From a virus: 45,396 bases of DNA. Location of the stretch: IMG/VR virus record IMGVR_UViG_3300005096_000082, positions 1 to 45,396 of that record. One strand, given 5' to 3'. Every line of letters starts with the position of its first letter. Positions within the stretch are counted from its first letter, which is position 1. Shown here in pieces: positions 1 through 45,396 of this stretch. Under the pieces are notes generated by a model. That model was not told where the DNA came from. It saw only the letters and a program-made list of their open reading frames with translations, and ran no database searches. The position numbers were made by a program, and so were the translations under genes.

Positions 1-91
1 ATTCGTGCTGAGCTTCGAGAAGTCATGCACGAAGGCGACACGGTCGTCATGGAAATCTTCCTGCCCGGCAAGCCGTTCAAAGATAGCTCGG
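1..91. repeat. Terminal direct repeat, left copy
   Basis: The first 91 bases are identical to the last 91 bases (45306-45396). The ligase frame continues across the joint without a stop, so this is an overlap of a circularised assembly. It is unlikely to be the physical terminal repeat of the virion DNA, which in T7-like phages lies between late and early genes (here near 26 kb). Confidence 0.95.
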
Positions 92-753
92 GTGCTGTAC
101 GAAAAGATGTGGCCAACACACAATTGATCGGCGGCATATTCGATGTGTGGCGCGGCAAAGAAGGCTACGATCATCCGTTCATGGCACGTATAGGCATGCT
201 GATGCCGCGATACCAAGGACGTGCGACGTTCTTCGTGGTCAAGCAGTTCGAGATCAACGACGAGGACGGCCTGATCGCTTCCAAGGCAGCCATCATCGCA
301 TCAACTCCAACAGACCCGGCGTTCTTCGAGGGCTTCGTTCTCAGGGACGGTTTCGGACCCAGTGTGCCGGGCAGCCGGTCAAACGGGTACTGGCGCATTA
401 CAGAGGACCCAACGGTCGATCTGTTTGCGGTCGGCGCTTATCAGGCTGTGGACAAGAACGGCATTCCGAAGGATATGATCGGCGGTGTAATTGTGCGCCG
501 AGTTGATGGGTCTCTGAACAAGATCAGTGCAGGCAAGATGAGCCACGATGAACGGAGTGGCCTTTGGTCAATCGCTGGACACAACCATCCTATTGAAGGA
601 ACTGTGACCGGAGAGAGCGATAAGTTCGTTTGGTACGCTCTGCCTGAGCGTTTGATGCAGGCAAAGTACAAGCGCGATCCGAGCTACGATCTGTTACGGC
701 AGGCAACATTCCAGTGCTGGCGCGACGATAAGGTAGAGCCGAATGAAGACTGA
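1..753 (+). CDS. ATP-dependent DNA ligase, C-terminal part (gene crosses the contig joint)
   Basis: The frame is open from base 1. It continues the ATG at 45138, giving a 306-residue protein, shorter than T7 ligase (359 aa). The start at 45138 supplies motif I (EKLDGVPI, nucleotidyl-acceptor Lys at about residue 24). This part carries a motif III-like FDVWRG, a motif IV-like FEGFVLRD and a lysine-containing segment (QAKYKRD) that may be motif V. The enzyme would seal nicks during replication and recombination using ATP. It lies between small genes and the RNA polymerase; the next frame starts at 743 inside its last codons. The OB-fold C-terminal domain looks minimal. The family call is firm; the ATG at 25 is an artefact of cutting the circle. 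Confidence 0.88.
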   Translation: MRAELREVMHEGDTVVMEIFLPGKPFKDSSGAVRKDVANTQLIGGIFDVWRGKEGYDHPFMARIGMLMPRYQGRATFFVVKQFEINDEDGLIASKAAIIASTPTDPAFFEGFVLRDGFGPSVPGSRSNGYWRITEDPTVDLFAVGAYQAVDKNGIPKDMIGGVIVRRVDGSLNKISAGKMSHDERSGLWSIAGHNHPIEGTVTGESDKFVWYALPERLMQAKYKRDPSYDLLRQATFQCWRDDKVEPNED

Positions 754-952
754 TCAGGATTACGTGCATCGTGCCCTTAAATCTGCACGGGCTGCTTACG
801 ATCACATACCCGGAAGATCAGACATCCTAGTTCTTTCTTTGGCCCTGTCACAAGCAGAAAGTGTCAGGGCTGAAAGAGATGCAACAATACGGCGCTTGAG
901 AAAAGACGTTCAAAGTTTGCAGGAAGAGCTTCGAGAAGCAAAAGAGGAATAA
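743..952 (+). CDS. Small coiled-coil protein of unknown function
   Basis: A 69-residue protein whose ATG lies in the last codons of the ligase (TGA at 751-753). The second half (about residues 38-69) is a charged heptad-like helix ending in EELREAKEE, consistent with a short coiled coil. No family is recognised. It lies 4 nt before the RNA polymerase start and carries the GA-rich ribosome-binding region of that gene, so it may be translationally coupled to both neighbours. Confidence 0.65.
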   Translation: MKTDQDYVHRALKSARAAYDHIPGRSDILVLSLALSQAESVRAERDATIRRLRKDVQSLQEELREAKEE

Positions 953-956
953 TCGC

Positions 957-3401
957 ATGGCGACTATCCAAGATCAGATAGCGTGGGAAGACACGATGAT
1001 AGACCGGGGCGTCACGCGCTTCCGGGTCCAGCAGGACAAAGCTACCGATAGCCGTGCTCATGAAACCAGCGCAGGTAGTCGCCTGCTTCGTTCCTACGTC
1101 CTGCAAGTCTCAGACCAGATCACGATGTACCTCAACCGCGAGCACCCTGCACGTAAATGGAAGCGCATGAGCCCCGCAGCAAAGCTGCTCAAGGCCGTAG
1201 ACGCAGACAAGGTTGCAATGTTCGCGTTGAGAGAAGTGATCGGCTCCCTGTTTTCACCTACTGGATCGACCATCCAATCAATCTGTGTCAACATCGGCAT
1301 GAGTTGTGAGGACGAGCTTCGGTTCAGCAAGTTCCAGACGGATTACAAGGAATATTACGATGCCCTCATACGTGATTTCGAAAGAAAGCGCACAACGAGC
1401 TATTCGCATAAACGACGGGTTCTGTCAGACCGGGGAAAATCTCAGGGACTGGAATGGCAGACGTGGACACGAGACGACTGCTTTTCTGTTGGCGCTCTTG
1501 TGCTATCCCTGCTTATGGAGGTCTGCGATCTCGTTGAGAAGGTCAAAGTCCAGCGCAAAGGACGTGGCCACAACGTCGCTCTGAAGGCCACTCAGGAGTG
1601 CTTGGACTGGATTGGTGACCATAACACCGTGATGGAGCTTACAAGCCCTGACAGGATGCCCTGTGTCGTCCCACCGGCTGATTGGATATCCCCCATTGAC
1701 GGCGGATACTACTCGCCGAGATTACGTGCAAGAACACCTCTTGTGAAGAGCCGACAAAAGGACGCCGAGCGAGAGCAGCTTTTCAAAGACGCTGTCATGC
1801 CGGTGGTTTACAAGAGCATCAATCAGGCGCAGAGAACACCTTGGCGCGTGAACAAGATGATCCTGATGATCATGCAGGCTGTTTGGGAACGAAACCTAGA
1901 GTGTGGCATGCCGCGTCTCGATCCATATGAGATACCGACATGTCCTCTGTCCTCGGACGTAAACGTAGGAGACCTTGAAAATGGATGCCCAGAACACGTC
2001 GCTTTCAACGAATGGAAAGCCGCCGCCCGAGAACTCTACACAATGGAGAAAGAGCGGGTCGCCAAGAACTTGGCCTTGGTTCGAACTCTGCGTCTCGCAC
2101 GGGAACTTGAAGAGCATTCATCCATCTGGTTCGTCTATCAAGTGGACTTCCGTGGACGGATGTACAGCGCCACCAGTGGTCTATCCCCGCAAGGCACTGA
2201 CCAGTCAAAGGCTCTACTTGAATTCTCTACAGGAAGTCCTCTTGAAAACGATGAGGGCGTCTACTGGTTCATTGCCAATGGTGCAGCGAAATTCGGCTTC
2301 GACAAAGTATCGTTCGACGACCGGGTACGGTATATGCTTGGGCGGTCGCGGGAGTGGAAAGAGATCGCTGATAACCCAATTGGTAACCGGGGCTGGGCTG
2401 AAGCAGATAAGCCTTTCCAATTCCTCGCATGGTGCTTCGAGTTCTCAGAATGGAGCAAGCTATCTGATCATGGACGAGGCCACGAGTATCGTTCCCACCT
2501 ACCCGTGGGCATGGACGGAAGCTGTAACGGACTTCAGCACTTTTCCGCAATGCTGCGTGACCCGATTGGGGGTGCTGCTGTCAACCTCACGCCCAGTGAC
2601 AAACCCGCCGACATCTATCAAACTGTCGCAGATGTCACCTACGCAAAGGTTAGACAACTTGCTGTTCAAGGCGATGGCGCAGCGAATAATTGGATCAAAC
2701 AACTCGGGAAGTCGATGTCTCGGAAGCTCACGAAGCATCCGGTAATGACACTGCCCTACGGCAGCACACCGCAAGCCTGTACCGGAGAGATATTCAAGTG
2801 GGTAACAGAGAATGCATCGTTCCCAAAGAACACCGCGTTCCGACACAGCCTGTGGCTAACTCCGCTGCTATGGGACAGCATAGGTGAAACTGTACTGGCT
2901 GCCAGAGCGGCCATGACGTGGCTTCAGAACAGCAGCGCAGATATCACCGATGCAGAACTTCCTCTCAGCTATAGGACGCCTCTTGGTTTCCCTGTGCATC
3001 AGAGTACGAGGAAGATGGTCCTGCGAGAGATCGAGACCCAGATCGGTGGAAGGCTTCGTTTGAAGCTGGCCACGGACACAAAAGAGTTCGACAAGCGCAA
3101 GCAACGTCAGGGCTCTGCACCCAACTTTGTCCACAGCATTGACGCCACGCACTTGTACATGGCGATTGATAAAATGGGCGACACAGATTACGCCATGATC
3201 CACGACGACTTTGGTGTACCAGCAAACCGCGTTGCCGAGTTCCGGCGCGTAATTCAGGAGACCTTCTATGACCTTCATTCGAACAATGATCTTCTTGCTG
3301 CTTTTCAAGATGAGCATCCTGACGTATCCCTTCCGCCTATGCCAGATCGGGGTGATCTCGATTTATCGGGCGTTTTATCCAGCCCCTACTTCTTCGGTTG
3401 A
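957..3401 (+). CDS. T7-like single-subunit DNA-directed RNA polymerase
   Basis: An 814-residue protein that should transcribe phage middle and late genes from phage-specific promoters. Motif A is DGSCNGLQHFSAML (about residue 520), holding the first catalytic Asp. Motif B is RKLTKHPVMTLPYG (about 588-601), with the Lys and Tyr of the fingers helix. Motif C is HDDFG (about 749), the second catalytic Asp; T7 has HDSFG. Length is near T7 gp1 (883 aa), with a shorter N-terminal region. The gene sits after the DNA-metabolism genes and directly before the structural genes, as in phiKMV-like phages and unlike T7. The start at 957 follows a GAGGAAT stretch. Confidence 0.97.
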   Translation: MATIQDQIAWEDTMIDRGVTRFRVQQDKATDSRAHETSAGSRLLRSYVLQVSDQITMYLNREHPARKWKRMSPAAKLLKAVDADKVAMFALREVIGSLFSPTGSTIQSICVNIGMSCEDELRFSKFQTDYKEYYDALIRDFERKRTTSYSHKRRVLSDRGKSQGLEWQTWTRDDCFSVGALVLSLLMEVCDLVEKVKVQRKGRGHNVALKATQECLDWIGDHNTVMELTSPDRMPCVVPPADWISPIDGGYYSPRLRARTPLVKSRQKDAEREQLFKDAVMPVVYKSINQAQRTPWRVNKMILMIMQAVWERNLECGMPRLDPYEIPTCPLSSDVNVGDLENGCPEHVAFNEWKAAARELYTMEKERVAKNLALVRTLRLARELEEHSSIWFVYQVDFRGRMYSATSGLSPQGTDQSKALLEFSTGSPLENDEGVYWFIANGAAKFGFDKVSFDDRVRYMLGRSREWKEIADNPIGNRGWAEADKPFQFLAWCFEFSEWSKLSDHGRGHEYRSHLPVGMDGSCNGLQHFSAMLRDPIGGAAVNLTPSDKPADIYQTVADVTYAKVRQLAVQGDGAANNWIKQLGKSMSRKLTKHPVMTLPYGSTPQACTGEIFKWVTENASFPKNTAFRHSLWLTPLLWDSIGETVLAARAAMTWLQNSSADITDAELPLSYRTPLGFPVHQSTRKMVLREIETQIGGRLRLKLATDTKEFDKRKQRQGSAPNFVHSIDATHLYMAIDKMGDTDYAMIHDDFGVPANRVAEFRRVIQETFYDLHSNNDLLAAFQDEHPDVSLPPMPDRGDLDLSGVLSSPYFFG

Positions 3402-3477
3402 TGTGTGGAACGCGGGGCCGGAGTATGATGGGGATTACCCAGATCACGGCGACCTGCCGTACAAGGGACCCTGATAT

Positions 3478-3500
3478 CCCCGCCTTATAGTAATTACAAA
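3478..3500 (+). promoter_or_regulatory. Putative phage RNA polymerase promoter P1 (late region)
   Basis: CCCCGCCTTATAGTAATTA lies in the gap after the RNA polymerase. The 13-base core CCCCGCCTTATAG recurs exactly at 6050, 18595 and 41253, always on + and between genes, with a variant at 26420. The TATAG end resembles the initiation part of T7-type promoters. Here it would drive the first late genes. Recognition by this polymerase is inference. Confidence 0.7.
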
Positions 3501-3512
3501 TGAGGCAAACCT

Positions 3513-3671
3513 ATGTACACTGACCTTTCAGTGGAAGCACAGATACGTCTCGCTGCCGAGTTCTTGGCGCGGGGCGTACCTATCCCACGCGAACTCAACG
3601 ATGAGCTTGGACCGGAGATTATGTCCGACCTCTTACGACCGGAGAAAACATATGCCAAAGCTGAGCCCTAA
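3513..3671 (+). CDS. Small hypothetical protein (52 aa)
   Basis: First reading frame downstream of promoter P1, starting MYTDLSVEAQIRLAAEF and ending LRPEKTYAKAEP. A weak GAGG lies 5' of the ATG. It overlaps the next gene by 20 nt in another frame. Composition looks like real protein (helical, mixed charge). No family is recognised. Confidence 0.5.
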   Translation: MYTDLSVEAQIRLAAEFLARGVPIPRELNDELGPEIMSDLLRPEKTYAKAEP

Positions 3672-3858
3672 GCTCGAAAAACTATTGCCAGCAACAGTAT
3701 CACCTGCTATTCGGGACATGCTCGTCACCATGCTCACACCAATAACCCCAGACCGGGACAGCACCGAATTTGACGTAGGCGTGGAGAACAACAAGTTCTC
3801 TATGCGCGTCCAACTCGATGGAACATTCCCCGGTGTATTCCCTTGGAAGCTGCGGTGA
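3652..3858 (+). CDS. Small hypothetical protein (68 aa)
   Basis: Starts at ATG 3652 after a good GGAGAAAACAT ribosome-binding site; an in-frame ATG at 3601 has no such site. The protein begins MPKLSPKLEKLLPATVSP, a short helical region followed by a beta-rich half. It ends at TGA 3856-3858, overlapping the GTG of the next gene. Function unknown; its place between RNA polymerase and portal is usual for small late accessory genes. Confidence 0.6.
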   Translation: MPKLSPKLEKLLPATVSPAIRDMLVTMLTPITPDRDSTEFDVGVENNKFSMRVQLDGTFPGVFPWKLR

Positions 3859-4157
3859 CAGAACGCTGGACGTTCAGACAATATCCAGAATACAAAATCG
3901 ACATTGAGGAAGCCCCCGGTTACCTCATATTCCACATGCCAAATTGTGCTCGTGTACGCTTCAAGCGTATGCGGGCTGATCTTTTTGCGTTAAACATCCT
4001 TGCAGCGAACACGCACAGTCGTGTCGCATGTGCGATACCCGTCGATAACAAACCCGTCCAAAGGCTCGTCAGAGCGCTTGGGATGATTGAAGCACCAGAG
4101 CACCACGACGTTCCCAATGAGGGCGCGTTCGCCGTGTTCTTCTTACCAAGGGAATGA
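3855..4157 (+). CDS. Hypothetical protein, possible GNAT-like C-terminal half
   Basis: A 100-residue protein using GTG 3855 (GTGA overlap with the preceding stop); a TTG at 3843 is in frame but less likely. The segment VDNKPVQRLVRALGMIEAPE resembles the last helix and strand of GNAT acetyltransferases, and such genes do occur beside podovirus head genes. The acetyl-CoA loop (Q/RxxGxG/A) is not visible, so activity is doubtful. Treat as unknown with a weak GNAT hint. Confidence 0.5.
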   Translation: MTERWTFRQYPEYKIDIEEAPGYLIFHMPNCARVRFKRMRADLFALNILAANTHSRVACAIPVDNKPVQRLVRALGMIEAPEHHDVPNEGAFAVFFLPRE

Positions 4158-4160
4158 TCC

Positions 4161-4490
4161 ATGCCACCAGTATTAGCAGTCGCCGCAGCCGTAGTAGGCG
4201 CAGGCGCGACAGTTTACAGCGCAGTGAACGCGAAGAAGCAGGCCAACCGGGCCGCTAACGCACAGCGCAAAGCGAACAAGCAACAAGAAGAAGACGCGAA
4301 GATCGCAATCCAGAACGAAGCCGCTTTGGCTCGCAATGACACTGACAAAATTGGTGCCGATATTTCATTCGGTACAGGTGCGTCAGATGAGGTTCTGAAG
4401 CGCGGTGCTGGACGTCGCAAATCAGCCAAGGCCGGATCAGGCGCTGCCAAAGTGGGTGGTACTGGTACTACGGCGGTAGGTGGTCTGTGA
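4161..4490 (+). CDS. Small Ala/Lys-rich protein upstream of portal
   Basis: A 109-residue protein. Residues 3-24 form an Ala/Val/Gly-rich hydrophobic helix (membrane-type), residues 25-60 a charged coiled-coil-like stretch (KKQANRAANAQRKANKQQEE), and the C-terminus is Gly/Ala/Lys-rich and flexible. That architecture is common in small virion or internal proteins of podoviruses. The portal GTG overlaps its stop codon. Exact role unknown. Confidence 0.6.
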   Translation: MPPVLAVAAAVVGAGATVYSAVNAKKQANRAANAQRKANKQQEEDAKIAIQNEAALARNDTDKIGADISFGTGASDEVLKRGAGRRKSAKAGSGAAKVGGTGTTAVGGL

Positions 4491-6049
4491 CAGTTCTTCA
4501 AAACCAGATCAACCAAATCTGGACAGAAATGGAAGCCGAGAAAGGTGACTTAGTCGAGCGCTCGCGTGAGTATGCTCGCTGGACGATCCCATCGGTTATG
4601 TCTACGGAGACAGACAGGCGTTCTGAGCTTATGAAAGGCTCGGTCGAAATCGGAGCAAGTGTGGTCAACCACCTCGCCAACCGTATCATCGACGTCCTGT
4701 TCCCGGTCGCGCGTCCGTTCTTCACAGTTGTGCTGAGCGACGACGTTCAATTGAAACTCGATACCGAGATGGGCAATCAAGGCGCTGGCGATTTCAGGGA
4801 AGCCGTACACGAGAGTATGCGGAAGATCGAAAATCGTGCCATGACGCAAATGAAGCTCAGCACGTATCGGCCTATGGCGATTGAAGTTGCAAAACATCTG
4901 ATCATCACAGGAAACACTCTGATCAAGCGCAAGAAGAATGGAAGTCGCATCCAGTACGGTATTGACCGCTACGGTGTGCGTCGGACAAACGAAGGCGTTG
5001 TTCATGAGGTCGTTCTGTATGACAAGAAAAAGCTTCGTGCATTCTCTAAGCACATGAAGGCTCTGATCACGTCAGTCCATCCCGGCCTGAAAGACGAAGA
5101 CGATCTGGACCTGCACACCCATTACCTTTGGGATCAGGGACGCTGGCTCATCCGTCAAGAGGCTGATGGAGTTATGCTGGACAACCAGCACCGGCAGTCG
5201 AAGAAAGACTTTGATCTGATCGTTCTGGTTTGGACACTTCCTGCAGGCGACCACTACGGTCGCGGTCTGGTGGAAGACAAAGCTGTAACCATGCACAAGC
5301 TCGATGTGCTGGGTGAAGCTGAAACTGAACTGATGGCCATCTTGGCTGACATCAAGTTTCTCGTCAAACCGAACTCTGTGCTTGCCACCCGGCTGCCAGA
5401 ACTTCTGGACAGCGAACGTGGATCGTACCATGTCGGAAACGAGGGTGACATCACTGTCCCGCAATGGGGCAAGCAGTTTGACCTGAGTGTGATCTCGGCA
5501 GCAATCGACAAGTCTGAGGCGCGTCTAAAAGATGCGTTCCTCATGTCCTCTGTTCGTGATGCAGAGCGCGTCACAGCCGAAGAAATCCGCATGGTAGCCA
5601 ACCAGCTTGAAAGCTCGTTCGGTGGCCTGTACTCGCGGCTCAGCGTCCAATGGCAGCAGCCAGAGGCAGAGCTTGCACTGGAGGCATCCAACTGGCGGAA
5701 GCTGGTCAAGGATGTCGAAATGTTCGATGTCATTGTCACTACGGGTGTTGAAAGCCTGTCCCGAGAGGGTCAGACCGACAACCTGCGGATGGCTATCGGA
5801 GACATGCAGATGCTCGATACTGTTCCAGACGAGATACGGGCAGCGTTCCATCCACTACGTTTCGCAAAGTTCGTGTCAGCCAATCGCTCGGTAAATGTGA
5901 TGGACTTCCTGAAGACACAGGACGAGATGGACGCAGATGCACAGCGTCAAGCACAGGCAGAAGCCGCAGCCGTCCAAGGACAGGCGAACGCCGCCGCCCA
6001 AGGCAAGGTACAGGAGCATGCTGGCAAATCCGCCATCGACAACGCATAG
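4487..6049 (+). CDS. Portal protein (head-tail connector)
   Basis: A 520-residue protein starting at GTG 4487, overlapping the preceding TGA. Length matches T7 gp8 (536 aa). Features agree with the podovirus head-tail connector family: an N-terminal segment with ARWTIPSV, a central body (LWTLPAGDHYGRGLVEDKAV is a typical portal segment, about residues 248-266) and an Ala/Gln-rich C-terminal tail. Twelve copies would form the vertex through which terminase pumps DNA and to which the tail docks. It is followed by promoter P2 and then scaffold and capsid, the T7 gene order. Confidence 0.92.
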   Translation: MTVLQNQINQIWTEMEAEKGDLVERSREYARWTIPSVMSTETDRRSELMKGSVEIGASVVNHLANRIIDVLFPVARPFFTVVLSDDVQLKLDTEMGNQGAGDFREAVHESMRKIENRAMTQMKLSTYRPMAIEVAKHLIITGNTLIKRKKNGSRIQYGIDRYGVRRTNEGVVHEVVLYDKKKLRAFSKHMKALITSVHPGLKDEDDLDLHTHYLWDQGRWLIRQEADGVMLDNQHRQSKKDFDLIVLVWTLPAGDHYGRGLVEDKAVTMHKLDVLGEAETELMAILADIKFLVKPNSVLATRLPELLDSERGSYHVGNEGDITVPQWGKQFDLSVISAAIDKSEARLKDAFLMSSVRDAERVTAEEIRMVANQLESSFGGLYSRLSVQWQQPEAELALEASNWRKLVKDVEMFDVIVTTGVESLSREGQTDNLRMAIGDMQMLDTVPDEIRAAFHPLRFAKFVSANRSVNVMDFLKTQDEMDADAQRQAQAEAAAVQGQANAAAQGKVQEHAGKSAIDNA

Positions 6050-6072
6050 CCCCGCCTTATAGTAATAGAGGG
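6050..6072 (+). promoter_or_regulatory. Putative phage RNA polymerase promoter P2 (scaffold/capsid)
   Basis: CCCCGCCTTATAGTAATAG begins one base after the portal stop. It shares 17 consecutive bases with P1 (CCCCGCCTTATAGTAAT). It lies 76 bases upstream of the scaffold start and would give strong expression of scaffold and capsid, like the promoters ahead of T7 genes 9 and 10. Confidence 0.72.
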
Positions 6073-6100
6073 TCCATTTCGAGCAATCGTTTTGGACCCT
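6069..6100 (+). other. 5'-UTR hairpin just downstream of promoter P2
   Basis: AGGGTCCA (6069-6076) is perfectly complementary to TGGACCCT (6093-6100) across a 16-base loop. It starts within about 8 bases of the presumed initiation site, so it would form the 5' end of the scaffold-capsid mRNA. There is no T-tract, so it is not a terminator. T7-family late mRNAs often carry a stabilising hairpin or RNase III site here. Confidence 0.6.
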
Positions 6101-6125
6101 TAACAACCCAAACGGAGAGAACAAA

Positions 6126-7124
6126 ATGGCTGACCCAATTGAGCCGATTGACAAGAATTTAGCGACAGGTGATACTGCACAACAAAATGGACCTACATCA
6201 CCCGTCGTCGATCCTGACGCGAACAAACCGCCTGCCGACGATCCAGAATTGCTGGCTGCGGCTGCTGCAAAAGAACTGGCTGAAAAGAATGCCAAAGAAG
6301 CTGCAGACGCAGAGGCGTATGACAAGCTGTCCGACGAGGACAAAGTCAAAGCCGACAAAGCGGCCAAAGAAGCGGATGATAAAGCCGAGGCTGACGCAAA
6401 ATTGACCCCTGAAGAACTTGAGGCTAAAGAAAAAGCCGACAAGGAAGAAGCGGACAAGAAAGCGGCAGATGAAGCCAACGAAGACGGCGACAAGGAACTC
6501 GATACTGAACTCTGGGGCGACACAAGCTCTGAGACTGGTAACGCTGTTCTGCAGATGCTGCAAAACGCTGGCGTAACACCTGACGAAGCAAAGGCCATCA
6601 TGTTCGATGCCGTTGTCGAAGGTGACATGAGCAAGCTGGACAAAGCAACGCTCGAAGAAAAACTGGGGAAGAACCAAGCGTTCCTCGCCATCCAAGGTAT
6701 TCAAACCTTCATCACTGACCGCAAGGCCACTGGTGCTGAAGCTGTCAAGACTGTTCACGAGCAGGCTGGCGGCGAAGAGAATTGGGTCAAGGTCCGTGAT
6801 TGGGCCAACGACACCAACAACATGCCAGAAGCTCAACTCGACGAGTACGCTGGGATGATCGACAAGGGTGGCGCTCAAGCCAAGTTTGCAATCAGTGAAA
6901 TGATGGCTGCTTATGCTGGCGACACCAAAAACTCCGATCTCGCCCCTGCCCTAGAGGAAGCTGATACCTCTGCTACCCCGGCGATTGAGCCCATCGGTAA
7001 GGTGGACTATGCAGACAAATATGACGCAATCTACAACGACAAGTCGCTGTCAGAACAGCAACGGTCGCGGAAATTGGCTGCCCTCAATACTCAACGCGCC
7101 GCTGGGCGCACTCAAGGCATGTAA
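6126..7124 (+). CDS. Capsid assembly scaffolding protein
   Basis: A 332-residue very acidic protein (T7 gp9 is 307 aa). Residues about 35-130 are an almost continuous A/K/D/E-rich helix (KEAADAEAYDKLSDEDK and similar). A C-terminal basic helix (QQRSRKLAALNTQRAAG) fits the coat-binding end of scaffolds. Position between portal and major capsid and a strong GGAGAGAACAAA ribosome-binding site support the call. It would guide prohead assembly and then leave the shell. Sequence is low-complexity, so identity rests partly on synteny. Confidence 0.88.
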   Translation: MADPIEPIDKNLATGDTAQQNGPTSPVVDPDANKPPADDPELLAAAAAKELAEKNAKEAADAEAYDKLSDEDKVKADKAAKEADDKAEADAKLTPEELEAKEKADKEEADKKAADEANEDGDKELDTELWGDTSSETGNAVLQMLQNAGVTPDEAKAIMFDAVVEGDMSKLDKATLEEKLGKNQAFLAIQGIQTFITDRKATGAEAVKTVHEQAGGEENWVKVRDWANDTNNMPEAQLDEYAGMIDKGGAQAKFAISEMMAAYAGDTKNSDLAPALEEADTSATPAIEPIGKVDYADKYDAIYNDKSLSEQQRSRKLAALNTQRAAGRTQGM

Positions 7125-7137
7125 AGGAAAATAACAC

Positions 7138-8118
7138 ATGGCAAACGCACCTGTTGACAGCACCCATCTGAGTGACGTCGCAAAATCCGAAATGATCGAA
7201 CAGTACGGCGGCAAGGTTGACAGCCAGTTCGCTAAGAAGTCGATCATGCGCGGTTTTGTTGACGTACAGTCAGTTCGCGGTACTGACACACTGATCAATC
7301 GCCGGATCGGCAAGCCTGACGTTCAGGCCCTGACCCCCGGCGTTCGCGCCGCTGCAACCAAGACGTCTTTCGGTCGTCGGGCTGTTGTTGTGGACACCAC
7401 TCTGTTGATCCGTGAAAATCGTTCTTTGCTGAACGAATTCCAGACCGACTTCAACGCTCGCAAGAAAATGGGCGTCGAGCACGGCAAAGAAATGGCGAAG
7501 ACCTTTGACACCGCCATGCTGATCGCTGCCCTGAAGGGCTCGTTGGCTGCTGCACCCACAGACAGCGACGGCGGCAACTATAACGGCGCATTCAACGCTG
7601 GCCTGAACACCACACTGACTTCTGCTGGCGACGAGAATGACCCGGCTGCTCTTTACACAGCAGTATCCGGCATCATCGTGTCTATGCAGTTGAACGATAT
7701 GGATACAGACGAATGTGCTGTGTTCATCAATCCTACCCAGCACGATGTTCTGATGGGTCATGACAAGCTGATCAGCAAAGATTTCAGCACCGACAATGGC
7801 GACTTCGCCAACGGCAAGTTCATGACACTGAAGGGCTGCCCAATCGTTATGACCAATCGGTCACCTTCGATTGCGAATGCTGATCACCTGCTGTCCAACT
7901 CGGACAACAACCAAGCGTACAACATCTCGGCCACTGAGGCCCGGATCGTTGCTCAGGTACTGCACCCTGAGAGCATCTTGGCTGGTGAGACCATTCCTCT
8001 GCAGCACGATGTCTTCTACGACAAGATCGAGAAGCAGTGGTTCATCGACAGCTTTGCAGCTTACGGTGCTACCTTCAACCTGCCGGGCGCTTCCGGTTCG
8101 GTCTTCCACACTGTCTAA
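7138..8118 (+). CDS. Major capsid protein
   Basis: A 326-residue protein, close to T7 gp10A (345 aa), 13 bases after the scaffold gene. Segments such as FVDVQSVRGTDTLINRR, TFDTAMLIAALKG and DECAVFINPTQHDVLM are typical of the T7-type HK97-fold capsid family. It would form the icosahedral shell. No frameshifted extension like T7 10B is evident. A strong intrinsic terminator follows the stop, as after T7 gene 10. Confidence 0.94.
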   Translation: MANAPVDSTHLSDVAKSEMIEQYGGKVDSQFAKKSIMRGFVDVQSVRGTDTLINRRIGKPDVQALTPGVRAAATKTSFGRRAVVVDTTLLIRENRSLLNEFQTDFNARKKMGVEHGKEMAKTFDTAMLIAALKGSLAAAPTDSDGGNYNGAFNAGLNTTLTSAGDENDPAALYTAVSGIIVSMQLNDMDTDECAVFINPTQHDVLMGHDKLISKDFSTDNGDFANGKFMTLKGCPIVMTNRSPSIANADHLLSNSDNNQAYNISATEARIVAQVLHPESILAGETIPLQHDVFYDKIEKQWFIDSFAAYGATFNLPGASGSVFHTV

Positions 8119-8141
8119 TCGCAGCGTGTGACCACAACATA

Positions 8142-8180
8142 ACCGTCGTCTTCCCTTTATGGGCGGACGGCGGTTTTTTT
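8142..8180 (+). terminator. Intrinsic terminator after the capsid gene
   Basis: ACCGTCGTC (8142-8150) pairs with GACGGCGGT (8166-8174), one G-U pair in nine, followed by seven T (8174-8180). This is the only textbook hairpin plus T-tract seen in the window. It matches the position of the T7 late terminator Tphi behind gene 10. A second hairpin, GGCGGGC/GCTCGCC (8197-8226), lies just downstream. Confidence 0.85.
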
Positions 8181-8253
8181 CGTCGTTTGTATTGACGGCG
8201 GGCGGGTTCTCTCCGGCTTGCTCGCCTTCTATGCAAATGCTCAAACAAGGGAA

Positions 8254-8844
8254 ATGACCATGACTGCACGTCTTGATCTCATCAATTCTATGCTTTCGAC
8301 AACTGGCACAGCGCCCTTGTCTGCGGGCGATACTACACACCCAGATTACATTGATGCTGACGGTATCCTGACCGATATCCTTGGCGAATTCACAACGCAA
8401 GAGTTGTGGTTCAACACAGAAACGAGAACGCTCGCCGTAGACGGCGCTGGAGAGATCATCGTACCATCGAACGCGATCTCAGCAGACCCAACTGATCCAC
8501 ATGTGCATGCCAGAATACGCGGCAACAAGATGTGGAACATCACGGATCGCACGTACACGTACACAGCGGACTTGAAGGTCAAGCTCCTGTTGAACGTGAC
8601 GCTAGACGACATGCCCCCGATTGCAATCCAGTTCGTTCGTGCAGCAGCACGTTATGAGTATTTCTTGGACAAGGATGGTGCAGAGACCAAGCTGAAACGA
8701 TACCTCGCTAAACTGGATCGTCTTCAGGTCGTTCTTGCGGCAACAAATCTTACGCATCTCGATGTGAACTTCTTTCATGGCCGCGCTGCGGCTAATTTCT
8801 ATACGCGCCGCACAGTGAACCTGTCAGGGCGAATTGTGAGGTAA
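8254..8844 (+). CDS. Tail tubular protein A
   Basis: A 196-residue protein from ATG 8254 (same length as T7 gp11), after AAGGGAA; ATG 8260 is an alternative. The N-terminus TARLDLINSMLSTTG and the C-terminal MPPIAIQFVRAAARYEYF match the gp11 family. It would form the dodecameric adaptor ring between portal and nozzle. It follows the capsid terminator, so its level should be lower than capsid. Confidence 0.9.
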   Translation: MTMTARLDLINSMLSTTGTAPLSAGDTTHPDYIDADGILTDILGEFTTQELWFNTETRTLAVDGAGEIIVPSNAISADPTDPHVHARIRGNKMWNITDRTYTYTADLKVKLLLNVTLDDMPPIAIQFVRAAARYEYFLDKDGAETKLKRYLAKLDRLQVVLAATNLTHLDVNFFHGRAAANFYTRRTVNLSGRIVR

Positions 8845-8845
8845 C

Positions 8846-11203
8846 ATGGCGATTTCAGGAACACTTGGTGCTATGCTTCAGGGCGTGAGCCAACAGCCCA
8901 TATACGTGCGCAGTGACGGTCAGGTGACCGCTCAGGTCAACATGATCCCAGATGTAACGCGCGGTCTTACTACGCGGCCTGCAGCACGTCTGCTGGCAGG
9001 TGTGACCCCTGCCAACGATTACTCGACATTCCTGACTGTTGAACTCAAAGGTGTCCAGATGCAACTTGGTCTTCGGGCTGGGGAGATCATCGCACTTACC
9101 ACTGCAGGTGTCGCCGTCGCAATGACGAGCGGAAGCAACAGCTACATATCCGAGAACATGCGCGCCTACGTGTACGACGATCAGATTTATCTGGTCAATC
9201 GGGACACAGTCGTTCTTCAAAGCACGACAACAGTTCTGCCGACCGGCGCAGGAAATCAGACCGCCACAGTGGACAGCGTTCTTTACAGCATGGGTGACGT
9301 GTATGTCACCTCGATAGGCGGTAAGTTCGGCGTCACTTACAGCGCGACATTGACATACAGCGACGGAGCAACTGCGGTCGGGGAATTCACAACGCCTGAC
9401 GGCACCACGGCTGCCGACGTTGACAAGATCACATCGACGAACATCATCTCTGAGTTGAAGACTGCCTTGGACATCACCAAGAAAGCGTCAACAACGATCA
9501 GCATAGAGGGGTCCGTCCTTCGTGCCACAGACACCACTTTCAACATGTCAATTCGTGCAGAAGATGGCGACGGCGGAACAACCTTCCGCGCTGCCGATCT
9601 GAACACCAAGACGATCACAGACATACCCGTTACGGCAACGCCGGGACAGGTTCTGCGCGTGACTGGTGAGAATGCTGCAGTTGACGACCTATGGTTCCGG
9701 TTCACTGGTGCCGTATGGGGTGAGCGCGCACAGTGGGTTGAGACGTTCAATCCGCAAGAAGCCAGAGACTTCGATCTAACCACTATGCCTCACGTGCTCA
9801 CAGGAAGCGCTGGGAGCGGCCTCACGCTCGCTCAGGGCAATTGGCAGGGTAGACGTACCGGAGACGACGTAACGAACCCTATGCCGTCCTTCACGGGGCA
9901 GAGGCTGCGGGACATCACAGGCTTTCAATCGCGGATCGTGGTTGTGTCTGAGAATTCGGTCGTCATGTCTCGTACAAACATCCCAGTGGACTTCTTCAGA
10001 AGCTCTGCAGCGGAGCGACTTGTGACGGATCGTATCGACATCATATCCACCACAGAAAGCGATTATAGCTTGGAGTGGATTTTGCCATTCGACAGGGACT
10101 TGATCTGCTTCGGCAAACGGTCACAGTTCCTGATCTCAGGTGCGCAGGCGATCACGCCATCCAACGCGAGCATTGTTGAGACCACCAACTTTGAGACCTC
10201 GGCAAACGCGCGTCCGGTAAGCACTGGTCGAACAGTTCTGTTTCCATTCATTGAGGGTGCCTTCGCAGGCGTAAAGGAATTCTATTCTTCCAACTCCGTG
10301 GATGCAAACGAGGCGATATCTATCACGAAGGTTCAGTCGCGGTACATCCCCGGCGACATCATCAAGATGGAAAACTCGACCAATTTCTCGTTGGCCATTT
10401 GCTTCTCAGCATCAACCAATGACACGCTCTACGGATATCAGTATTACTTCGACGGCGAACAAAAGGTTCAGTCGGCTTGGTTCAAGATGATCTTCGTCAG
10501 GGAGATTGTGAACTTCGCATTCAACGGCAGCCAGCTAACTGTTCTCATGAAGGATGGCCTGACGCTGGATCAGTTTGTGCTCGATTTCGATTTGCCAGAT
10601 CACGCAGGTGTACCCTACCATGTATGCTTGGACGATCTGTATCAGCCCGCAGCCGCTATTGCTGGTGTCGATAGTACGGAGACGAAGGTATCGCCGCTAC
10701 GTGCGGGCGCATCCTTTGTTCAAGGCACAGGTTGTGCTGTTCCGGGTCAGACCGTTACGCCTCTTCGTGAGGTATCCGGCGAGGCATTCTTCGACAGCCA
10801 GACAGTTCCGATTGGTGCACGGGTATGGGGCGGCTCAAAGTATGAGCGGTCGGTTACGCCGACCATGCCTATTGTTCGTGATAGTGAAGGTAAACCCATC
10901 AGCAAAGCAAAGCTGGTGATAGGAACCTTCATCATATACTTCGAAAACAGCGGCGCGCTCAATGCGGTTCGCTCTTCGATTTATCGTGCCCTCGACTTGG
11001 TACGCACGAACAGCGCGATCCCTATCGCAAACGACCCAGAAGACCCCGCAGGTACGGGCGTTAAGTCAGGCGAATTCCGCGTATCGTGGGGTGAGCGGTC
11101 TGATCGTTCCGAACTTAAAATAACATCCGATGATGTCCGTCCATTGACCATTACTGAGGTCGAGTGGGAGGGACAAATCCTTAGTCGCGGAAGGCGCATG
11201 TAA
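8846..11203 (+). CDS. Tail tubular protein B
   Basis: A 785-residue protein (T7 gp12 is 794 aa) starting one base after the stop of tubular protein A. The N-terminus GTLGAMLQGVSQQP and RPAARLLAGV (conserved SQQP and trypsin-like PAARL motifs), and the late segment RSELKITSDDVRPLTI, fit the tail nozzle family. It would form the hexameric nozzle of the short tail, to which fibres attach. Strong match in length and order. Confidence 0.94.
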   Translation: MAISGTLGAMLQGVSQQPIYVRSDGQVTAQVNMIPDVTRGLTTRPAARLLAGVTPANDYSTFLTVELKGVQMQLGLRAGEIIALTTAGVAVAMTSGSNSYISENMRAYVYDDQIYLVNRDTVVLQSTTTVLPTGAGNQTATVDSVLYSMGDVYVTSIGGKFGVTYSATLTYSDGATAVGEFTTPDGTTAADVDKITSTNIISELKTALDITKKASTTISIEGSVLRATDTTFNMSIRAEDGDGGTTFRAADLNTKTITDIPVTATPGQVLRVTGENAAVDDLWFRFTGAVWGERAQWVETFNPQEARDFDLTTMPHVLTGSAGSGLTLAQGNWQGRRTGDDVTNPMPSFTGQRLRDITGFQSRIVVVSENSVVMSRTNIPVDFFRSSAAERLVTDRIDIISTTESDYSLEWILPFDRDLICFGKRSQFLISGAQAITPSNASIVETTNFETSANARPVSTGRTVLFPFIEGAFAGVKEFYSSNSVDANEAISITKVQSRYIPGDIIKMENSTNFSLAICFSASTNDTLYGYQYYFDGEQKVQSAWFKMIFVREIVNFAFNGSQLTVLMKDGLTLDQFVLDFDLPDHAGVPYHVCLDDLYQPAAAIAGVDSTETKVSPLRAGASFVQGTGCAVPGQTVTPLREVSGEAFFDSQTVPIGARVWGGSKYERSVTPTMPIVRDSEGKPISKAKLVIGTFIIYFENSGALNAVRSSIYRALDLVRTNSAIPIANDPEDPAGTGVKSGEFRVSWGERSDRSELKITSDDVRPLTITEVEWEGQILSRGRRM

Positions 11204-11775
11204 TGGCTTCAGATACAGTCTCATTTACAGAAGGTTTGGGATATGCCAACTCGGCTATCTCAGCAATTAGCGCATACTCGCTGTCAAGGACCCAGTTCAA
11301 GATGGATGAGGCTGCGCGGAAACACAAAAAGAAGATGAGCGAACTATCGCTCGTCCTCGGACGCAATGCAATGACAGACAACGAGAACGCAGTACGGGAC
11401 GCATCAGTGCGCGCCTCGGCTGCTATCGGTCTTGCCAGTGCAAAAGATAATGCTCTTGCAGAAGTGTCTGCAGCGGCTGCTGGTGTAGCGGGTCTGTCAG
11501 TTGATGGCACGGCCCGTGGGCTGAAGCAGTCTGCGCTCAGGGCTCAAGCTGCCCGTAAGGCCAACACGGCCTCTCAGCAGCGCGCTCAGGGCAAGGATCG
11601 ACTGAACATGGAGCTTGCTCACATATTCGGTCGGGACATCTCAGTGAACATCGCACCATCTGCTACATCGGCCTTGCTTGGCCTTGGAGTTGGTCTGGTG
11701 TCCCAGTGGGACGTAAATCAGCCAGAGGGCAGCAGGATTGCTGACACTCTATCAACACTAAACACACGATTGTAG
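11203..11775 (+). CDS. Internal virion protein B (T7 gp14-like)
   Basis: A 190-residue protein (T7 gp14 is 196 aa), start overlapping the previous stop (TAATG). Ala-rich helical sequence with a central stretch SAAIGLASAKDNALAEVSAAAAGVAG and a hydrophobic C-terminal segment ATSALLGLGVGLV that could insert in a membrane. T7 gp14 is ejected first and forms the outer-membrane part of the DNA conduit. Assignment rests on size, composition and order. Confidence 0.8.
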   Translation: MASDTVSFTEGLGYANSAISAISAYSLSRTQFKMDEAARKHKKKMSELSLVLGRNAMTDNENAVRDASVRASAAIGLASAKDNALAEVSAAAAGVAGLSVDGTARGLKQSALRAQAARKANTASQQRAQGKDRLNMELAHIFGRDISVNIAPSATSALLGLGVGLVSQWDVNQPEGSRIADTLSTLNTRL

Positions 11776-11785
11776 GAGAGCAGAT

Positions 11786-14700
11786 ATGCCACATGGACAA
11801 ACAGTAGGCCAGCCTCGTCGCGGCGAAACAGCCGACAGCCTTCGTGGTGCAAATGCTATTCAGCCGACGCCGGTGCCTGTACCTAATCTGCAGGCACCGA
11901 ATGTCGCTGCACCCGACGTTCAGAATTCACAGGCGGCTAAGGTCGCACGTTCGATCAGCGCGTTCACTGGTGAGCAATTTCAAGCCGCCACGAACATTGA
12001 TCAAGAAATGCGTTACCTAGACGGCCAGATGGCAGCAGCCCAAGGCCAGTCTATGGACGACCTCGAAATTGAGGGAGACAAGTGGGCTATGTCCGGTTAC
12101 CGGGCAATTGAAGCTCAAAGCCTCACAGCGACACTTCTGGCAGCCCAGCAGGAAATGCTGCGTCAGGTTGACTTTGAAGATGATCCAGAGGAGTACCGCG
12201 CAAAGATCGTGGCTCGTCTGGCAACACAGCTTGATGGTCTCGATCCGAAAACTGCCCAGCTTGTTCGCAAACAGATGGCTGCCCAGATGCCCGCACTTGT
12301 GGCACAGCACACATCTGCGAATATGCAGTATCAGGAAGCGGAGAGCTACCGTACTCTGGAATATTCGATGGACATCATGTCCAAAGACGACACACAGATA
12401 GCAGCTATGCTTTCCAACGCCTCTGGCGACGGAGAAGGCTTCAGTGGGCTATCACGTGACCGGCGCGAGAGCGCTGTTGCACAGGGCGTCGTCAGAGCGT
12501 TTGAGGCGGGTAACCCACTCGCATATGCTCGCCTAAAGTCGGCGGGTGTTCTTGACGAGTTCTCAACTGGTCAGCAGCAACTTATGCGCAATGCTGAAGA
12601 CGGTTACCAGACACAGATGCGTCAGGAACTGAACACAGTCTATGTGGCTGAGATCGCTGCGCTGGAAACAGAGATTGCATCCGGCAAGTATTCCGGCGAC
12701 GTCGCTATGATGAAGCTGTCAGAGATCATGGCATCTCACGGTATGGAAATCCGCGCCGCAGAAGGCAAGGCTGCCTATACCGCTGGCAAAGATGCAAACG
12801 AACTAAATCGCTCAGGTACAGCTCTGCTAATTCGTGAGGCTGGACTGCGCGGAGATTTCGAAGCTATCGCAAGTCTGTCATTTGATGCACTCGGATGGGT
12901 TGAAAGCAAGAACGATCCGAATGCTCGCGGCCCCGTCATTATGTCTGGGGCAAACCGAGGCGACCAAGCAATTGGTGAATTCCAGATCATGCCCAAGACG
13001 ATCCGCGATCCCGGTTATGGGGTAAAGCCCGGCAATCCTGCTGATCCAGTATCAGTGCGCCGCGCGTCTAAGGATTATTGGACGGCTATGGTTGCCGGTT
13101 CTTCTGGTGGTTACGGTCTCCCTTGGGAAGCTGGCGACCTTGAAGCTGCAGCAGTTGCCTACAACGCTGGACCGGGCAATGCCACCAAGTGGATCGAAGC
13201 TGGACGCGATTACTCCGTTCTACCCGACCGTGCACAGACTGAGCCCTATGCTAAGGCGCTTGTAGCACGTGCAGGGGCCTCTGACATCTCTATGTCAGCA
13301 GATGCCCGTCAGCGGGCAGCACAAGCGGCCTACGACGCCACAGCGAAGGCAGTGGACTTAGAAGGCTACGAGGCGATCACACTTCGTCGAGTTGACCTGA
13401 ATGAGGAATTCCAAAGTGGTGCATTGAGCATACCCGAATTTGTTGCTGCGGATCGTCAATTGAACGACGAGTACAATGTGGTTCGGACGTCTGCCGAAAG
13501 CAACGCTATGATCAGCGAGATCGAGACGTTTCGCGCTGACAGTGCCTCGATGGTAACAGACGAGCGGCGTGAAGTTCTGGATACACAATACGAGGTTCGG
13601 CGCGCAGCGTTGGATAGCGTACTTGCAGACGACAGAGTGACGGTGTCACAAAAGTCGGAAGCTATTGATCTGTTCGGTAATGGCATCAGAGAGATGTACG
13701 CCGACGCAGGAGTGATCCAGTCAGACTTCGGAAATGCTGCTATGGTCAAAGAGCTTGGTGCCAACTGGAACGAAGTAATGCGGAAGGGCAGAGATGCCCA
13801 ACTCAATAACGATCTGATCACACGTGCCCGGTCAAACGGCAGTGTGGGCGATCTTTCTCCGCAGAACCGTGCAAAGGCATGGGCGGCTATCCGTGAAGAG
13901 ACAGCACAGGCTGTTGCAGATCAGGCAAGCGCCGTTGGTGCACCGCCTGAGCAGCAATCTTTGATGCAGTACGAGGCTACGGTCGATAGCTGGCGAAATG
14001 CCAGTGAAGTCGATCCAGTGGTTGCCAATGGTAACTCGGCAATCGTCAACGGCAGACTTCTTGCTGACGACGGAAAAGCAAGCCCAGCGGTAGTGGATAC
14101 GATCAATCGTTATCTGGACCTCAAAGCAACTGACCCGTACCTGTCACAGACGTTCTTCTCAACTGAGGATGCGCGTGTTCGTGCAGAGATGCTGGCAGCC
14201 AAAGGTGCTGAAGATGTGTCGGAAGGTATCCTGAATTACATGGCCCCGCTCGCTGATCGCGACCGTTTCAATGATCCTCTGTCAAAAGAGGCCCGCATTG
14301 CTATGGCCGTATCGGAGAGCATCCAAGTCGCACAGACAGCGGATGTGGGGTTCTTCCAAGGCATGTTTACGTCTGCAGCAATATCGCAGATGTGGAACAC
14401 GACTGGAATGGAATTCCGTGATCGGGAAGCTGCAGCGCAAGAGGTGTTCGCACCAATACTGGAGCAACAGCTTCAGACGCTGGCTATGCGCCACGACATA
14501 CCGCCTAAAGACCTTCTACAGGTCGCGGTGTCGGCTGTGAAGAACCAGACGTCATTCTTGGGCGGCAGTGTTGTTGTCTACGAAAGTGGCAATGATTTTC
14601 TGCGGCAAGCCTTGGGTGGCGATGCAGACGACTTCGTATCTCGTGCAGGCGTCGAAGACGACATCCTGTCTGAGTACATGCTTGAGGAAGCTGCGAACAT

Positions 14701-15016
14701 ACCGGGCCTTGAGGGCATAACGGAGTTCACGATGATTGAGGCTGGCTTTATTGGCCGGTCAGGACGAAACATCATCGACGCGATCCCGCAGTTGCTGGGA
14801 TTTGAGGGCTTCTTCGATCCGATGCCAATGGGTATCCTTGATACTCAGGGTGCCATGAGCAAGGGTCTTCGTCCCTACAAAGTGATGAACATCAACGGAA
14901 ACACGGCTGTTCGCTTCTTGAAGCAAGACGGTCAGATGTCCGAGTTTGTCGTCATTGATCCGGCTCTTGCCGGTGCTTTGTGGAAGCGGAACAACAGGCA
15001 GTCTGCTACAGAATGA
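11786..15016 (+). CDS. Internal virion protein with lytic transglycosylase (SLT) domain
   Basis: A 1076-residue protein with a soluble lytic transglycosylase domain at about residues 365-490. Catalytic Glu is in GWVESKNDP (about 373), then QAIGEFQIMPKT and AAAVAYNAGPGNA (about 455), the usual ES-GxxQ-YNAG pattern. The rest is long helical, Ala/Gln-rich core protein. It would be ejected with the DNA and cut peptidoglycan so the conduit can cross the wall. In T7 the SLT domain is at the N-terminus of gp16; here it is inside the protein in the gp15 position. A 24-base hairpin follows the stop. Confidence 0.88.
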   Translation: MPHGQTVGQPRRGETADSLRGANAIQPTPVPVPNLQAPNVAAPDVQNSQAAKVARSISAFTGEQFQAATNIDQEMRYLDGQMAAAQGQSMDDLEIEGDKWAMSGYRAIEAQSLTATLLAAQQEMLRQVDFEDDPEEYRAKIVARLATQLDGLDPKTAQLVRKQMAAQMPALVAQHTSANMQYQEAESYRTLEYSMDIMSKDDTQIAAMLSNASGDGEGFSGLSRDRRESAVAQGVVRAFEAGNPLAYARLKSAGVLDEFSTGQQQLMRNAEDGYQTQMRQELNTVYVAEIAALETEIASGKYSGDVAMMKLSEIMASHGMEIRAAEGKAAYTAGKDANELNRSGTALLIREAGLRGDFEAIASLSFDALGWVESKNDPNARGPVIMSGANRGDQAIGEFQIMPKTIRDPGYGVKPGNPADPVSVRRASKDYWTAMVAGSSGGYGLPWEAGDLEAAAVAYNAGPGNATKWIEAGRDYSVLPDRAQTEPYAKALVARAGASDISMSADARQRAAQAAYDATAKAVDLEGYEAITLRRVDLNEEFQSGALSIPEFVAADRQLNDEYNVVRTSAESNAMISEIETFRADSASMVTDERREVLDTQYEVRRAALDSVLADDRVTVSQKSEAIDLFGNGIREMYADAGVIQSDFGNAAMVKELGANWNEVMRKGRDAQLNNDLITRARSNGSVGDLSPQNRAKAWAAIREETAQAVADQASAVGAPPEQQSLMQYEATVDSWRNASEVDPVVANGNSAIVNGRLLADDGKASPAVVDTINRYLDLKATDPYLSQTFFSTEDARVRAEMLAAKGAEDVSEGILNYMAPLADRDRFNDPLSKEARIAMAVSESIQVAQTADVGFFQGMFTSAAISQMWNTTGMEFRDREAAAQEVFAPILEQQLQTLAMRHDIPPKDLLQVAVSAVKNQTSFLGGSVVVYESGNDFLRQALGGDADDFVSRAGVEDDILSEYMLEEAANIPGLEGITEFTMIEAGFIGRSGRNIIDAIPQLLGFEGFFDPMPMGILDTQGAMSKGLRPYKVMNINGNTAVRFLKQDGQMSEFVVIDPALAGALWKRNNRQSATE

Positions 15017-15020
15017 AATA

Positions 15021-15044
15021 GGGGAAGGGCTACGGTCCTTCCCC
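15021..15044 (+). other. Intergenic hairpin between internal virion protein genes
   Basis: GGGGAAGG (15021-15028) is perfectly complementary to CCTTCCCC (15037-15044) with an 8-base loop. No T-tract follows, so termination is unlikely. It could be an mRNA processing or stability element upstream of the AGGAGAGATC ribosome-binding site of the next gene. Confidence 0.55.
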
Positions 15045-15065
15045 ATAACACACATAGGAGAGATC

Positions 15066-18000
15066 ATGGGACATGTTACATCACCGCCAGTTGCGGATAC
15101 CGAAGAAGATATCATTGCTCCAGTTGAGCCCACAAGCTCGCTAGACCCCTTGCGCTTTCCTGCTACAGGAGCACCAACACGACAGGGTGTAGAAGACGCT
15201 GCAGACTTTGAGGCACAGGAAGATTTCAATCCTCTTGTTGACCCGTTCAAAGCCAGCGTATCAGGTGCAGGCGTCAGACGCTTGCAAGACGAATTTGATC
15301 CGCTGCTGGAGGACTTCACAGTTCCCGGCGAGGACCCGACAATGTTCGACAGAGTGCAGGCCACGGCTGGTGCTATTTTCGGATGGAACGCAGGCGAAGC
15401 TGACTACGATAAGCAGGAACGCTTTGACGAACTCACAAAAGGAATTCCGTGGAACTACCACGACAACATAATGGATCAAGACAACCTTGCTGCAGCCTTC
15501 CGGGCTCGTCAGCGTATTCTTGATCGCATGACCCTTGACCAGAAGATCGCAGCGCAGGGTGCGCAGTTCAATCCTATGTACCTGCTCGATCCAATTGAGC
15601 TTCCGCTCATACTGGGAACAGGCGGAGCATTCACTGGTGTGAAGGCGGCGTCTATGGGACTGAAGGTTGCCAAGCGGGCTGGACTATCCGTTCGTGCTCA
15701 ACGACGATCTGCCTCTGCCCTTCAGGGTTTTGCAGGTGGCGTCGAAGCAGGTGTTATCACCGCTGCTGGCGGCATGACTTGGGACGAGACATTTGGTTGG
15801 ACAGAGGCTGCCTTCAGTGTGCTGGCTGGTGCAACCCTTGGTACTGGTCTTGGATCGTTCGGTGCACCGGCACTGAGCAGATCGCAGGTACGTCAAGCCA
15901 TGCAGGACGCAGAAGATGCGCTCAAGAAGCAGGTGATCAATCAAGACCCGGCGCTGCATGCAACAGTTGGTGACGAGGTTCAGGGTTCTACAATCCGTAC
16001 CCCGGCTATGCTTGAGCAAGAGCAGCTTGCAGAAATGGAAGCACAAAGCATTGGCGCTTCACGAGCAACGCCGACACCACCCTCACCAACCCGTGCGGAC
16101 CTGTCTCAGGACCCAGCGGGCCACGTGTCTGATACAAACCAGCGATGGGCAGACGCAACCGAGGACTGGAGAGTTGACAGCGGTTGGTACGAACAGAAGG
16201 TTGCAGATACGGCCAACGACCCGATCATCAAGGCAACTGAAGGACTTGAGGACAGCAGACTGTTTTCAGGTGTAGCAGAGTTCGGACAGAAGATCAGCGG
16301 GAACAGCTTTGCCCAGCGTATATGGAAGTCCGACGCATCCATGATGAATTGGTTCGGCGGAGAAATATTCGAGAGCGCCAATGGACTTGGTCGTGGACGT
16401 TCCACGGCTGCCGTCCTGAAGGAAGTTTACGAGCAGCGGGCATCTTCGCCTATGCGCGTTATCAACGCTCAGCGCAACGAGTGGGCCAAACGTACTGGCA
16501 TGACCTTCCTCAATATTGGTAAAGGCATCTCCAACAAAGGCAGGCTTGCTTTTGACCGCGAAATTCGTTTGGAACTGAATGCACGTCAGCATGGCGGCAC
16601 ACAATCGCAGGACCCGAACGTAAGGGCGGCGGCTGATGCACAGGGAGAGATCGCAACACGAAAGTGGGACATCGCTCAAGGCCGTGATGGCGAACATGCG
16701 GTCGATGGATTTGAGAACGTAGCGCGTGATGCAAATCACCAGAACTACACTTGGTCCGGTCGGAACATGATGGACATCCTGAAGAGCAAAAGGATTGCGG
16801 CAACAGTTTCTGGCAGCCGAAAGGTTCTTGTTCAGGCAATGACTGACGCATACCGTCGTGCTGGTATGGCCGCGCACAAGGATGCAGGCATCGTGGCAGA
16901 GGCTGTTGTGTCTCGGTCACTTCGTACAGGCGAGAGTGTGGACACTTCGGTGCTGAACCTCATGACCAGAGATGGTCAAGACTTCATGGACGAAACCCTC
17001 AGAATGAATGGTGTAAATGACGTCACAAGACGAGGCATCATGGACCGTTTGGTTGGGGATCGCGCAGAAGCCAAACAAGAGGGCTTCACGAAAGGCCGGA
17101 ACGATATCGACCTGAACACGACGATCCCGACAATTGACGGATCAGACATCAAGATCGTAGACCTCATGGCATCGGACTTGACCAGAGACAACCACACAAG
17201 CATTCGTAAGGTGTCTGGAGCAGCGGCACTCGCCCGCAAGGGTATAACCAACCGCTCAATGCGGGAAGAGGTTATTGCAGCGTCTCAGGCACAGCAGCGT
17301 TCTCTTGGTGAGGACGTCATGGATGCCAACGAGCTTCGTGCTATGTTCACCCACTTCGACGGTGGCGGCATCAAAGGCTGGACACGTGGTGGCGACCCTG
17401 CACTTGCAGAGCAGTCGTCTGTCATGGTTCGCCGTGCAGCAAACGTCGCGTTCCTCGGTAAGCTTGGCTTGACGCAGCTTGGAGAGACAGGAGCGATCAT
17501 AGCTCAGGTTGGTGTGAAGAACTTCGTGAACCGCTCTATGATGCCTTGGATTAACAAGTCCTCTGCACAGGGACGTGAAGCACTTCTGAAGGACGTCGGC
17601 TTCATCTACGGTGATATCGGATATGACCATCTCATCCGGGGTGGGCACTTCAATCTGGATGATGTCGCTGATGGCTCAATAGGCGATCAGTTCATGCAGC
17701 GTATCGACACCACGATCAGCGATGCGACGTACATCAACGGTCAGGTGTCTGGGTTCAACTTCGTCCGTGGCGAGCAGCACAAAGTAGCTGTTGCGGCCAC
17801 AGTGGATAAGATATTCCAAGCATTGCGCGGAACCACTGGTGACATTGATCCTAAGTTCGCCGCACGTATGTGGAAGGACTTTGGCCTAGACGATCACACG
17901 ATAAAGAAGCTGAGAAATCAGATCGAAGACGGAAACGTCGAGTTCCATGCAGATGGCTTCGTGAACGCGATCAACTCCCAGAATTGGGACGACGAGCTTC

Positions 18001-18566
18001 AGGACCTGTTTGCAGTTGCGCTTCAGCGTAACGTGAACCAAGTCGTTCAGAAGTCTATGGCCGGTGAACAGGACGCATGGATGTCAACCACATTCTTAGG
18101 GATGCTGGCACATCTGAAGACGTTCCCACTGGCAGCCGTAAACAAGCAGGCTAGACGCCACCTTCGCTCTGGTGACAGTCAGGCTATGGCGGCTGTAGGT
18201 TGGGGCCTAGCGACGGCCACAGCGGCTGTCATGATGCGTAACGTGATCAATGGACGTGAGCAGGACCCAGATCAGATCGCAAGGTCTGCAGTTCAGTACA
18301 GCAATATGACTGGCTGGGCGGTAATGGGCAGCGACACGGTTATGACGATCCTCGGCCTAGACGATTTGAAGGTCAACCCATACGCGGGCAAAGGGAACTT
18401 CTCACCACCTGCTCTTTCATGGGCAGGTAATGCGATGAAGATACCGGGTGCTGCTGTTGATCTGATCGACGGTGGTGGTGTGTCTGGCGAGAGCCGGTCT
18501 GCACTCCGAGCAAGTCCGTTCGCATCGGTCGTTGGCTTCAGCAACGCAATCGGCGCTACCAAATGA
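15066..18566 (+). CDS. Large internal virion protein (T7 gp16 position)
   Basis: A 1166-residue protein from ATG 15066, preceded by AGGAGAGATC. The longer in-frame extension to 14946 lies inside the upstream gene and lacks a ribosome-binding site. It is the largest protein of the phage and holds the place of T7 gp16 (1318 aa). A hydrophobic Gly/Ala-rich block (about 175-305, for example SVLAGATLGTGLGSF) could cross a membrane. The C-terminus has another hydrophobic segment (AMAAVGWGLATATAAVMM). No SLT motif is present here, since it is in the preceding gene. Likely a core and ejection protein. Confidence 0.82.
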   Translation: MGHVTSPPVADTEEDIIAPVEPTSSLDPLRFPATGAPTRQGVEDAADFEAQEDFNPLVDPFKASVSGAGVRRLQDEFDPLLEDFTVPGEDPTMFDRVQATAGAIFGWNAGEADYDKQERFDELTKGIPWNYHDNIMDQDNLAAAFRARQRILDRMTLDQKIAAQGAQFNPMYLLDPIELPLILGTGGAFTGVKAASMGLKVAKRAGLSVRAQRRSASALQGFAGGVEAGVITAAGGMTWDETFGWTEAAFSVLAGATLGTGLGSFGAPALSRSQVRQAMQDAEDALKKQVINQDPALHATVGDEVQGSTIRTPAMLEQEQLAEMEAQSIGASRATPTPPSPTRADLSQDPAGHVSDTNQRWADATEDWRVDSGWYEQKVADTANDPIIKATEGLEDSRLFSGVAEFGQKISGNSFAQRIWKSDASMMNWFGGEIFESANGLGRGRSTAAVLKEVYEQRASSPMRVINAQRNEWAKRTGMTFLNIGKGISNKGRLAFDREIRLELNARQHGGTQSQDPNVRAAADAQGEIATRKWDIAQGRDGEHAVDGFENVARDANHQNYTWSGRNMMDILKSKRIAATVSGSRKVLVQAMTDAYRRAGMAAHKDAGIVAEAVVSRSLRTGESVDTSVLNLMTRDGQDFMDETLRMNGVNDVTRRGIMDRLVGDRAEAKQEGFTKGRNDIDLNTTIPTIDGSDIKIVDLMASDLTRDNHTSIRKVSGAAALARKGITNRSMREEVIAASQAQQRSLGEDVMDANELRAMFTHFDGGGIKGWTRGGDPALAEQSSVMVRRAANVAFLGKLGLTQLGETGAIIAQVGVKNFVNRSMMPWINKSSAQGREALLKDVGFIYGDIGYDHLIRGGHFNLDDVADGSIGDQFMQRIDTTISDATYINGQVSGFNFVRGEQHKVAVAATVDKIFQALRGTTGDIDPKFAARMWKDFGLDDHTIKKLRNQIEDGNVEFHADGFVNAINSQNWDDELQDLFAVALQRNVNQVVQKSMAGEQDAWMSTTFLGMLAHLKTFPLAAVNKQARRHLRSGDSQAMAAVGWGLATATAAVMMRNVINGREQDPDQIARSAVQYSNMTGWAVMGSDTVMTILGLDDLKVNPYAGKGNFSPPALSWAGNAMKIPGAAVDLIDGGGVSGESRSALRASPFASVVGFSNAIGATK

Positions 18567-18572
18567 TCCTAC

Positions 18573-18598
18573 GGGGCTGGTCTTAACAGACTGGCCCC
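18573..18598 (+). other. Hairpin overlapping promoter P3
   Basis: GGGGCTGGTC (18573-18582) pairs with GACTGGCCCC (18589-18598), two G-U pairs, 6-base loop. The 3' arm shares its CCCC with the start of promoter P3. It may end or trim upstream transcripts while leaving P3 active on DNA; it lacks a T-tract, so this is a guess. Confidence 0.5.
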
Positions 18599-18617
18599 GC
18601 CTTATAGAAATACAATG
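18595..18617 (+). promoter_or_regulatory. Putative phage RNA polymerase promoter P3 (tail fibre)
   Basis: CCCCGCCTTATAGAAATACA is identical to P1, P2 and P4 over the 13-base core. It lies 33 bases upstream of the tail fibre ATG and would drive fibre, holin, terminase and lysis genes independently of the long structural transcript. Confidence 0.7.
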
Positions 18618-18627
18618 GAGGCCCATC

Positions 18628-19926
18628 ATGGCTCTTACAACTGCTTCGTATGTGTACGCTGGTGATCCTGCATACACGATCAATTTCGATCTGGGCTTCA
18701 TCGACCGTTCCGAAATTCAGGTACGCATAAACGCTGCCGTGGATGGTAGCGGTGACCCGGTCTACGCCAACTTTGATTGGATAGACGACGCAAATATTAC
18801 GATCACAGATACCCTCGTCAATGGCGATGCAATTGTGATCTCCCGCACAGTGCCCAAGGACGCTCTAGTCGTAGACTTCCGCGCCGGGGCAGACATCACT
18901 CCAGAAAACATGCACCGTCAGGCGCTTCAGGGGCTCATGGTTTACCAAGAGCTTGTTGATGGCCGGGTCGGTGAAAACAGCCCAGTTGCTGCCGCAGCCA
19001 CGGCAGAGGCCGCATCCGTTGCAGCCGCAGCCAGTGCCGCAGCTTCAAACACTTCCGCTGCCGCTGCTGCGTTTCATGCAGCTTCAATCAATCCTGCAAA
19101 CCTAGCAGCACTTGCCGGTGCCGATTTCACTGGCGACGTATCTGTTGCTGGTGCTGTAACGGTGACCGATAACGATCTTGAGATATCCAGCGATGAGCCA
19201 ACTCTGTTGCTCACGGAAACTGACCAAGCTGGCACCACGAACAATGCGCGGTTTATGCTGGGCAACGGTGCCGTGATCGTTCAGTCTGAAGGCGGAAACA
19301 TCCGCATGACCGGCTGGAACGGTATCGACATGAACAAGCTGTCCTTGCGCCTCGGCGGAAGTGACGTCAGCGTTCTGCATGCCAACGACCTTGGCGTAGG
19401 TGCTAACGACGTCGTGCAGTTGGACGGATCAATGCGGCTGCCCGCAGTCAGCGGTCGGAACCTTACCAATCTGGGTTGGGAATTCGTAGAAGCTGCGTAT
19501 GACTTTTCTGTCGATGGCGGTGTCACATTCTTTGAGACTTCCGACTTTGTGGATGGCTACGAGTACATGATTGAAGCTATCGAGCTTGAACATGCGACTG
19601 CTGGAAACACTGTTCTGACCTTTGAATTCTTCGGGGTTACAGAAGCCGCTTATGACACAGTGAACCTTGTTGGTCCCAACACTGATACCAATGGAATATT
19701 TGGCACGGTGATCATGCCAACAGTTCGCATGGCAACCAAATCTCACGTCATGTATGCATCTCTGGCAGCCCTGCCTTTCAGCTTGGGCAACTGGGGTGGT
19801 GCACTGGCTTCAGACAATGAACTGTCGTACTTTGCTGTCGCACAGAAGATAACCAAATTGCGAGTTGCATGGTTCGGTGGAAATGCCTTCGACAAAGGCG
19901 TAGCCAACGTATGGCGGCGTAAATAA
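18628..19926 (+). CDS. Tail fibre protein (T7 gp17-type N-terminus)
   Basis: A 432-residue protein from ATG 18628 (GGAGGCCCATC upstream). Residues 1-115 match the T7 tail fibre N-terminal family that docks on the nozzle: YVYAGDPAYTINFDLGFIDRS, VISRTVPKD, and ITPENMHRQALQGLMVYQEL. Residues about 117-152 are an Ala-rich, trimeric coiled-coil-like stalk. The C-terminal half is beta-rich, without a recognised enzyme domain, and should bind the host surface. It is shorter than T7 gp17 (553 aa); receptor is unknown. Confidence 0.9.
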   Translation: MALTTASYVYAGDPAYTINFDLGFIDRSEIQVRINAAVDGSGDPVYANFDWIDDANITITDTLVNGDAIVISRTVPKDALVVDFRAGADITPENMHRQALQGLMVYQELVDGRVGENSPVAAAATAEAASVAAAASAAASNTSAAAAAFHAASINPANLAALAGADFTGDVSVAGAVTVTDNDLEISSDEPTLLLTETDQAGTTNNARFMLGNGAVIVQSEGGNIRMTGWNGIDMNKLSLRLGGSDVSVLHANDLGVGANDVVQLDGSMRLPAVSGRNLTNLGWEFVEAAYDFSVDGGVTFFETSDFVDGYEYMIEAIELEHATAGNTVLTFEFFGVTEAAYDTVNLVGPNTDTNGIFGTVIMPTVRMATKSHVMYASLAALPFSLGNWGGALASDNELSYFAVAQKITKLRVAWFGGNAFDKGVANVWRRK

Positions 19927-19954
19927 TCACAATACAACACCCAGAGGGTAAGCA

Positions 19955-20143
19955 ATGGATGCAACGAACATCGGTGGCGCGGTCACCAGCTATTTAGTGG
20001 CCGCAGCCGCAATCATAACCGACGCAGGACCAACCCTTGTTTTAGGGTTCCTTCTTCTTGTCGTCAGATTGATCTATGAGGCGTTGCGCCTTGCAAAATA
20101 CATCAAGAACTGGAGCAAGAAAGATGTCACAGAAGGCAGCTAA
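19955..20143 (+). CDS. Small membrane protein, probable class II-type holin
   Basis: A 62-residue protein with a hydrophobic segment at about residues 11-24 and another at about 27-45, and a charged C-terminus (KYIKNWSKKDVTEG). Size and position directly after the tail fibre and before small terminase match T7 holin gp17.5 (67 aa). It would permeabilise the inner membrane to release endolysin. A second holin-like gene lies at 23582, so the division of labour is uncertain. Confidence 0.7.
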   Translation: MDATNIGGAVTSYLVAAAAIITDAGPTLVLGFLLLVVRLIYEALRLAKYIKNWSKKDVTEGS

Positions 20144-20462
20144 CACGGACAAGATGAACGTACTGCACGACAAGCTTGCTGACATCTTCACGCGCGTCCT
20201 CAAGAACTATGAGAGCAAGCTGAACTTTGCAGAGGACTTGGACCCAGAGGTTTTGACTGAGGAACTGCTGACCGCGCTGGGCACGGAGCCTAGCCCGGCT
20301 ATGCTTTCCACGATTGCCAAATTCTTGAAGGACAACGAGATATCCTACGATGATGGTGCAGTCGAAGATTTGTCTGCCGTTCAAGAGCAACTTGCCAACC
20401 GGCAGAAGGATCGCGGTAAGCTGGCTACTCTGACAACCTTGCGCGCTGTTGAAAATGGTTAA
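20124..20462 (+). CDS. Terminase small subunit
   Basis: A 112-residue protein from ATG 20124, overlapping the end of the small membrane gene by 20 nt, with GGAG upstream. Helical and acidic; the segment ALGTEPSPAMLSTIAKFLKDNEISYD is like the DNA-recognition small terminase of T7-type phages (gp18, 89 aa). It would recognise concatemer ends and activate the large subunit. Its stop overlaps the large subunit start. Confidence 0.85.
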   Translation: MSQKAANTDKMNVLHDKLADIFTRVLKNYESKLNFAEDLDPEVLTEELLTALGTEPSPAMLSTIAKFLKDNEISYDDGAVEDLSAVQEQLANRQKDRGKLATLTTLRAVENG

Positions 20463-22236
20463 GCCCATCAACATGACGGTCAAGGAACGCTGGGATGCGC
20501 TGCGACAGGTACAAGATGCCTATCCGCATTTCCCTGAGTTCCTTTACGACATCGTGACCGGCCTTATGGGGTTCGAGTGCACACGCAATCAACTTGATAT
20601 GGCCCTGTACTTGGAGAGCGGGCCGCTGTTTCGAATGATCCAAGCTCAACGTGGTCAGGCGAAGACGACCGTTACGGCAGCCTATGCTGTTTGGCGTCAA
20701 ATTCATAACCCCTCGACAAGGGTGCTGATCATATCATCCGGCGACACTATGGCGCAGGAGATCAGCAACTGGGTGATCCAGATACTCACCGGAATGCCGG
20801 AGCTTGAGTGCATGCTGCCCGACCGCTCACGCGGTGACAGAGCCTCTGTCGAGAAATACGACATCCACCGGGACCTCAAAGGTCCAGAGAAGTCGCCGTC
20901 TATCGCGTGTGTTGGGATCACTTCCAACTTGCAGGGTAAGCGGGCCGACGTGCTCATTGCTGATGATATCGAGAGTGCCAAGAATTCGGCAACCGATGTC
21001 CAGCGTGAACGCATTGCTCACTTGAGCCGCGACTTCACATCCATCTGTACCAAGGGAGACATCATCTACCTTGGGACACCACAATCTATCGACAGTATCT
21101 ACAATGGCCTTCCGGGCCGTGGATTTACAATCCGCATATGGCCGGGCCGGTTCCCCACCGAGAAAGAGCTTGAGAATTACGGAGCATGGCTTGCACCGTC
21201 GATCCTTCAAGCGATCCTCGCCGACCCATCTTTGCAGACGGGCGGTGGGCTTCTTGGAAACAGGGGCAAGCCTACGGACGACGTGATCCTGCCAGAGGAC
21301 ATTCTCACAGCTAAAGAGATTGACCAAGGGGCCGCGTACTTCCAGCTTCAACACATGCTCGATACACGTCTTGCGGACAGTGAGCGCTACCCTCTAAAGG
21401 TAGAGAAACTGATCTTCACTTCGTTGTTGGGCAATTCCGCACCGATGGCATTCCAACGCTCGGCCACAGAGGCCAGCAGGATACGCATGCCATCCGACTT
21501 CCCGGTCACCGCCAAATTCTATATGGCGACGCATGACCACTCCGAGTTCGGCGCTTACGAAGGAACACACATGTACGTGGACCCCGCAGGCGGTGGGCAG
21601 AACGGAGACGAGACGGCATACGCAGTATCTCAGATGCTCGCGGGTAAAGTCTACATCAGGGCAGTTGGCGGGGTGAAGGGCGGCTTGGACGAACCACAGA
21701 TGGACGAACTCACAGAGGTCGCCGAAAAGTGGAAGCCCAACGTGATCCATGTCGAAGAAAACTACGGCAAGGGTGCCCTATCGCACACTTGGCAACCAAG
21801 GCTGAGAAAGAAGCACGTATGCGAAGTTGTTGACGTCTGGGAGACCGGGCAGAAAGAGCTACGCATCATTGACACCCTAGAGCCGTTAATCGGTGCAGGG
21901 AAGCTCGTGTTCGACGAAGAACTCATCATGTTCGACTGGCAATCTGTTCGGAAGTATCCGACTGAGAAGCAATCGAGCTTTATGCTGTTCCACCAGATTT
22001 CGCGTATCACGCGGGATAAGGGTGCGCTGTTCCATGAAGATAGACTTGATGCACTCGCAGGCACATGCCGCTATTGGCTTGAGAACCTCGCAGTCGATGA
22101 AAAGGATGCTGCTATCGCTGCGCAACGCTTGCGCTACAAGCAGATGATGTCCGACCCGCTCGGCAATGGAAGACCCATCAAATCGCTCGACCCCGCTCAC
22201 AACGCGCGGTTGGGTAAACTCAAACGAAGATTTTAA
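20455..22236 (+). CDS. Terminase large subunit (DNA packaging ATPase/nuclease)
   Basis: A 593-residue protein (T7 gp19 is 586 aa). ATG 20455 is preferred over the in-frame TTG at 20449. Walker A-like RGQAKTT (about residue 66), Walker B VLIADDIE (about 165) and the nuclease-domain motif YVDPAGGGQNGDETAYA (about 373-389) are visible. It packages DNA through the portal and cuts concatemers. T7-type packaging with terminal repeats is expected, which argues that the real genome ends lie elsewhere than this contig's joint. Confidence 0.95.
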   Translation: MVKPINMTVKERWDALRQVQDAYPHFPEFLYDIVTGLMGFECTRNQLDMALYLESGPLFRMIQAQRGQAKTTVTAAYAVWRQIHNPSTRVLIISSGDTMAQEISNWVIQILTGMPELECMLPDRSRGDRASVEKYDIHRDLKGPEKSPSIACVGITSNLQGKRADVLIADDIESAKNSATDVQRERIAHLSRDFTSICTKGDIIYLGTPQSIDSIYNGLPGRGFTIRIWPGRFPTEKELENYGAWLAPSILQAILADPSLQTGGGLLGNRGKPTDDVILPEDILTAKEIDQGAAYFQLQHMLDTRLADSERYPLKVEKLIFTSLLGNSAPMAFQRSATEASRIRMPSDFPVTAKFYMATHDHSEFGAYEGTHMYVDPAGGGQNGDETAYAVSQMLAGKVYIRAVGGVKGGLDEPQMDELTEVAEKWKPNVIHVEENYGKGALSHTWQPRLRKKHVCEVVDVWETGQKELRIIDTLEPLIGAGKLVFDEELIMFDWQSVRKYPTEKQSSFMLFHQISRITRDKGALFHEDRLDALAGTCRYWLENLAVDEKDAAIAAQRLRYKQMMSDPLGNGRPIKSLDPAHNARLGKLKRRF

Positions 22237-22246
22237 GGACGCACTT

Positions 22247-22756
22247 ATGTCAAAAGCAAAATCCCCGGCTGATGAAGCCAAGACACCCGCAGCAGTTCTC
22301 GCTGAACTCGGTGTGGCCAATACAAAGACTGGTACAGCACTGGTCGTGCGTGATCCTGATCTTGCAGATGCAGAGGTCAAAGAAGAGGCCCCTGTGGTCG
22401 AGAAGGACCCTCGCGCAGAAACCAATGAGCGACTGCTGGCATGGCCGCAGGACCCGAGCAACATGTGTCAGGGTTTGCGCCGTGAAGGTGCACGTGCTAT
22501 TGGCCGTATGAACGGTGACAAGTCTCGCATGGAAATGTTCATGAAGACGATGCAGGTTCTGGCTGACTATGCTGCCGCCAAATTGGAATGGCAGAAGATA
22601 CAGAAGGCTTCCATCGCTGACACTGAGACACGTCGGAAGGCCGCTCAGGCCGCTGCACTGAAAGCAGCACAGGTACGTGAAGCCGCCAATGCCCGCAAAT
22701 CTGCGAATGAAGCAAAGCGTATCGCCGATGAACTCGAAGCTGGCTTGGAAGGCTAA
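22247..22756 (+). CDS. Coiled-coil protein between terminase and endolysin
   Basis: A 169-residue protein from ATG 22247 (AAGGACGCACTT upstream). The N-terminal 60 residues are Ala/Glu/Pro-rich. The middle has GLRREGARAIGRMNGDKSRMEMFMKTMQVLADY. Residues about 115-169 form a long Ala/Lys/Arg/Glu coiled coil. T7 carries an i-spanin (gp18.5) in this interval, but no membrane anchor is present here, so a spanin call is not supported. Function unknown. Confidence 0.6.
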   Translation: MSKAKSPADEAKTPAAVLAELGVANTKTGTALVVRDPDLADAEVKEEAPVVEKDPRAETNERLLAWPQDPSNMCQGLRREGARAIGRMNGDKSRMEMFMKTMQVLADYAAAKLEWQKIQKASIADTETRRKAAQAAALKAAQVREAANARKSANEAKRIADELEAGLEG

Positions 22757-22758
22757 TC

Positions 22759-23571
22759 ATGAGCGCATTTGAACGGTTCTTGAAACGTGCAGCAGCCCGG
22801 TTAGAAGCCGCCGCCCTGAATAAGGCAGCGGAGATCGAGGCTGACCTGCGTGAAGCGGTCAATGATGTCGTTGGAGATGTGATCAATTCTATGCCGACCT
22901 CTACCACGCTGCAACCAGCGGTCGTGGTAGAGGCGGCTAGTGTCACTGATACTTCAGAACTCGACATGAAGAAGTTCTTTGCCACCATCCGTAGCCATAT
23001 GCGCGGGGGCAAGCTCAACGCAACGCAGGTCAAAGGCATGGAAGCCATCATCGCTTCCGGTGCTGAATACTGCAATGCTTGGATAGCCTATGTGCTCGCC
23101 ACAGCGGACCATGAGACCGGCCAACGGTTCTATGCTGTCCGTGAGGGCTTCGGGAAGTCAAACGCCGCCTCAGTGCGCGCTGTGACCGCTCTGTACAACA
23201 AGGGACGGATCAGCACGAACTATGCTCTGCCTACCGGGCCGTATGGTCTGAATTACTATGGGCGTGGTCTGGTTCAATTGACTTGGCTTGAGAACTACGA
23301 GAAGACGAGCAAACAGGTCGGCATTGACCTTGTGAAATACCCAGACCGTATGCTGGACCTAGACATCTCCGTGAAGGCGATCTGGGCCGGTATGCTTGAG
23401 GGCACTTATCGCAAGCACTCTTTGCAGACAAAGTTGCCCAGCACCGTGCGTCCAACAGATGCACAGTGGCGGTCGGCTCGCAACATCATCAACGGAGACA
23501 CCCGGCGCAATGGCACCATGATTGCCAATACAGCCAAGGCGTACTACGCAGCACTAGAGTCTGCAAGCTAG
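22759..23571 (+). CDS. Endolysin, GH19 chitinase/lysozyme-like
   Basis: A 270-residue protein. The catalytic domain is at about residues 95-265: ATADHETGQRFYAVREG with the family's Glu, and YYGRGLVQLTWLENYEK, the GH19 substrate-groove signature (G-R-G-x-x-Q-L-T-W). An N-terminal charged amphipathic helical region (residues 1-60) precedes it. It would cleave peptidoglycan glycan strands for lysis. No signal peptide is evident, so export through a holin lesion is expected. Replaces the amidase/lysozyme of T7. Confidence 0.9.
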   Translation: MSAFERFLKRAAARLEAAALNKAAEIEADLREAVNDVVGDVINSMPTSTTLQPAVVVEAASVTDTSELDMKKFFATIRSHMRGGKLNATQVKGMEAIIASGAEYCNAWIAYVLATADHETGQRFYAVREGFGKSNAASVRAVTALYNKGRISTNYALPTGPYGLNYYGRGLVQLTWLENYEKTSKQVGIDLVKYPDRMLDLDISVKAIWAGMLEGTYRKHSLQTKLPSTVRPTDAQWRSARNIINGDTRRNGTMIANTAKAYYAALESAS

Positions 23572-23581
23572 GAGAGATAAA

Positions 23582-23995
23582 ATGGCAGTAAACAATGCAG
23601 TTCCGATCATCAATGCCGTAGCTGGCCTGATTGACGACATGAACTACAGCAAGGAAGAGAAGGCAGCCGCAACGCTGGCCCTATTCCAAGCTGGTCAGGC
23701 AGTTGACCTTGCACAGATCGCGGCCAACGCTGCAGGTGCGACCAACAAAAGTGTGTTTGTCGCCGGATGGCGTCCGTTCATTGGTTGGGTATGTGGAGCC
23801 GCGTTCGCGTGGAAGTTCCTGATCCTGCCCCTCGTCAATACCAGTGCGTTCTACACGTTCGCATATTTCGGTGTTGAGGTCGATCTGTCGGGACTGCCCG
23901 TGATCAACACGGCAGAGATGCTTCCCATTCTTGGTGGCATGCTCGGCTTGGGCGCTTATCGTTCATTCGATAAGACAAGGGGCGTCGCCTCGTAA
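23582..23995 (+). CDS. Holin of the 3-TM GTA type
   Basis: A 137-residue protein. After an N-terminal helical region (DDMNYSKEEKAAATLALFQAGQ) comes the signature GWRPFIGWVCGAAFAWKF, then two further hydrophobic segments and EMLPILGGMLGLGAYRSFDK. This pattern matches the 3-TM holin family first described in the gene transfer agent of Rhodobacterales. It is next to the endolysin, which supports a lysis role. Together with the small membrane protein at 19955 the phage has two holin candidates. Confidence 0.85.
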   Translation: MAVNNAVPIINAVAGLIDDMNYSKEEKAAATLALFQAGQAVDLAQIAANAAGATNKSVFVAGWRPFIGWVCGAAFAWKFLILPLVNTSAFYTFAYFGVEVDLSGLPVINTAEMLPILGGMLGLGAYRSFDKTRGVAS

Positions 23996-24013
23996 TCAAA
24001 TTCAGGAGGTCAT

Positions 24014-24265
24014 ATGACCACTACAACCAATCTAACGAACGCCGCGTGGTCCCAGATCGGTACGGATGTATCAACGATGATCATCCAGCCGCGTGGAGAC
24101 GTTCTTGTCCACATCAGTGACACGGCACCTGCCAGTGCGGCTGATGGTGGCTTCATGTTCAAATCGGGCACAACTGTTGCCCTGCCATCTGTTGCGGCCT
24201 TGGGCGGCAGCGTATGGGTTCGGACAGTGCAGGCCACGGGCAGCGTCATTCATGCTTCGGCTTGA
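24014..24265 (+). CDS. Small late protein, possible virion surface protein
   Basis: An 83-residue protein with a strong AGGAGGT site. Thr/Ala/Ser-rich and beta-rich; it ends GGSVWVRTVQATGSVI. This end resembles QTLWVQTLASADAAAV in the protein at 24869, suggesting the same small beta domain. Similar small proteins in phages are often head decorations or fibre tips. Overlaps the next frame by 14 nt. Confidence 0.6.
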   Translation: MTTTTNLTNAAWSQIGTDVSTMIIQPRGDVLVHISDTAPASAADGGFMFKSGTTVALPSVAALGGSVWVRTVQATGSVIHASA

Positions 24266-24800
24266 TCTTGAGGGCCGGTTCAATCAGGATCGGCCCGTTT
24301 CCCTCGTTGATCCTGTAGCAGGATCGGCTGACTGGGACTACAACACGATGTTCGCGTCTGCATATGCTGGAAGCGAAGTCATGAATTCGTTCCCCGGAAT
24401 AACTATAGCCTCTGGCGGTAACCCGTGGGATCGTGCTGGGTTCAGCCACATTGCTGCGTCAGACAAGTACACTTTCTACATGCTGTTCGAATATGGGACT
24501 GCTGGGAAGGCGCGCTTCAGTGCGAGGAATAATTCTGCCGGTACGGAGAGCACACTCGTGTTCACTGACGGCGCAGGATATTTTACGATCAATAACAACG
24601 GATTTTTCAGCAAGATCGAAATCCACTCCGGCGCAGGCAATCTCATGCATGCGTGGTTCACACTCGACATCCTGAGCGCAGGCGACAACAGCCTAGCCTT
24701 CGGGCCGCACTCCAGTGTGTCTGGGGAGAACCTGCACATGTTCGCAGGTTCGTTTGTACGCGGTGTTGCCCGGCGAGAGCCGTGGGACGTCTATTCGTAA
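24252..24800 (+). CDS. Beta-rich late protein, possible fibre/decoration domain
   Basis: A 182-residue protein starting at ATG 24252 within the previous gene. Sequence alternates polar and aromatic residues with many Gly/Asn/Ser (FYMLFEYGTAGKARFSARNN, MHAWFTLDIL), typical of jelly-roll or concanavalin-like modules in tail fibres and head fibres. No catalytic motif is seen. Its place in a run of small late genes suggests a virion surface or adsorption accessory protein. Family not recognised. Confidence 0.55.
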   Translation: MLRLDLEGRFNQDRPVSLVDPVAGSADWDYNTMFASAYAGSEVMNSFPGITIASGGNPWDRAGFSHIAASDKYTFYMLFEYGTAGKARFSARNNSAGTESTLVFTDGAGYFTINNNGFFSKIEIHSGAGNLMHAWFTLDILSAGDNSLAFGPHSSVSGENLHMFAGSFVRGVARREPWDVYS

Positions 24801-24807
24801 TCACCAT

Positions 24808-24847
24808 TTGACAATTTCACTACCAACCAAATGATCCGCGCGGATCA
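24808..24847 (+). promoter_or_regulatory. Possible sigma70-like promoter overlapped by a 16-bp perfect palindrome
   Basis: TTGACA (24808-24813) is followed after 16 bases by AATGAT (24830-24835), a weak -10. TGATCCGCGCGGATCA (24832-24847) is a perfect palindrome overlapping the -10 side and lying 21 bases before the next ATG. This has the geometry of an operator, but it could equally be an RNA hairpin ahead of the highly translated gene at 24869. Confidence 0.4.
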
Positions 24848-24868
24848 AAACAAAGAAGGACTATTATC

Positions 24869-25213
24869 ATGGCCGCATTCCAAGGCTCAATTCTGCCAGT
24901 AACCGCCGTCAACTGGATCGACATCCTCGCCAACGGCGAATTTGCTGATGCTGCTGAAGGCCATTTGCTGGTTATCTCGGACGTCACTTCCCGCATCGCG
25001 GTCGGTGTTGCCGATCCCGTTGCTTCCACATCCGCTGGCGTCGTCCTGACTGCCGGTGAAGCTGTTGAAGTGATCCTCGGTTCCGAAGCTGCTGCTCAGA
25101 CCCTCTGGGTTCAGACGCTGGCTTCTGCCGACGCTGCCGCTGTTCTGGCGAACACTCCAACCATCAAGGTCAACGAGACCGGTGGTCGGACTGTGATCGT
25201 CGCAATCGCCTAA
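24869..25213 (+). CDS. Small Ala/Val-rich protein, possible decoration protein
   Basis: A 114-residue protein after GAAGGACTATTATC. Composition is Ala/Val/Thr-rich and acidic, with beta-strand-like repeats (HLLVISDVTSRIAVGVADP, LWVQTLASADAAAV, RTVIVAIA). It shares a WV-x-T segment with the protein at 24014. Codon use is notably clean (GCT/GCC, GTC), as in the capsid gene, hinting at high expression. A head decoration role is plausible; not proven. Confidence 0.6.
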   Translation: MAAFQGSILPVTAVNWIDILANGEFADAAEGHLLVISDVTSRIAVGVADPVASTSAGVVLTAGEAVEVILGSEAAAQTLWVQTLASADAAAVLANTPTIKVNETGGRTVIVAIA

Positions 25214-25226
25214 GCGCACAGAGACG

Positions 25227-25252
25227 CTGGGAGGCCCTGTAAGGTCTCCCGG
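25227..25252 (+). other. Hairpin downstream of 24869 gene
   Basis: CTGGGAGGCC (25227-25236) pairs with GGTCTCCCGG (25243-25252), 10 bp with two G-U pairs and a 6-base loop. No run of T follows. It may stabilise the 3' end of the upstream mRNA or act as a factor-dependent stop. Confidence 0.5.
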
Positions 25253-25322
25253 CTACCTGTATTCATAAAATCACTCAAGCGCCGCCCAGCGAGCGCGTTG
25301 GTGGTACAAATCGGAGAATATA

Positions 25323-25424
25323 ATGATTTCATCTATCCTGACAGGCGTAGCCGTCATTGCTGGCGTATTTGTCGTCGGCTTAATCGTATTTATTGTCATT
25401 CTTGCGAATGGCATGGGCCGATGA
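25323..25424 (+). CDS. Tiny single-span membrane protein (33 aa)
   Basis: ATG 25323 after CGGAGAATATA. Almost the whole peptide is one hydrophobic helix (ILTGVAVIAGVFVVGLIVFI), ending NGMGR. Its TGA overlaps the ATG of the Tad2-like gene by 4 nt, so the two are likely co-translated. Role unknown; a lysis accessory or membrane modulator is possible. Confidence 0.6.
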   Translation: MISSILTGVAVIAGVFVVGLIVFIVILANGMGR

Positions 25425-25684
25425 ACTTCTCACGAGCTTTAGAAAGCATTAAATCCGGCAGCCGTCTTGCACGAGGCGGTTGGCATGGAAAAGACATGTT
25501 CGTATTTCATGTCAACGGAAGCACGTTCACAGTGAACCGCGAACCACTCGTTTCAATACTTGGTGAAGGCACTGTGGTGAACTACCATCCACACATCGAC
25601 ATCAAACAACCGGATGGCTACATCTCGACTTGGGTGCCTTCCACTGGCGATCTATTCGCAGAAGATTGGGTTGTAGTACAGTAA
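25421..25684 (+). CDS. DUF2829 / Tad2-like protein, candidate anti-Thoeris sponge
   Basis: An 87-residue protein from ATG 25421 (4-nt overlap with the tiny membrane gene). It follows the DUF2829 pattern: N-terminal MNFSRALESIKSGSRLARGGWHG (F-x-x-A-L-x-x-x-K-x-G-x-x-x-A-R-x-G-W-x-G), a middle with several hydrophobic strands, and the end WVPSTGDLFAEDWVVV (W-x-P-S-x-x-D-L-x-A-x-D-W). Tad2 proteins of this family form tetramers that sequester cyclic ADP-ribose-type signals and so block Thoeris, and in some cases other nucleotide signals. Whether this copy binds a signal cannot be told from sequence. Last gene of the late region. Confidence 0.85.
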   Translation: MNFSRALESIKSGSRLARGGWHGKDMFVFHVNGSTFTVNREPLVSILGEGTVVNYHPHIDIKQPDGYISTWVPSTGDLFAEDWVVVQ

Positions 25685-25840
25685 GAGACTGATTGTCTCA
25701 CCCAGAGGCCATATGCGGCCCGTACAGCGCCTTCAGCATCGCTAGGCTATGTCTGGACCTAGAAAGTCCTCATCGCCGCCAGTGAAGCTGTTTGGTGCGC
25801 AGTTGCGGTCAATACCGCGTATGGCACTTATTATGATACG

Positions 25841-25870
25841 ACCGGCACCTCTGCTTCGGTATGTGCCGGT
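25841..25870 (+). other. Perfect 8-bp hairpin in the intergenic region
   Basis: ACCGGCAC (25841-25848) and GTGCCGGT (25863-25870) are exact complements around a 14-base loop that contains CTTCGG. It lies downstream of the last late gene and could slow late transcripts, though only TCT follows. Confidence 0.5.
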
Positions 25871-25961
25871 TCTCAGTTCAATAATCTAGCTGAATGCTCA
25901 ATCGTATTGAGTATCTGGTTGTATCCGGTTATACCCGGTTCTAATGGGTTATAGCTAATCT

Positions 25962-26034
25962 CGCGCTATGGTGTAAAGCTAGCACACCTGATTTGGTTCA
26001 GGAGGACGTGGTTCAATACCATGTGGCGCGACCA
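25962..26034 (+). tRNA. tRNA, probably Pro (UGG), with irregular anticodon loop
   Basis: Acceptor CGCGCTA (25962-25968) pairs with TGGCGCG (26024-26030), one G-U; then A73 and encoded CCA (26032-26034). T arm is CGTGG-TTCAATA-CCATG. D arm is GTGT-AAAGCTA-GCAC, lacking the usual GG. Anticodon stem CCTGA/TCAGG leaves a 6-base loop TTTGGT instead of 7. Reading TGG gives proline, supported by C1-G72 and A73, which are proline identity features in bacteria. The short loop and missing G37 and D-loop GG make function doubtful. It may be a degenerate or specialised tRNA. Confidence 0.65.
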
Positions 26035-26310
26035 ATAAGTGGATCGTAATTTTTGTGATAGATTTTTGCGAGCGGGTATCTAGTATTCCACACGCGCACA
26101 TTCCCCCGTGCGCCCGCCCGTCTTTTCAATTAATCGCGCCTGCGCCTTTTCATTCGTATGGCATAGGGGGGTGGGTCACAGCTTCAGCGTTTGGCTTGCC
26201 TATACACATTTGAATTTGTGAATGCATAGGGCATGGCTGTACAGGGTGCAGGGTGCATGGGCTCAAGGTGTATGTTCGAAACAGGTTCTAGCTTTGTAAG
26301 GCCAAGGGCA

Positions 26311-26345
26311 CCTATCTTCTTTCCACATGCTTCCTATCTTCTTTC
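26311..26345. repeat. Direct repeat CCTATCTTCTTTC (two copies)
   Basis: Thirteen identical bases at 26311-26323 and 26333-26345, 22 bases apart, about one helical turn times two. A degenerate copy (CCTATCTTATTT) lies at 26670 within the spacer of the sigma70-like promoter. Spaced pyrimidine-rich repeats beside an AT-rich block may be protein-binding sites. Confidence 0.5.
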
Positions 26346-26419
26346 AATATGTCCTGATCAGTATGTTTGTACCTATTTGAGTAGCTTGTAAGTAATTGTT
26401 TTATATATGCTTTTAATGG

Positions 26420-26443
26420 CCCCGCTCTATAGAGTATAAATAA
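26420..26443 (+). promoter_or_regulatory. Variant phage promoter P5 in the gene-poor region
   Basis: CCCCGCTCTATAGAGTATA shares CCCCGC and TATAG with the four other promoter motifs, differing by two bases in the core. CTCTATAGAG within it is a 10-bp palindrome. No gene starts nearby, so a transcript from here would run through AT-rich DNA, as at T7 primary origin promoters. Confidence 0.5.
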
Positions 26444-26660
26444 GATCATATGATCATTTTGAATATATGGTAGGTAATTGGAATATAAGAGCTTATGGAA
26501 TGAGCCCTAAAGGCGAATGAAATAAGGGATTATATGAGAATTACCATGAGTAGTATAGGACAGCTATAGGTGATCTTTATAAGCCGGATAGTGTATCTGG
26601 TGCAGATAGTTTATCAATGAAAACAGGCGCTTGTAAAATAAATGCATGATTGTGCAAATT
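26431..26660. other. AT-rich block, candidate primary replication origin
   Basis: About 230 bases clearly richer in A/T than the rest of the window, directly downstream of phage-like promoter P5. It contains the 12-bp palindrome GATCATATGATC (26444-26455). In T7 the primary origin is a phage promoter followed by an AT-rich segment in the early part of the genome, where the RNA primes leading-strand synthesis. The resemblance in layout is the only evidence. Confidence 0.4.
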
Positions 26661-26665
26661 AGCTG

Positions 26666-26695
26666 TTGACCTATCTTATTTACTCAGCGTATAAG
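26666..26695 (+). promoter_or_regulatory. Sigma70-like early promoter
   Basis: TTGACC (26666-26671), 18-base spacer, TATAAG (26690-26695): five of six matches at each box. Transcription would start near 26702 and read the structured leader region and the early genes. It takes the role of the A1-A3 host promoters of T7. Best host-type promoter seen in the window. Confidence 0.7.
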
Positions 26696-26701
26696 GGTGC
26701 A

Positions 26702-27340
26702 TCGAAAGGCCAGACGGGCTGGACGGGAAGACAAGCCCTGATGAACTGGCGCAAGCCCTTCAGATGGCGGCAGGCCGGTGGCGAGTAAGACCGGGCGAAA
26801 CCAGCAGCGTGATGGCTGGCACATATGGCGAATACTAGGCACAGACGGTAAGCGGGAATATGAGCCGGGGTAACCCACACACTCGCAAACAGGTCGAACC
26901 GCTCTTTTCACTCACTGGCGAGTATAGCCAGCGATAGCCGCAAGGCCAGCAATAGCTGCAAGTCACACTGAACCGCAAGGGCGGTGTGAACCAAGCGACA
27001 CTCCGTCGAACCAGCAAGAACCCTCATAGAATACTATCCAGCAATGAGCACATTTGCGCCTAACGCTGTCGATAAAGAAGATCGGCAGTAGTGGCCGCGT
27101 TGATGTGTGGCACGTGGTGCGAACCACTTAAACCACTTCAAACAACTGATCCAGCTTAGCACTTAGGGCAATGGCGGGTGTGGCAAGCTACTGCGTGACG
27201 GTTTGGATAGGCAAGAGATTGCAAAAGGGTCAGCCGCCTGTAGCAAAGACAGGCTGACTTGATTTGCAATTTAGACAACCGCAGCGGTGCACATGGCAGC
27301 TTAAAGTGGCCTAGGACCCACGCCGCTGCACGAATTCAGA
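26702..27340 (+). ncRNA. Candidate large structured RNA or long structured early leader
   Basis: About 640 bases without a credible gene, starting just after the sigma70-like promoter and ending at the ribosome-binding site of the first early gene. Helices visible: GGGCT/AGCCC (26716-26738), GGC-GCAA-GCC (26748-26757), CCGGT/ACCGG (26775-26794), CCAGC/GCTGG (26801-26819), ACCGC-AAGG-GCGGT inside TCAC/GTGA (26963-26989), GTGGT-GCGA-ACCAC (27114-27127), a long stacked hairpin ATTGCAAA/TTTGCAAT with inner GTCAG/CTGAC and CCTGT/ACAGG (27218-27270), and GCAGCGG/CCGCTGC (27281-27329). GNRA-type loops occur twice. A tandem 18-mer lies at 26927-26962. Large ornate phage RNAs (GOLLD, ROOL) occur in such places, but family membership is not shown. 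Confidence 0.5.
26927..26962. repeat. Tandem 18-base repeat inside the structured region
   Basis: Copy 1 GCCAGCGATAGCCGCAAG (26927-26944) and copy 2 GCCAGCAATAGCTGCAAG (26945-26962) differ at two positions. Each copy contains AGC/GC-AAG elements able to pair with neighbouring GGC/GCT segments, so duplication of one RNA stem is a likely origin. Confidence 0.7.
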
Positions 27341-27349
27341 GGGATGAAT

Positions 27350-27487
27350 ATGTTCAAAATTCAGAAATACAACAGCAGCCAACTGGGCTGGGTTGACACG
27401 GGCTGGGATAACCTGAGCCTGCAAGAATGCTACGCCAAACAGAATGGCGTTTTGCGCATGCATTGGACTAGACTTGTTCGCATGTAA
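27350..27487 (+). CDS. First early small protein (45 aa)
   Basis: ATG 27350 fits the AGAGGG site (27338-27343) better than the in-frame ATG 27344, which is too close. Protein MFKIQKYNSSQLGWVDTGWDNLSL is basic and aromatic. No family recognised. First coding sequence after the structured leader, thus very early; such genes in T7-like phages often modify host machinery. Confidence 0.6.
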   Translation: MFKIQKYNSSQLGWVDTGWDNLSLQECYAKQNGVLRMHWTRLVRM

Positions 27488-27520
27488 ACCGGGCGCATTG
27501 CCCACAATTTGGAGACAACA

Positions 27521-27712
27521 ATGAAACTGCATTTAACAGACGGGCGCAGCCTGATTACCGTGATCTGGTCGTTTGACTTGGATCGCGCTACCATTGACAT
27601 CATCCGTGCGGCAAAGATGCCCGTGCAAAAAGCCTTTGAACTGGCCAAGAAACGTCTGGGCGTCACACAAGGTATCCGGCCTATTAATGGCCAAGCGCTT
27701 GAAGGGATTTAG
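27521..27712 (+). CDS. Early small protein (63 aa)
   Basis: ATG 27521 after GGAGACAACA; the in-frame TTG at 27509 is rejected. MKLHLTDGRSLITVIWSFDLDRATIDIIRAAKMPVQKAFELAKKRLG: a short beta hairpin then two helices, basic C-terminus. Unknown function; no signal peptide or membrane span. Confidence 0.65.
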   Translation: MKLHLTDGRSLITVIWSFDLDRATIDIIRAAKMPVQKAFELAKKRLGVTQGIRPINGQALEGI

Positions 27713-27713
27713 C

Positions 27714-27935
27714 ATGCTGGCAAACGTGAAAGAAGACGCCACCCTTGCGGCTGGTATTGCAACCGTCGTGACAGTGGTAACAACCGCATTCGAGGCACCA
27801 ATTGTGCTGGTCTATCTGGGCATGAAAATGCTGGTGGGTTTCGTTGGTGCCGTGATCGGTCTGGTGACATATCGGCTGGCCGCAAAAGCATGGCGCAAGG
27901 GCGTTGAGATGTACAAGGCGCGCAAACAGAATTGA
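27714..27935 (+). CDS. Early small membrane protein (73 aa)
   Basis: ATG 27714 lies one base after the previous stop, with GAAGGGATT upstream. Two hydrophobic segments (about residues 10-30 and 32-55: ATVVTVVTTAF, VLVYLGMKMLVGFVGAVIGLV) and a basic tail AWRKGVEMYKARKQN suggest an inner-membrane hairpin with a cytoplasmic C-terminus. Such early membrane proteins can serve superinfection exclusion or dampen host enzymes. Not identified. Confidence 0.65.
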   Translation: MLANVKEDATLAAGIATVVTVVTTAFEAPIVLVYLGMKMLVGFVGAVIGLVTYRLAAKAWRKGVEMYKARKQN

Positions 27936-28015
27936 GCTATTCCTACACATCTGGATGGTGTGTAGCGATGCCTCAATTGGCAAGGGCAATAATGCCCATC
28001 TTATTTCAGGAGAAC

Positions 28016-28621
28016 ATGACCATGACTAAGGCAAAATCCACAGACAAGGCCGACAACAAAGCGCCTATCAAGGCGACGCGCATTGTCGAAGGTGCCGACG
28101 CCATTATCAAGCTGGGCACCGGCATCCAAACCCGGTCACGCAAGGTTGACGCTGATACGCAAGTTTGGGCTGTTTCAGCCGTTGCACATGTGAACACGCA
28201 TGGCGATATCCGGCCTATTACAGCGATGTTTGACGGCAAGCTGGGCACCGGCCTGCGCCAGAACGCATTGCGGGAATTCATTGAGACATTCGCCAAAGTG
28301 ACATATTCAGAAAAGGGCAAGTGTTTTGTTTATGACAAAACCGCTGACGGCGACACTGAGGCCGCGCAGGTCAACCTGTGGACTGATTTCAAGCCAGAAC
28401 CACCTTACCAAGCCATGAACGAATTGGCCATGCTACAGCAATTGCTCAAGCGCATGAACAAAGCGGACGCGGCAAAAGGCGACGTGGTGTCACCGGCGAC
28501 CGTCAACGCGGTTGCAGGGCTGATTGCGGCCTTGGATGGGTCAGAGGTCCAGAATGGTGTTGAAGGCGCTACAGCGGACGCTCAGGAAGCCTCAGACGTA
28601 CCTGAGACACTGGAAGCGTGA
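28016..28621 (+). CDS. Early protein of unknown function (201 aa)
   Basis: ATG 28016 follows TTTCAGGAGAAC, a strong site. The body (residues about 22-120) is mixed alpha/beta (ATRIVEGADAIIKLGTG, TQVWAVSAVAHVNTHGDIRPI). The C-terminal third is Ala/Glu-rich and probably disordered (EVQNGVEGATADAQEASDVP). No recognised family. It is one of the longer early genes and well translated by its site; the next gene begins in its stop (GTGA). Confidence 0.65.
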   Translation: MTMTKAKSTDKADNKAPIKATRIVEGADAIIKLGTGIQTRSRKVDADTQVWAVSAVAHVNTHGDIRPITAMFDGKLGTGLRQNALREFIETFAKVTYSEKGKCFVYDKTADGDTEAAQVNLWTDFKPEPPYQAMNELAMLQQLLKRMNKADAAKGDVVSPATVNAVAGLIAALDGSEVQNGVEGATADAQEASDVPETLEA

Positions 28622-28791
28622 TCACTGGCGTTGACATAGGCCGGGAAGGTGGCGACCGTACTGCGATTGTCACCACCGTTCGCAAAGGAAATACGATCAA
28701 AATCGTGTCAATCGTGTTCGATGATCCGTGCGATGATTGGTCGGCGTTTCCAATGCTGGAAAACAAAGGTTTAGCCCATGAACACAAATAA
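28618..28791 (+). CDS. Small protein with nuclease-fold-like N-terminus (57 aa)
   Basis: GTG 28618 overlaps the preceding TGA. The start MITGVDIGREGGDRTAIVTTVRKG resembles the first strands of RNase H-fold nucleases such as phage terminase nuclease domains (D-x-G-x-x-G-G-D-x-T), but the protein stops soon after. It is either a truncated relic or a small independent protein. Ends inside the start of the next gene. Confidence 0.45.
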   Translation: MITGVDIGREGGDRTAIVTTVRKGNTIKIVSIVFDDPCDDWSAFPMLENKGLAHEHK

Positions 28792-29233
28792 TTGGCTGGC
28801 CATATCGTTTCTAGCCATTGGCTTATTGCTGTCCGTGAAGGCAACAGCGGGGCCAGTGGTGATCGGCGATGATCCGGGCGGTAGTGTCGTGCAGTATTTG
28901 CAGGACGTTGAACAACACCGGGCCAATGGTGATCGCGTTGAGATACGCGGCAACTATTGCATGTCGTCCTGCACCCTGTATCTGGGGCTTGAGAACGTCT
29001 GCATATTGCCCGGCACTACCTTTGGGTTTCATGGCCCATCATCACCCATCTACGGCATCGCCCTGAGCCAGCGCAAGTTTGCATACTGGTCAAGTGTGAT
29101 GGCAAAGCGATACCCGGAACCACTACGCGCATGGTTCTTGCGTGAAGGTCGATACAAAACCGTCGGCTTTTACGAATTCACGGGAACCTACCTTATTTCA
29201 ATTGGCATTACGCAATGCCAGAAAACCAACTGA
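28778..29233 (+). CDS. Exported ClpP-like (COG3904-type) protein
   Basis: A 151-residue protein with a clear signal peptide (NNWLAISFLAIGLLLSVKATA, cleavage near residue 25). The mature part has NYCMSSCTLYLGLENVCILP followed by TFGFHGPSSP, the pattern of small periplasmic ClpP-class proteins common in Rhodobacterales. In these a Ser in the C-x-S/A-x-C segment sits where the ClpP nucleophile is. It is unusual among early phage genes. Host acquisition and a role in envelope modification are inferences. The gene overlaps the previous one by 14 nt. Confidence 0.65.
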   Translation: MNTNNWLAISFLAIGLLLSVKATAGPVVIGDDPGGSVVQYLQDVEQHRANGDRVEIRGNYCMSSCTLYLGLENVCILPGTTFGFHGPSSPIYGIALSQRKFAYWSSVMAKRYPEPLRAWFLREGRYKTVGFYEFTGTYLISIGITQCQKTN

Positions 29234-29243
29234 GGAACTCACA

Positions 29244-29621
29244 ATGGCCTACAAAATCGACCTGAAGCAAGAGCACATTCAAACCATGTTTGACCGGCTA
29301 CTTGACGGCAAGGGCGCAGCTATGCACGACGGCGCTTGCATGTACAGAACGCCAGACGGATTGGCATGTGTGGTCGGCAGTATCCTGCCCAATGAGGTTG
29401 CAGATGAGGCCGACACGTCGGACACCGTGTGCATGCTTGTGACCCGCGACATTATTGAGGTTGACGCTGATGATTTGAACTTACTTGACAAGCTGCAGTC
29501 GCTGCACGACGACGTCAATAACTGGCAAGAATGCACTCTACAAGATGAGGCAAAGGCAAGTTTCCTTTGGCTGATCAAAGATGCTGGTTTCTCTGCGCCG
29601 GTCGAGGCCGTTAATGCGTAG
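29244..29621 (+). CDS. Early hypothetical protein (125 aa)
   Basis: ATG 29244 after GAGGAACTCACA; longer in-frame starts lie inside the previous gene. Acidic, helical, with a Cys-containing middle (DGACMYRTPDGLACVVGSILP) and DLNLLDKLQSLHDDVNNWQE. This type of small protein is found in many proteobacterial phages, but I know no function. The next ATG lies in its last codons. Confidence 0.65.
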   Translation: MAYKIDLKQEHIQTMFDRLLDGKGAAMHDGACMYRTPDGLACVVGSILPNEVADEADTSDTVCMLVTRDIIEVDADDLNLLDKLQSLHDDVNNWQECTLQDEAKASFLWLIKDAGFSAPVEAVNA

Positions 29622-29778
29622 ACTAGCAGCACCTCGAAAATTCGGCAACTTTGATCGAAACACAACAGACAAGCTGGCGTTACAGCGCAAGCATATCCGC
29701 AGAATTCTAAACCGGCGCACACCCTCCGCTGCCCATCCGGGCAATGGCAAAACGCCTGTGAACTACGTCGCTGCATAA
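29614..29778 (+). CDS. Small basic protein (54 aa)
   Basis: ATG 29614 overlaps the previous gene by 8 nt. Very basic (MRRLAAPRKFGNFDRNTTDKLALQRKHIRRILNRR), likely nucleic-acid binding or disordered. No independent ribosome-binding site is obvious, so translation would be coupled. Confidence 0.45.
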   Translation: MRRLAAPRKFGNFDRNTTDKLALQRKHIRRILNRRTPSAAHPGNGKTPVNYVAA

Positions 29779-29821
29779 GCGCGACACAACTGGCCGTATT
29801 GGCCACAAACGGAGACTTACA

Positions 29822-30076
29822 ATGCTCACCCAATATCACCTCGAATACTTTGCAGTAGGTACGTTCGTTCGGGTCATTGACGCGGACAGCGTGAACGAAG
29901 GCCGCATTGGTCTGGTTACAGCTATCGACACCGACGACGATTGGCCCTTCAGCGTGGCCTTCATTGGCGCACACCTCGTGGACGCAAACAATTCCTCGAT
30001 CCATACGTTTGAAGACGTTGGCCCAGAGGAACTGCAATTGGTTAATGATCTTGAAATCGCGGTTTACCTCGAATGA
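29822..30076 (+). CDS. Early acidic protein, small beta-barrel-like (84 aa)
   Basis: ATG 29822 after CGGAGACTTACA. Residues 9-50 (YFAVGTFVRVIDADSVNEGRIGLVTAI) look like an SH3/KOW-type strand pattern; overall strongly acidic. An acidic mimic or a regulator is possible but unproven. Stop overlaps the next ATG. Confidence 0.6.
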   Translation: MLTQYHLEYFAVGTFVRVIDADSVNEGRIGLVTAIDTDDDWPFSVAFIGAHLVDANNSSIHTFEDVGPEELQLVNDLEIAVYLE

Positions 30077-30468
30077 AGGGCAACCACGTCATATTCGCCA
30101 TTGACGACGGCCAAAATCCAATGCGGCGAAACCAATTCATGCAGGTGCTGATGGGCCGGGATATTCGTTTCCGGCAACTCATCGGTTCCTACGTCATGGA
30201 CAGCGGCGAAACCGTTGTTGAATGGTCCTACTCTGTCACGGTCATGGATTTTGACCGTCTTGAAAATGACTGGATCATGCAGCAGGAAAGCCTGATCGTT
30301 TTGGACGATATCAACCGCGCTCATCTGCACTATCTCACGGATGGCAAAGACAATGGAAACTCGCTGTATCTCGGGCACTGGAAACACGTATCCCGAAGAG
30401 CAGCGCGCAGAATGTCCAATTGGACCCTCGACATACCCACCCAGACTTACTGGGCAACAGGAGACTGA
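30073..30468 (+). CDS. Early hypothetical protein (131 aa)
   Basis: Starts in the 4-nt ATGA overlap with the preceding gene. Segments IFAIDDGQNPMRRNQFMQVL, ESLIVLDDINRAHLHYL and LYLGHWKHVSRRAARRMSNW suggest an alpha/beta protein with a basic C-terminus. No family recognised. Confidence 0.6.
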   Translation: MKGNHVIFAIDDGQNPMRRNQFMQVLMGRDIRFRQLIGSYVMDSGETVVEWSYSVTVMDFDRLENDWIMQQESLIVLDDINRAHLHYLTDGKDNGNSLYLGHWKHVSRRAARRMSNWTLDIPTQTYWATGD

Positions 30469-30470
30469 AC

Positions 30471-30944
30471 ATGAGAGATTTTCTGATAACAGTTCCAGAT
30501 GAGAGCGTGGAAGAACTTTTCCGCAATCCAGAGATCAACAGCAAGATTATCATCACGCCGGGCGGCGGCGTAGCCTACATCGTACAGGAAGAGCAAGGCG
30601 GTATCTGGTGGCCTTTTGCCGACGAAAACCCACTCGCTATATCGCGCTGCAACAAGCATTATGTGACCGGCAACAAGACCGGCTGCATGACTGAGGTGAC
30701 TGAAAGCGAGGCGCTGAATTGGGGCGATTGGTTTTACGATCCAAAATATGATTTGTATTTCATCGTGACCGCTGGCAACCCGGATCGTGAGAGCCCGGCA
30801 GACAAGGCCGAACGCGAGCTATACGAGGCCATTGCGGACGTTTGCAACCCAGTGTCCACCGCAGACACCAAGGACGGCCTGTGGACCCGCATACAGCGCC
30901 TGAAGGCCATTGCGGCGGCTCAGAAGCCGCGCTATCTGAAATGA
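30471..30944 (+). CDS. Early hypothetical protein (157 aa)
   Basis: ATG 30471 with AGGAGACTGAAC upstream. N-terminal FLITVPDESVEELFRNPE, a central Trp-rich part (GGIWWPFADENP, NWGDWFYDPKYDLYFIV) and a C-terminal helical region with ERELYEAIADVC. No known motif. Overlaps the next gene by 4 nt. Confidence 0.6.
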   Translation: MRDFLITVPDESVEELFRNPEINSKIIITPGGGVAYIVQEEQGGIWWPFADENPLAISRCNKHYVTGNKTGCMTEVTESEALNWGDWFYDPKYDLYFIVTAGNPDRESPADKAERELYEAIADVCNPVSTADTKDGLWTRIQRLKAIAAAQKPRYLK

Positions 30945-31279
30945 TCGAGCTATTCATCGCCACAACCCTGCATTTGGGTTTGGGTAAGGGATGGAACAAC
31001 GTGCATCCCGGCATTCGATACATTGATGGCCCGTGGTCAATCGGCGCGTACTACAACAGCGAATTTGCTGTCAGCCCGTATGCAACGTACACGTTGACAT
31101 CAGGCGAATGGTTTATCGAGGGCGGTCTGGTAGGTGGGTATTCCACTACGCCAGTCCTGCCCATGATACGCGCCGGGATTGACAGGGGCAATGTGCGATA
31201 CTTCATTGCGCCCGGTGCTGCACAGTTTGGTGATGAAACCAAGTTCGGTATCGTGATAGGTGTGGAAACCAAATTCTGA
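30941..31279 (+). CDS. Small beta-barrel-like protein, possibly outer membrane (112 aa)
   Basis: ATG 30941 in an ATGA overlap. Alternating hydrophobic and polar strands with many Gly/Tyr (GPWSIGAYYNSEFAVSPYAT, WFIEGGLVGGYSTTPVLPM, KFGIVIGVETKF ending in Phe) resemble a small outer-membrane beta-barrel. Similar phage proteins exist with NPG, YxNS and GY motifs. The first 14 residues (IELFIATTLHLGLG) are hydrophobic but not a clear signal peptide. Could alter the host surface against superinfection; inference only. Confidence 0.55.
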   Translation: MIELFIATTLHLGLGKGWNNVHPGIRYIDGPWSIGAYYNSEFAVSPYATYTLTSGEWFIEGGLVGGYSTTPVLPMIRAGIDRGNVRYFIAPGAAQFGDETKFGIVIGVETKF

Positions 31280-31290
31280 GAGGACAACTG

Positions 31291-31545
31291 ATGGAAGACG
31301 AAAGACAAAGCTGTGCAAACTGTATGTTTAGCTACGCTGCCGGTGCAGCGTGGGCAAAATGTAACAACAAAGATTTGGAAACATTTGATCCCGTTACTGG
31401 GTATAATCGACCGAACCTTCGTGAAGCGCAGAAGACATGCGAATTCAAATTCTGGAAAGAAAATCTGATCCTTATCGAGCCGCCAACTGGACCTACACTG
31501 GCTAACCGCCTGTTGTGGGCGATTGTAGGACGGTGGATAAAATAA
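31291..31545 (+). CDS. Small Cys-containing protein (84 aa)
   Basis: ATG 31291 after GAGAGGACAACTG. Four Cys (CANC near residue 8, then one near 24 and one near 50) could bind Zn. C-terminus LANRLLWAIVGRWIK is amphipathic. No family recognised. Confidence 0.6.
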   Translation: MEDERQSCANCMFSYAAGAAWAKCNNKDLETFDPVTGYNRPNLREAQKTCEFKFWKENLILIEPPTGPTLANRLLWAIVGRWIK

Positions 31546-31664
31546 TACAGCCGGTGACTGACGTGGTTCCCAAAGGGCACACCCGACAGCAAGCTGAAAC
31601 CTGCGGGGCGGGCATGACCCACACAGCCAACGGCAGAGACGTCACGATGCCCCGCAGGCATTAA
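31533..31664 (+). CDS. Possible tiny protein (43 aa)
   Basis: GTG 31533 overlaps the previous gene by 13 nt. MDKIIQPVTDVVPKGHTRQQ, ending VTMPRRH. It fills the gap before 31680 but contains a strong inverted repeat, so the stretch may act as RNA rather than protein. Confidence 0.3.
   Translation: MDKIIQPVTDVVPKGHTRQQAETCGAGMTHTANGRDVTMPRRH
31600..31658 (+). other. 10-bp perfect inverted repeat
   Basis: CCTGCGGGGC (31600-31609) and GCCCCGCAGG (31649-31658) are exact complements separated by 39 bases. The foldback lies just upstream of the ribosome-binding site AATGGAGAA of the gene at 31680. It may insulate or process the early mRNA there. Confidence 0.6.
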
Positions 31665-31679
31665 CAATGGAGAATTCAC

Positions 31680-32279
31680 ATGTTCCAGCGTGATCAACGA
31701 GAGATTGGTGCCTATGCGCAGTCCAGCCCGAAGGCTATGAACCGCGTGATCACCTTCGTGTACACCACGATCCAGCAGAATTTGCTGACGACGCCAAACG
31801 CAATGCGAGACATAGAGATCAACGGAGTTGAAAGCCCATATCTCTGGGGTTTCAAAGCCGACGCATACGAATACGTCACCGAGAATATGGACACAGTTTA
31901 CCGGACGCTCATGGACACATGGCGCGGACATGCCGACATCGACGTTGCCAGCCGCGAGACAATGCGCTATCTTTGTACACTGCCCGGATTGGGCTTGGTC
32001 AAAGCTGGCTTTGTTCAGCAGCTTGCGTTCGGCACAGTGGGCTGCATTGACGGCCACAACCAGAAAATGTACGAGATCAAAGAATACCGTTTCAAGGCTT
32101 CCAGATACAAGGCCGGTAAGCCAGCACTGCAGCGCAGAATGCTGGACGATTACCTGCACGTTTGCTGGGACGTAGGCGGCAGCGAATTCCTATGGGATAA
32201 CTGGTGTGCCGTGGTGGCAGACCGCAACAAAATGACAGCCGACGCTGTCTCAGCGCTTCACGTGGAAGCAATCATTTAG
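31680..32279 (+). CDS. Hypothetical protein with helix-hairpin-helix-like segment (199 aa)
   Basis: ATG 31680. Mostly helical. The stretch YLCTLPGLGLVKAGFVQQLAF (about residues 99-119) has the L-P-G-L-G-x-x-K-A pattern of a helix-hairpin-helix DNA-binding motif as in endonuclease III-type glycosylases, followed by GTVGCIDGHNQKMY. No catalytic Asp/Lys pair can be placed with confidence. A DNA-binding role early in infection is plausible. Confidence 0.6.
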   Translation: MFQRDQREIGAYAQSSPKAMNRVITFVYTTIQQNLLTTPNAMRDIEINGVESPYLWGFKADAYEYVTENMDTVYRTLMDTWRGHADIDVASRETMRYLCTLPGLGLVKAGFVQQLAFGTVGCIDGHNQKMYEIKEYRFKASRYKAGKPALQRRMLDDYLHVCWDVGGSEFLWDNWCAVVADRNKMTADAVSALHVEAII

Positions 32280-32287
32280 GAGACGAG

Positions 32288-32422
32288 ATGCACGACGCAT
32301 ATCAGCGAGGATACCTGCACGGCAGCACATCGGACAAGTTCGATCCGCCGTCATGGTACAGCCCAGACAAAAAGAAGTGGTATAAGGACGGCTATGATGC
32401 CGGTCGTGCCTCAACGAAGTAA
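32288..32422 (+). CDS. Small protein (44 aa)
   Basis: ATG 32288 with AGGAGACGAG. MHDAYQRGYLHGSTSDKFDPPSWYSPDKKKWYKDGYDAG contains two G-Y-x-x-G segments like small phage proteins that pack on themselves. Unknown function. Confidence 0.55.
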   Translation: MHDAYQRGYLHGSTSDKFDPPSWYSPDKKKWYKDGYDAGRASTK

Positions 32423-32446
32423 CGCAACACAATTAGGAGAATACCG

Positions 32447-32650
32447 ATGGAATTCATCGCACTACTATTTTTCATGTGCTCTGTTGATTTAGAGGGCGCA
32501 TACTCTTGCGAGACGGTGGCATCAACGTCGATGTACGCCACAATCGAAGACTGTGAAGCTGAAGCCTACAAGCGGATAAAGAACCTGCGCATCAGGTTCC
32601 CAGAAACGAGTGCAATATCAAAATGCATCAACTGGGGAGAGCCGGTATGA
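32447..32650 (+). CDS. Small possibly exported protein (67 aa)
   Basis: ATG 32447 after AGGAGAATACCG. Hydrophobic start EFIALLFFMCSVDLEGAYS could be a weak signal peptide or anchor; three further Cys in the mature part could form a disulfide. Unknown. Confidence 0.55.
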   Translation: MEFIALLFFMCSVDLEGAYSCETVASTSMYATIEDCEAEAYKRIKNLRIRFPETSAISKCINWGEPV

Positions 32651-32784
32651 GCGTGAGCATATACATGGCCGGATACCCGGTGTTTGCACCAAGCATGGAA
32701 GCCGCAAAAGCGCTCATGTTGGCCGTGCAATCTGCGCAGTACCAAAGCAACCTAATGAAGGGCGATCCAAATGGACATGATTGA
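32647..32784 (+). CDS. Small protein (45 aa)
   Basis: ATG 32647 in an ATGA overlap with the previous stop. MSVSIYMAGYPVFAPSMEAAKALMLAVQSAQ, one helix plus polar tail. Overlaps the next gene by 14 nt. Too short for a family call. Confidence 0.5.
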   Translation: MSVSIYMAGYPVFAPSMEAAKALMLAVQSAQYQSNLMKGDPNGHD

Positions 32785-33163
32785 AATGCACACTCTTGTT
32801 GGTGCAGTGAGCTATAAGCCGGGCTGGAGTGTCGATCTAAAATCTGACATTGTCACCGGCAGGCCGTACATCCAGATCAGCGTTGACGAGACAGCAGAGG
32901 CTGCCAAGTGTCCGTTCACAGGCGACATTGCGCCTTGGAAAAGTGGCAAGCGGTATCTGTCTTTGCACATGTGCCGCCAAGAGATCGTCGGTGCCTGTCT
33001 GGGTGCGATCAAAGACGCAGAGATGCACGAATTGCACGAGTGGTTCAAGTACAAGGGTCGGGCAATTTATACGCCGCACATCGACCCTGACGTTATGGTT
33101 AACATCGTGAAATACAAACGCAATTTGAATGTTCGCAAGAACGCAATGTCGATGGAGGAATGA
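32771..33163 (+). CDS. Hypothetical protein upstream of primase (130 aa)
   Basis: ATG 32771. Segments SVDLKSDIVTGRPYIQISVDETAEA, CPFTGDIAPWKSGKRYLSLHMC and ELHEWFKYKGRAIYTPHIDPDVM suggest an alpha/beta protein of a type found in several phages, without assigned function. It ends 60 bases before the primase start. Confidence 0.6.
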   Translation: MDMIEMHTLVGAVSYKPGWSVDLKSDIVTGRPYIQISVDETAEAAKCPFTGDIAPWKSGKRYLSLHMCRQEIVGACLGAIKDAEMHELHEWFKYKGRAIYTPHIDPDVMVNIVKYKRNLNVRKNAMSMEE

Positions 33164-33222
33164 GATTATGACGCATACAGGCAGATGGTCGAGTTCAAAA
33201 CCAAACTTTCGGGATTTTACAC

Positions 33223-34065
33223 ATGGAACAGGAATGGAAATCCATAGCCTCAAAACTGGTGATCGGGCAAAGCCGAAAAATACCCTGCTGCGGCTCTTCA
33301 GCAAGTACATACGTCTCAATGACGGCACATGGACTACGGCTGGGACCATGTTTCAGGTGTGGCGCTACAGACTGGCAGCCGCATGGTCGGCGATCCGCGT
33401 CGGAGATTTTGGCATCGAGACGTACAATGCCTTCAAGCACGACTTTTACAGTGCCTGCTACGGCGGTCTCAATAACTTCCGAGATGGCCCCCTCGGCAGC
33501 ACGTTTATGGTTCCTGAAGGCCGGAATAACGCCAGAGCAAGCCAATGATTGGGGCGTTCGTTTCGATCTTGCAATCCCGGTCGCAGCAGAGGAAGAGTAT
33601 GATGGAGCAGAGGAAAGCATACGAAATGGCGGAGATAGAATACGCACGAACAGGGTCATTATCCCGGTTGAGGGCGGCTACCTCTCAAGGGCGGTCTTCG
33701 GTGAGAGGCCCAAGTGGGTCAATTTCTCGCCCGCGTCATTCGTTCACTTTCAGCACACTTCCGGCCGGGATTTGGTCGTCATTTGTGAGGATGTTTTGTC
33801 GGCCAGAAAAATATACCTCAGTGGTTTCAATTCCGTTGCAGCTTTGGGAACTTCGATCAGCAGGGCCGCTCGTAATGTCACCAGCGAGTATCAACGTGTT
33901 ATTGGGTGGTTCGACCCCGATCCGGCTGGGGACGCGGGATTTAAGCGACTTCGCCTCTCCATGCGTTTGCATGAGGGAACACTCAGCCGCATCAAAACGG
34001 ACAAAGACCCAAAGCACATACACAGACAACAAATAATCAAATTGATAGGAGACGCCAATGCTTGA
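33223..34065 (+). CDS. DNA primase (zinc-binding and TOPRIM domains, no helicase)
   Basis: A 280-residue protein making RNA primers. Zn ligands are C22/C23 (IPCCGSS) and C43/C46 (CFRCG); the first pair is CC rather than CxxC, which is unusual. TOPRIM residues: E189 in VVICEDVLS and D231-P-D233 in GWFDPDPAGD. LWFLKAGITPEQANDWGV is the usual linker. The helicase is a separate gene (34456), as in phiKMV-like phages and unlike T7 gp4. ATG 33223 has a poor ribosome-binding site. An overlapping frame from ATG 33168 has a good one (GGAGGAATGAG), so coupling is possible. Confidence 0.88.
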   Translation: MEQEWKSIASKLVIGQSRKIPCCGSSASTYVSMTAHGLRLGPCFRCGATDWQPHGRRSASEILASRRTMPSSTTFTVPATAVSITSEMAPSAARLWFLKAGITPEQANDWGVRFDLAIPVAAEEEYDGAEESIRNGGDRIRTNRVIIPVEGGYLSRAVFGERPKWVNFSPASFVHFQHTSGRDLVVICEDVLSARKIYLSGFNSVAALGTSISRAARNVTSEYQRVIGWFDPDPAGDAGFKRLRLSMRLHEGTLSRIKTDKDPKHIHRQQIIKLIGDANA

Positions 34066-34462
34066 TGATTGCATTGTAAAGGGTAGCACGTATGGAAATC
34101 ACAGAAAGGCGTGGTGCGATGCGAATGGTGTAGACATTAACACTCTTCGATCAGATCAGCACATAATGCATAGCTGTGACAATCCGCCCTGTATCAATCC
34201 AGATCATCTTTCGCTAGGTTCGCATCTGGACAACATGGCGGACATGCGAGCAAAGGGGCGATCCTTCAAGGGCATTGGACAGACAAGTCATAATGCAAGA
34301 CTGACAGACGCAGACGTTCACAGTATAAAGGACGCACTGCGCGACCCGTATCGTGGAATTGTGACTGCACTGGCAAAGAAATTTGGAGTGCGTCAACAGA
34401 CCATCAGCGCAATACGTTCAGGAGACAACTGGGCGCACATAAAGGAGACGCTATCGTGTTAG
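34058..34462 (+). CDS. HNH homing-type endonuclease
   Basis: A 134-residue protein. HNH core is IMHSCDNPPCINPDHLSLGSHLDNMADMRAKGR (given in parts: IMHSCDNPPC, then INPDHLSLGS), with the metal-binding His and Asn. The C-terminal part ALAKKFGVRQQTISAIRSGDNW is a helix-turn-helix typical of these enzymes' DNA-binding ends. Free-standing, inserted between primase and helicase, overlapping both by 7-8 nt. Likely a mobile endonuclease that cuts the homologous locus of related phages. Confidence 0.9.
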   Translation: MLDDCIVKGSTYGNHRKAWCDANGVDINTLRSDQHIMHSCDNPPCINPDHLSLGSHLDNMADMRAKGRSFKGIGQTSHNARLTDADVHSIKDALRDPYRGIVTALAKKFGVRQQTISAIRSGDNWAHIKETLSC

Positions 34463-35739
34463 ACATGGTGCTGTTACGCATCCTCAAAAACAGGAAGGAA
34501 TTCTTCCAGATACATGACCGCATTCCGAAGGAAGCTTTGGACAAGACAACGGTTATGATCATCGAAGACTTCGCCGCCTATTTTGAGAAGTTGCCTGATG
34601 CAACGAAGATCGACGTGCAATACTTTTTGCCGTTCTTTCGTTCCCGACGAGGCAAGGATATGTCCGAAGAGGGCATCATCGAATACGAGAGGATTTTACC
34701 TAAGCTCAGAACCAATGTGCCAGAGGATGAGCGAAAGGCCATCATGGTTCAGATGCTGGAACTGCGCTTGAGCACAGACATGGCTGAGACGCTGTCCAAG
34801 TACGAGGCGGGCGACATCCCAAACCTTCACGCGGAGCTAACCCGGATCGAAAACGAGTTCGCAGTTGATGCTGAGATCAAGGTAACGGATTTCATCAAGA
34901 CACCCATCGAAGAACTTATGCTTGAAGAGGGTAACGAAGACGGAATAAAATCCCGGCTCACTGTGCTCAAGGAAGCAATGCGCGGATATCGTGGCGGAGA
35001 CTTCGTGATCATCGCTGCCCGGCCAGACCGAGGCAAGGGCACGTTCATCGCATCCGAAACGACCTACTTCGCGCCGCAACTGCCTGACGACCAGAACATC
35101 CTGATCCTTAACAACGAGGGACCGGGCAAGCGCGTAGTCCCACGGCTCTATCAGGCGGCTCTAGGAGCGCCCTTGAGTGTCATGCGGGAGTACATGGACG
35201 ACAAGTCGCTCAGACGCCGTTATATCGAGGCTGTGGGCCGCGTAGACCGCATCAGAGTGGTGGACATACACGGATTTGACACATACGCCGTCGAGAACAT
35301 CGTTCGGCAGAACAATGCCGGTGTTGTGGTCTACGATATGATCGACCACATTCGTGGATTTCGCAATGAAGCCCGCACCGATCTGGTGCTGGAAGAAATG
35401 TACAAATGGGCACGGACGTTGGCTGTGAAATACAACCATGTCGGCATGGCCACAAGCCAGATCAGCAATGAGGGCGACGGCATGTTGTTCCCAACGCTGG
35501 GGATGCTCAAAGACAGCAAGACCGGAAAGCAAGGTGCCTGTGATGCGATGATCATGATCGGGAACAGCAATGATCCCGGCATGCAATCTATCCGAGGCAT
35601 TGGTCTACCCAAGAACAAGCTGCGCCGAGAAGGTTTTCCCGGCGACCCACGTGCTCAGGTTACATTCAAGCCGGGCATTGCGCGCTTCGAGGATATGGCC
35701 GTTGGCCTTCCGGGCGATGAAGAAGAGGACGAGACATGA
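34456..35739 (+). CDS. Replicative DNA helicase (DnaB/T7 gp4 helicase-type)
   Basis: A 427-residue protein from GTG 34456. RecA-fold core: Walker A-like ARPDRGKGTF (about residues 188-197), Walker B GVVVYDMID (about 288-296), and GMATSQIS (about 331-338), the H4/sensor Q region. The P-loop has GKG-T in place of GKT/S. The N-terminal 150 residues are helical, likely the hexamerisation/primase-contact part. It would unwind DNA at the fork together with the separate primase. Overlaps HNH gene and next gene by 7 and 4 nt. Confidence 0.88.
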   Translation: MLDMVLLRILKNRKEFFQIHDRIPKEALDKTTVMIIEDFAAYFEKLPDATKIDVQYFLPFFRSRRGKDMSEEGIIEYERILPKLRTNVPEDERKAIMVQMLELRLSTDMAETLSKYEAGDIPNLHAELTRIENEFAVDAEIKVTDFIKTPIEELMLEEGNEDGIKSRLTVLKEAMRGYRGGDFVIIAARPDRGKGTFIASETTYFAPQLPDDQNILILNNEGPGKRVVPRLYQAALGAPLSVMREYMDDKSLRRRYIEAVGRVDRIRVVDIHGFDTYAVENIVRQNNAGVVVYDMIDHIRGFRNEARTDLVLEEMYKWARTLAVKYNHVGMATSQISNEGDGMLFPTLGMLKDSKTGKQGACDAMIMIGNSNDPGMQSIRGIGLPKNKLRREGFPGDPRAQVTFKPGIARFEDMAVGLPGDEEEDET

Positions 35740-37442
35740 GTTTTATTTTTAACGTCGGTGTAGCAGAGGATTGGCTTCGTGAAAATCCTGATGTAGGTCT
35801 GGAACAGTTTCTGGAATATCACAAGTCTAAGAAACCAGATTTGTGGGCAGCACACCCCGCCCGTTTGAAACTTCGGGCGACATCCCTGTACACACGTGCA
35901 GCAGAAAACATCACCATCGCCGTGCGAGACGATCTGGTACTGAATGAACTGGACGACGATGGCCCAGACGTTGTTCCCGGTGGCGTTGTTTACAGCGCAG
36001 AGAAAGACCGAGAGACACTGAAACCGGGCCGGTACGTTTTCACCAGCGCACAATCCAACACGAAGGTGCACCCGGTCCTCGCATCGCTGCAGCACTATTG
36101 CGACAAGAACGACGCCAAGATGCACATCGCCACGTTCACCTACAATAAGACTGGACACAGCGAGCATTCTGTGAAGCTAGGCAGCAAGAAGGTGTCAGAC
36201 AATCAGGACGTGTGGTTCGACCAGCCGGTCATTGAGTTCATAAGTGATATTTCCCTGCAGGTTGCCCCGGATTTGGTATTCTGCGGAGAGTTGAACATCC
36301 TGCCAACGCGGATCAATCCGCTGAGCAGCTTCAGCACCTACACCCGTCAGAATTCTGCGATCATCCCGCATGCAAAGCTGGCGATGCAGTCTATCCCAAC
36401 CATGAAGAATGAGCCGCCGCGCTTCCTGTACAGCACAGGATCATGCACGTTGCGAAATTACATCCAGAAAACCGCTGGACAGGTGGCAGATTTCCACCAC
36501 GTCTTTGGTGCTCTGGTTGTCGAGGTCGCGGAAAACGGTACATGGTGGGCACGTCAATTGAACGCCGACGACGACGGCACGTTCTACGACCTGAACTGGA
36601 AGTACACCCCGGATGGTGCATTCATGCACAACGAGACAAACCTCGCCATCAATCACGGCGACATCCACTGGAACAAGCGCGATCCGCATATCATGGGCGT
36701 CATGTTTGGACCGGGCGGTATTTTGGATAAGCTCGCACCAGAGTATCAGTTCTTCCACGACATCGTGGATTTTCAGGCGCGTAATCACCACAACATACAA
36801 GACCCACACTTCATTCACCAGATGCTTGTTGAGGGCACAGATAGTGTGCAGAAAGAGTTCTGCGAAGCTGGGGAGTTCCTGCTGACAAACGGGTATCGTT
36901 CGTGGTGCAAAACCTTTGTCGTTGAAAGCAATCACGACATGGCGATTGACATCTGGCTGCGGAATATTGTTGGTGCATCTGATCCAGCAAATGCCCGCAT
37001 CTGGCACGAGTGGAACGCACAAGCCTACCGGGTTCGGGAAGCTGGAGAAAAGCCTCGACCATTCAAATCGGCGATTGAAGAAGGTATGATGCATTTTCAA
37101 TCTCGGGCAGGATTTTTCCACGGCACAGCGGGATATGACGTTCGCTTCCTGCACGAGGACGACAGCCTGTGGCTCAAGAGCATCCAGTTTGGCCTGCATG
37201 GCCATTTGGGTCCAAACGGAGCCCGTGGAGCGCCAAAGAACCTGCGCAGCGTAGGCAAGGCCAACACAGGGCACACACACAGCGCAGGGATCGTTGACGG
37301 CGTCTACACAGCCGGTCTGTTCGGTCTCATGGACCAAGGATACAACAAGGGCCTGTCAGGCTGGTCAGCGAGCTTCATTCTGACGTATCCGAATGGCAAG
37401 CGCACAATCATCACAATCAAGGACGGAAAGGGCTGGTTATGA
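35736..37442 (+). CDS. Calcineurin-like metallophosphoesterase, possibly T5 A1-like
   Basis: A 568-residue protein. The C-terminal half has the ordered metal motifs: NHGDIHWNKRD (about 306), FHDIVDF (about 341), ESNHD (about 400), GLHGH (about 487) and GHTHS (about 513). The N-terminal half (RFLYSTGSCTLRNYIQKTAG and others) is not a standard phosphatase part. The whole resembles proteins annotated as phage A1-type DNA transfer/host takeover proteins, recalled from memory and unverified. It sits in the replication operon with 4-nt overlaps on both sides. A nuclease or nucleotidase role is likely. Confidence 0.7.
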   Translation: MSFIFNVGVAEDWLRENPDVGLEQFLEYHKSKKPDLWAAHPARLKLRATSLYTRAAENITIAVRDDLVLNELDDDGPDVVPGGVVYSAEKDRETLKPGRYVFTSAQSNTKVHPVLASLQHYCDKNDAKMHIATFTYNKTGHSEHSVKLGSKKVSDNQDVWFDQPVIEFISDISLQVAPDLVFCGELNILPTRINPLSSFSTYTRQNSAIIPHAKLAMQSIPTMKNEPPRFLYSTGSCTLRNYIQKTAGQVADFHHVFGALVVEVAENGTWWARQLNADDDGTFYDLNWKYTPDGAFMHNETNLAINHGDIHWNKRDPHIMGVMFGPGGILDKLAPEYQFFHDIVDFQARNHHNIQDPHFIHQMLVEGTDSVQKEFCEAGEFLLTNGYRSWCKTFVVESNHDMAIDIWLRNIVGASDPANARIWHEWNAQAYRVREAGEKPRPFKSAIEEGMMHFQSRAGFFHGTAGYDVRFLHEDDSLWLKSIQFGLHGHLGPNGARGAPKNLRSVGKANTGHTHSAGIVDGVYTAGLFGLMDQGYNKGLSGWSASFILTYPNGKRTIITIKDGKGWL

Positions 37443-37846
37443 GCAAAGAGCAATATCCAGACAAAGACTTGGACGACGACAATCCTGAAACAGCCAACCC
37501 AAAAGACCGCATTGGCCTTACTAAACCCAGCTTACGGGCTATCCCTTGGATAGCGATTTATGAGATGGGCAAAGCGATGCTGGACGGTATGAAAAAGTAC
37601 GGTTTGTTGAACTGGAGAGAGAACGCTGTTCGATCTGACATATACGTTGATGCCGCTCTTAGGCATCTTCTTGCATGGTCTGATGGAGAAGGTTCTGCAG
37701 TGGACAGTGGCGTTCATCACTTGGGGCATGTGATGGCGTGTTGTGCGATCATCATTGACGCAGAGCGCACTGGTATGCTGATAGACACCCGAACAGAGAA
37801 CCGGGGGGAGTTGGCAGCCTACATTCAGAAGGAAACATCAACATGA
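37439..37846 (+). CDS. dATP/dGTP diphosphohydrolase-family protein (DUF5664, MazZ-like)
   Basis: A 135-residue protein matching the family core: NPKDRIGLTKPSLRAIP, MGKAMLDGMKKYGLLNWRE, YVDAALRHLLAWSDGE and DSGVHHLGHVMACCAIIIDAE. The family is all-alpha, MazG-like, with E/D metal ligands, and removes pyrophosphate from purine (d)NTPs. Relatives (MazZ) help Z-genome phages make dZ. It is coupled to the next HD hydrolase and the DNA polymerase. No PurZ gene is present here, so general pool control is as likely. Confidence 0.82.
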   Translation: MSKEQYPDKDLDDDNPETANPKDRIGLTKPSLRAIPWIAIYEMGKAMLDGMKKYGLLNWRENAVRSDIYVDAALRHLLAWSDGEGSAVDSGVHHLGHVMACCAIIIDAERTGMLIDTRTENRGELAAYIQKETST

Positions 37847-38379
37847 GAATGAGAACATTCGATGGGCGCATGGTTGACGCATTCAACATCAAGCCAGAGG
37901 ACGTGATCCCTGAAATATTGATGCGATCCCTATGCCAATTGAACCGTTTCACTGGTCATTGCCTGTACCCTTACAGCGTTGGTCAACACACGTTGAACCT
38001 TGTCGAGACAGCGCCAGACCGATTGAAGCGAGCAGCTTTGATACACGACTGGCAAGAGGCGTGGTTCAACGACATGAACAGTCCTATGAAGAAGGAACTT
38101 CCTGAGTACAAATTGGCAGAGAAACAGGCCGGTTTGGTTGTCGCGTTCGTCATGAAGATCAGCGAAAGAGAACTCGAAATCTTCGATCCTCTGGACAAAA
38201 GCATCTACATAAACGAGCGGAATATACTTCAACCGCAGCATGCTGAAATAGGTATGGGTGATGAGAGGTCCGCTTTGATCATGACCGGCGATTACAGCTT
38301 CGATGAGATGCACTGGAACGACGTGTATCAGCGCCTTCTGGTCTGGTACTACAAAATTTTCGAGGATGATTGGCAATGA
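37843..38379 (+). CDS. HD-domain nucleotide phosphohydrolase (YfbR/DatZ-like)
   Basis: A 178-residue protein. Motifs: NRFTGHCLYPYSVGQHTLNL (His39, His49), AALIHDWQEAWFND (HD at 68-69, Glu72), and a later Asp in IFDPLDKSIYINE. This is the GH-YSVxQH-HD pattern of small phage dNTP hydrolases, including DatZ dATPase, and of YfbR 5'-nucleotidases. It lies directly after the DUF5664 gene and before DNA polymerase, so it probably shapes the dNTP pool. Substrate cannot be told from sequence. Confidence 0.85.
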   Translation: MRMRTFDGRMVDAFNIKPEDVIPEILMRSLCQLNRFTGHCLYPYSVGQHTLNLVETAPDRLKRAALIHDWQEAWFNDMNSPMKKELPEYKLAEKQAGLVVAFVMKISERELEIFDPLDKSIYINERNILQPQHAEIGMGDERSALIMTGDYSFDEMHWNDVYQRLLVWYYKIFEDDWQ

Positions 38380-38495
38380 GGTATTCACGATTTAGCGATC
38401 CGCAGTTGCGGTACATCAAAGATCGCTGGCAGATGTCCGATGAGGCAATGCCGGTCGATCTGGTCGTGGAGCTTGACAAACGAGGTATCACATGA
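38376..38495 (+). CDS. Mini-protein (39 aa) in overlap chain
   Basis: ATG 38376 overlaps the HD gene stop by 4 nt, and its TGA overlaps the next mini-gene ATG by 4 nt. MRYSRFSDPQLRYIKDRWQM reads like a real small protein (a helix with charged residues). Unknown. Confidence 0.5.
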   Translation: MRYSRFSDPQLRYIKDRWQMSDEAMPVDLVVELDKRGIT

Positions 38496-38590
38496 CTTTT
38501 TACAACAAACACCTACGTCGGTGGGAAGTATCTGTTAATGGTACAGTAATACGAGTAACGGCGCTGTTTCCTTGGAGGTATCCTGCATGA
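38492..38590 (+). CDS. Mini-protein (32 aa) coupling into DNA polymerase
   Basis: ATG 38492 to TGA 38588-38590, overlapping the DNA polymerase ATG by 4 nt. Basic beta-like peptide (YNKHLRRWEVSVNGTVIRV). It also spans the GGAGG site of the polymerase, so it may serve mainly to couple translation. Confidence 0.45.
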   Translation: MTFYNKHLRRWEVSVNGTVIRVTALFPWRYPA

Positions 38591-40878
38591 AATGGCAAGT
38601 CTTTGATAGCGAGACCCAGATCAACAAGGCATGGGGCCGCACAGCGAACCCTTGGCATCCCGACAACTACGTTGTTGCGCGGGGCTGGCAAGTCGAGGGC
38701 GAAAAGGTAGGATGGAAGTTCTACGAAAAGGGTGACGCGAAGAACTGGCTGCACATACCTGACGACGTAACAGTGCTGGCCGGTCACAACATCAAGTTCG
38801 ACATCCTGTACGAACTAGCTCAAGGTAACGAGGCGATCTATTGCTTCTTTGCCCGTGGCGGGAAGATTTGGGACACACAGCTTGCGGAGTATCTTCTGCA
38901 AGGCATGACCCGAAAATTCCACATGAACAGCATGGATCAGATCATCGAAAGCTACGGCGGTCGCAAGAAGATCGACGGCATGAAAGAGCTTTGGGAAGCC
39001 GGTGTGCAGACATCTGACATCGACCCGGCGATGGTCACGGACTATCTGGTTGGAACTGAGGAAGAGGACCGCGACAGCGGCGACATCGGCAACACCCGGA
39101 TTATATTCCTCGGACAGCTTGTTGCTGCAGCCGCGCTGGGTATGACCAAGATGATCGAAGTTCGCATGGACAGCCTGTGCGCCACGATCCTCATGGAGTA
39201 CAACGGCATCCACGTTGACATTGAGATCGCCAAGAAAGACCTGATCAGGCTGAACGGGGAATTCGCAACTGCGAAGACAGAGCTTGGGAAATACACAAGC
39301 CACATCCCAGAAGAGGTCGGCTTCAATTGGGGAAGTGGGACGCACAAGTCCTGCATCATCTACGGCGGCGTGATCAAGTACAGCAAGCAGACCACGTACA
39401 TCGACGAGAAGACCGGCGTGAACGCACGTCTGGTCACAACAGAGCGCTGGCCACTGTTTGGCAAAGAGCCTATGGACCCGTCCGAATGTGAAATTGATCC
39501 TGACTTTGGTGACGACCGTTATCTGTACGGTGGGCAGCCGCAGGACATATTTGTCGGAGGCAAAAAGAAGGGCGAAGCCAAGTTCAAGAACATGCCCGGC
39601 TGGGGAGAAGAGAAGGTTAAATTCCAAGATCATTTCTTCCGACTTGAGGGATACTGTGACGGCGACAAGCTTGAGATCGACCGCACGAAGACGAAAGACG
39701 GGGATGGAGAATTCCTGTTCGTTACAGACAGCGACACGATGGAAAACTTGGGCAACTTGGACATCCCATTCCTGAAAGCACTGGGTCGGCATACCAGCCT
39801 GTCCAAAGAGATCGGGACGTACTATTTCATCATCAAGCCGAATGGTGATCACAAGGGAATGTTGACCTGTGTTGTTCCCGGTGTCTGCATAATCCACCAC
39901 GCCTTGAACCACACGAGCACGGTGACAAGCCGATTAAGCTCAAGCACACCAAACTGTCAGAATATCCCACGGGGTGACAAGAGCCGGGTTAAGGCGATGT
40001 TCACCAGCCGGTTTGGGCCTGACGGTTGGATGGCCGAGATCGACTACAGCCAGCTTGAAGTTGTGGTCATGGGCTTGCTCAGCATGGACAAGCAACTGAT
40101 CAAGGATTTGCTCAGCAAGGTTGACTTCCACTGCGTCCGAGTAGCCGCCCGTGAGGGGTGCACCTACGAAGAGGCTTTGGAATGGTGCAAGAACGAAGAC
40201 CACCCGAAGAACAAGGTCTGGAAAGTCTACCGGACGGAGTGCAAAATCTTCTCGTTCCAGCGGGCATACGGAGCCGGGGCATCGACTATCGCTCTGACAG
40301 CCAACATGACCGTGGACCTCGTGAAAGAGATGATAATTTTGGAGGACAAAAAGTATCCCGGCGTGGTGAAGTTCCACGAGGGCGTTGAGAAAGAGATCAA
40401 CGCAGGTGCAGAGCCCTTCAGAGACCCTGAGCGGGGCTACAGGCCCTTTCGTCGGGGTACTTGGCAGGCACCCACCGGAACCATGTACTCTTGGCGCTCT
40501 TGGGACGCTCCTGCGTTCCTACGCAAGAAGGGGATCATGGACACATTCAGCCCACCCGAGATCAAGAATTACCCGACGCAGGGTACTGGCGGAGAAGTCG
40601 TCCAGATGATCCTCGGAAAGCTGTTCCGCTTCTGGGCCATGAACAACTGGTTCGAAGGTGATGCATTGCTCGTCAACACAGTGCATGACTGTATCTGGTT
40701 CGACTTTAAGAACCGGGAGATCGCCGACCGGCTGCTTCCTCAGATCAAGACCATCATGGAAGCAATACCGTATTTCCTGAAGAAAGATTTTGACTGGGAC
40801 TGCCCTGTGCCGTTTCCTGTTGATGTCGAAATCGGGAAAGACATGCTGGATATGAAACACTGGGAGAAACTGACATGA
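38587..40878 (+). CDS. DNA polymerase, family A (PolA/T7 gp5-type)
   Basis: A 763-residue replicative polymerase from ATG 38587 behind GGAGG. Proofreading exonuclease: Exo I VFDSETQ (Asp7, Glu9), Exo II GHNIKFDIL (about 65-73), and a less standard Exo III around YLVGTEEEDRDSGD. Polymerase: motif A DYSQLEVV (about 485), motif B RTECKIFSFQRAYGAG (about 547-562), motif C VHDCIW (about 699). An insertion at about 270-390 separates exonuclease and polymerase domains. Neighbours are nucleotide-pool enzymes on both sides. T7 gp5 is 704 aa. Confidence 0.96.
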   Translation: MKWQVFDSETQINKAWGRTANPWHPDNYVVARGWQVEGEKVGWKFYEKGDAKNWLHIPDDVTVLAGHNIKFDILYELAQGNEAIYCFFARGGKIWDTQLAEYLLQGMTRKFHMNSMDQIIESYGGRKKIDGMKELWEAGVQTSDIDPAMVTDYLVGTEEEDRDSGDIGNTRIIFLGQLVAAAALGMTKMIEVRMDSLCATILMEYNGIHVDIEIAKKDLIRLNGEFATAKTELGKYTSHIPEEVGFNWGSGTHKSCIIYGGVIKYSKQTTYIDEKTGVNARLVTTERWPLFGKEPMDPSECEIDPDFGDDRYLYGGQPQDIFVGGKKKGEAKFKNMPGWGEEKVKFQDHFFRLEGYCDGDKLEIDRTKTKDGDGEFLFVTDSDTMENLGNLDIPFLKALGRHTSLSKEIGTYYFIIKPNGDHKGMLTCVVPGVCIIHHALNHTSTVTSRLSSSTPNCQNIPRGDKSRVKAMFTSRFGPDGWMAEIDYSQLEVVVMGLLSMDKQLIKDLLSKVDFHCVRVAAREGCTYEEALEWCKNEDHPKNKVWKVYRTECKIFSFQRAYGAGASTIALTANMTVDLVKEMIILEDKKYPGVVKFHEGVEKEINAGAEPFRDPERGYRPFRRGTWQAPTGTMYSWRSWDAPAFLRKKGIMDTFSPPEIKNYPTQGTGGEVVQMILGKLFRFWAMNNWFEGDALLVNTVHDCIWFDFKNREIADRLLPQIKTIMEAIPYFLKKDFDWDCPVPFPVDVEIGKDMLDMKHWEKLT

Positions 40879-41252
40879 GCAAGCTCGTCAGGATAGTCAG
40901 TGAGGCGGAATTCAGATCGCGGCTAGTAACAAAGTTGACGCCGTTCATCGGCGTGTTCGATTATGTTGTTGGACCGGGTAGAAGTGGCGCAGTTGCTGCG
41001 GTCTATGCCTCTCATTTCTTAGGCATACCTTTTGTACCGTACAAATGCAAAGCTGTTGGAAATCCTCTGGTTGTTGACACAGCGAGCATGACTGGAAGAA
41101 CCATAAGAAAAGCCAGTCGTGTTTACGATAATGCGACTGGATGTTTTATGTACCTAGAAGGCCCGAGAGTTAAATTCTGGTATGAGGAACTGAGCATGTC
41201 CCGTGGAACTGGGCATGAGTTTGTGAGGAGACTTGAGGCTGGAAATCAATAA
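40875..41252 (+). CDS. Phosphoribosyltransferase-fold protein
   Basis: A 125-residue protein starting in the polymerase stop (ATGA). VVGPGRSGAVAAVYASHFLGIPFVPY is the flexible PRTase N-core. LVVDTASMTGRTIRKAS is the PRPP-binding loop (the usual DD-x-x-x-T-G-x-T, here D-T-A-S-M-T-G-R-T). It is shorter than housekeeping PRTases (about 170-200 aa), so it may lack the base-binding hood. Possible role in purine or pyrimidine salvage, or binding only. Promoter P4 starts right after its stop. Confidence 0.75.
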   Translation: MSKLVRIVSEAEFRSRLVTKLTPFIGVFDYVVGPGRSGAVAAVYASHFLGIPFVPYKCKAVGNPLVVDTASMTGRTIRKASRVYDNATGCFMYLEGPRVKFWYEELSMSRGTGHEFVRRLEAGNQ

Positions 41253-41275
41253 CCCCGCCTTATAGTACAGCTAAG
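41253..41275 (+). promoter_or_regulatory. Putative phage RNA polymerase promoter P4 (SSB/exonuclease module)
   Basis: CCCCGCCTTATAGTACAG, identical to P1-P3 in the 13-base core, begins directly after the PRTase-like stop and about 118 bases before the SSB start. It would feed SSB, exonuclease, endonuclease VII, ligase and RNA polymerase itself, giving positive feedback. Confidence 0.7.
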
Positions 41276-41296
41276 ATGATGATATAACGGAGGGAT

Positions 41297-41344
41297 ATGA
41301 GCCGTAGCCAAAAGCGAAGGCGATTATCCCGAAGTTGTATGTAA
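41297..41344 (+). CDS. Possible 15-residue basic leader peptide before SSB
   Basis: AACGGAGGGAT sits at ideal distance before ATG 41297; the peptide MSRSQKRRRLSRSCM is strongly basic and ends 26 bases before the SSB start. It is the first frame after promoter P4. Could be a leader peptide or a chance frame beneath a good site. Confidence 0.35.
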   Translation: MSRSQKRRRLSRSCM

Positions 41345-41370
41345 CAATGTGAATAATGGAGATACATCAC

Positions 41371-42330
41371 ATGACCAAGGAAAATGTTGATATCCTCGCA
41401 CTGGCAAAATCTGCTGGTGAGGGTGAAGGCAACGATCAGTCTGTTGCTCAGAAAGGTCCAACACGTGAGATCACACCAGCGGGTAAGACACCTGCACGGT
41501 TTGTATCCTACGTTGAGACAGGCAGCCACATGGCCTATCACGAAGGCAAGGCGACGAAGAACAAGCCGATGGTTCGGGGTAAGTTCGAACTGCTGGGCAA
41601 GAAGCACCGCAACGAGCATACCGACAACGAGGGTAACGTCAAAGTTTGGTACAACACCATCGAATTCGGAATGGGCAAAAATCGTGAACTGCCTCTGTCG
41701 TCAAATGAGAAGGCTGGCTTTTACAAGCTGCTGAAGAAGATGATGGCCGGTCGTGACGGTATCAAGAACATGGGCGAGATGCTAGGTGAAGGTTTCATGA
41801 TCGAGATCGTCCACAGCAAGTCCACTGATGGCAAGCAGACCTACGCCAACATGAAGAAGGATGGCGAATGGACAGTCAGTGCGCCGTTCTATGACCGGCC
41901 CGGTGACGACGGTGAAATGGAAGCTGTTGCGTTGGACATCCCGGCGTTCAATGAGCCTATCCAATTCCTGCAGCAATCCAAGGCATGCAAGGTCATGTGG
42001 GACACGCTGTTCATTGACGGTGAATTCGAACGCACCGTCAAGGAAGAGGGCAAGGACGAACGCAAGGAAATGGTGTCGAAGAACTTCCTGCAGAACCGTA
42101 TCTTGGCCAGTGTCACATTCGAAGGCTCGTTGCTTCAGGAAGCTCTGGGTGGTATCGAGGGCATTGTCATTGAAGAGCCTTCAAAGGTCGAAGATGAAAC
42201 GCCTGTCGTTATGGACGACGAGGCTCCTGCAGCCGACGAGAAGGCCGCTGACCTGAAGAAAGAGCTTGGTGATGAGAAGGATGAAGACACATCCGGCTCT
42301 GACAACCCGCTCGCTGCGTTGGGCTTCTGA
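41371..42330 (+). CDS. Single-stranded DNA-binding protein
   Basis: A 319-residue protein from ATG 41371; the upstream in-frame ATG 41356 lies on top of the GGAG site. The central part (KFELLGKKHRNEHTDNEGNVKVWYNTIEFGM, shown as KFELLGKKHRN and VWYNTIEFG) is an OB-like beta region. The C-terminus is very acidic (VEDETPVVMDDEAPAADEK, then DEKDEDTSGSDNPLAALGF), ending in Phe, like T7 gp2.5 and other phage SSBs that use the tail to bind partners. Followed at once by the exonuclease. Confidence 0.82.
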   Translation: MTKENVDILALAKSAGEGEGNDQSVAQKGPTREITPAGKTPARFVSYVETGSHMAYHEGKATKNKPMVRGKFELLGKKHRNEHTDNEGNVKVWYNTIEFGMGKNRELPLSSNEKAGFYKLLKKMMAGRDGIKNMGEMLGEGFMIEIVHSKSTDGKQTYANMKKDGEWTVSAPFYDRPGDDGEMEAVALDIPAFNEPIQFLQQSKACKVMWDTLFIDGEFERTVKEEGKDERKEMVSKNFLQNRILASVTFEGSLLQEALGGIEGIVIEEPSKVEDETPVVMDDEAPAADEKAADLKKELGDEKDEDTSGSDNPLAALGF

Positions 42331-42332
42331 TC

Positions 42333-43388
42333 GTGGCAGATAACAAACTGCTTCTGGAAATGTTCGGGCTGAAAAGCTCGGACATGGACACCCAGAACCC
42401 GGAATTCGATATGGTCCCGATCTACCCTCAACGGGTGGCCGAGATTGACGCGGATTTCATCTGCTACCAATTGGCATGCACACGCAAGGCAGATCAGGAA
42501 AAGATCGACGCCGGATTGATGAAGCCACGCACCCTCGACGAGTTGTTCGCAGGGGCACAGGAAGTAATGGCCCGTCTGGCCCGTATGGCGGGCGCTGAGA
42601 GCTACAAGGCACACATTACGCCCGGAGGTACTACAAAGGGCAACAGGGCCGTCACAGCGCTTACCAAGCCGTATCAGGGCAACCGTGCAGACACGGAGAA
42701 GCCTGAGCATCTGGACGCACTTCGCGGTATGATCGGAGAGGCACCTTTTGGTGTGGTTCATATCGACCAAGAGGCCGACGATGGCATGACACAGGCGAAC
42801 TACGCTGCCTGCCTGTTAGGCGATCCGAAGATCAGCGTAATCATAAGCCGGGACAAAGACCTGCGGATGGCACCGGGCCTGCACTGGGACTTCAACGACG
42901 AGAAGATTGTCGAGGTTCCTTTGGACAGCTTTGGTTGGTTGTATCAGGAACAGCACGAGCTACCCAGCGGCAAGATGTCGCCGAAGAAAACATTGGGCTA
43001 CGGCCCGGCGTTCTTCTGGGCTCAGTGCCTGATGGGAGACACGGCAGACAACATCGCCGGGTTGCCGAAGATCGACGGCGAGTTCCTGTTCAATCAGGGT
43101 GTTGGCAAGGCTGGTCAGAAAGACCGGCTGTGCGGCGCTGCTCTGGCATTCGCATTGATCGAATCTGCGGCCAGCAATTACGAGGCTTTCCTCGTTGTTC
43201 AGGGTGCATTCGCTACCTCACCCCACGAATGGATCAATCACCACACACAGGAGCCGTGCACAGCGATGCAGGCCCTTGGCGGTGACATGCGATCCCTGTG
43301 GATGCGACGTAGTGTTGGTGACGAGGACTTCGCCAAGTTCTTCAATGAGGAAATCAACCCGCATCTGAAGGTAGGCGACCTCACTTAA
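42333..43388 (+). CDS. 5'-3' exonuclease (FEN/T7 gp6-like)
   Basis: A 351-residue protein from GTG 42333. Metal-binding motifs of the FEN/5' nuclease family: HIDQEADDGMTQANY (E-A-D-D, about residue 145), VIISRDKDLRM (about 170) and LMGDTADNIAGLPKI...GVGKAG (G-D-x-x-D-N, about 231, plus helix-hairpin-helix). It removes RNA primers and degrades host DNA. The N-terminal Asp is in AEIDADFICYQ. A strong hairpin lies just behind it. Confidence 0.9.
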   Translation: MADNKLLLEMFGLKSSDMDTQNPEFDMVPIYPQRVAEIDADFICYQLACTRKADQEKIDAGLMKPRTLDELFAGAQEVMARLARMAGAESYKAHITPGGTTKGNRAVTALTKPYQGNRADTEKPEHLDALRGMIGEAPFGVVHIDQEADDGMTQANYAACLLGDPKISVIISRDKDLRMAPGLHWDFNDEKIVEVPLDSFGWLYQEQHELPSGKMSPKKTLGYGPAFFWAQCLMGDTADNIAGLPKIDGEFLFNQGVGKAGQKDRLCGAALAFALIESAASNYEAFLVVQGAFATSPHEWINHHTQEPCTAMQALGGDMRSLWMRRSVGDEDFAKFFNEEINPHLKVGDLT

Positions 43389-43396
43389 CTGTAATT

Positions 43397-43424
43397 GTGC
43401 AGGGCCGGAATGCTGGTCCTGCAC
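43397..43424 (+). other. Strong hairpin after exonuclease gene
   Basis: GTGCAGGGCCGG pairs with TGGTCCTGCAC and neighbours: perfect 7-bp outer stem GTGCAGG/CCTGCAC (43397-43403/43418-43424), continued by further pairs with G-U to a 4-base loop. No T-tract. Could be a processing site or 3' end stabiliser. Confidence 0.6.
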
Positions 43425-43448
43425 GTCAATCGAATACCGGAGAGAACT

Positions 43449-43631
43449 ATGGAACTATTTACATTCATCCCCGCCGACCGGACCAAGGCAGACGAGAGCG
43501 TACAGGTAGCTGCGAACAGCCTGAGCAACGCAATCGCACTGCTCTGGCCTGAAGGCCCTGCAGACGCCAACCACCAGTTCATCAAGAGCGAGTGGTCTGT
43601 GTTTGCAATCACCATGCGTGAAGTTCTGTGA
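43449..43631 (+). CDS. Small protein (60 aa)
   Basis: ATG 43449 with CCGGAGAGAACT. MELFTFIPADRTKADESVQVAANSLSNAIALLWPEGP; helical and acidic. No family. The GTG of the next gene overlaps its stop. Confidence 0.6.
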   Translation: MELFTFIPADRTKADESVQVAANSLSNAIALLWPEGPADANHQFIKSEWSVFAITMREVL

Positions 43632-43873
43632 GCCGTATGAATACCCGCTGCCATCGCTTCCTGATCGCCGTCTCAATATTTGTCGGGTTCTTCTTTGGCT
43701 GCCGGGCGTACCAAACGATCAGTGCCCGTCTGCATGAGCTTGATCTATTCCACGACCGGCTGGTCTGGCTGCGGAAATGGGTTGACCGCATGTTCGGCGT
43801 GAACCACTGCGCGCAGTCTTACTATCGCTGGTGGAACGGGGCGAAATACGTTCGGAACCCACATGGCAGATAG
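43628..43873 (+). CDS. Small membrane-anchored protein (81 aa)
   Basis: GTG 43628 in a GTGA overlap. One hydrophobic span at about residues 10-24 (FLIAVSIFVGFFFGC), then a basic, aromatic C-terminal domain rich in Trp and Arg (LVWLRKWVDRMFG, YYRWWNGAKYVR). N-in/C-out topology possible. Unknown function. Confidence 0.55.
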   Translation: MSRMNTRCHRFLIAVSIFVGFFFGCRAYQTISARLHELDLFHDRLVWLRKWVDRMFGVNHCAQSYYRWWNGAKYVRNPHGR

Positions 43874-44240
43874 ACGCCTAAAACACGCAGAGATCAAAAC
43901 AGCGCGGGACCTTCTACTCGACGATCAGAACGGCATCTGCCCTCTGTGTGAGAAGAAGTTTGGTCCGAAAGGCAAGCAGCCTGCACTGGATCATGATCAC
44001 ATCACCGGGAGCATACGAGACGTTCTGTGCCTCTGGTGCAATGGCCGAGAGGGAAAGATTTTCAATCTGGCACGATCCGCACGTAAGGGTGAGCCATTGA
44101 AATTCCTGAAGGCACTTGTGGCCTATCACGAGCGCCACAGTATCAGTGTTCACGGACTATCTCATCCAAGCCACAAAACAGAGGTTGAGAAACGGATAGC
44201 ACGGAACAAGAAAGCACGAGAACGGAGAGCCAAGAAATGA
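43863..44240 (+). CDS. Recombination endonuclease VII
   Basis: A 125-residue His-Me finger nuclease. Zn ligands C-P-L-C near residue 25 and LCLWCN near 59; catalytic segment ALDHDHITGSIRDVLC contains the D-H-D-H and the R of the T4 gp49 family. It would resolve Holliday and branched junctions before packaging; in phiKMV-like phages it is also placed near the exonuclease. C-terminus is very basic (RNKKARERRAKK). Confidence 0.92.
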   Translation: MADRRLKHAEIKTARDLLLDDQNGICPLCEKKFGPKGKQPALDHDHITGSIRDVLCLWCNGREGKIFNLARSARKGEPLKFLKALVAYHERHSISVHGLSHPSHKTEVEKRIARNKKARERRAKK

Positions 44241-44368
44241 TGGGAACTATTGTAATGGTCGGTATCGCACCGACCTCATGGAAGATGGGATATGTGCGCC
44301 GCACAACCCGCAAGATCGTTGTTTGCTTTGGGCCGCTGCGCTTCAGCATTCATCGCTTCGTTCGCTAA
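44237..44368 (+). CDS. Tiny basic protein (43 aa)
   Basis: ATG 44237 in an ATGA overlap with endonuclease VII. MMGTIVMVGIAPTSWKMGYVRRTTRKIVVCFGPLRF: beta-like and basic. Unknown; 22 bases before the next gene. Confidence 0.5.
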   Translation: MMGTIVMVGIAPTSWKMGYVRRTTRKIVVCFGPLRFSIHRFVR

Positions 44369-44390
44369 ACCAATTTTACGGAGAGAACAA

Positions 44391-44771
44391 ATGACTATGC
44401 ACAAACTGACACGACGTGGATTTGACAACAAACCAATCCACAACATCGGCGTGGAAACCTCTGAGATACGGTCTCTGTGGTCCCTGCCAGTAGGATGCGA
44501 AATCCGCATGATCAACGGCGACGTACACCAGTTGTCTGAGGGACCGGCAGTTGTAACCAAGTTGTCCGGCTTCAAAGCCACAGTCATGCTCGGTGCGCGA
44601 AATGACAGCGAGTACGACGGCGCGATCTGTGTCCAAGCTGAAGGCATATCGACCATTGAAGGCAAGGCTGCCGGGTCCGACATTGTCTACGACGATGGCA
44701 CGAAGGTTGAGGTGATCCAGAGCATTGATGCAATACTCATCGCTCTGTCAATCGCACCGCCGCAGGTCTGA
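44391..44771 (+). CDS. Hypothetical protein (126 aa)
   Basis: ATG 44391 after ACGGAGAGAACAA (longer in-frame starts overlap the tiny gene before it). Beta-rich sequence (GCEIRMINGDVHQLSEGPAV, FKATVMLGARNDSEYDG, GTKVEVIQSIDAILIAL). No family recognised. Strong ribosome-binding site. Confidence 0.6.
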   Translation: MTMHKLTRRGFDNKPIHNIGVETSEIRSLWSLPVGCEIRMINGDVHQLSEGPAVVTKLSGFKATVMLGARNDSEYDGAICVQAEGISTIEGKAAGSDIVYDDGTKVEVIQSIDAILIALSIAPPQV

Positions 44772-44962
44772 TGGACCGCGAACAGGTCAAGGCCCTCATA
44801 ACCAGCTTGTTTACGACGCTGGGTGAGGGCCTGCAGGTAGATGCCCCGAACGAGACGCAAAGCTCGACATCATCTGCCCTTGGTCAAGTTGGTTCGTCGA
44901 TGGTATCAATCGTTGACGATATCGACTGGCATATCCGAGAAGTGTTTGGAGAGAACAAATGA
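44771..44962 (+). CDS. Small acidic protein (63 aa)
   Basis: ATG 44771 overlaps the previous TGA by one base (TGATG). MDREQVKALITSLFTTLGEG then Ser-rich, ending WHIREVFGENK. Unknown function. Confidence 0.55.
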   Translation: MDREQVKALITSLFTTLGEGLQVDAPNETQSSTSSALGQVGSSMVSIVDDIDWHIREVFGENK

Positions 44963-45141
44963 GATTTCGTATAAGGCAAAGCAGCATGACCGTTGCGGCG
45001 GCGGACGATGAAAATGAAATTCTTCACTATGCCGATCAGTACCGCAAAGACGGTGAAATCACGGTGCAGTACCATACAGGAACACACTGGAAACGATTTG
45101 CACTTTTCTGCCAATGGCCAATTGAAGGGGAAACGAAATGA
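44959..45141 (+). CDS. Small protein (60 aa) before ligase
   Basis: ATG 44959 in an ATGA overlap. MRFRIRQSSMTVAAADDENEILHYADQYRKDGEITVQYH; mixed beta. Its TGA overlaps the ligase ATG, and GAAGGGGAAACGA within it is the ligase ribosome-binding site. Confidence 0.55.
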   Translation: MRFRIRQSSMTVAAADDENEILHYADQYRKDGEITVQYHTGTHWKRFALFCQWPIEGETK

Positions 45142-45396
45142 ACGCAACAATTCCACTGGCAAAGACATTTGCCGGTAAGCTGCCAGTAACGGGCTTTGTG
45201 TCCGAGAAGCTGGATGGCGTACCAATAAAATTCACCTGTTTCAGCAATGGTATCCTGACCTCTGAGACCCGACAGGGTAAGAGCGTCGGAGCGTCGATTG
45301 ATCACATTCGTGCTGAGCTTCGAGAAGTCATGCACGAAGGCGACACGGTCGTCATGGAAATCTTCCTGCCCGGCAAGCCGTTCAAAGATAGCTCGG
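45138..45396 (+). CDS. ATP-dependent DNA ligase, N-terminal part (continues at base 1)
   Basis: ATG 45138 after GAAGGGGAAACGA. First 56 residues up to the terminal repeat: SEKLDGVPIKF carries the catalytic K-x-D-G (Lys24), then LTSETRQGKSVG, the usual R-containing motif Ia region. The frame then continues into the repeat and on at the left end, giving 306 residues in all. Family assignment firm from motif I. Confidence 0.88.
   Translation, partial: MNATIPLAKTFAGKLPVTGFVSEKLDGVPIKFTCFSNGILTSETRQGKSVGASIDHIRAELREVMHEGDTVVMEIFLPGKPFKDSS
45306..45396. repeat. Terminal direct repeat, right copy
   Basis: Identical to bases 1-91. Coding frame of the ligase matches on both copies, so the two ends are one locus. 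Confidence 0.95.

Follow-up and report, generated by a model that had tools for sequence, protein, structure and literature searches.

Genome and gene map

The record IMGVR_UViG_3300005096_000082 of IMG/VR consists of 45,396 bp of virus DNA, and its whole length is referred to below as the window. Because a 29-mer at bases 32-60 recurs at the start of the last 60 bases, so that the contig ends overlap, the record was read as a circularised map. Protein searches returned a T7-like set that includes the portal, and the phage is accordingly a T7-like, Autographiviridae-like one. The features needed for orientation are as follows:

957-3401: RNA polymerase, about 19.6 kb downstream of the leader, across the circle
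20449-22236: terminase
25962-26034: tRNA (cmscan, 46.7 bits)
26079-26110, + strand: inferred physical left end (start of the terminal repeat), TCTAGTATTCCACACGCGCACATTCCCCC, from homology to Palo and Paso
26300-26660, + strand: AT-rich promoter-proximal block, about 34-37% GC in the composition profile, same layout in relatives
26666-26695, + strand: sigma70-type early promoter, TTGACC-N18-TATAAG, recognised by the promoter plus ATCGRAA pattern
26701-26707, + strand: 5′ motif ATCGAAA, predicted transcription start, conserved in relatives
26701-27336, + strand: predicted large structured noncoding leader RNA (from position, lack of genes, 5′ motif and GNRA hairpins)
27344-27487, + strand: first early open reading frame (ORF), 47 aa long from a start at 27344 or 27350, without a family match
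28022-28621, + strand: early gene of family phrog_1448, function unknown, a synteny anchor near the leader in most relatives
34456-35739: DnaB-like helicase
38572-40878: DNA polymerase

By protein comparison the nearest named phages are the Paracoccus phages ParKuw1 and ParMal1 together with MedPE-SWcel-C56 (Kafavirus), followed by Autographiviridae of Rhizobium and Agrobacterium. The window also codes for a T5 A1-like DNA transfer protein (35736-37442; phrog_1745, E 7e-166) within this T7-like phage, as has been reported for Palo and Paso too.

The physical end of the virion DNA was located by comparison with Palo and Paso, for which terminal repeats of 260 and 371 bp, respectively, were predicted with PhageTerm (PMC7844081, PMC7862964). 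Both genomes start with TCTAATAC...TTTCCCCC. The context of window position 26,079 matches that of position 1 in Palo (TCTAATACCAACCGCGCGCAGATTTCCCCC) and in Paso, and TTTTGCGAGCGGGTA precedes 26,079 in the window as it does in many relatives; the virion DNA is thus taken to have its left end at 26,079. On this placement some 620 bp would separate the leader from the left end, which enters first, and the tRNA at 25,962-26,034 would belong to the other end of the linear virion DNA. The tRNA that had been described as lying 0.7 kb upstream of the stretch is therefore upstream only in the circular contig, and an argument for a GOLLD or ROOL RNA from proximity to a tRNA fails, since the tRNA lies across the inferred terminus.

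Several further observations were made around this terminus. The tRNA directly precedes it; ARAGORN assigned no anticodon, and the anticodon loop looks one base long. The right end of the linear genome carries a gene (25298-25684) with a Tad2-like domain, of a family that counters Thoeris defence (Pfam PF11195, E 2.1e-21). Between this gene and the tRNA, the gene-free segment 25680-25960 folds strongly in parts (on the + strand, z about -3 to -4) and contains a GC-rich hairpin, ACCGGCAC..GTGCCGGT, near 25839-25870, possibly a late terminator. Upstream of the early promoter, the AT-rich segment 26440-26559 contains the palindrome AAGATCATATGATC and is much more stable than its shuffles whichever strand is folded (z -4.6 and -4.3); it is possibly a regulatory site.

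Borders of the gene-free stretch

The absence of a credible gene from 26,702-27,340, as first proposed, was borne out. The longest + strand ORF starting before 27,259 has 40 aa, and the minus-strand ORFs of the stretch (54-75 aa) had no relatives among the compared relatives' loci, so a protein frame through the region was rejected. The borders named in the original prediction also stood. The stretch begins right after the promoter at 26,666-26,695, which a strict promoter scan misses although it is conserved in relatives, and it ends at the first early gene (start at 27,344 or 27,350). No TTGACA occurs within the window's leader, and no terminator was found between the leader and the first early gene. 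Three small ORFs separate the leader from the phrog_1448 gene. Within the stretch the following elements were annotated, all on the + strand:

26900-26907: BoxA-like element CGCTCTTT, a match to YGCTCTTW
26927-26962: tandem imperfect 18-mer repeat, copies at 26,927 and 26,945, 16/18 identical
26963-26989: hairpin TCACACTG..CGGTGTGA (stretch 26,890-27,000, z -2.26)
27065-27127: hairpin cluster, 27065-27089, 27094-27111 and 27114-27127 (z -2.07)
27201-27212: GGAUA-loop hairpin GTTTGGATAGGC, weak and G-U rich, its loop common to 11 other leaders
27216-27272: long terminal hairpin, -26.2 kcal/mol (z -3.11, 0/200 shuffles as good)
27281-27329: last hairpin GCAGCGGTG..CGCCGCTGC, directly before the ribosome-binding site (z -1.58)

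Folding of the window's own copy

Taken as a whole, the 639 nt are no more stable than dinucleotide shuffles (z -0.24 and -0.58), which holds for either strand, and among 19 leaders compared by z against shuffles the window's is the least stable. Folding in 120-nt windows gave an unstable 5′ third and moderately stable 3′ two thirds; the first roughly 180 nt are less stable than shuffles. The window sequence alone is consequently insufficient to prove an RNA. The original observation is in this respect confirmed in part: individual hairpins are present, but the stability of the whole is unremarkable.

The best of these hairpins, the large stacked one at 27,216-27,272, proved real in the shuffle test (z -3.1, 0/200 shuffles as good), for which the stretch had been picked by eye beforehand; it is a possible RNase III-type cleavage site. 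The leader has 2 GNRA hairpins where shuffles have 0.26 (p 0.03), and its minus strand has 0. Of the two, that at 27114-27127 has the form GTGGT-GCGA-ACCAC, and that at 27,211-27,222 competes with the large hairpin. The duplicated 18-mer likewise exists as a tandem repeat, but an imperfect one.

Leaders of related phages

About 30 related phages (from Paracoccus, Rhizobium and Agrobacterium and from marine sources) have a gene-free stretch of 0.4-1.3 kb at the matching place. In ParMal1, ParKuw1, MedPE-SWcel-C56, Palo, Paso, RHEph02, I38, N37 and RHEph15, 1.1-1.9 kb around the left end are without annotated genes, and the authors of the Paso genome described its first 1.5 kb as apparently without genes. 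IMG/VR relatives, located through helicase and terminase alignments, are gene-free there as well; single-protein IMG/VR searches with the terminase or the phrog_1448 gene had returned zero relatives, whereas the alignment queries succeeded. The common layout begins with the terminus and continues with an AT-rich block, the promoter, an AUCGAAA-type start, the gene-free leader and the first early gene. A phrog_1448 homologue (25-38% identity) follows the leader in most relatives; its protein could be a partner of the leader RNA. Helicase relatives were also found in three bacterial contigs, apparently prophages (L240, L241 and L242; Bradyrhizobium, Pannonibacter), in which no long gene-free leader was detected within 10 kb upstream of the helicase.

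The promoter followed by ATCGRAA was matched 13 times on the + strand and 0 times on the minus strand in 2.2 Mb of the window and its relatives, and all 13 matches are leader starts, from six lineages, the window included. A further 63 IMG/VR contigs (L176-L238) matching the promoter plus CATCGAAAG were dismissed as chance, none having a homologue of a tested window protein.

The BoxA-like pattern YGCTCTTW occurs 8 times in 26.8 kb of leaders and 23 times in 627 kb elsewhere (0.298 vs 0.037 per kb, Poisson P 9e-6), and 0 times on the leaders' minus strand. These sites fall in 8 of about 40 leaders, and the pattern was examined late, as one among several.

Hairpins with a GGAUA loop number 12 on the + strand of the leaders, against 2.0 ± 1.4 in shuffles. 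Their stems vary freely over the 12 leaders (for instance L020:2317, L040:3694, L132:15366, L064:2973 and window 27205). As proof this hairpin was dropped, the window's copy being G-U rich and one copy occurring on the minus strand too.

TTGACA is enriched in the relatives' leaders (24 on + vs 3 on -), for example at L108:13773, L015:1255 and 1519, L064:2541 and 2677, L048:648 and L100:10280. In several of these leaders a TAnnnT-like hexamer follows 17-18 nt after TTGACA, and some hexamers are able to pair with the nucleotides that come next after TTGACA (ACCTTG/CAAGGT, AAGCTA/TAGCTT, ACTCTG/CAGAGT), as if internal promoter and RNA hairpin were one element.

Conservation of structure in the relatives

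Compensatory pairs were counted in alignments of leaders and compared with counts from re-folded column-shuffled alignments. The Cuernavacavirus leaders gave 43 against 14.7 ± 3.0 (max 21), the RHEph15 group 40 against 16.7 ± 3.1 (max 24) and the Paracoccus group 38 against 18.2 ± 3.6 (max 27); coding controls from the same phages showed no clear excess (14 vs 10.2, 23 vs 18.2 and 13 vs 13.5). For six Cuernavacavirus leaders with a mean identity of 82%, RNAalifold predicted 167 pairs, 36 of them changed on both sides, and at one place the stems GGTGCAGG..CCTGCATC, AATACACG..CGTGTATT and ATACATGTG..CATGTGTAT replace one another. The covariation expected of related podoviruses was hence found in three lineages (38-43 pairs vs 15-18) but not in L039, L056 and L071, where the consensus energy lay below that of shuffles and yet no significant excess of compensatory pairs was seen. 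Consensus-energy z was not used alone because it is not specific: the Cuernavacavirus coding control also scored low (z -9.1) without a compensatory excess.

The 29 leaders examined for GNRA hairpins have together 35 of them in sense orientation and 2 on the antisense strand, compared with 6.5 ± 2.5 (max 14) in shuffles, and the sense strand folds better than the antisense strand. Compensatory pairs, sense-strand GNRA excess and better sense folding, taken together, show by comparative sequence analysis that the relatives carry a structured RNA on the strand predicted to be transcribed, and not a DNA element.

Assignment of the window's copy

The window was searched with cmscan against 4,227 Rfam families. 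None of them matched at the gathering threshold, and a cut-off of E ≤ 1 brought up the tRNA alone, besides a mascRNA match on it that was put down to chance. An Rfam search of the relatives gave no match either. Membership of GOLLD, ROOL, OLE or HEARO is not supported on this basis, no covariance model of these RNAs matching the window or its relatives; an Infernal search of this kind had been proposed as a check.

Direct comparison with other leaders was equally sparing. BLASTN of the window's leader against 50,697 phage records gave chance matches only, and local alignment to 28 other leaders reached at best z 3.0 (L030), too weak for a claim of homology. The covariance model R1, built on a Paracoccus leader domain, found nothing above chance in the window's leader, a weak test since R1 also misses other divergent lineages. 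The window's copy does share the other traits of the proposed class: the gene-free place upstream of phrog_1448, the promoter plus ATCGRAA and the GNRA excess. Compensatory pairs were found in three other lineages; for the window's copy, the collections searched yielded no homologue that could be aligned and so used to count them. As no close homologue turned up, conservation of its structure is deduced from position and 5′ motif.

The proposal of a structured phage RNA is thus supported in part: about 30 relatives are gene-free at the matching place, three lineages show compensatory pairs, GNRA hairpins are strand-specific and promoter and 5′ motif are conserved, but the window's copy is not confidently alignable. 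That a class of structured leader RNAs exists is regarded as highly probable. Judged from place and motif, membership of the window's copy in it is likely but not proven, and the stretch probably belongs to a new class of large, structured leader RNAs of early transcripts in alphaproteobacterial Autographiviridae. "A new class", as originally suggested, is the best, if provisional, reading of the stretch.

Proposed mechanism and rival explanations

In the favoured scheme, host RNA polymerase would start at about 26,701, some 620 bp from the entering left end, and would first make a noncoding structured RNA of about 640 nt before reading through into the early genes. The leader RNA would act mainly in cis, as an untranslated leader that makes the host polymerase resistant to termination; the BoxA-like element and the packed hairpins would confer this resistance, and transcription would thereby cross the approximately 19.6 kb to the phage RNA polymerase gene. 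The leader RNA would also protect the 5′ end of the message, and the hairpins at 27,216-27,329 may be where the leader is cut off. Host polymerase must travel far in this genome, since the phage RNA polymerase gene lies so far downstream. A cis role is favoured because the leader stands 5′ of the early operon, no terminator was found, the polymerase gene is distant and BoxA-like sites are enriched. This mechanism of termination resistance and message protection is nevertheless put forward tentatively, at somewhat below an even chance; the explanation as a whole, in which the 5′ part of the early transcript is the class's leader RNA and acts mainly in cis, falls just short of an even chance. 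The broader statement, that an undescribed class of large early RNA serves either polymerase termination resistance or as a free ornate RNA, the window being a highly diverged member, is considered rather probable.

The main rival is a free ornate RNA, which would be released by an RNase at the 3′ hairpins, accumulate and act in trans, binding a host factor (polymerase, ribosome, nuclease or defence component) or forming RNA-only particles as GOLLD and ROOL do. The size of 640 nt, rising to about 1.3 kb in relatives, the many GNRA hairpins, a structure kept while the sequence turns over fast and the stable terminal hairpin before the first gene are all in keeping with it, as are the precedents of the approximately 800 nt ICP1 transcript and of the GOLLD and ROOL cages (PMC7567579, PMC12286853). 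Against it, the leader invariably opens the early operon on the same strand, with no terminator found after it, and it has no Rfam match; a role in trans, with whichever of these partners, is rated as rather unlikely.

Two further readings dispense with a selected RNA in the window. The stretch might be a plain untranslated leader of the early transcript that holds a promoter as well as sites for packaging and RNase III, its structure no longer selected and the class confined to the relatives. Whole-stretch stability (z -0.24 to -0.58, the weakest of 19 leaders), a first 180 nt no better than shuffles and the lack of an alignable homologue all fit this reading. The conserved promoter and 5′ motif, the GNRA excess (p 0.03), the stable 3′ hairpins, a place and size that match the structured relatives and the retention of 640 nt of gene-free DNA in a compact genome speak against it, and we consider it improbable. 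A DNA element, whether a replication origin, a packaging signal near the terminus or T7-like tandem promoters, would suit the nearness of the inferred genome end and the TTGACA enrichment in the relatives' leaders (24 + vs 3 -). It would account neither for a GNRA excess and better folding confined to the sense strand nor for compensatory changes in the relatives, and the packaging-junction sequence that is shared is found some 600 bp upstream of the stretch; tandem promoters were rejected for the window, which has no internal TTGACA. This last reading is held to be very improbable.

If the preferred reading of a cis-acting antiterminator holds, it would account for the passage of host polymerase to a phage polymerase gene about 20 kb away, a gene order unlike that of T7. 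The function of the leader is testable: it keeps a fixed position in lytic phages that can be cultured, those of Rhizobium, Bradyrhizobium, Agrobacterium and Paracoccus, it is expected to be transcribed before any other RNA once the DNA has entered, and its 5′ end is predictable.

Comparison with known systems

In T7, promoters A1-A3 precede gene 0.3 at the left end. The arrangement is like that of the leader described here, which also lies at the left end, behind a predicted host-polymerase promoter and before the first early gene; we know of no large structured noncoding RNA in the early leader region of T7.

In HK022 put, lambda nut and the rrn leaders, the 5′ RNA of an early or rRNA transcript prevents the host polymerase from terminating. 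The leader would act alike at the 5′ end of the early transcript, and the BoxA element expected of a Nus/BoxA-dependent antitermination leader is present in the window as CGCTCTTT at 26900. It differs from put and nut in being far longer, in that no BoxB/N pair was identified and in that BoxA occurs in a minority of leaders.

To our knowledge, large structured phage RNAs are few (GOLLD, ROOL and the ICP1 transcript), and no function is known for any of them. No description of such a leader RNA in these phages was found in the literature searched, subscription papers being outside its scope. GOLLD is phage-borne, often over 800 nt long and rich in helices, its function being unknown, and both GOLLD and ROOL assemble RNA-only cages (PMC12286853). 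The leader resembles GOLLD as a large phage-borne RNA for which many helices are predicted; GOLLD, however, occurs in phages and prophages, often near tRNA islands, whereas the leader lies at the genome end and opens the early operon. ROOL is likewise a large phage RNA of similar size (659 nt in one example, PMC12286853), but its model does not match the leader and the gene context differs. In phage ICP1, a noncoding RNA of about 800 nt is the most abundant transcript (PMC7567579). It shares with the leader, whose transcription is predicted, the character of a large gene-free transcribed stretch in a lytic phage; its position, in an unrelated phage, is between gp140 and gp139, the gene with which the lysis cluster begins, and it was compared by description only. 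Large structured phage RNAs are thus a known kind, of which the leader would be a new class in a new genomic setting.
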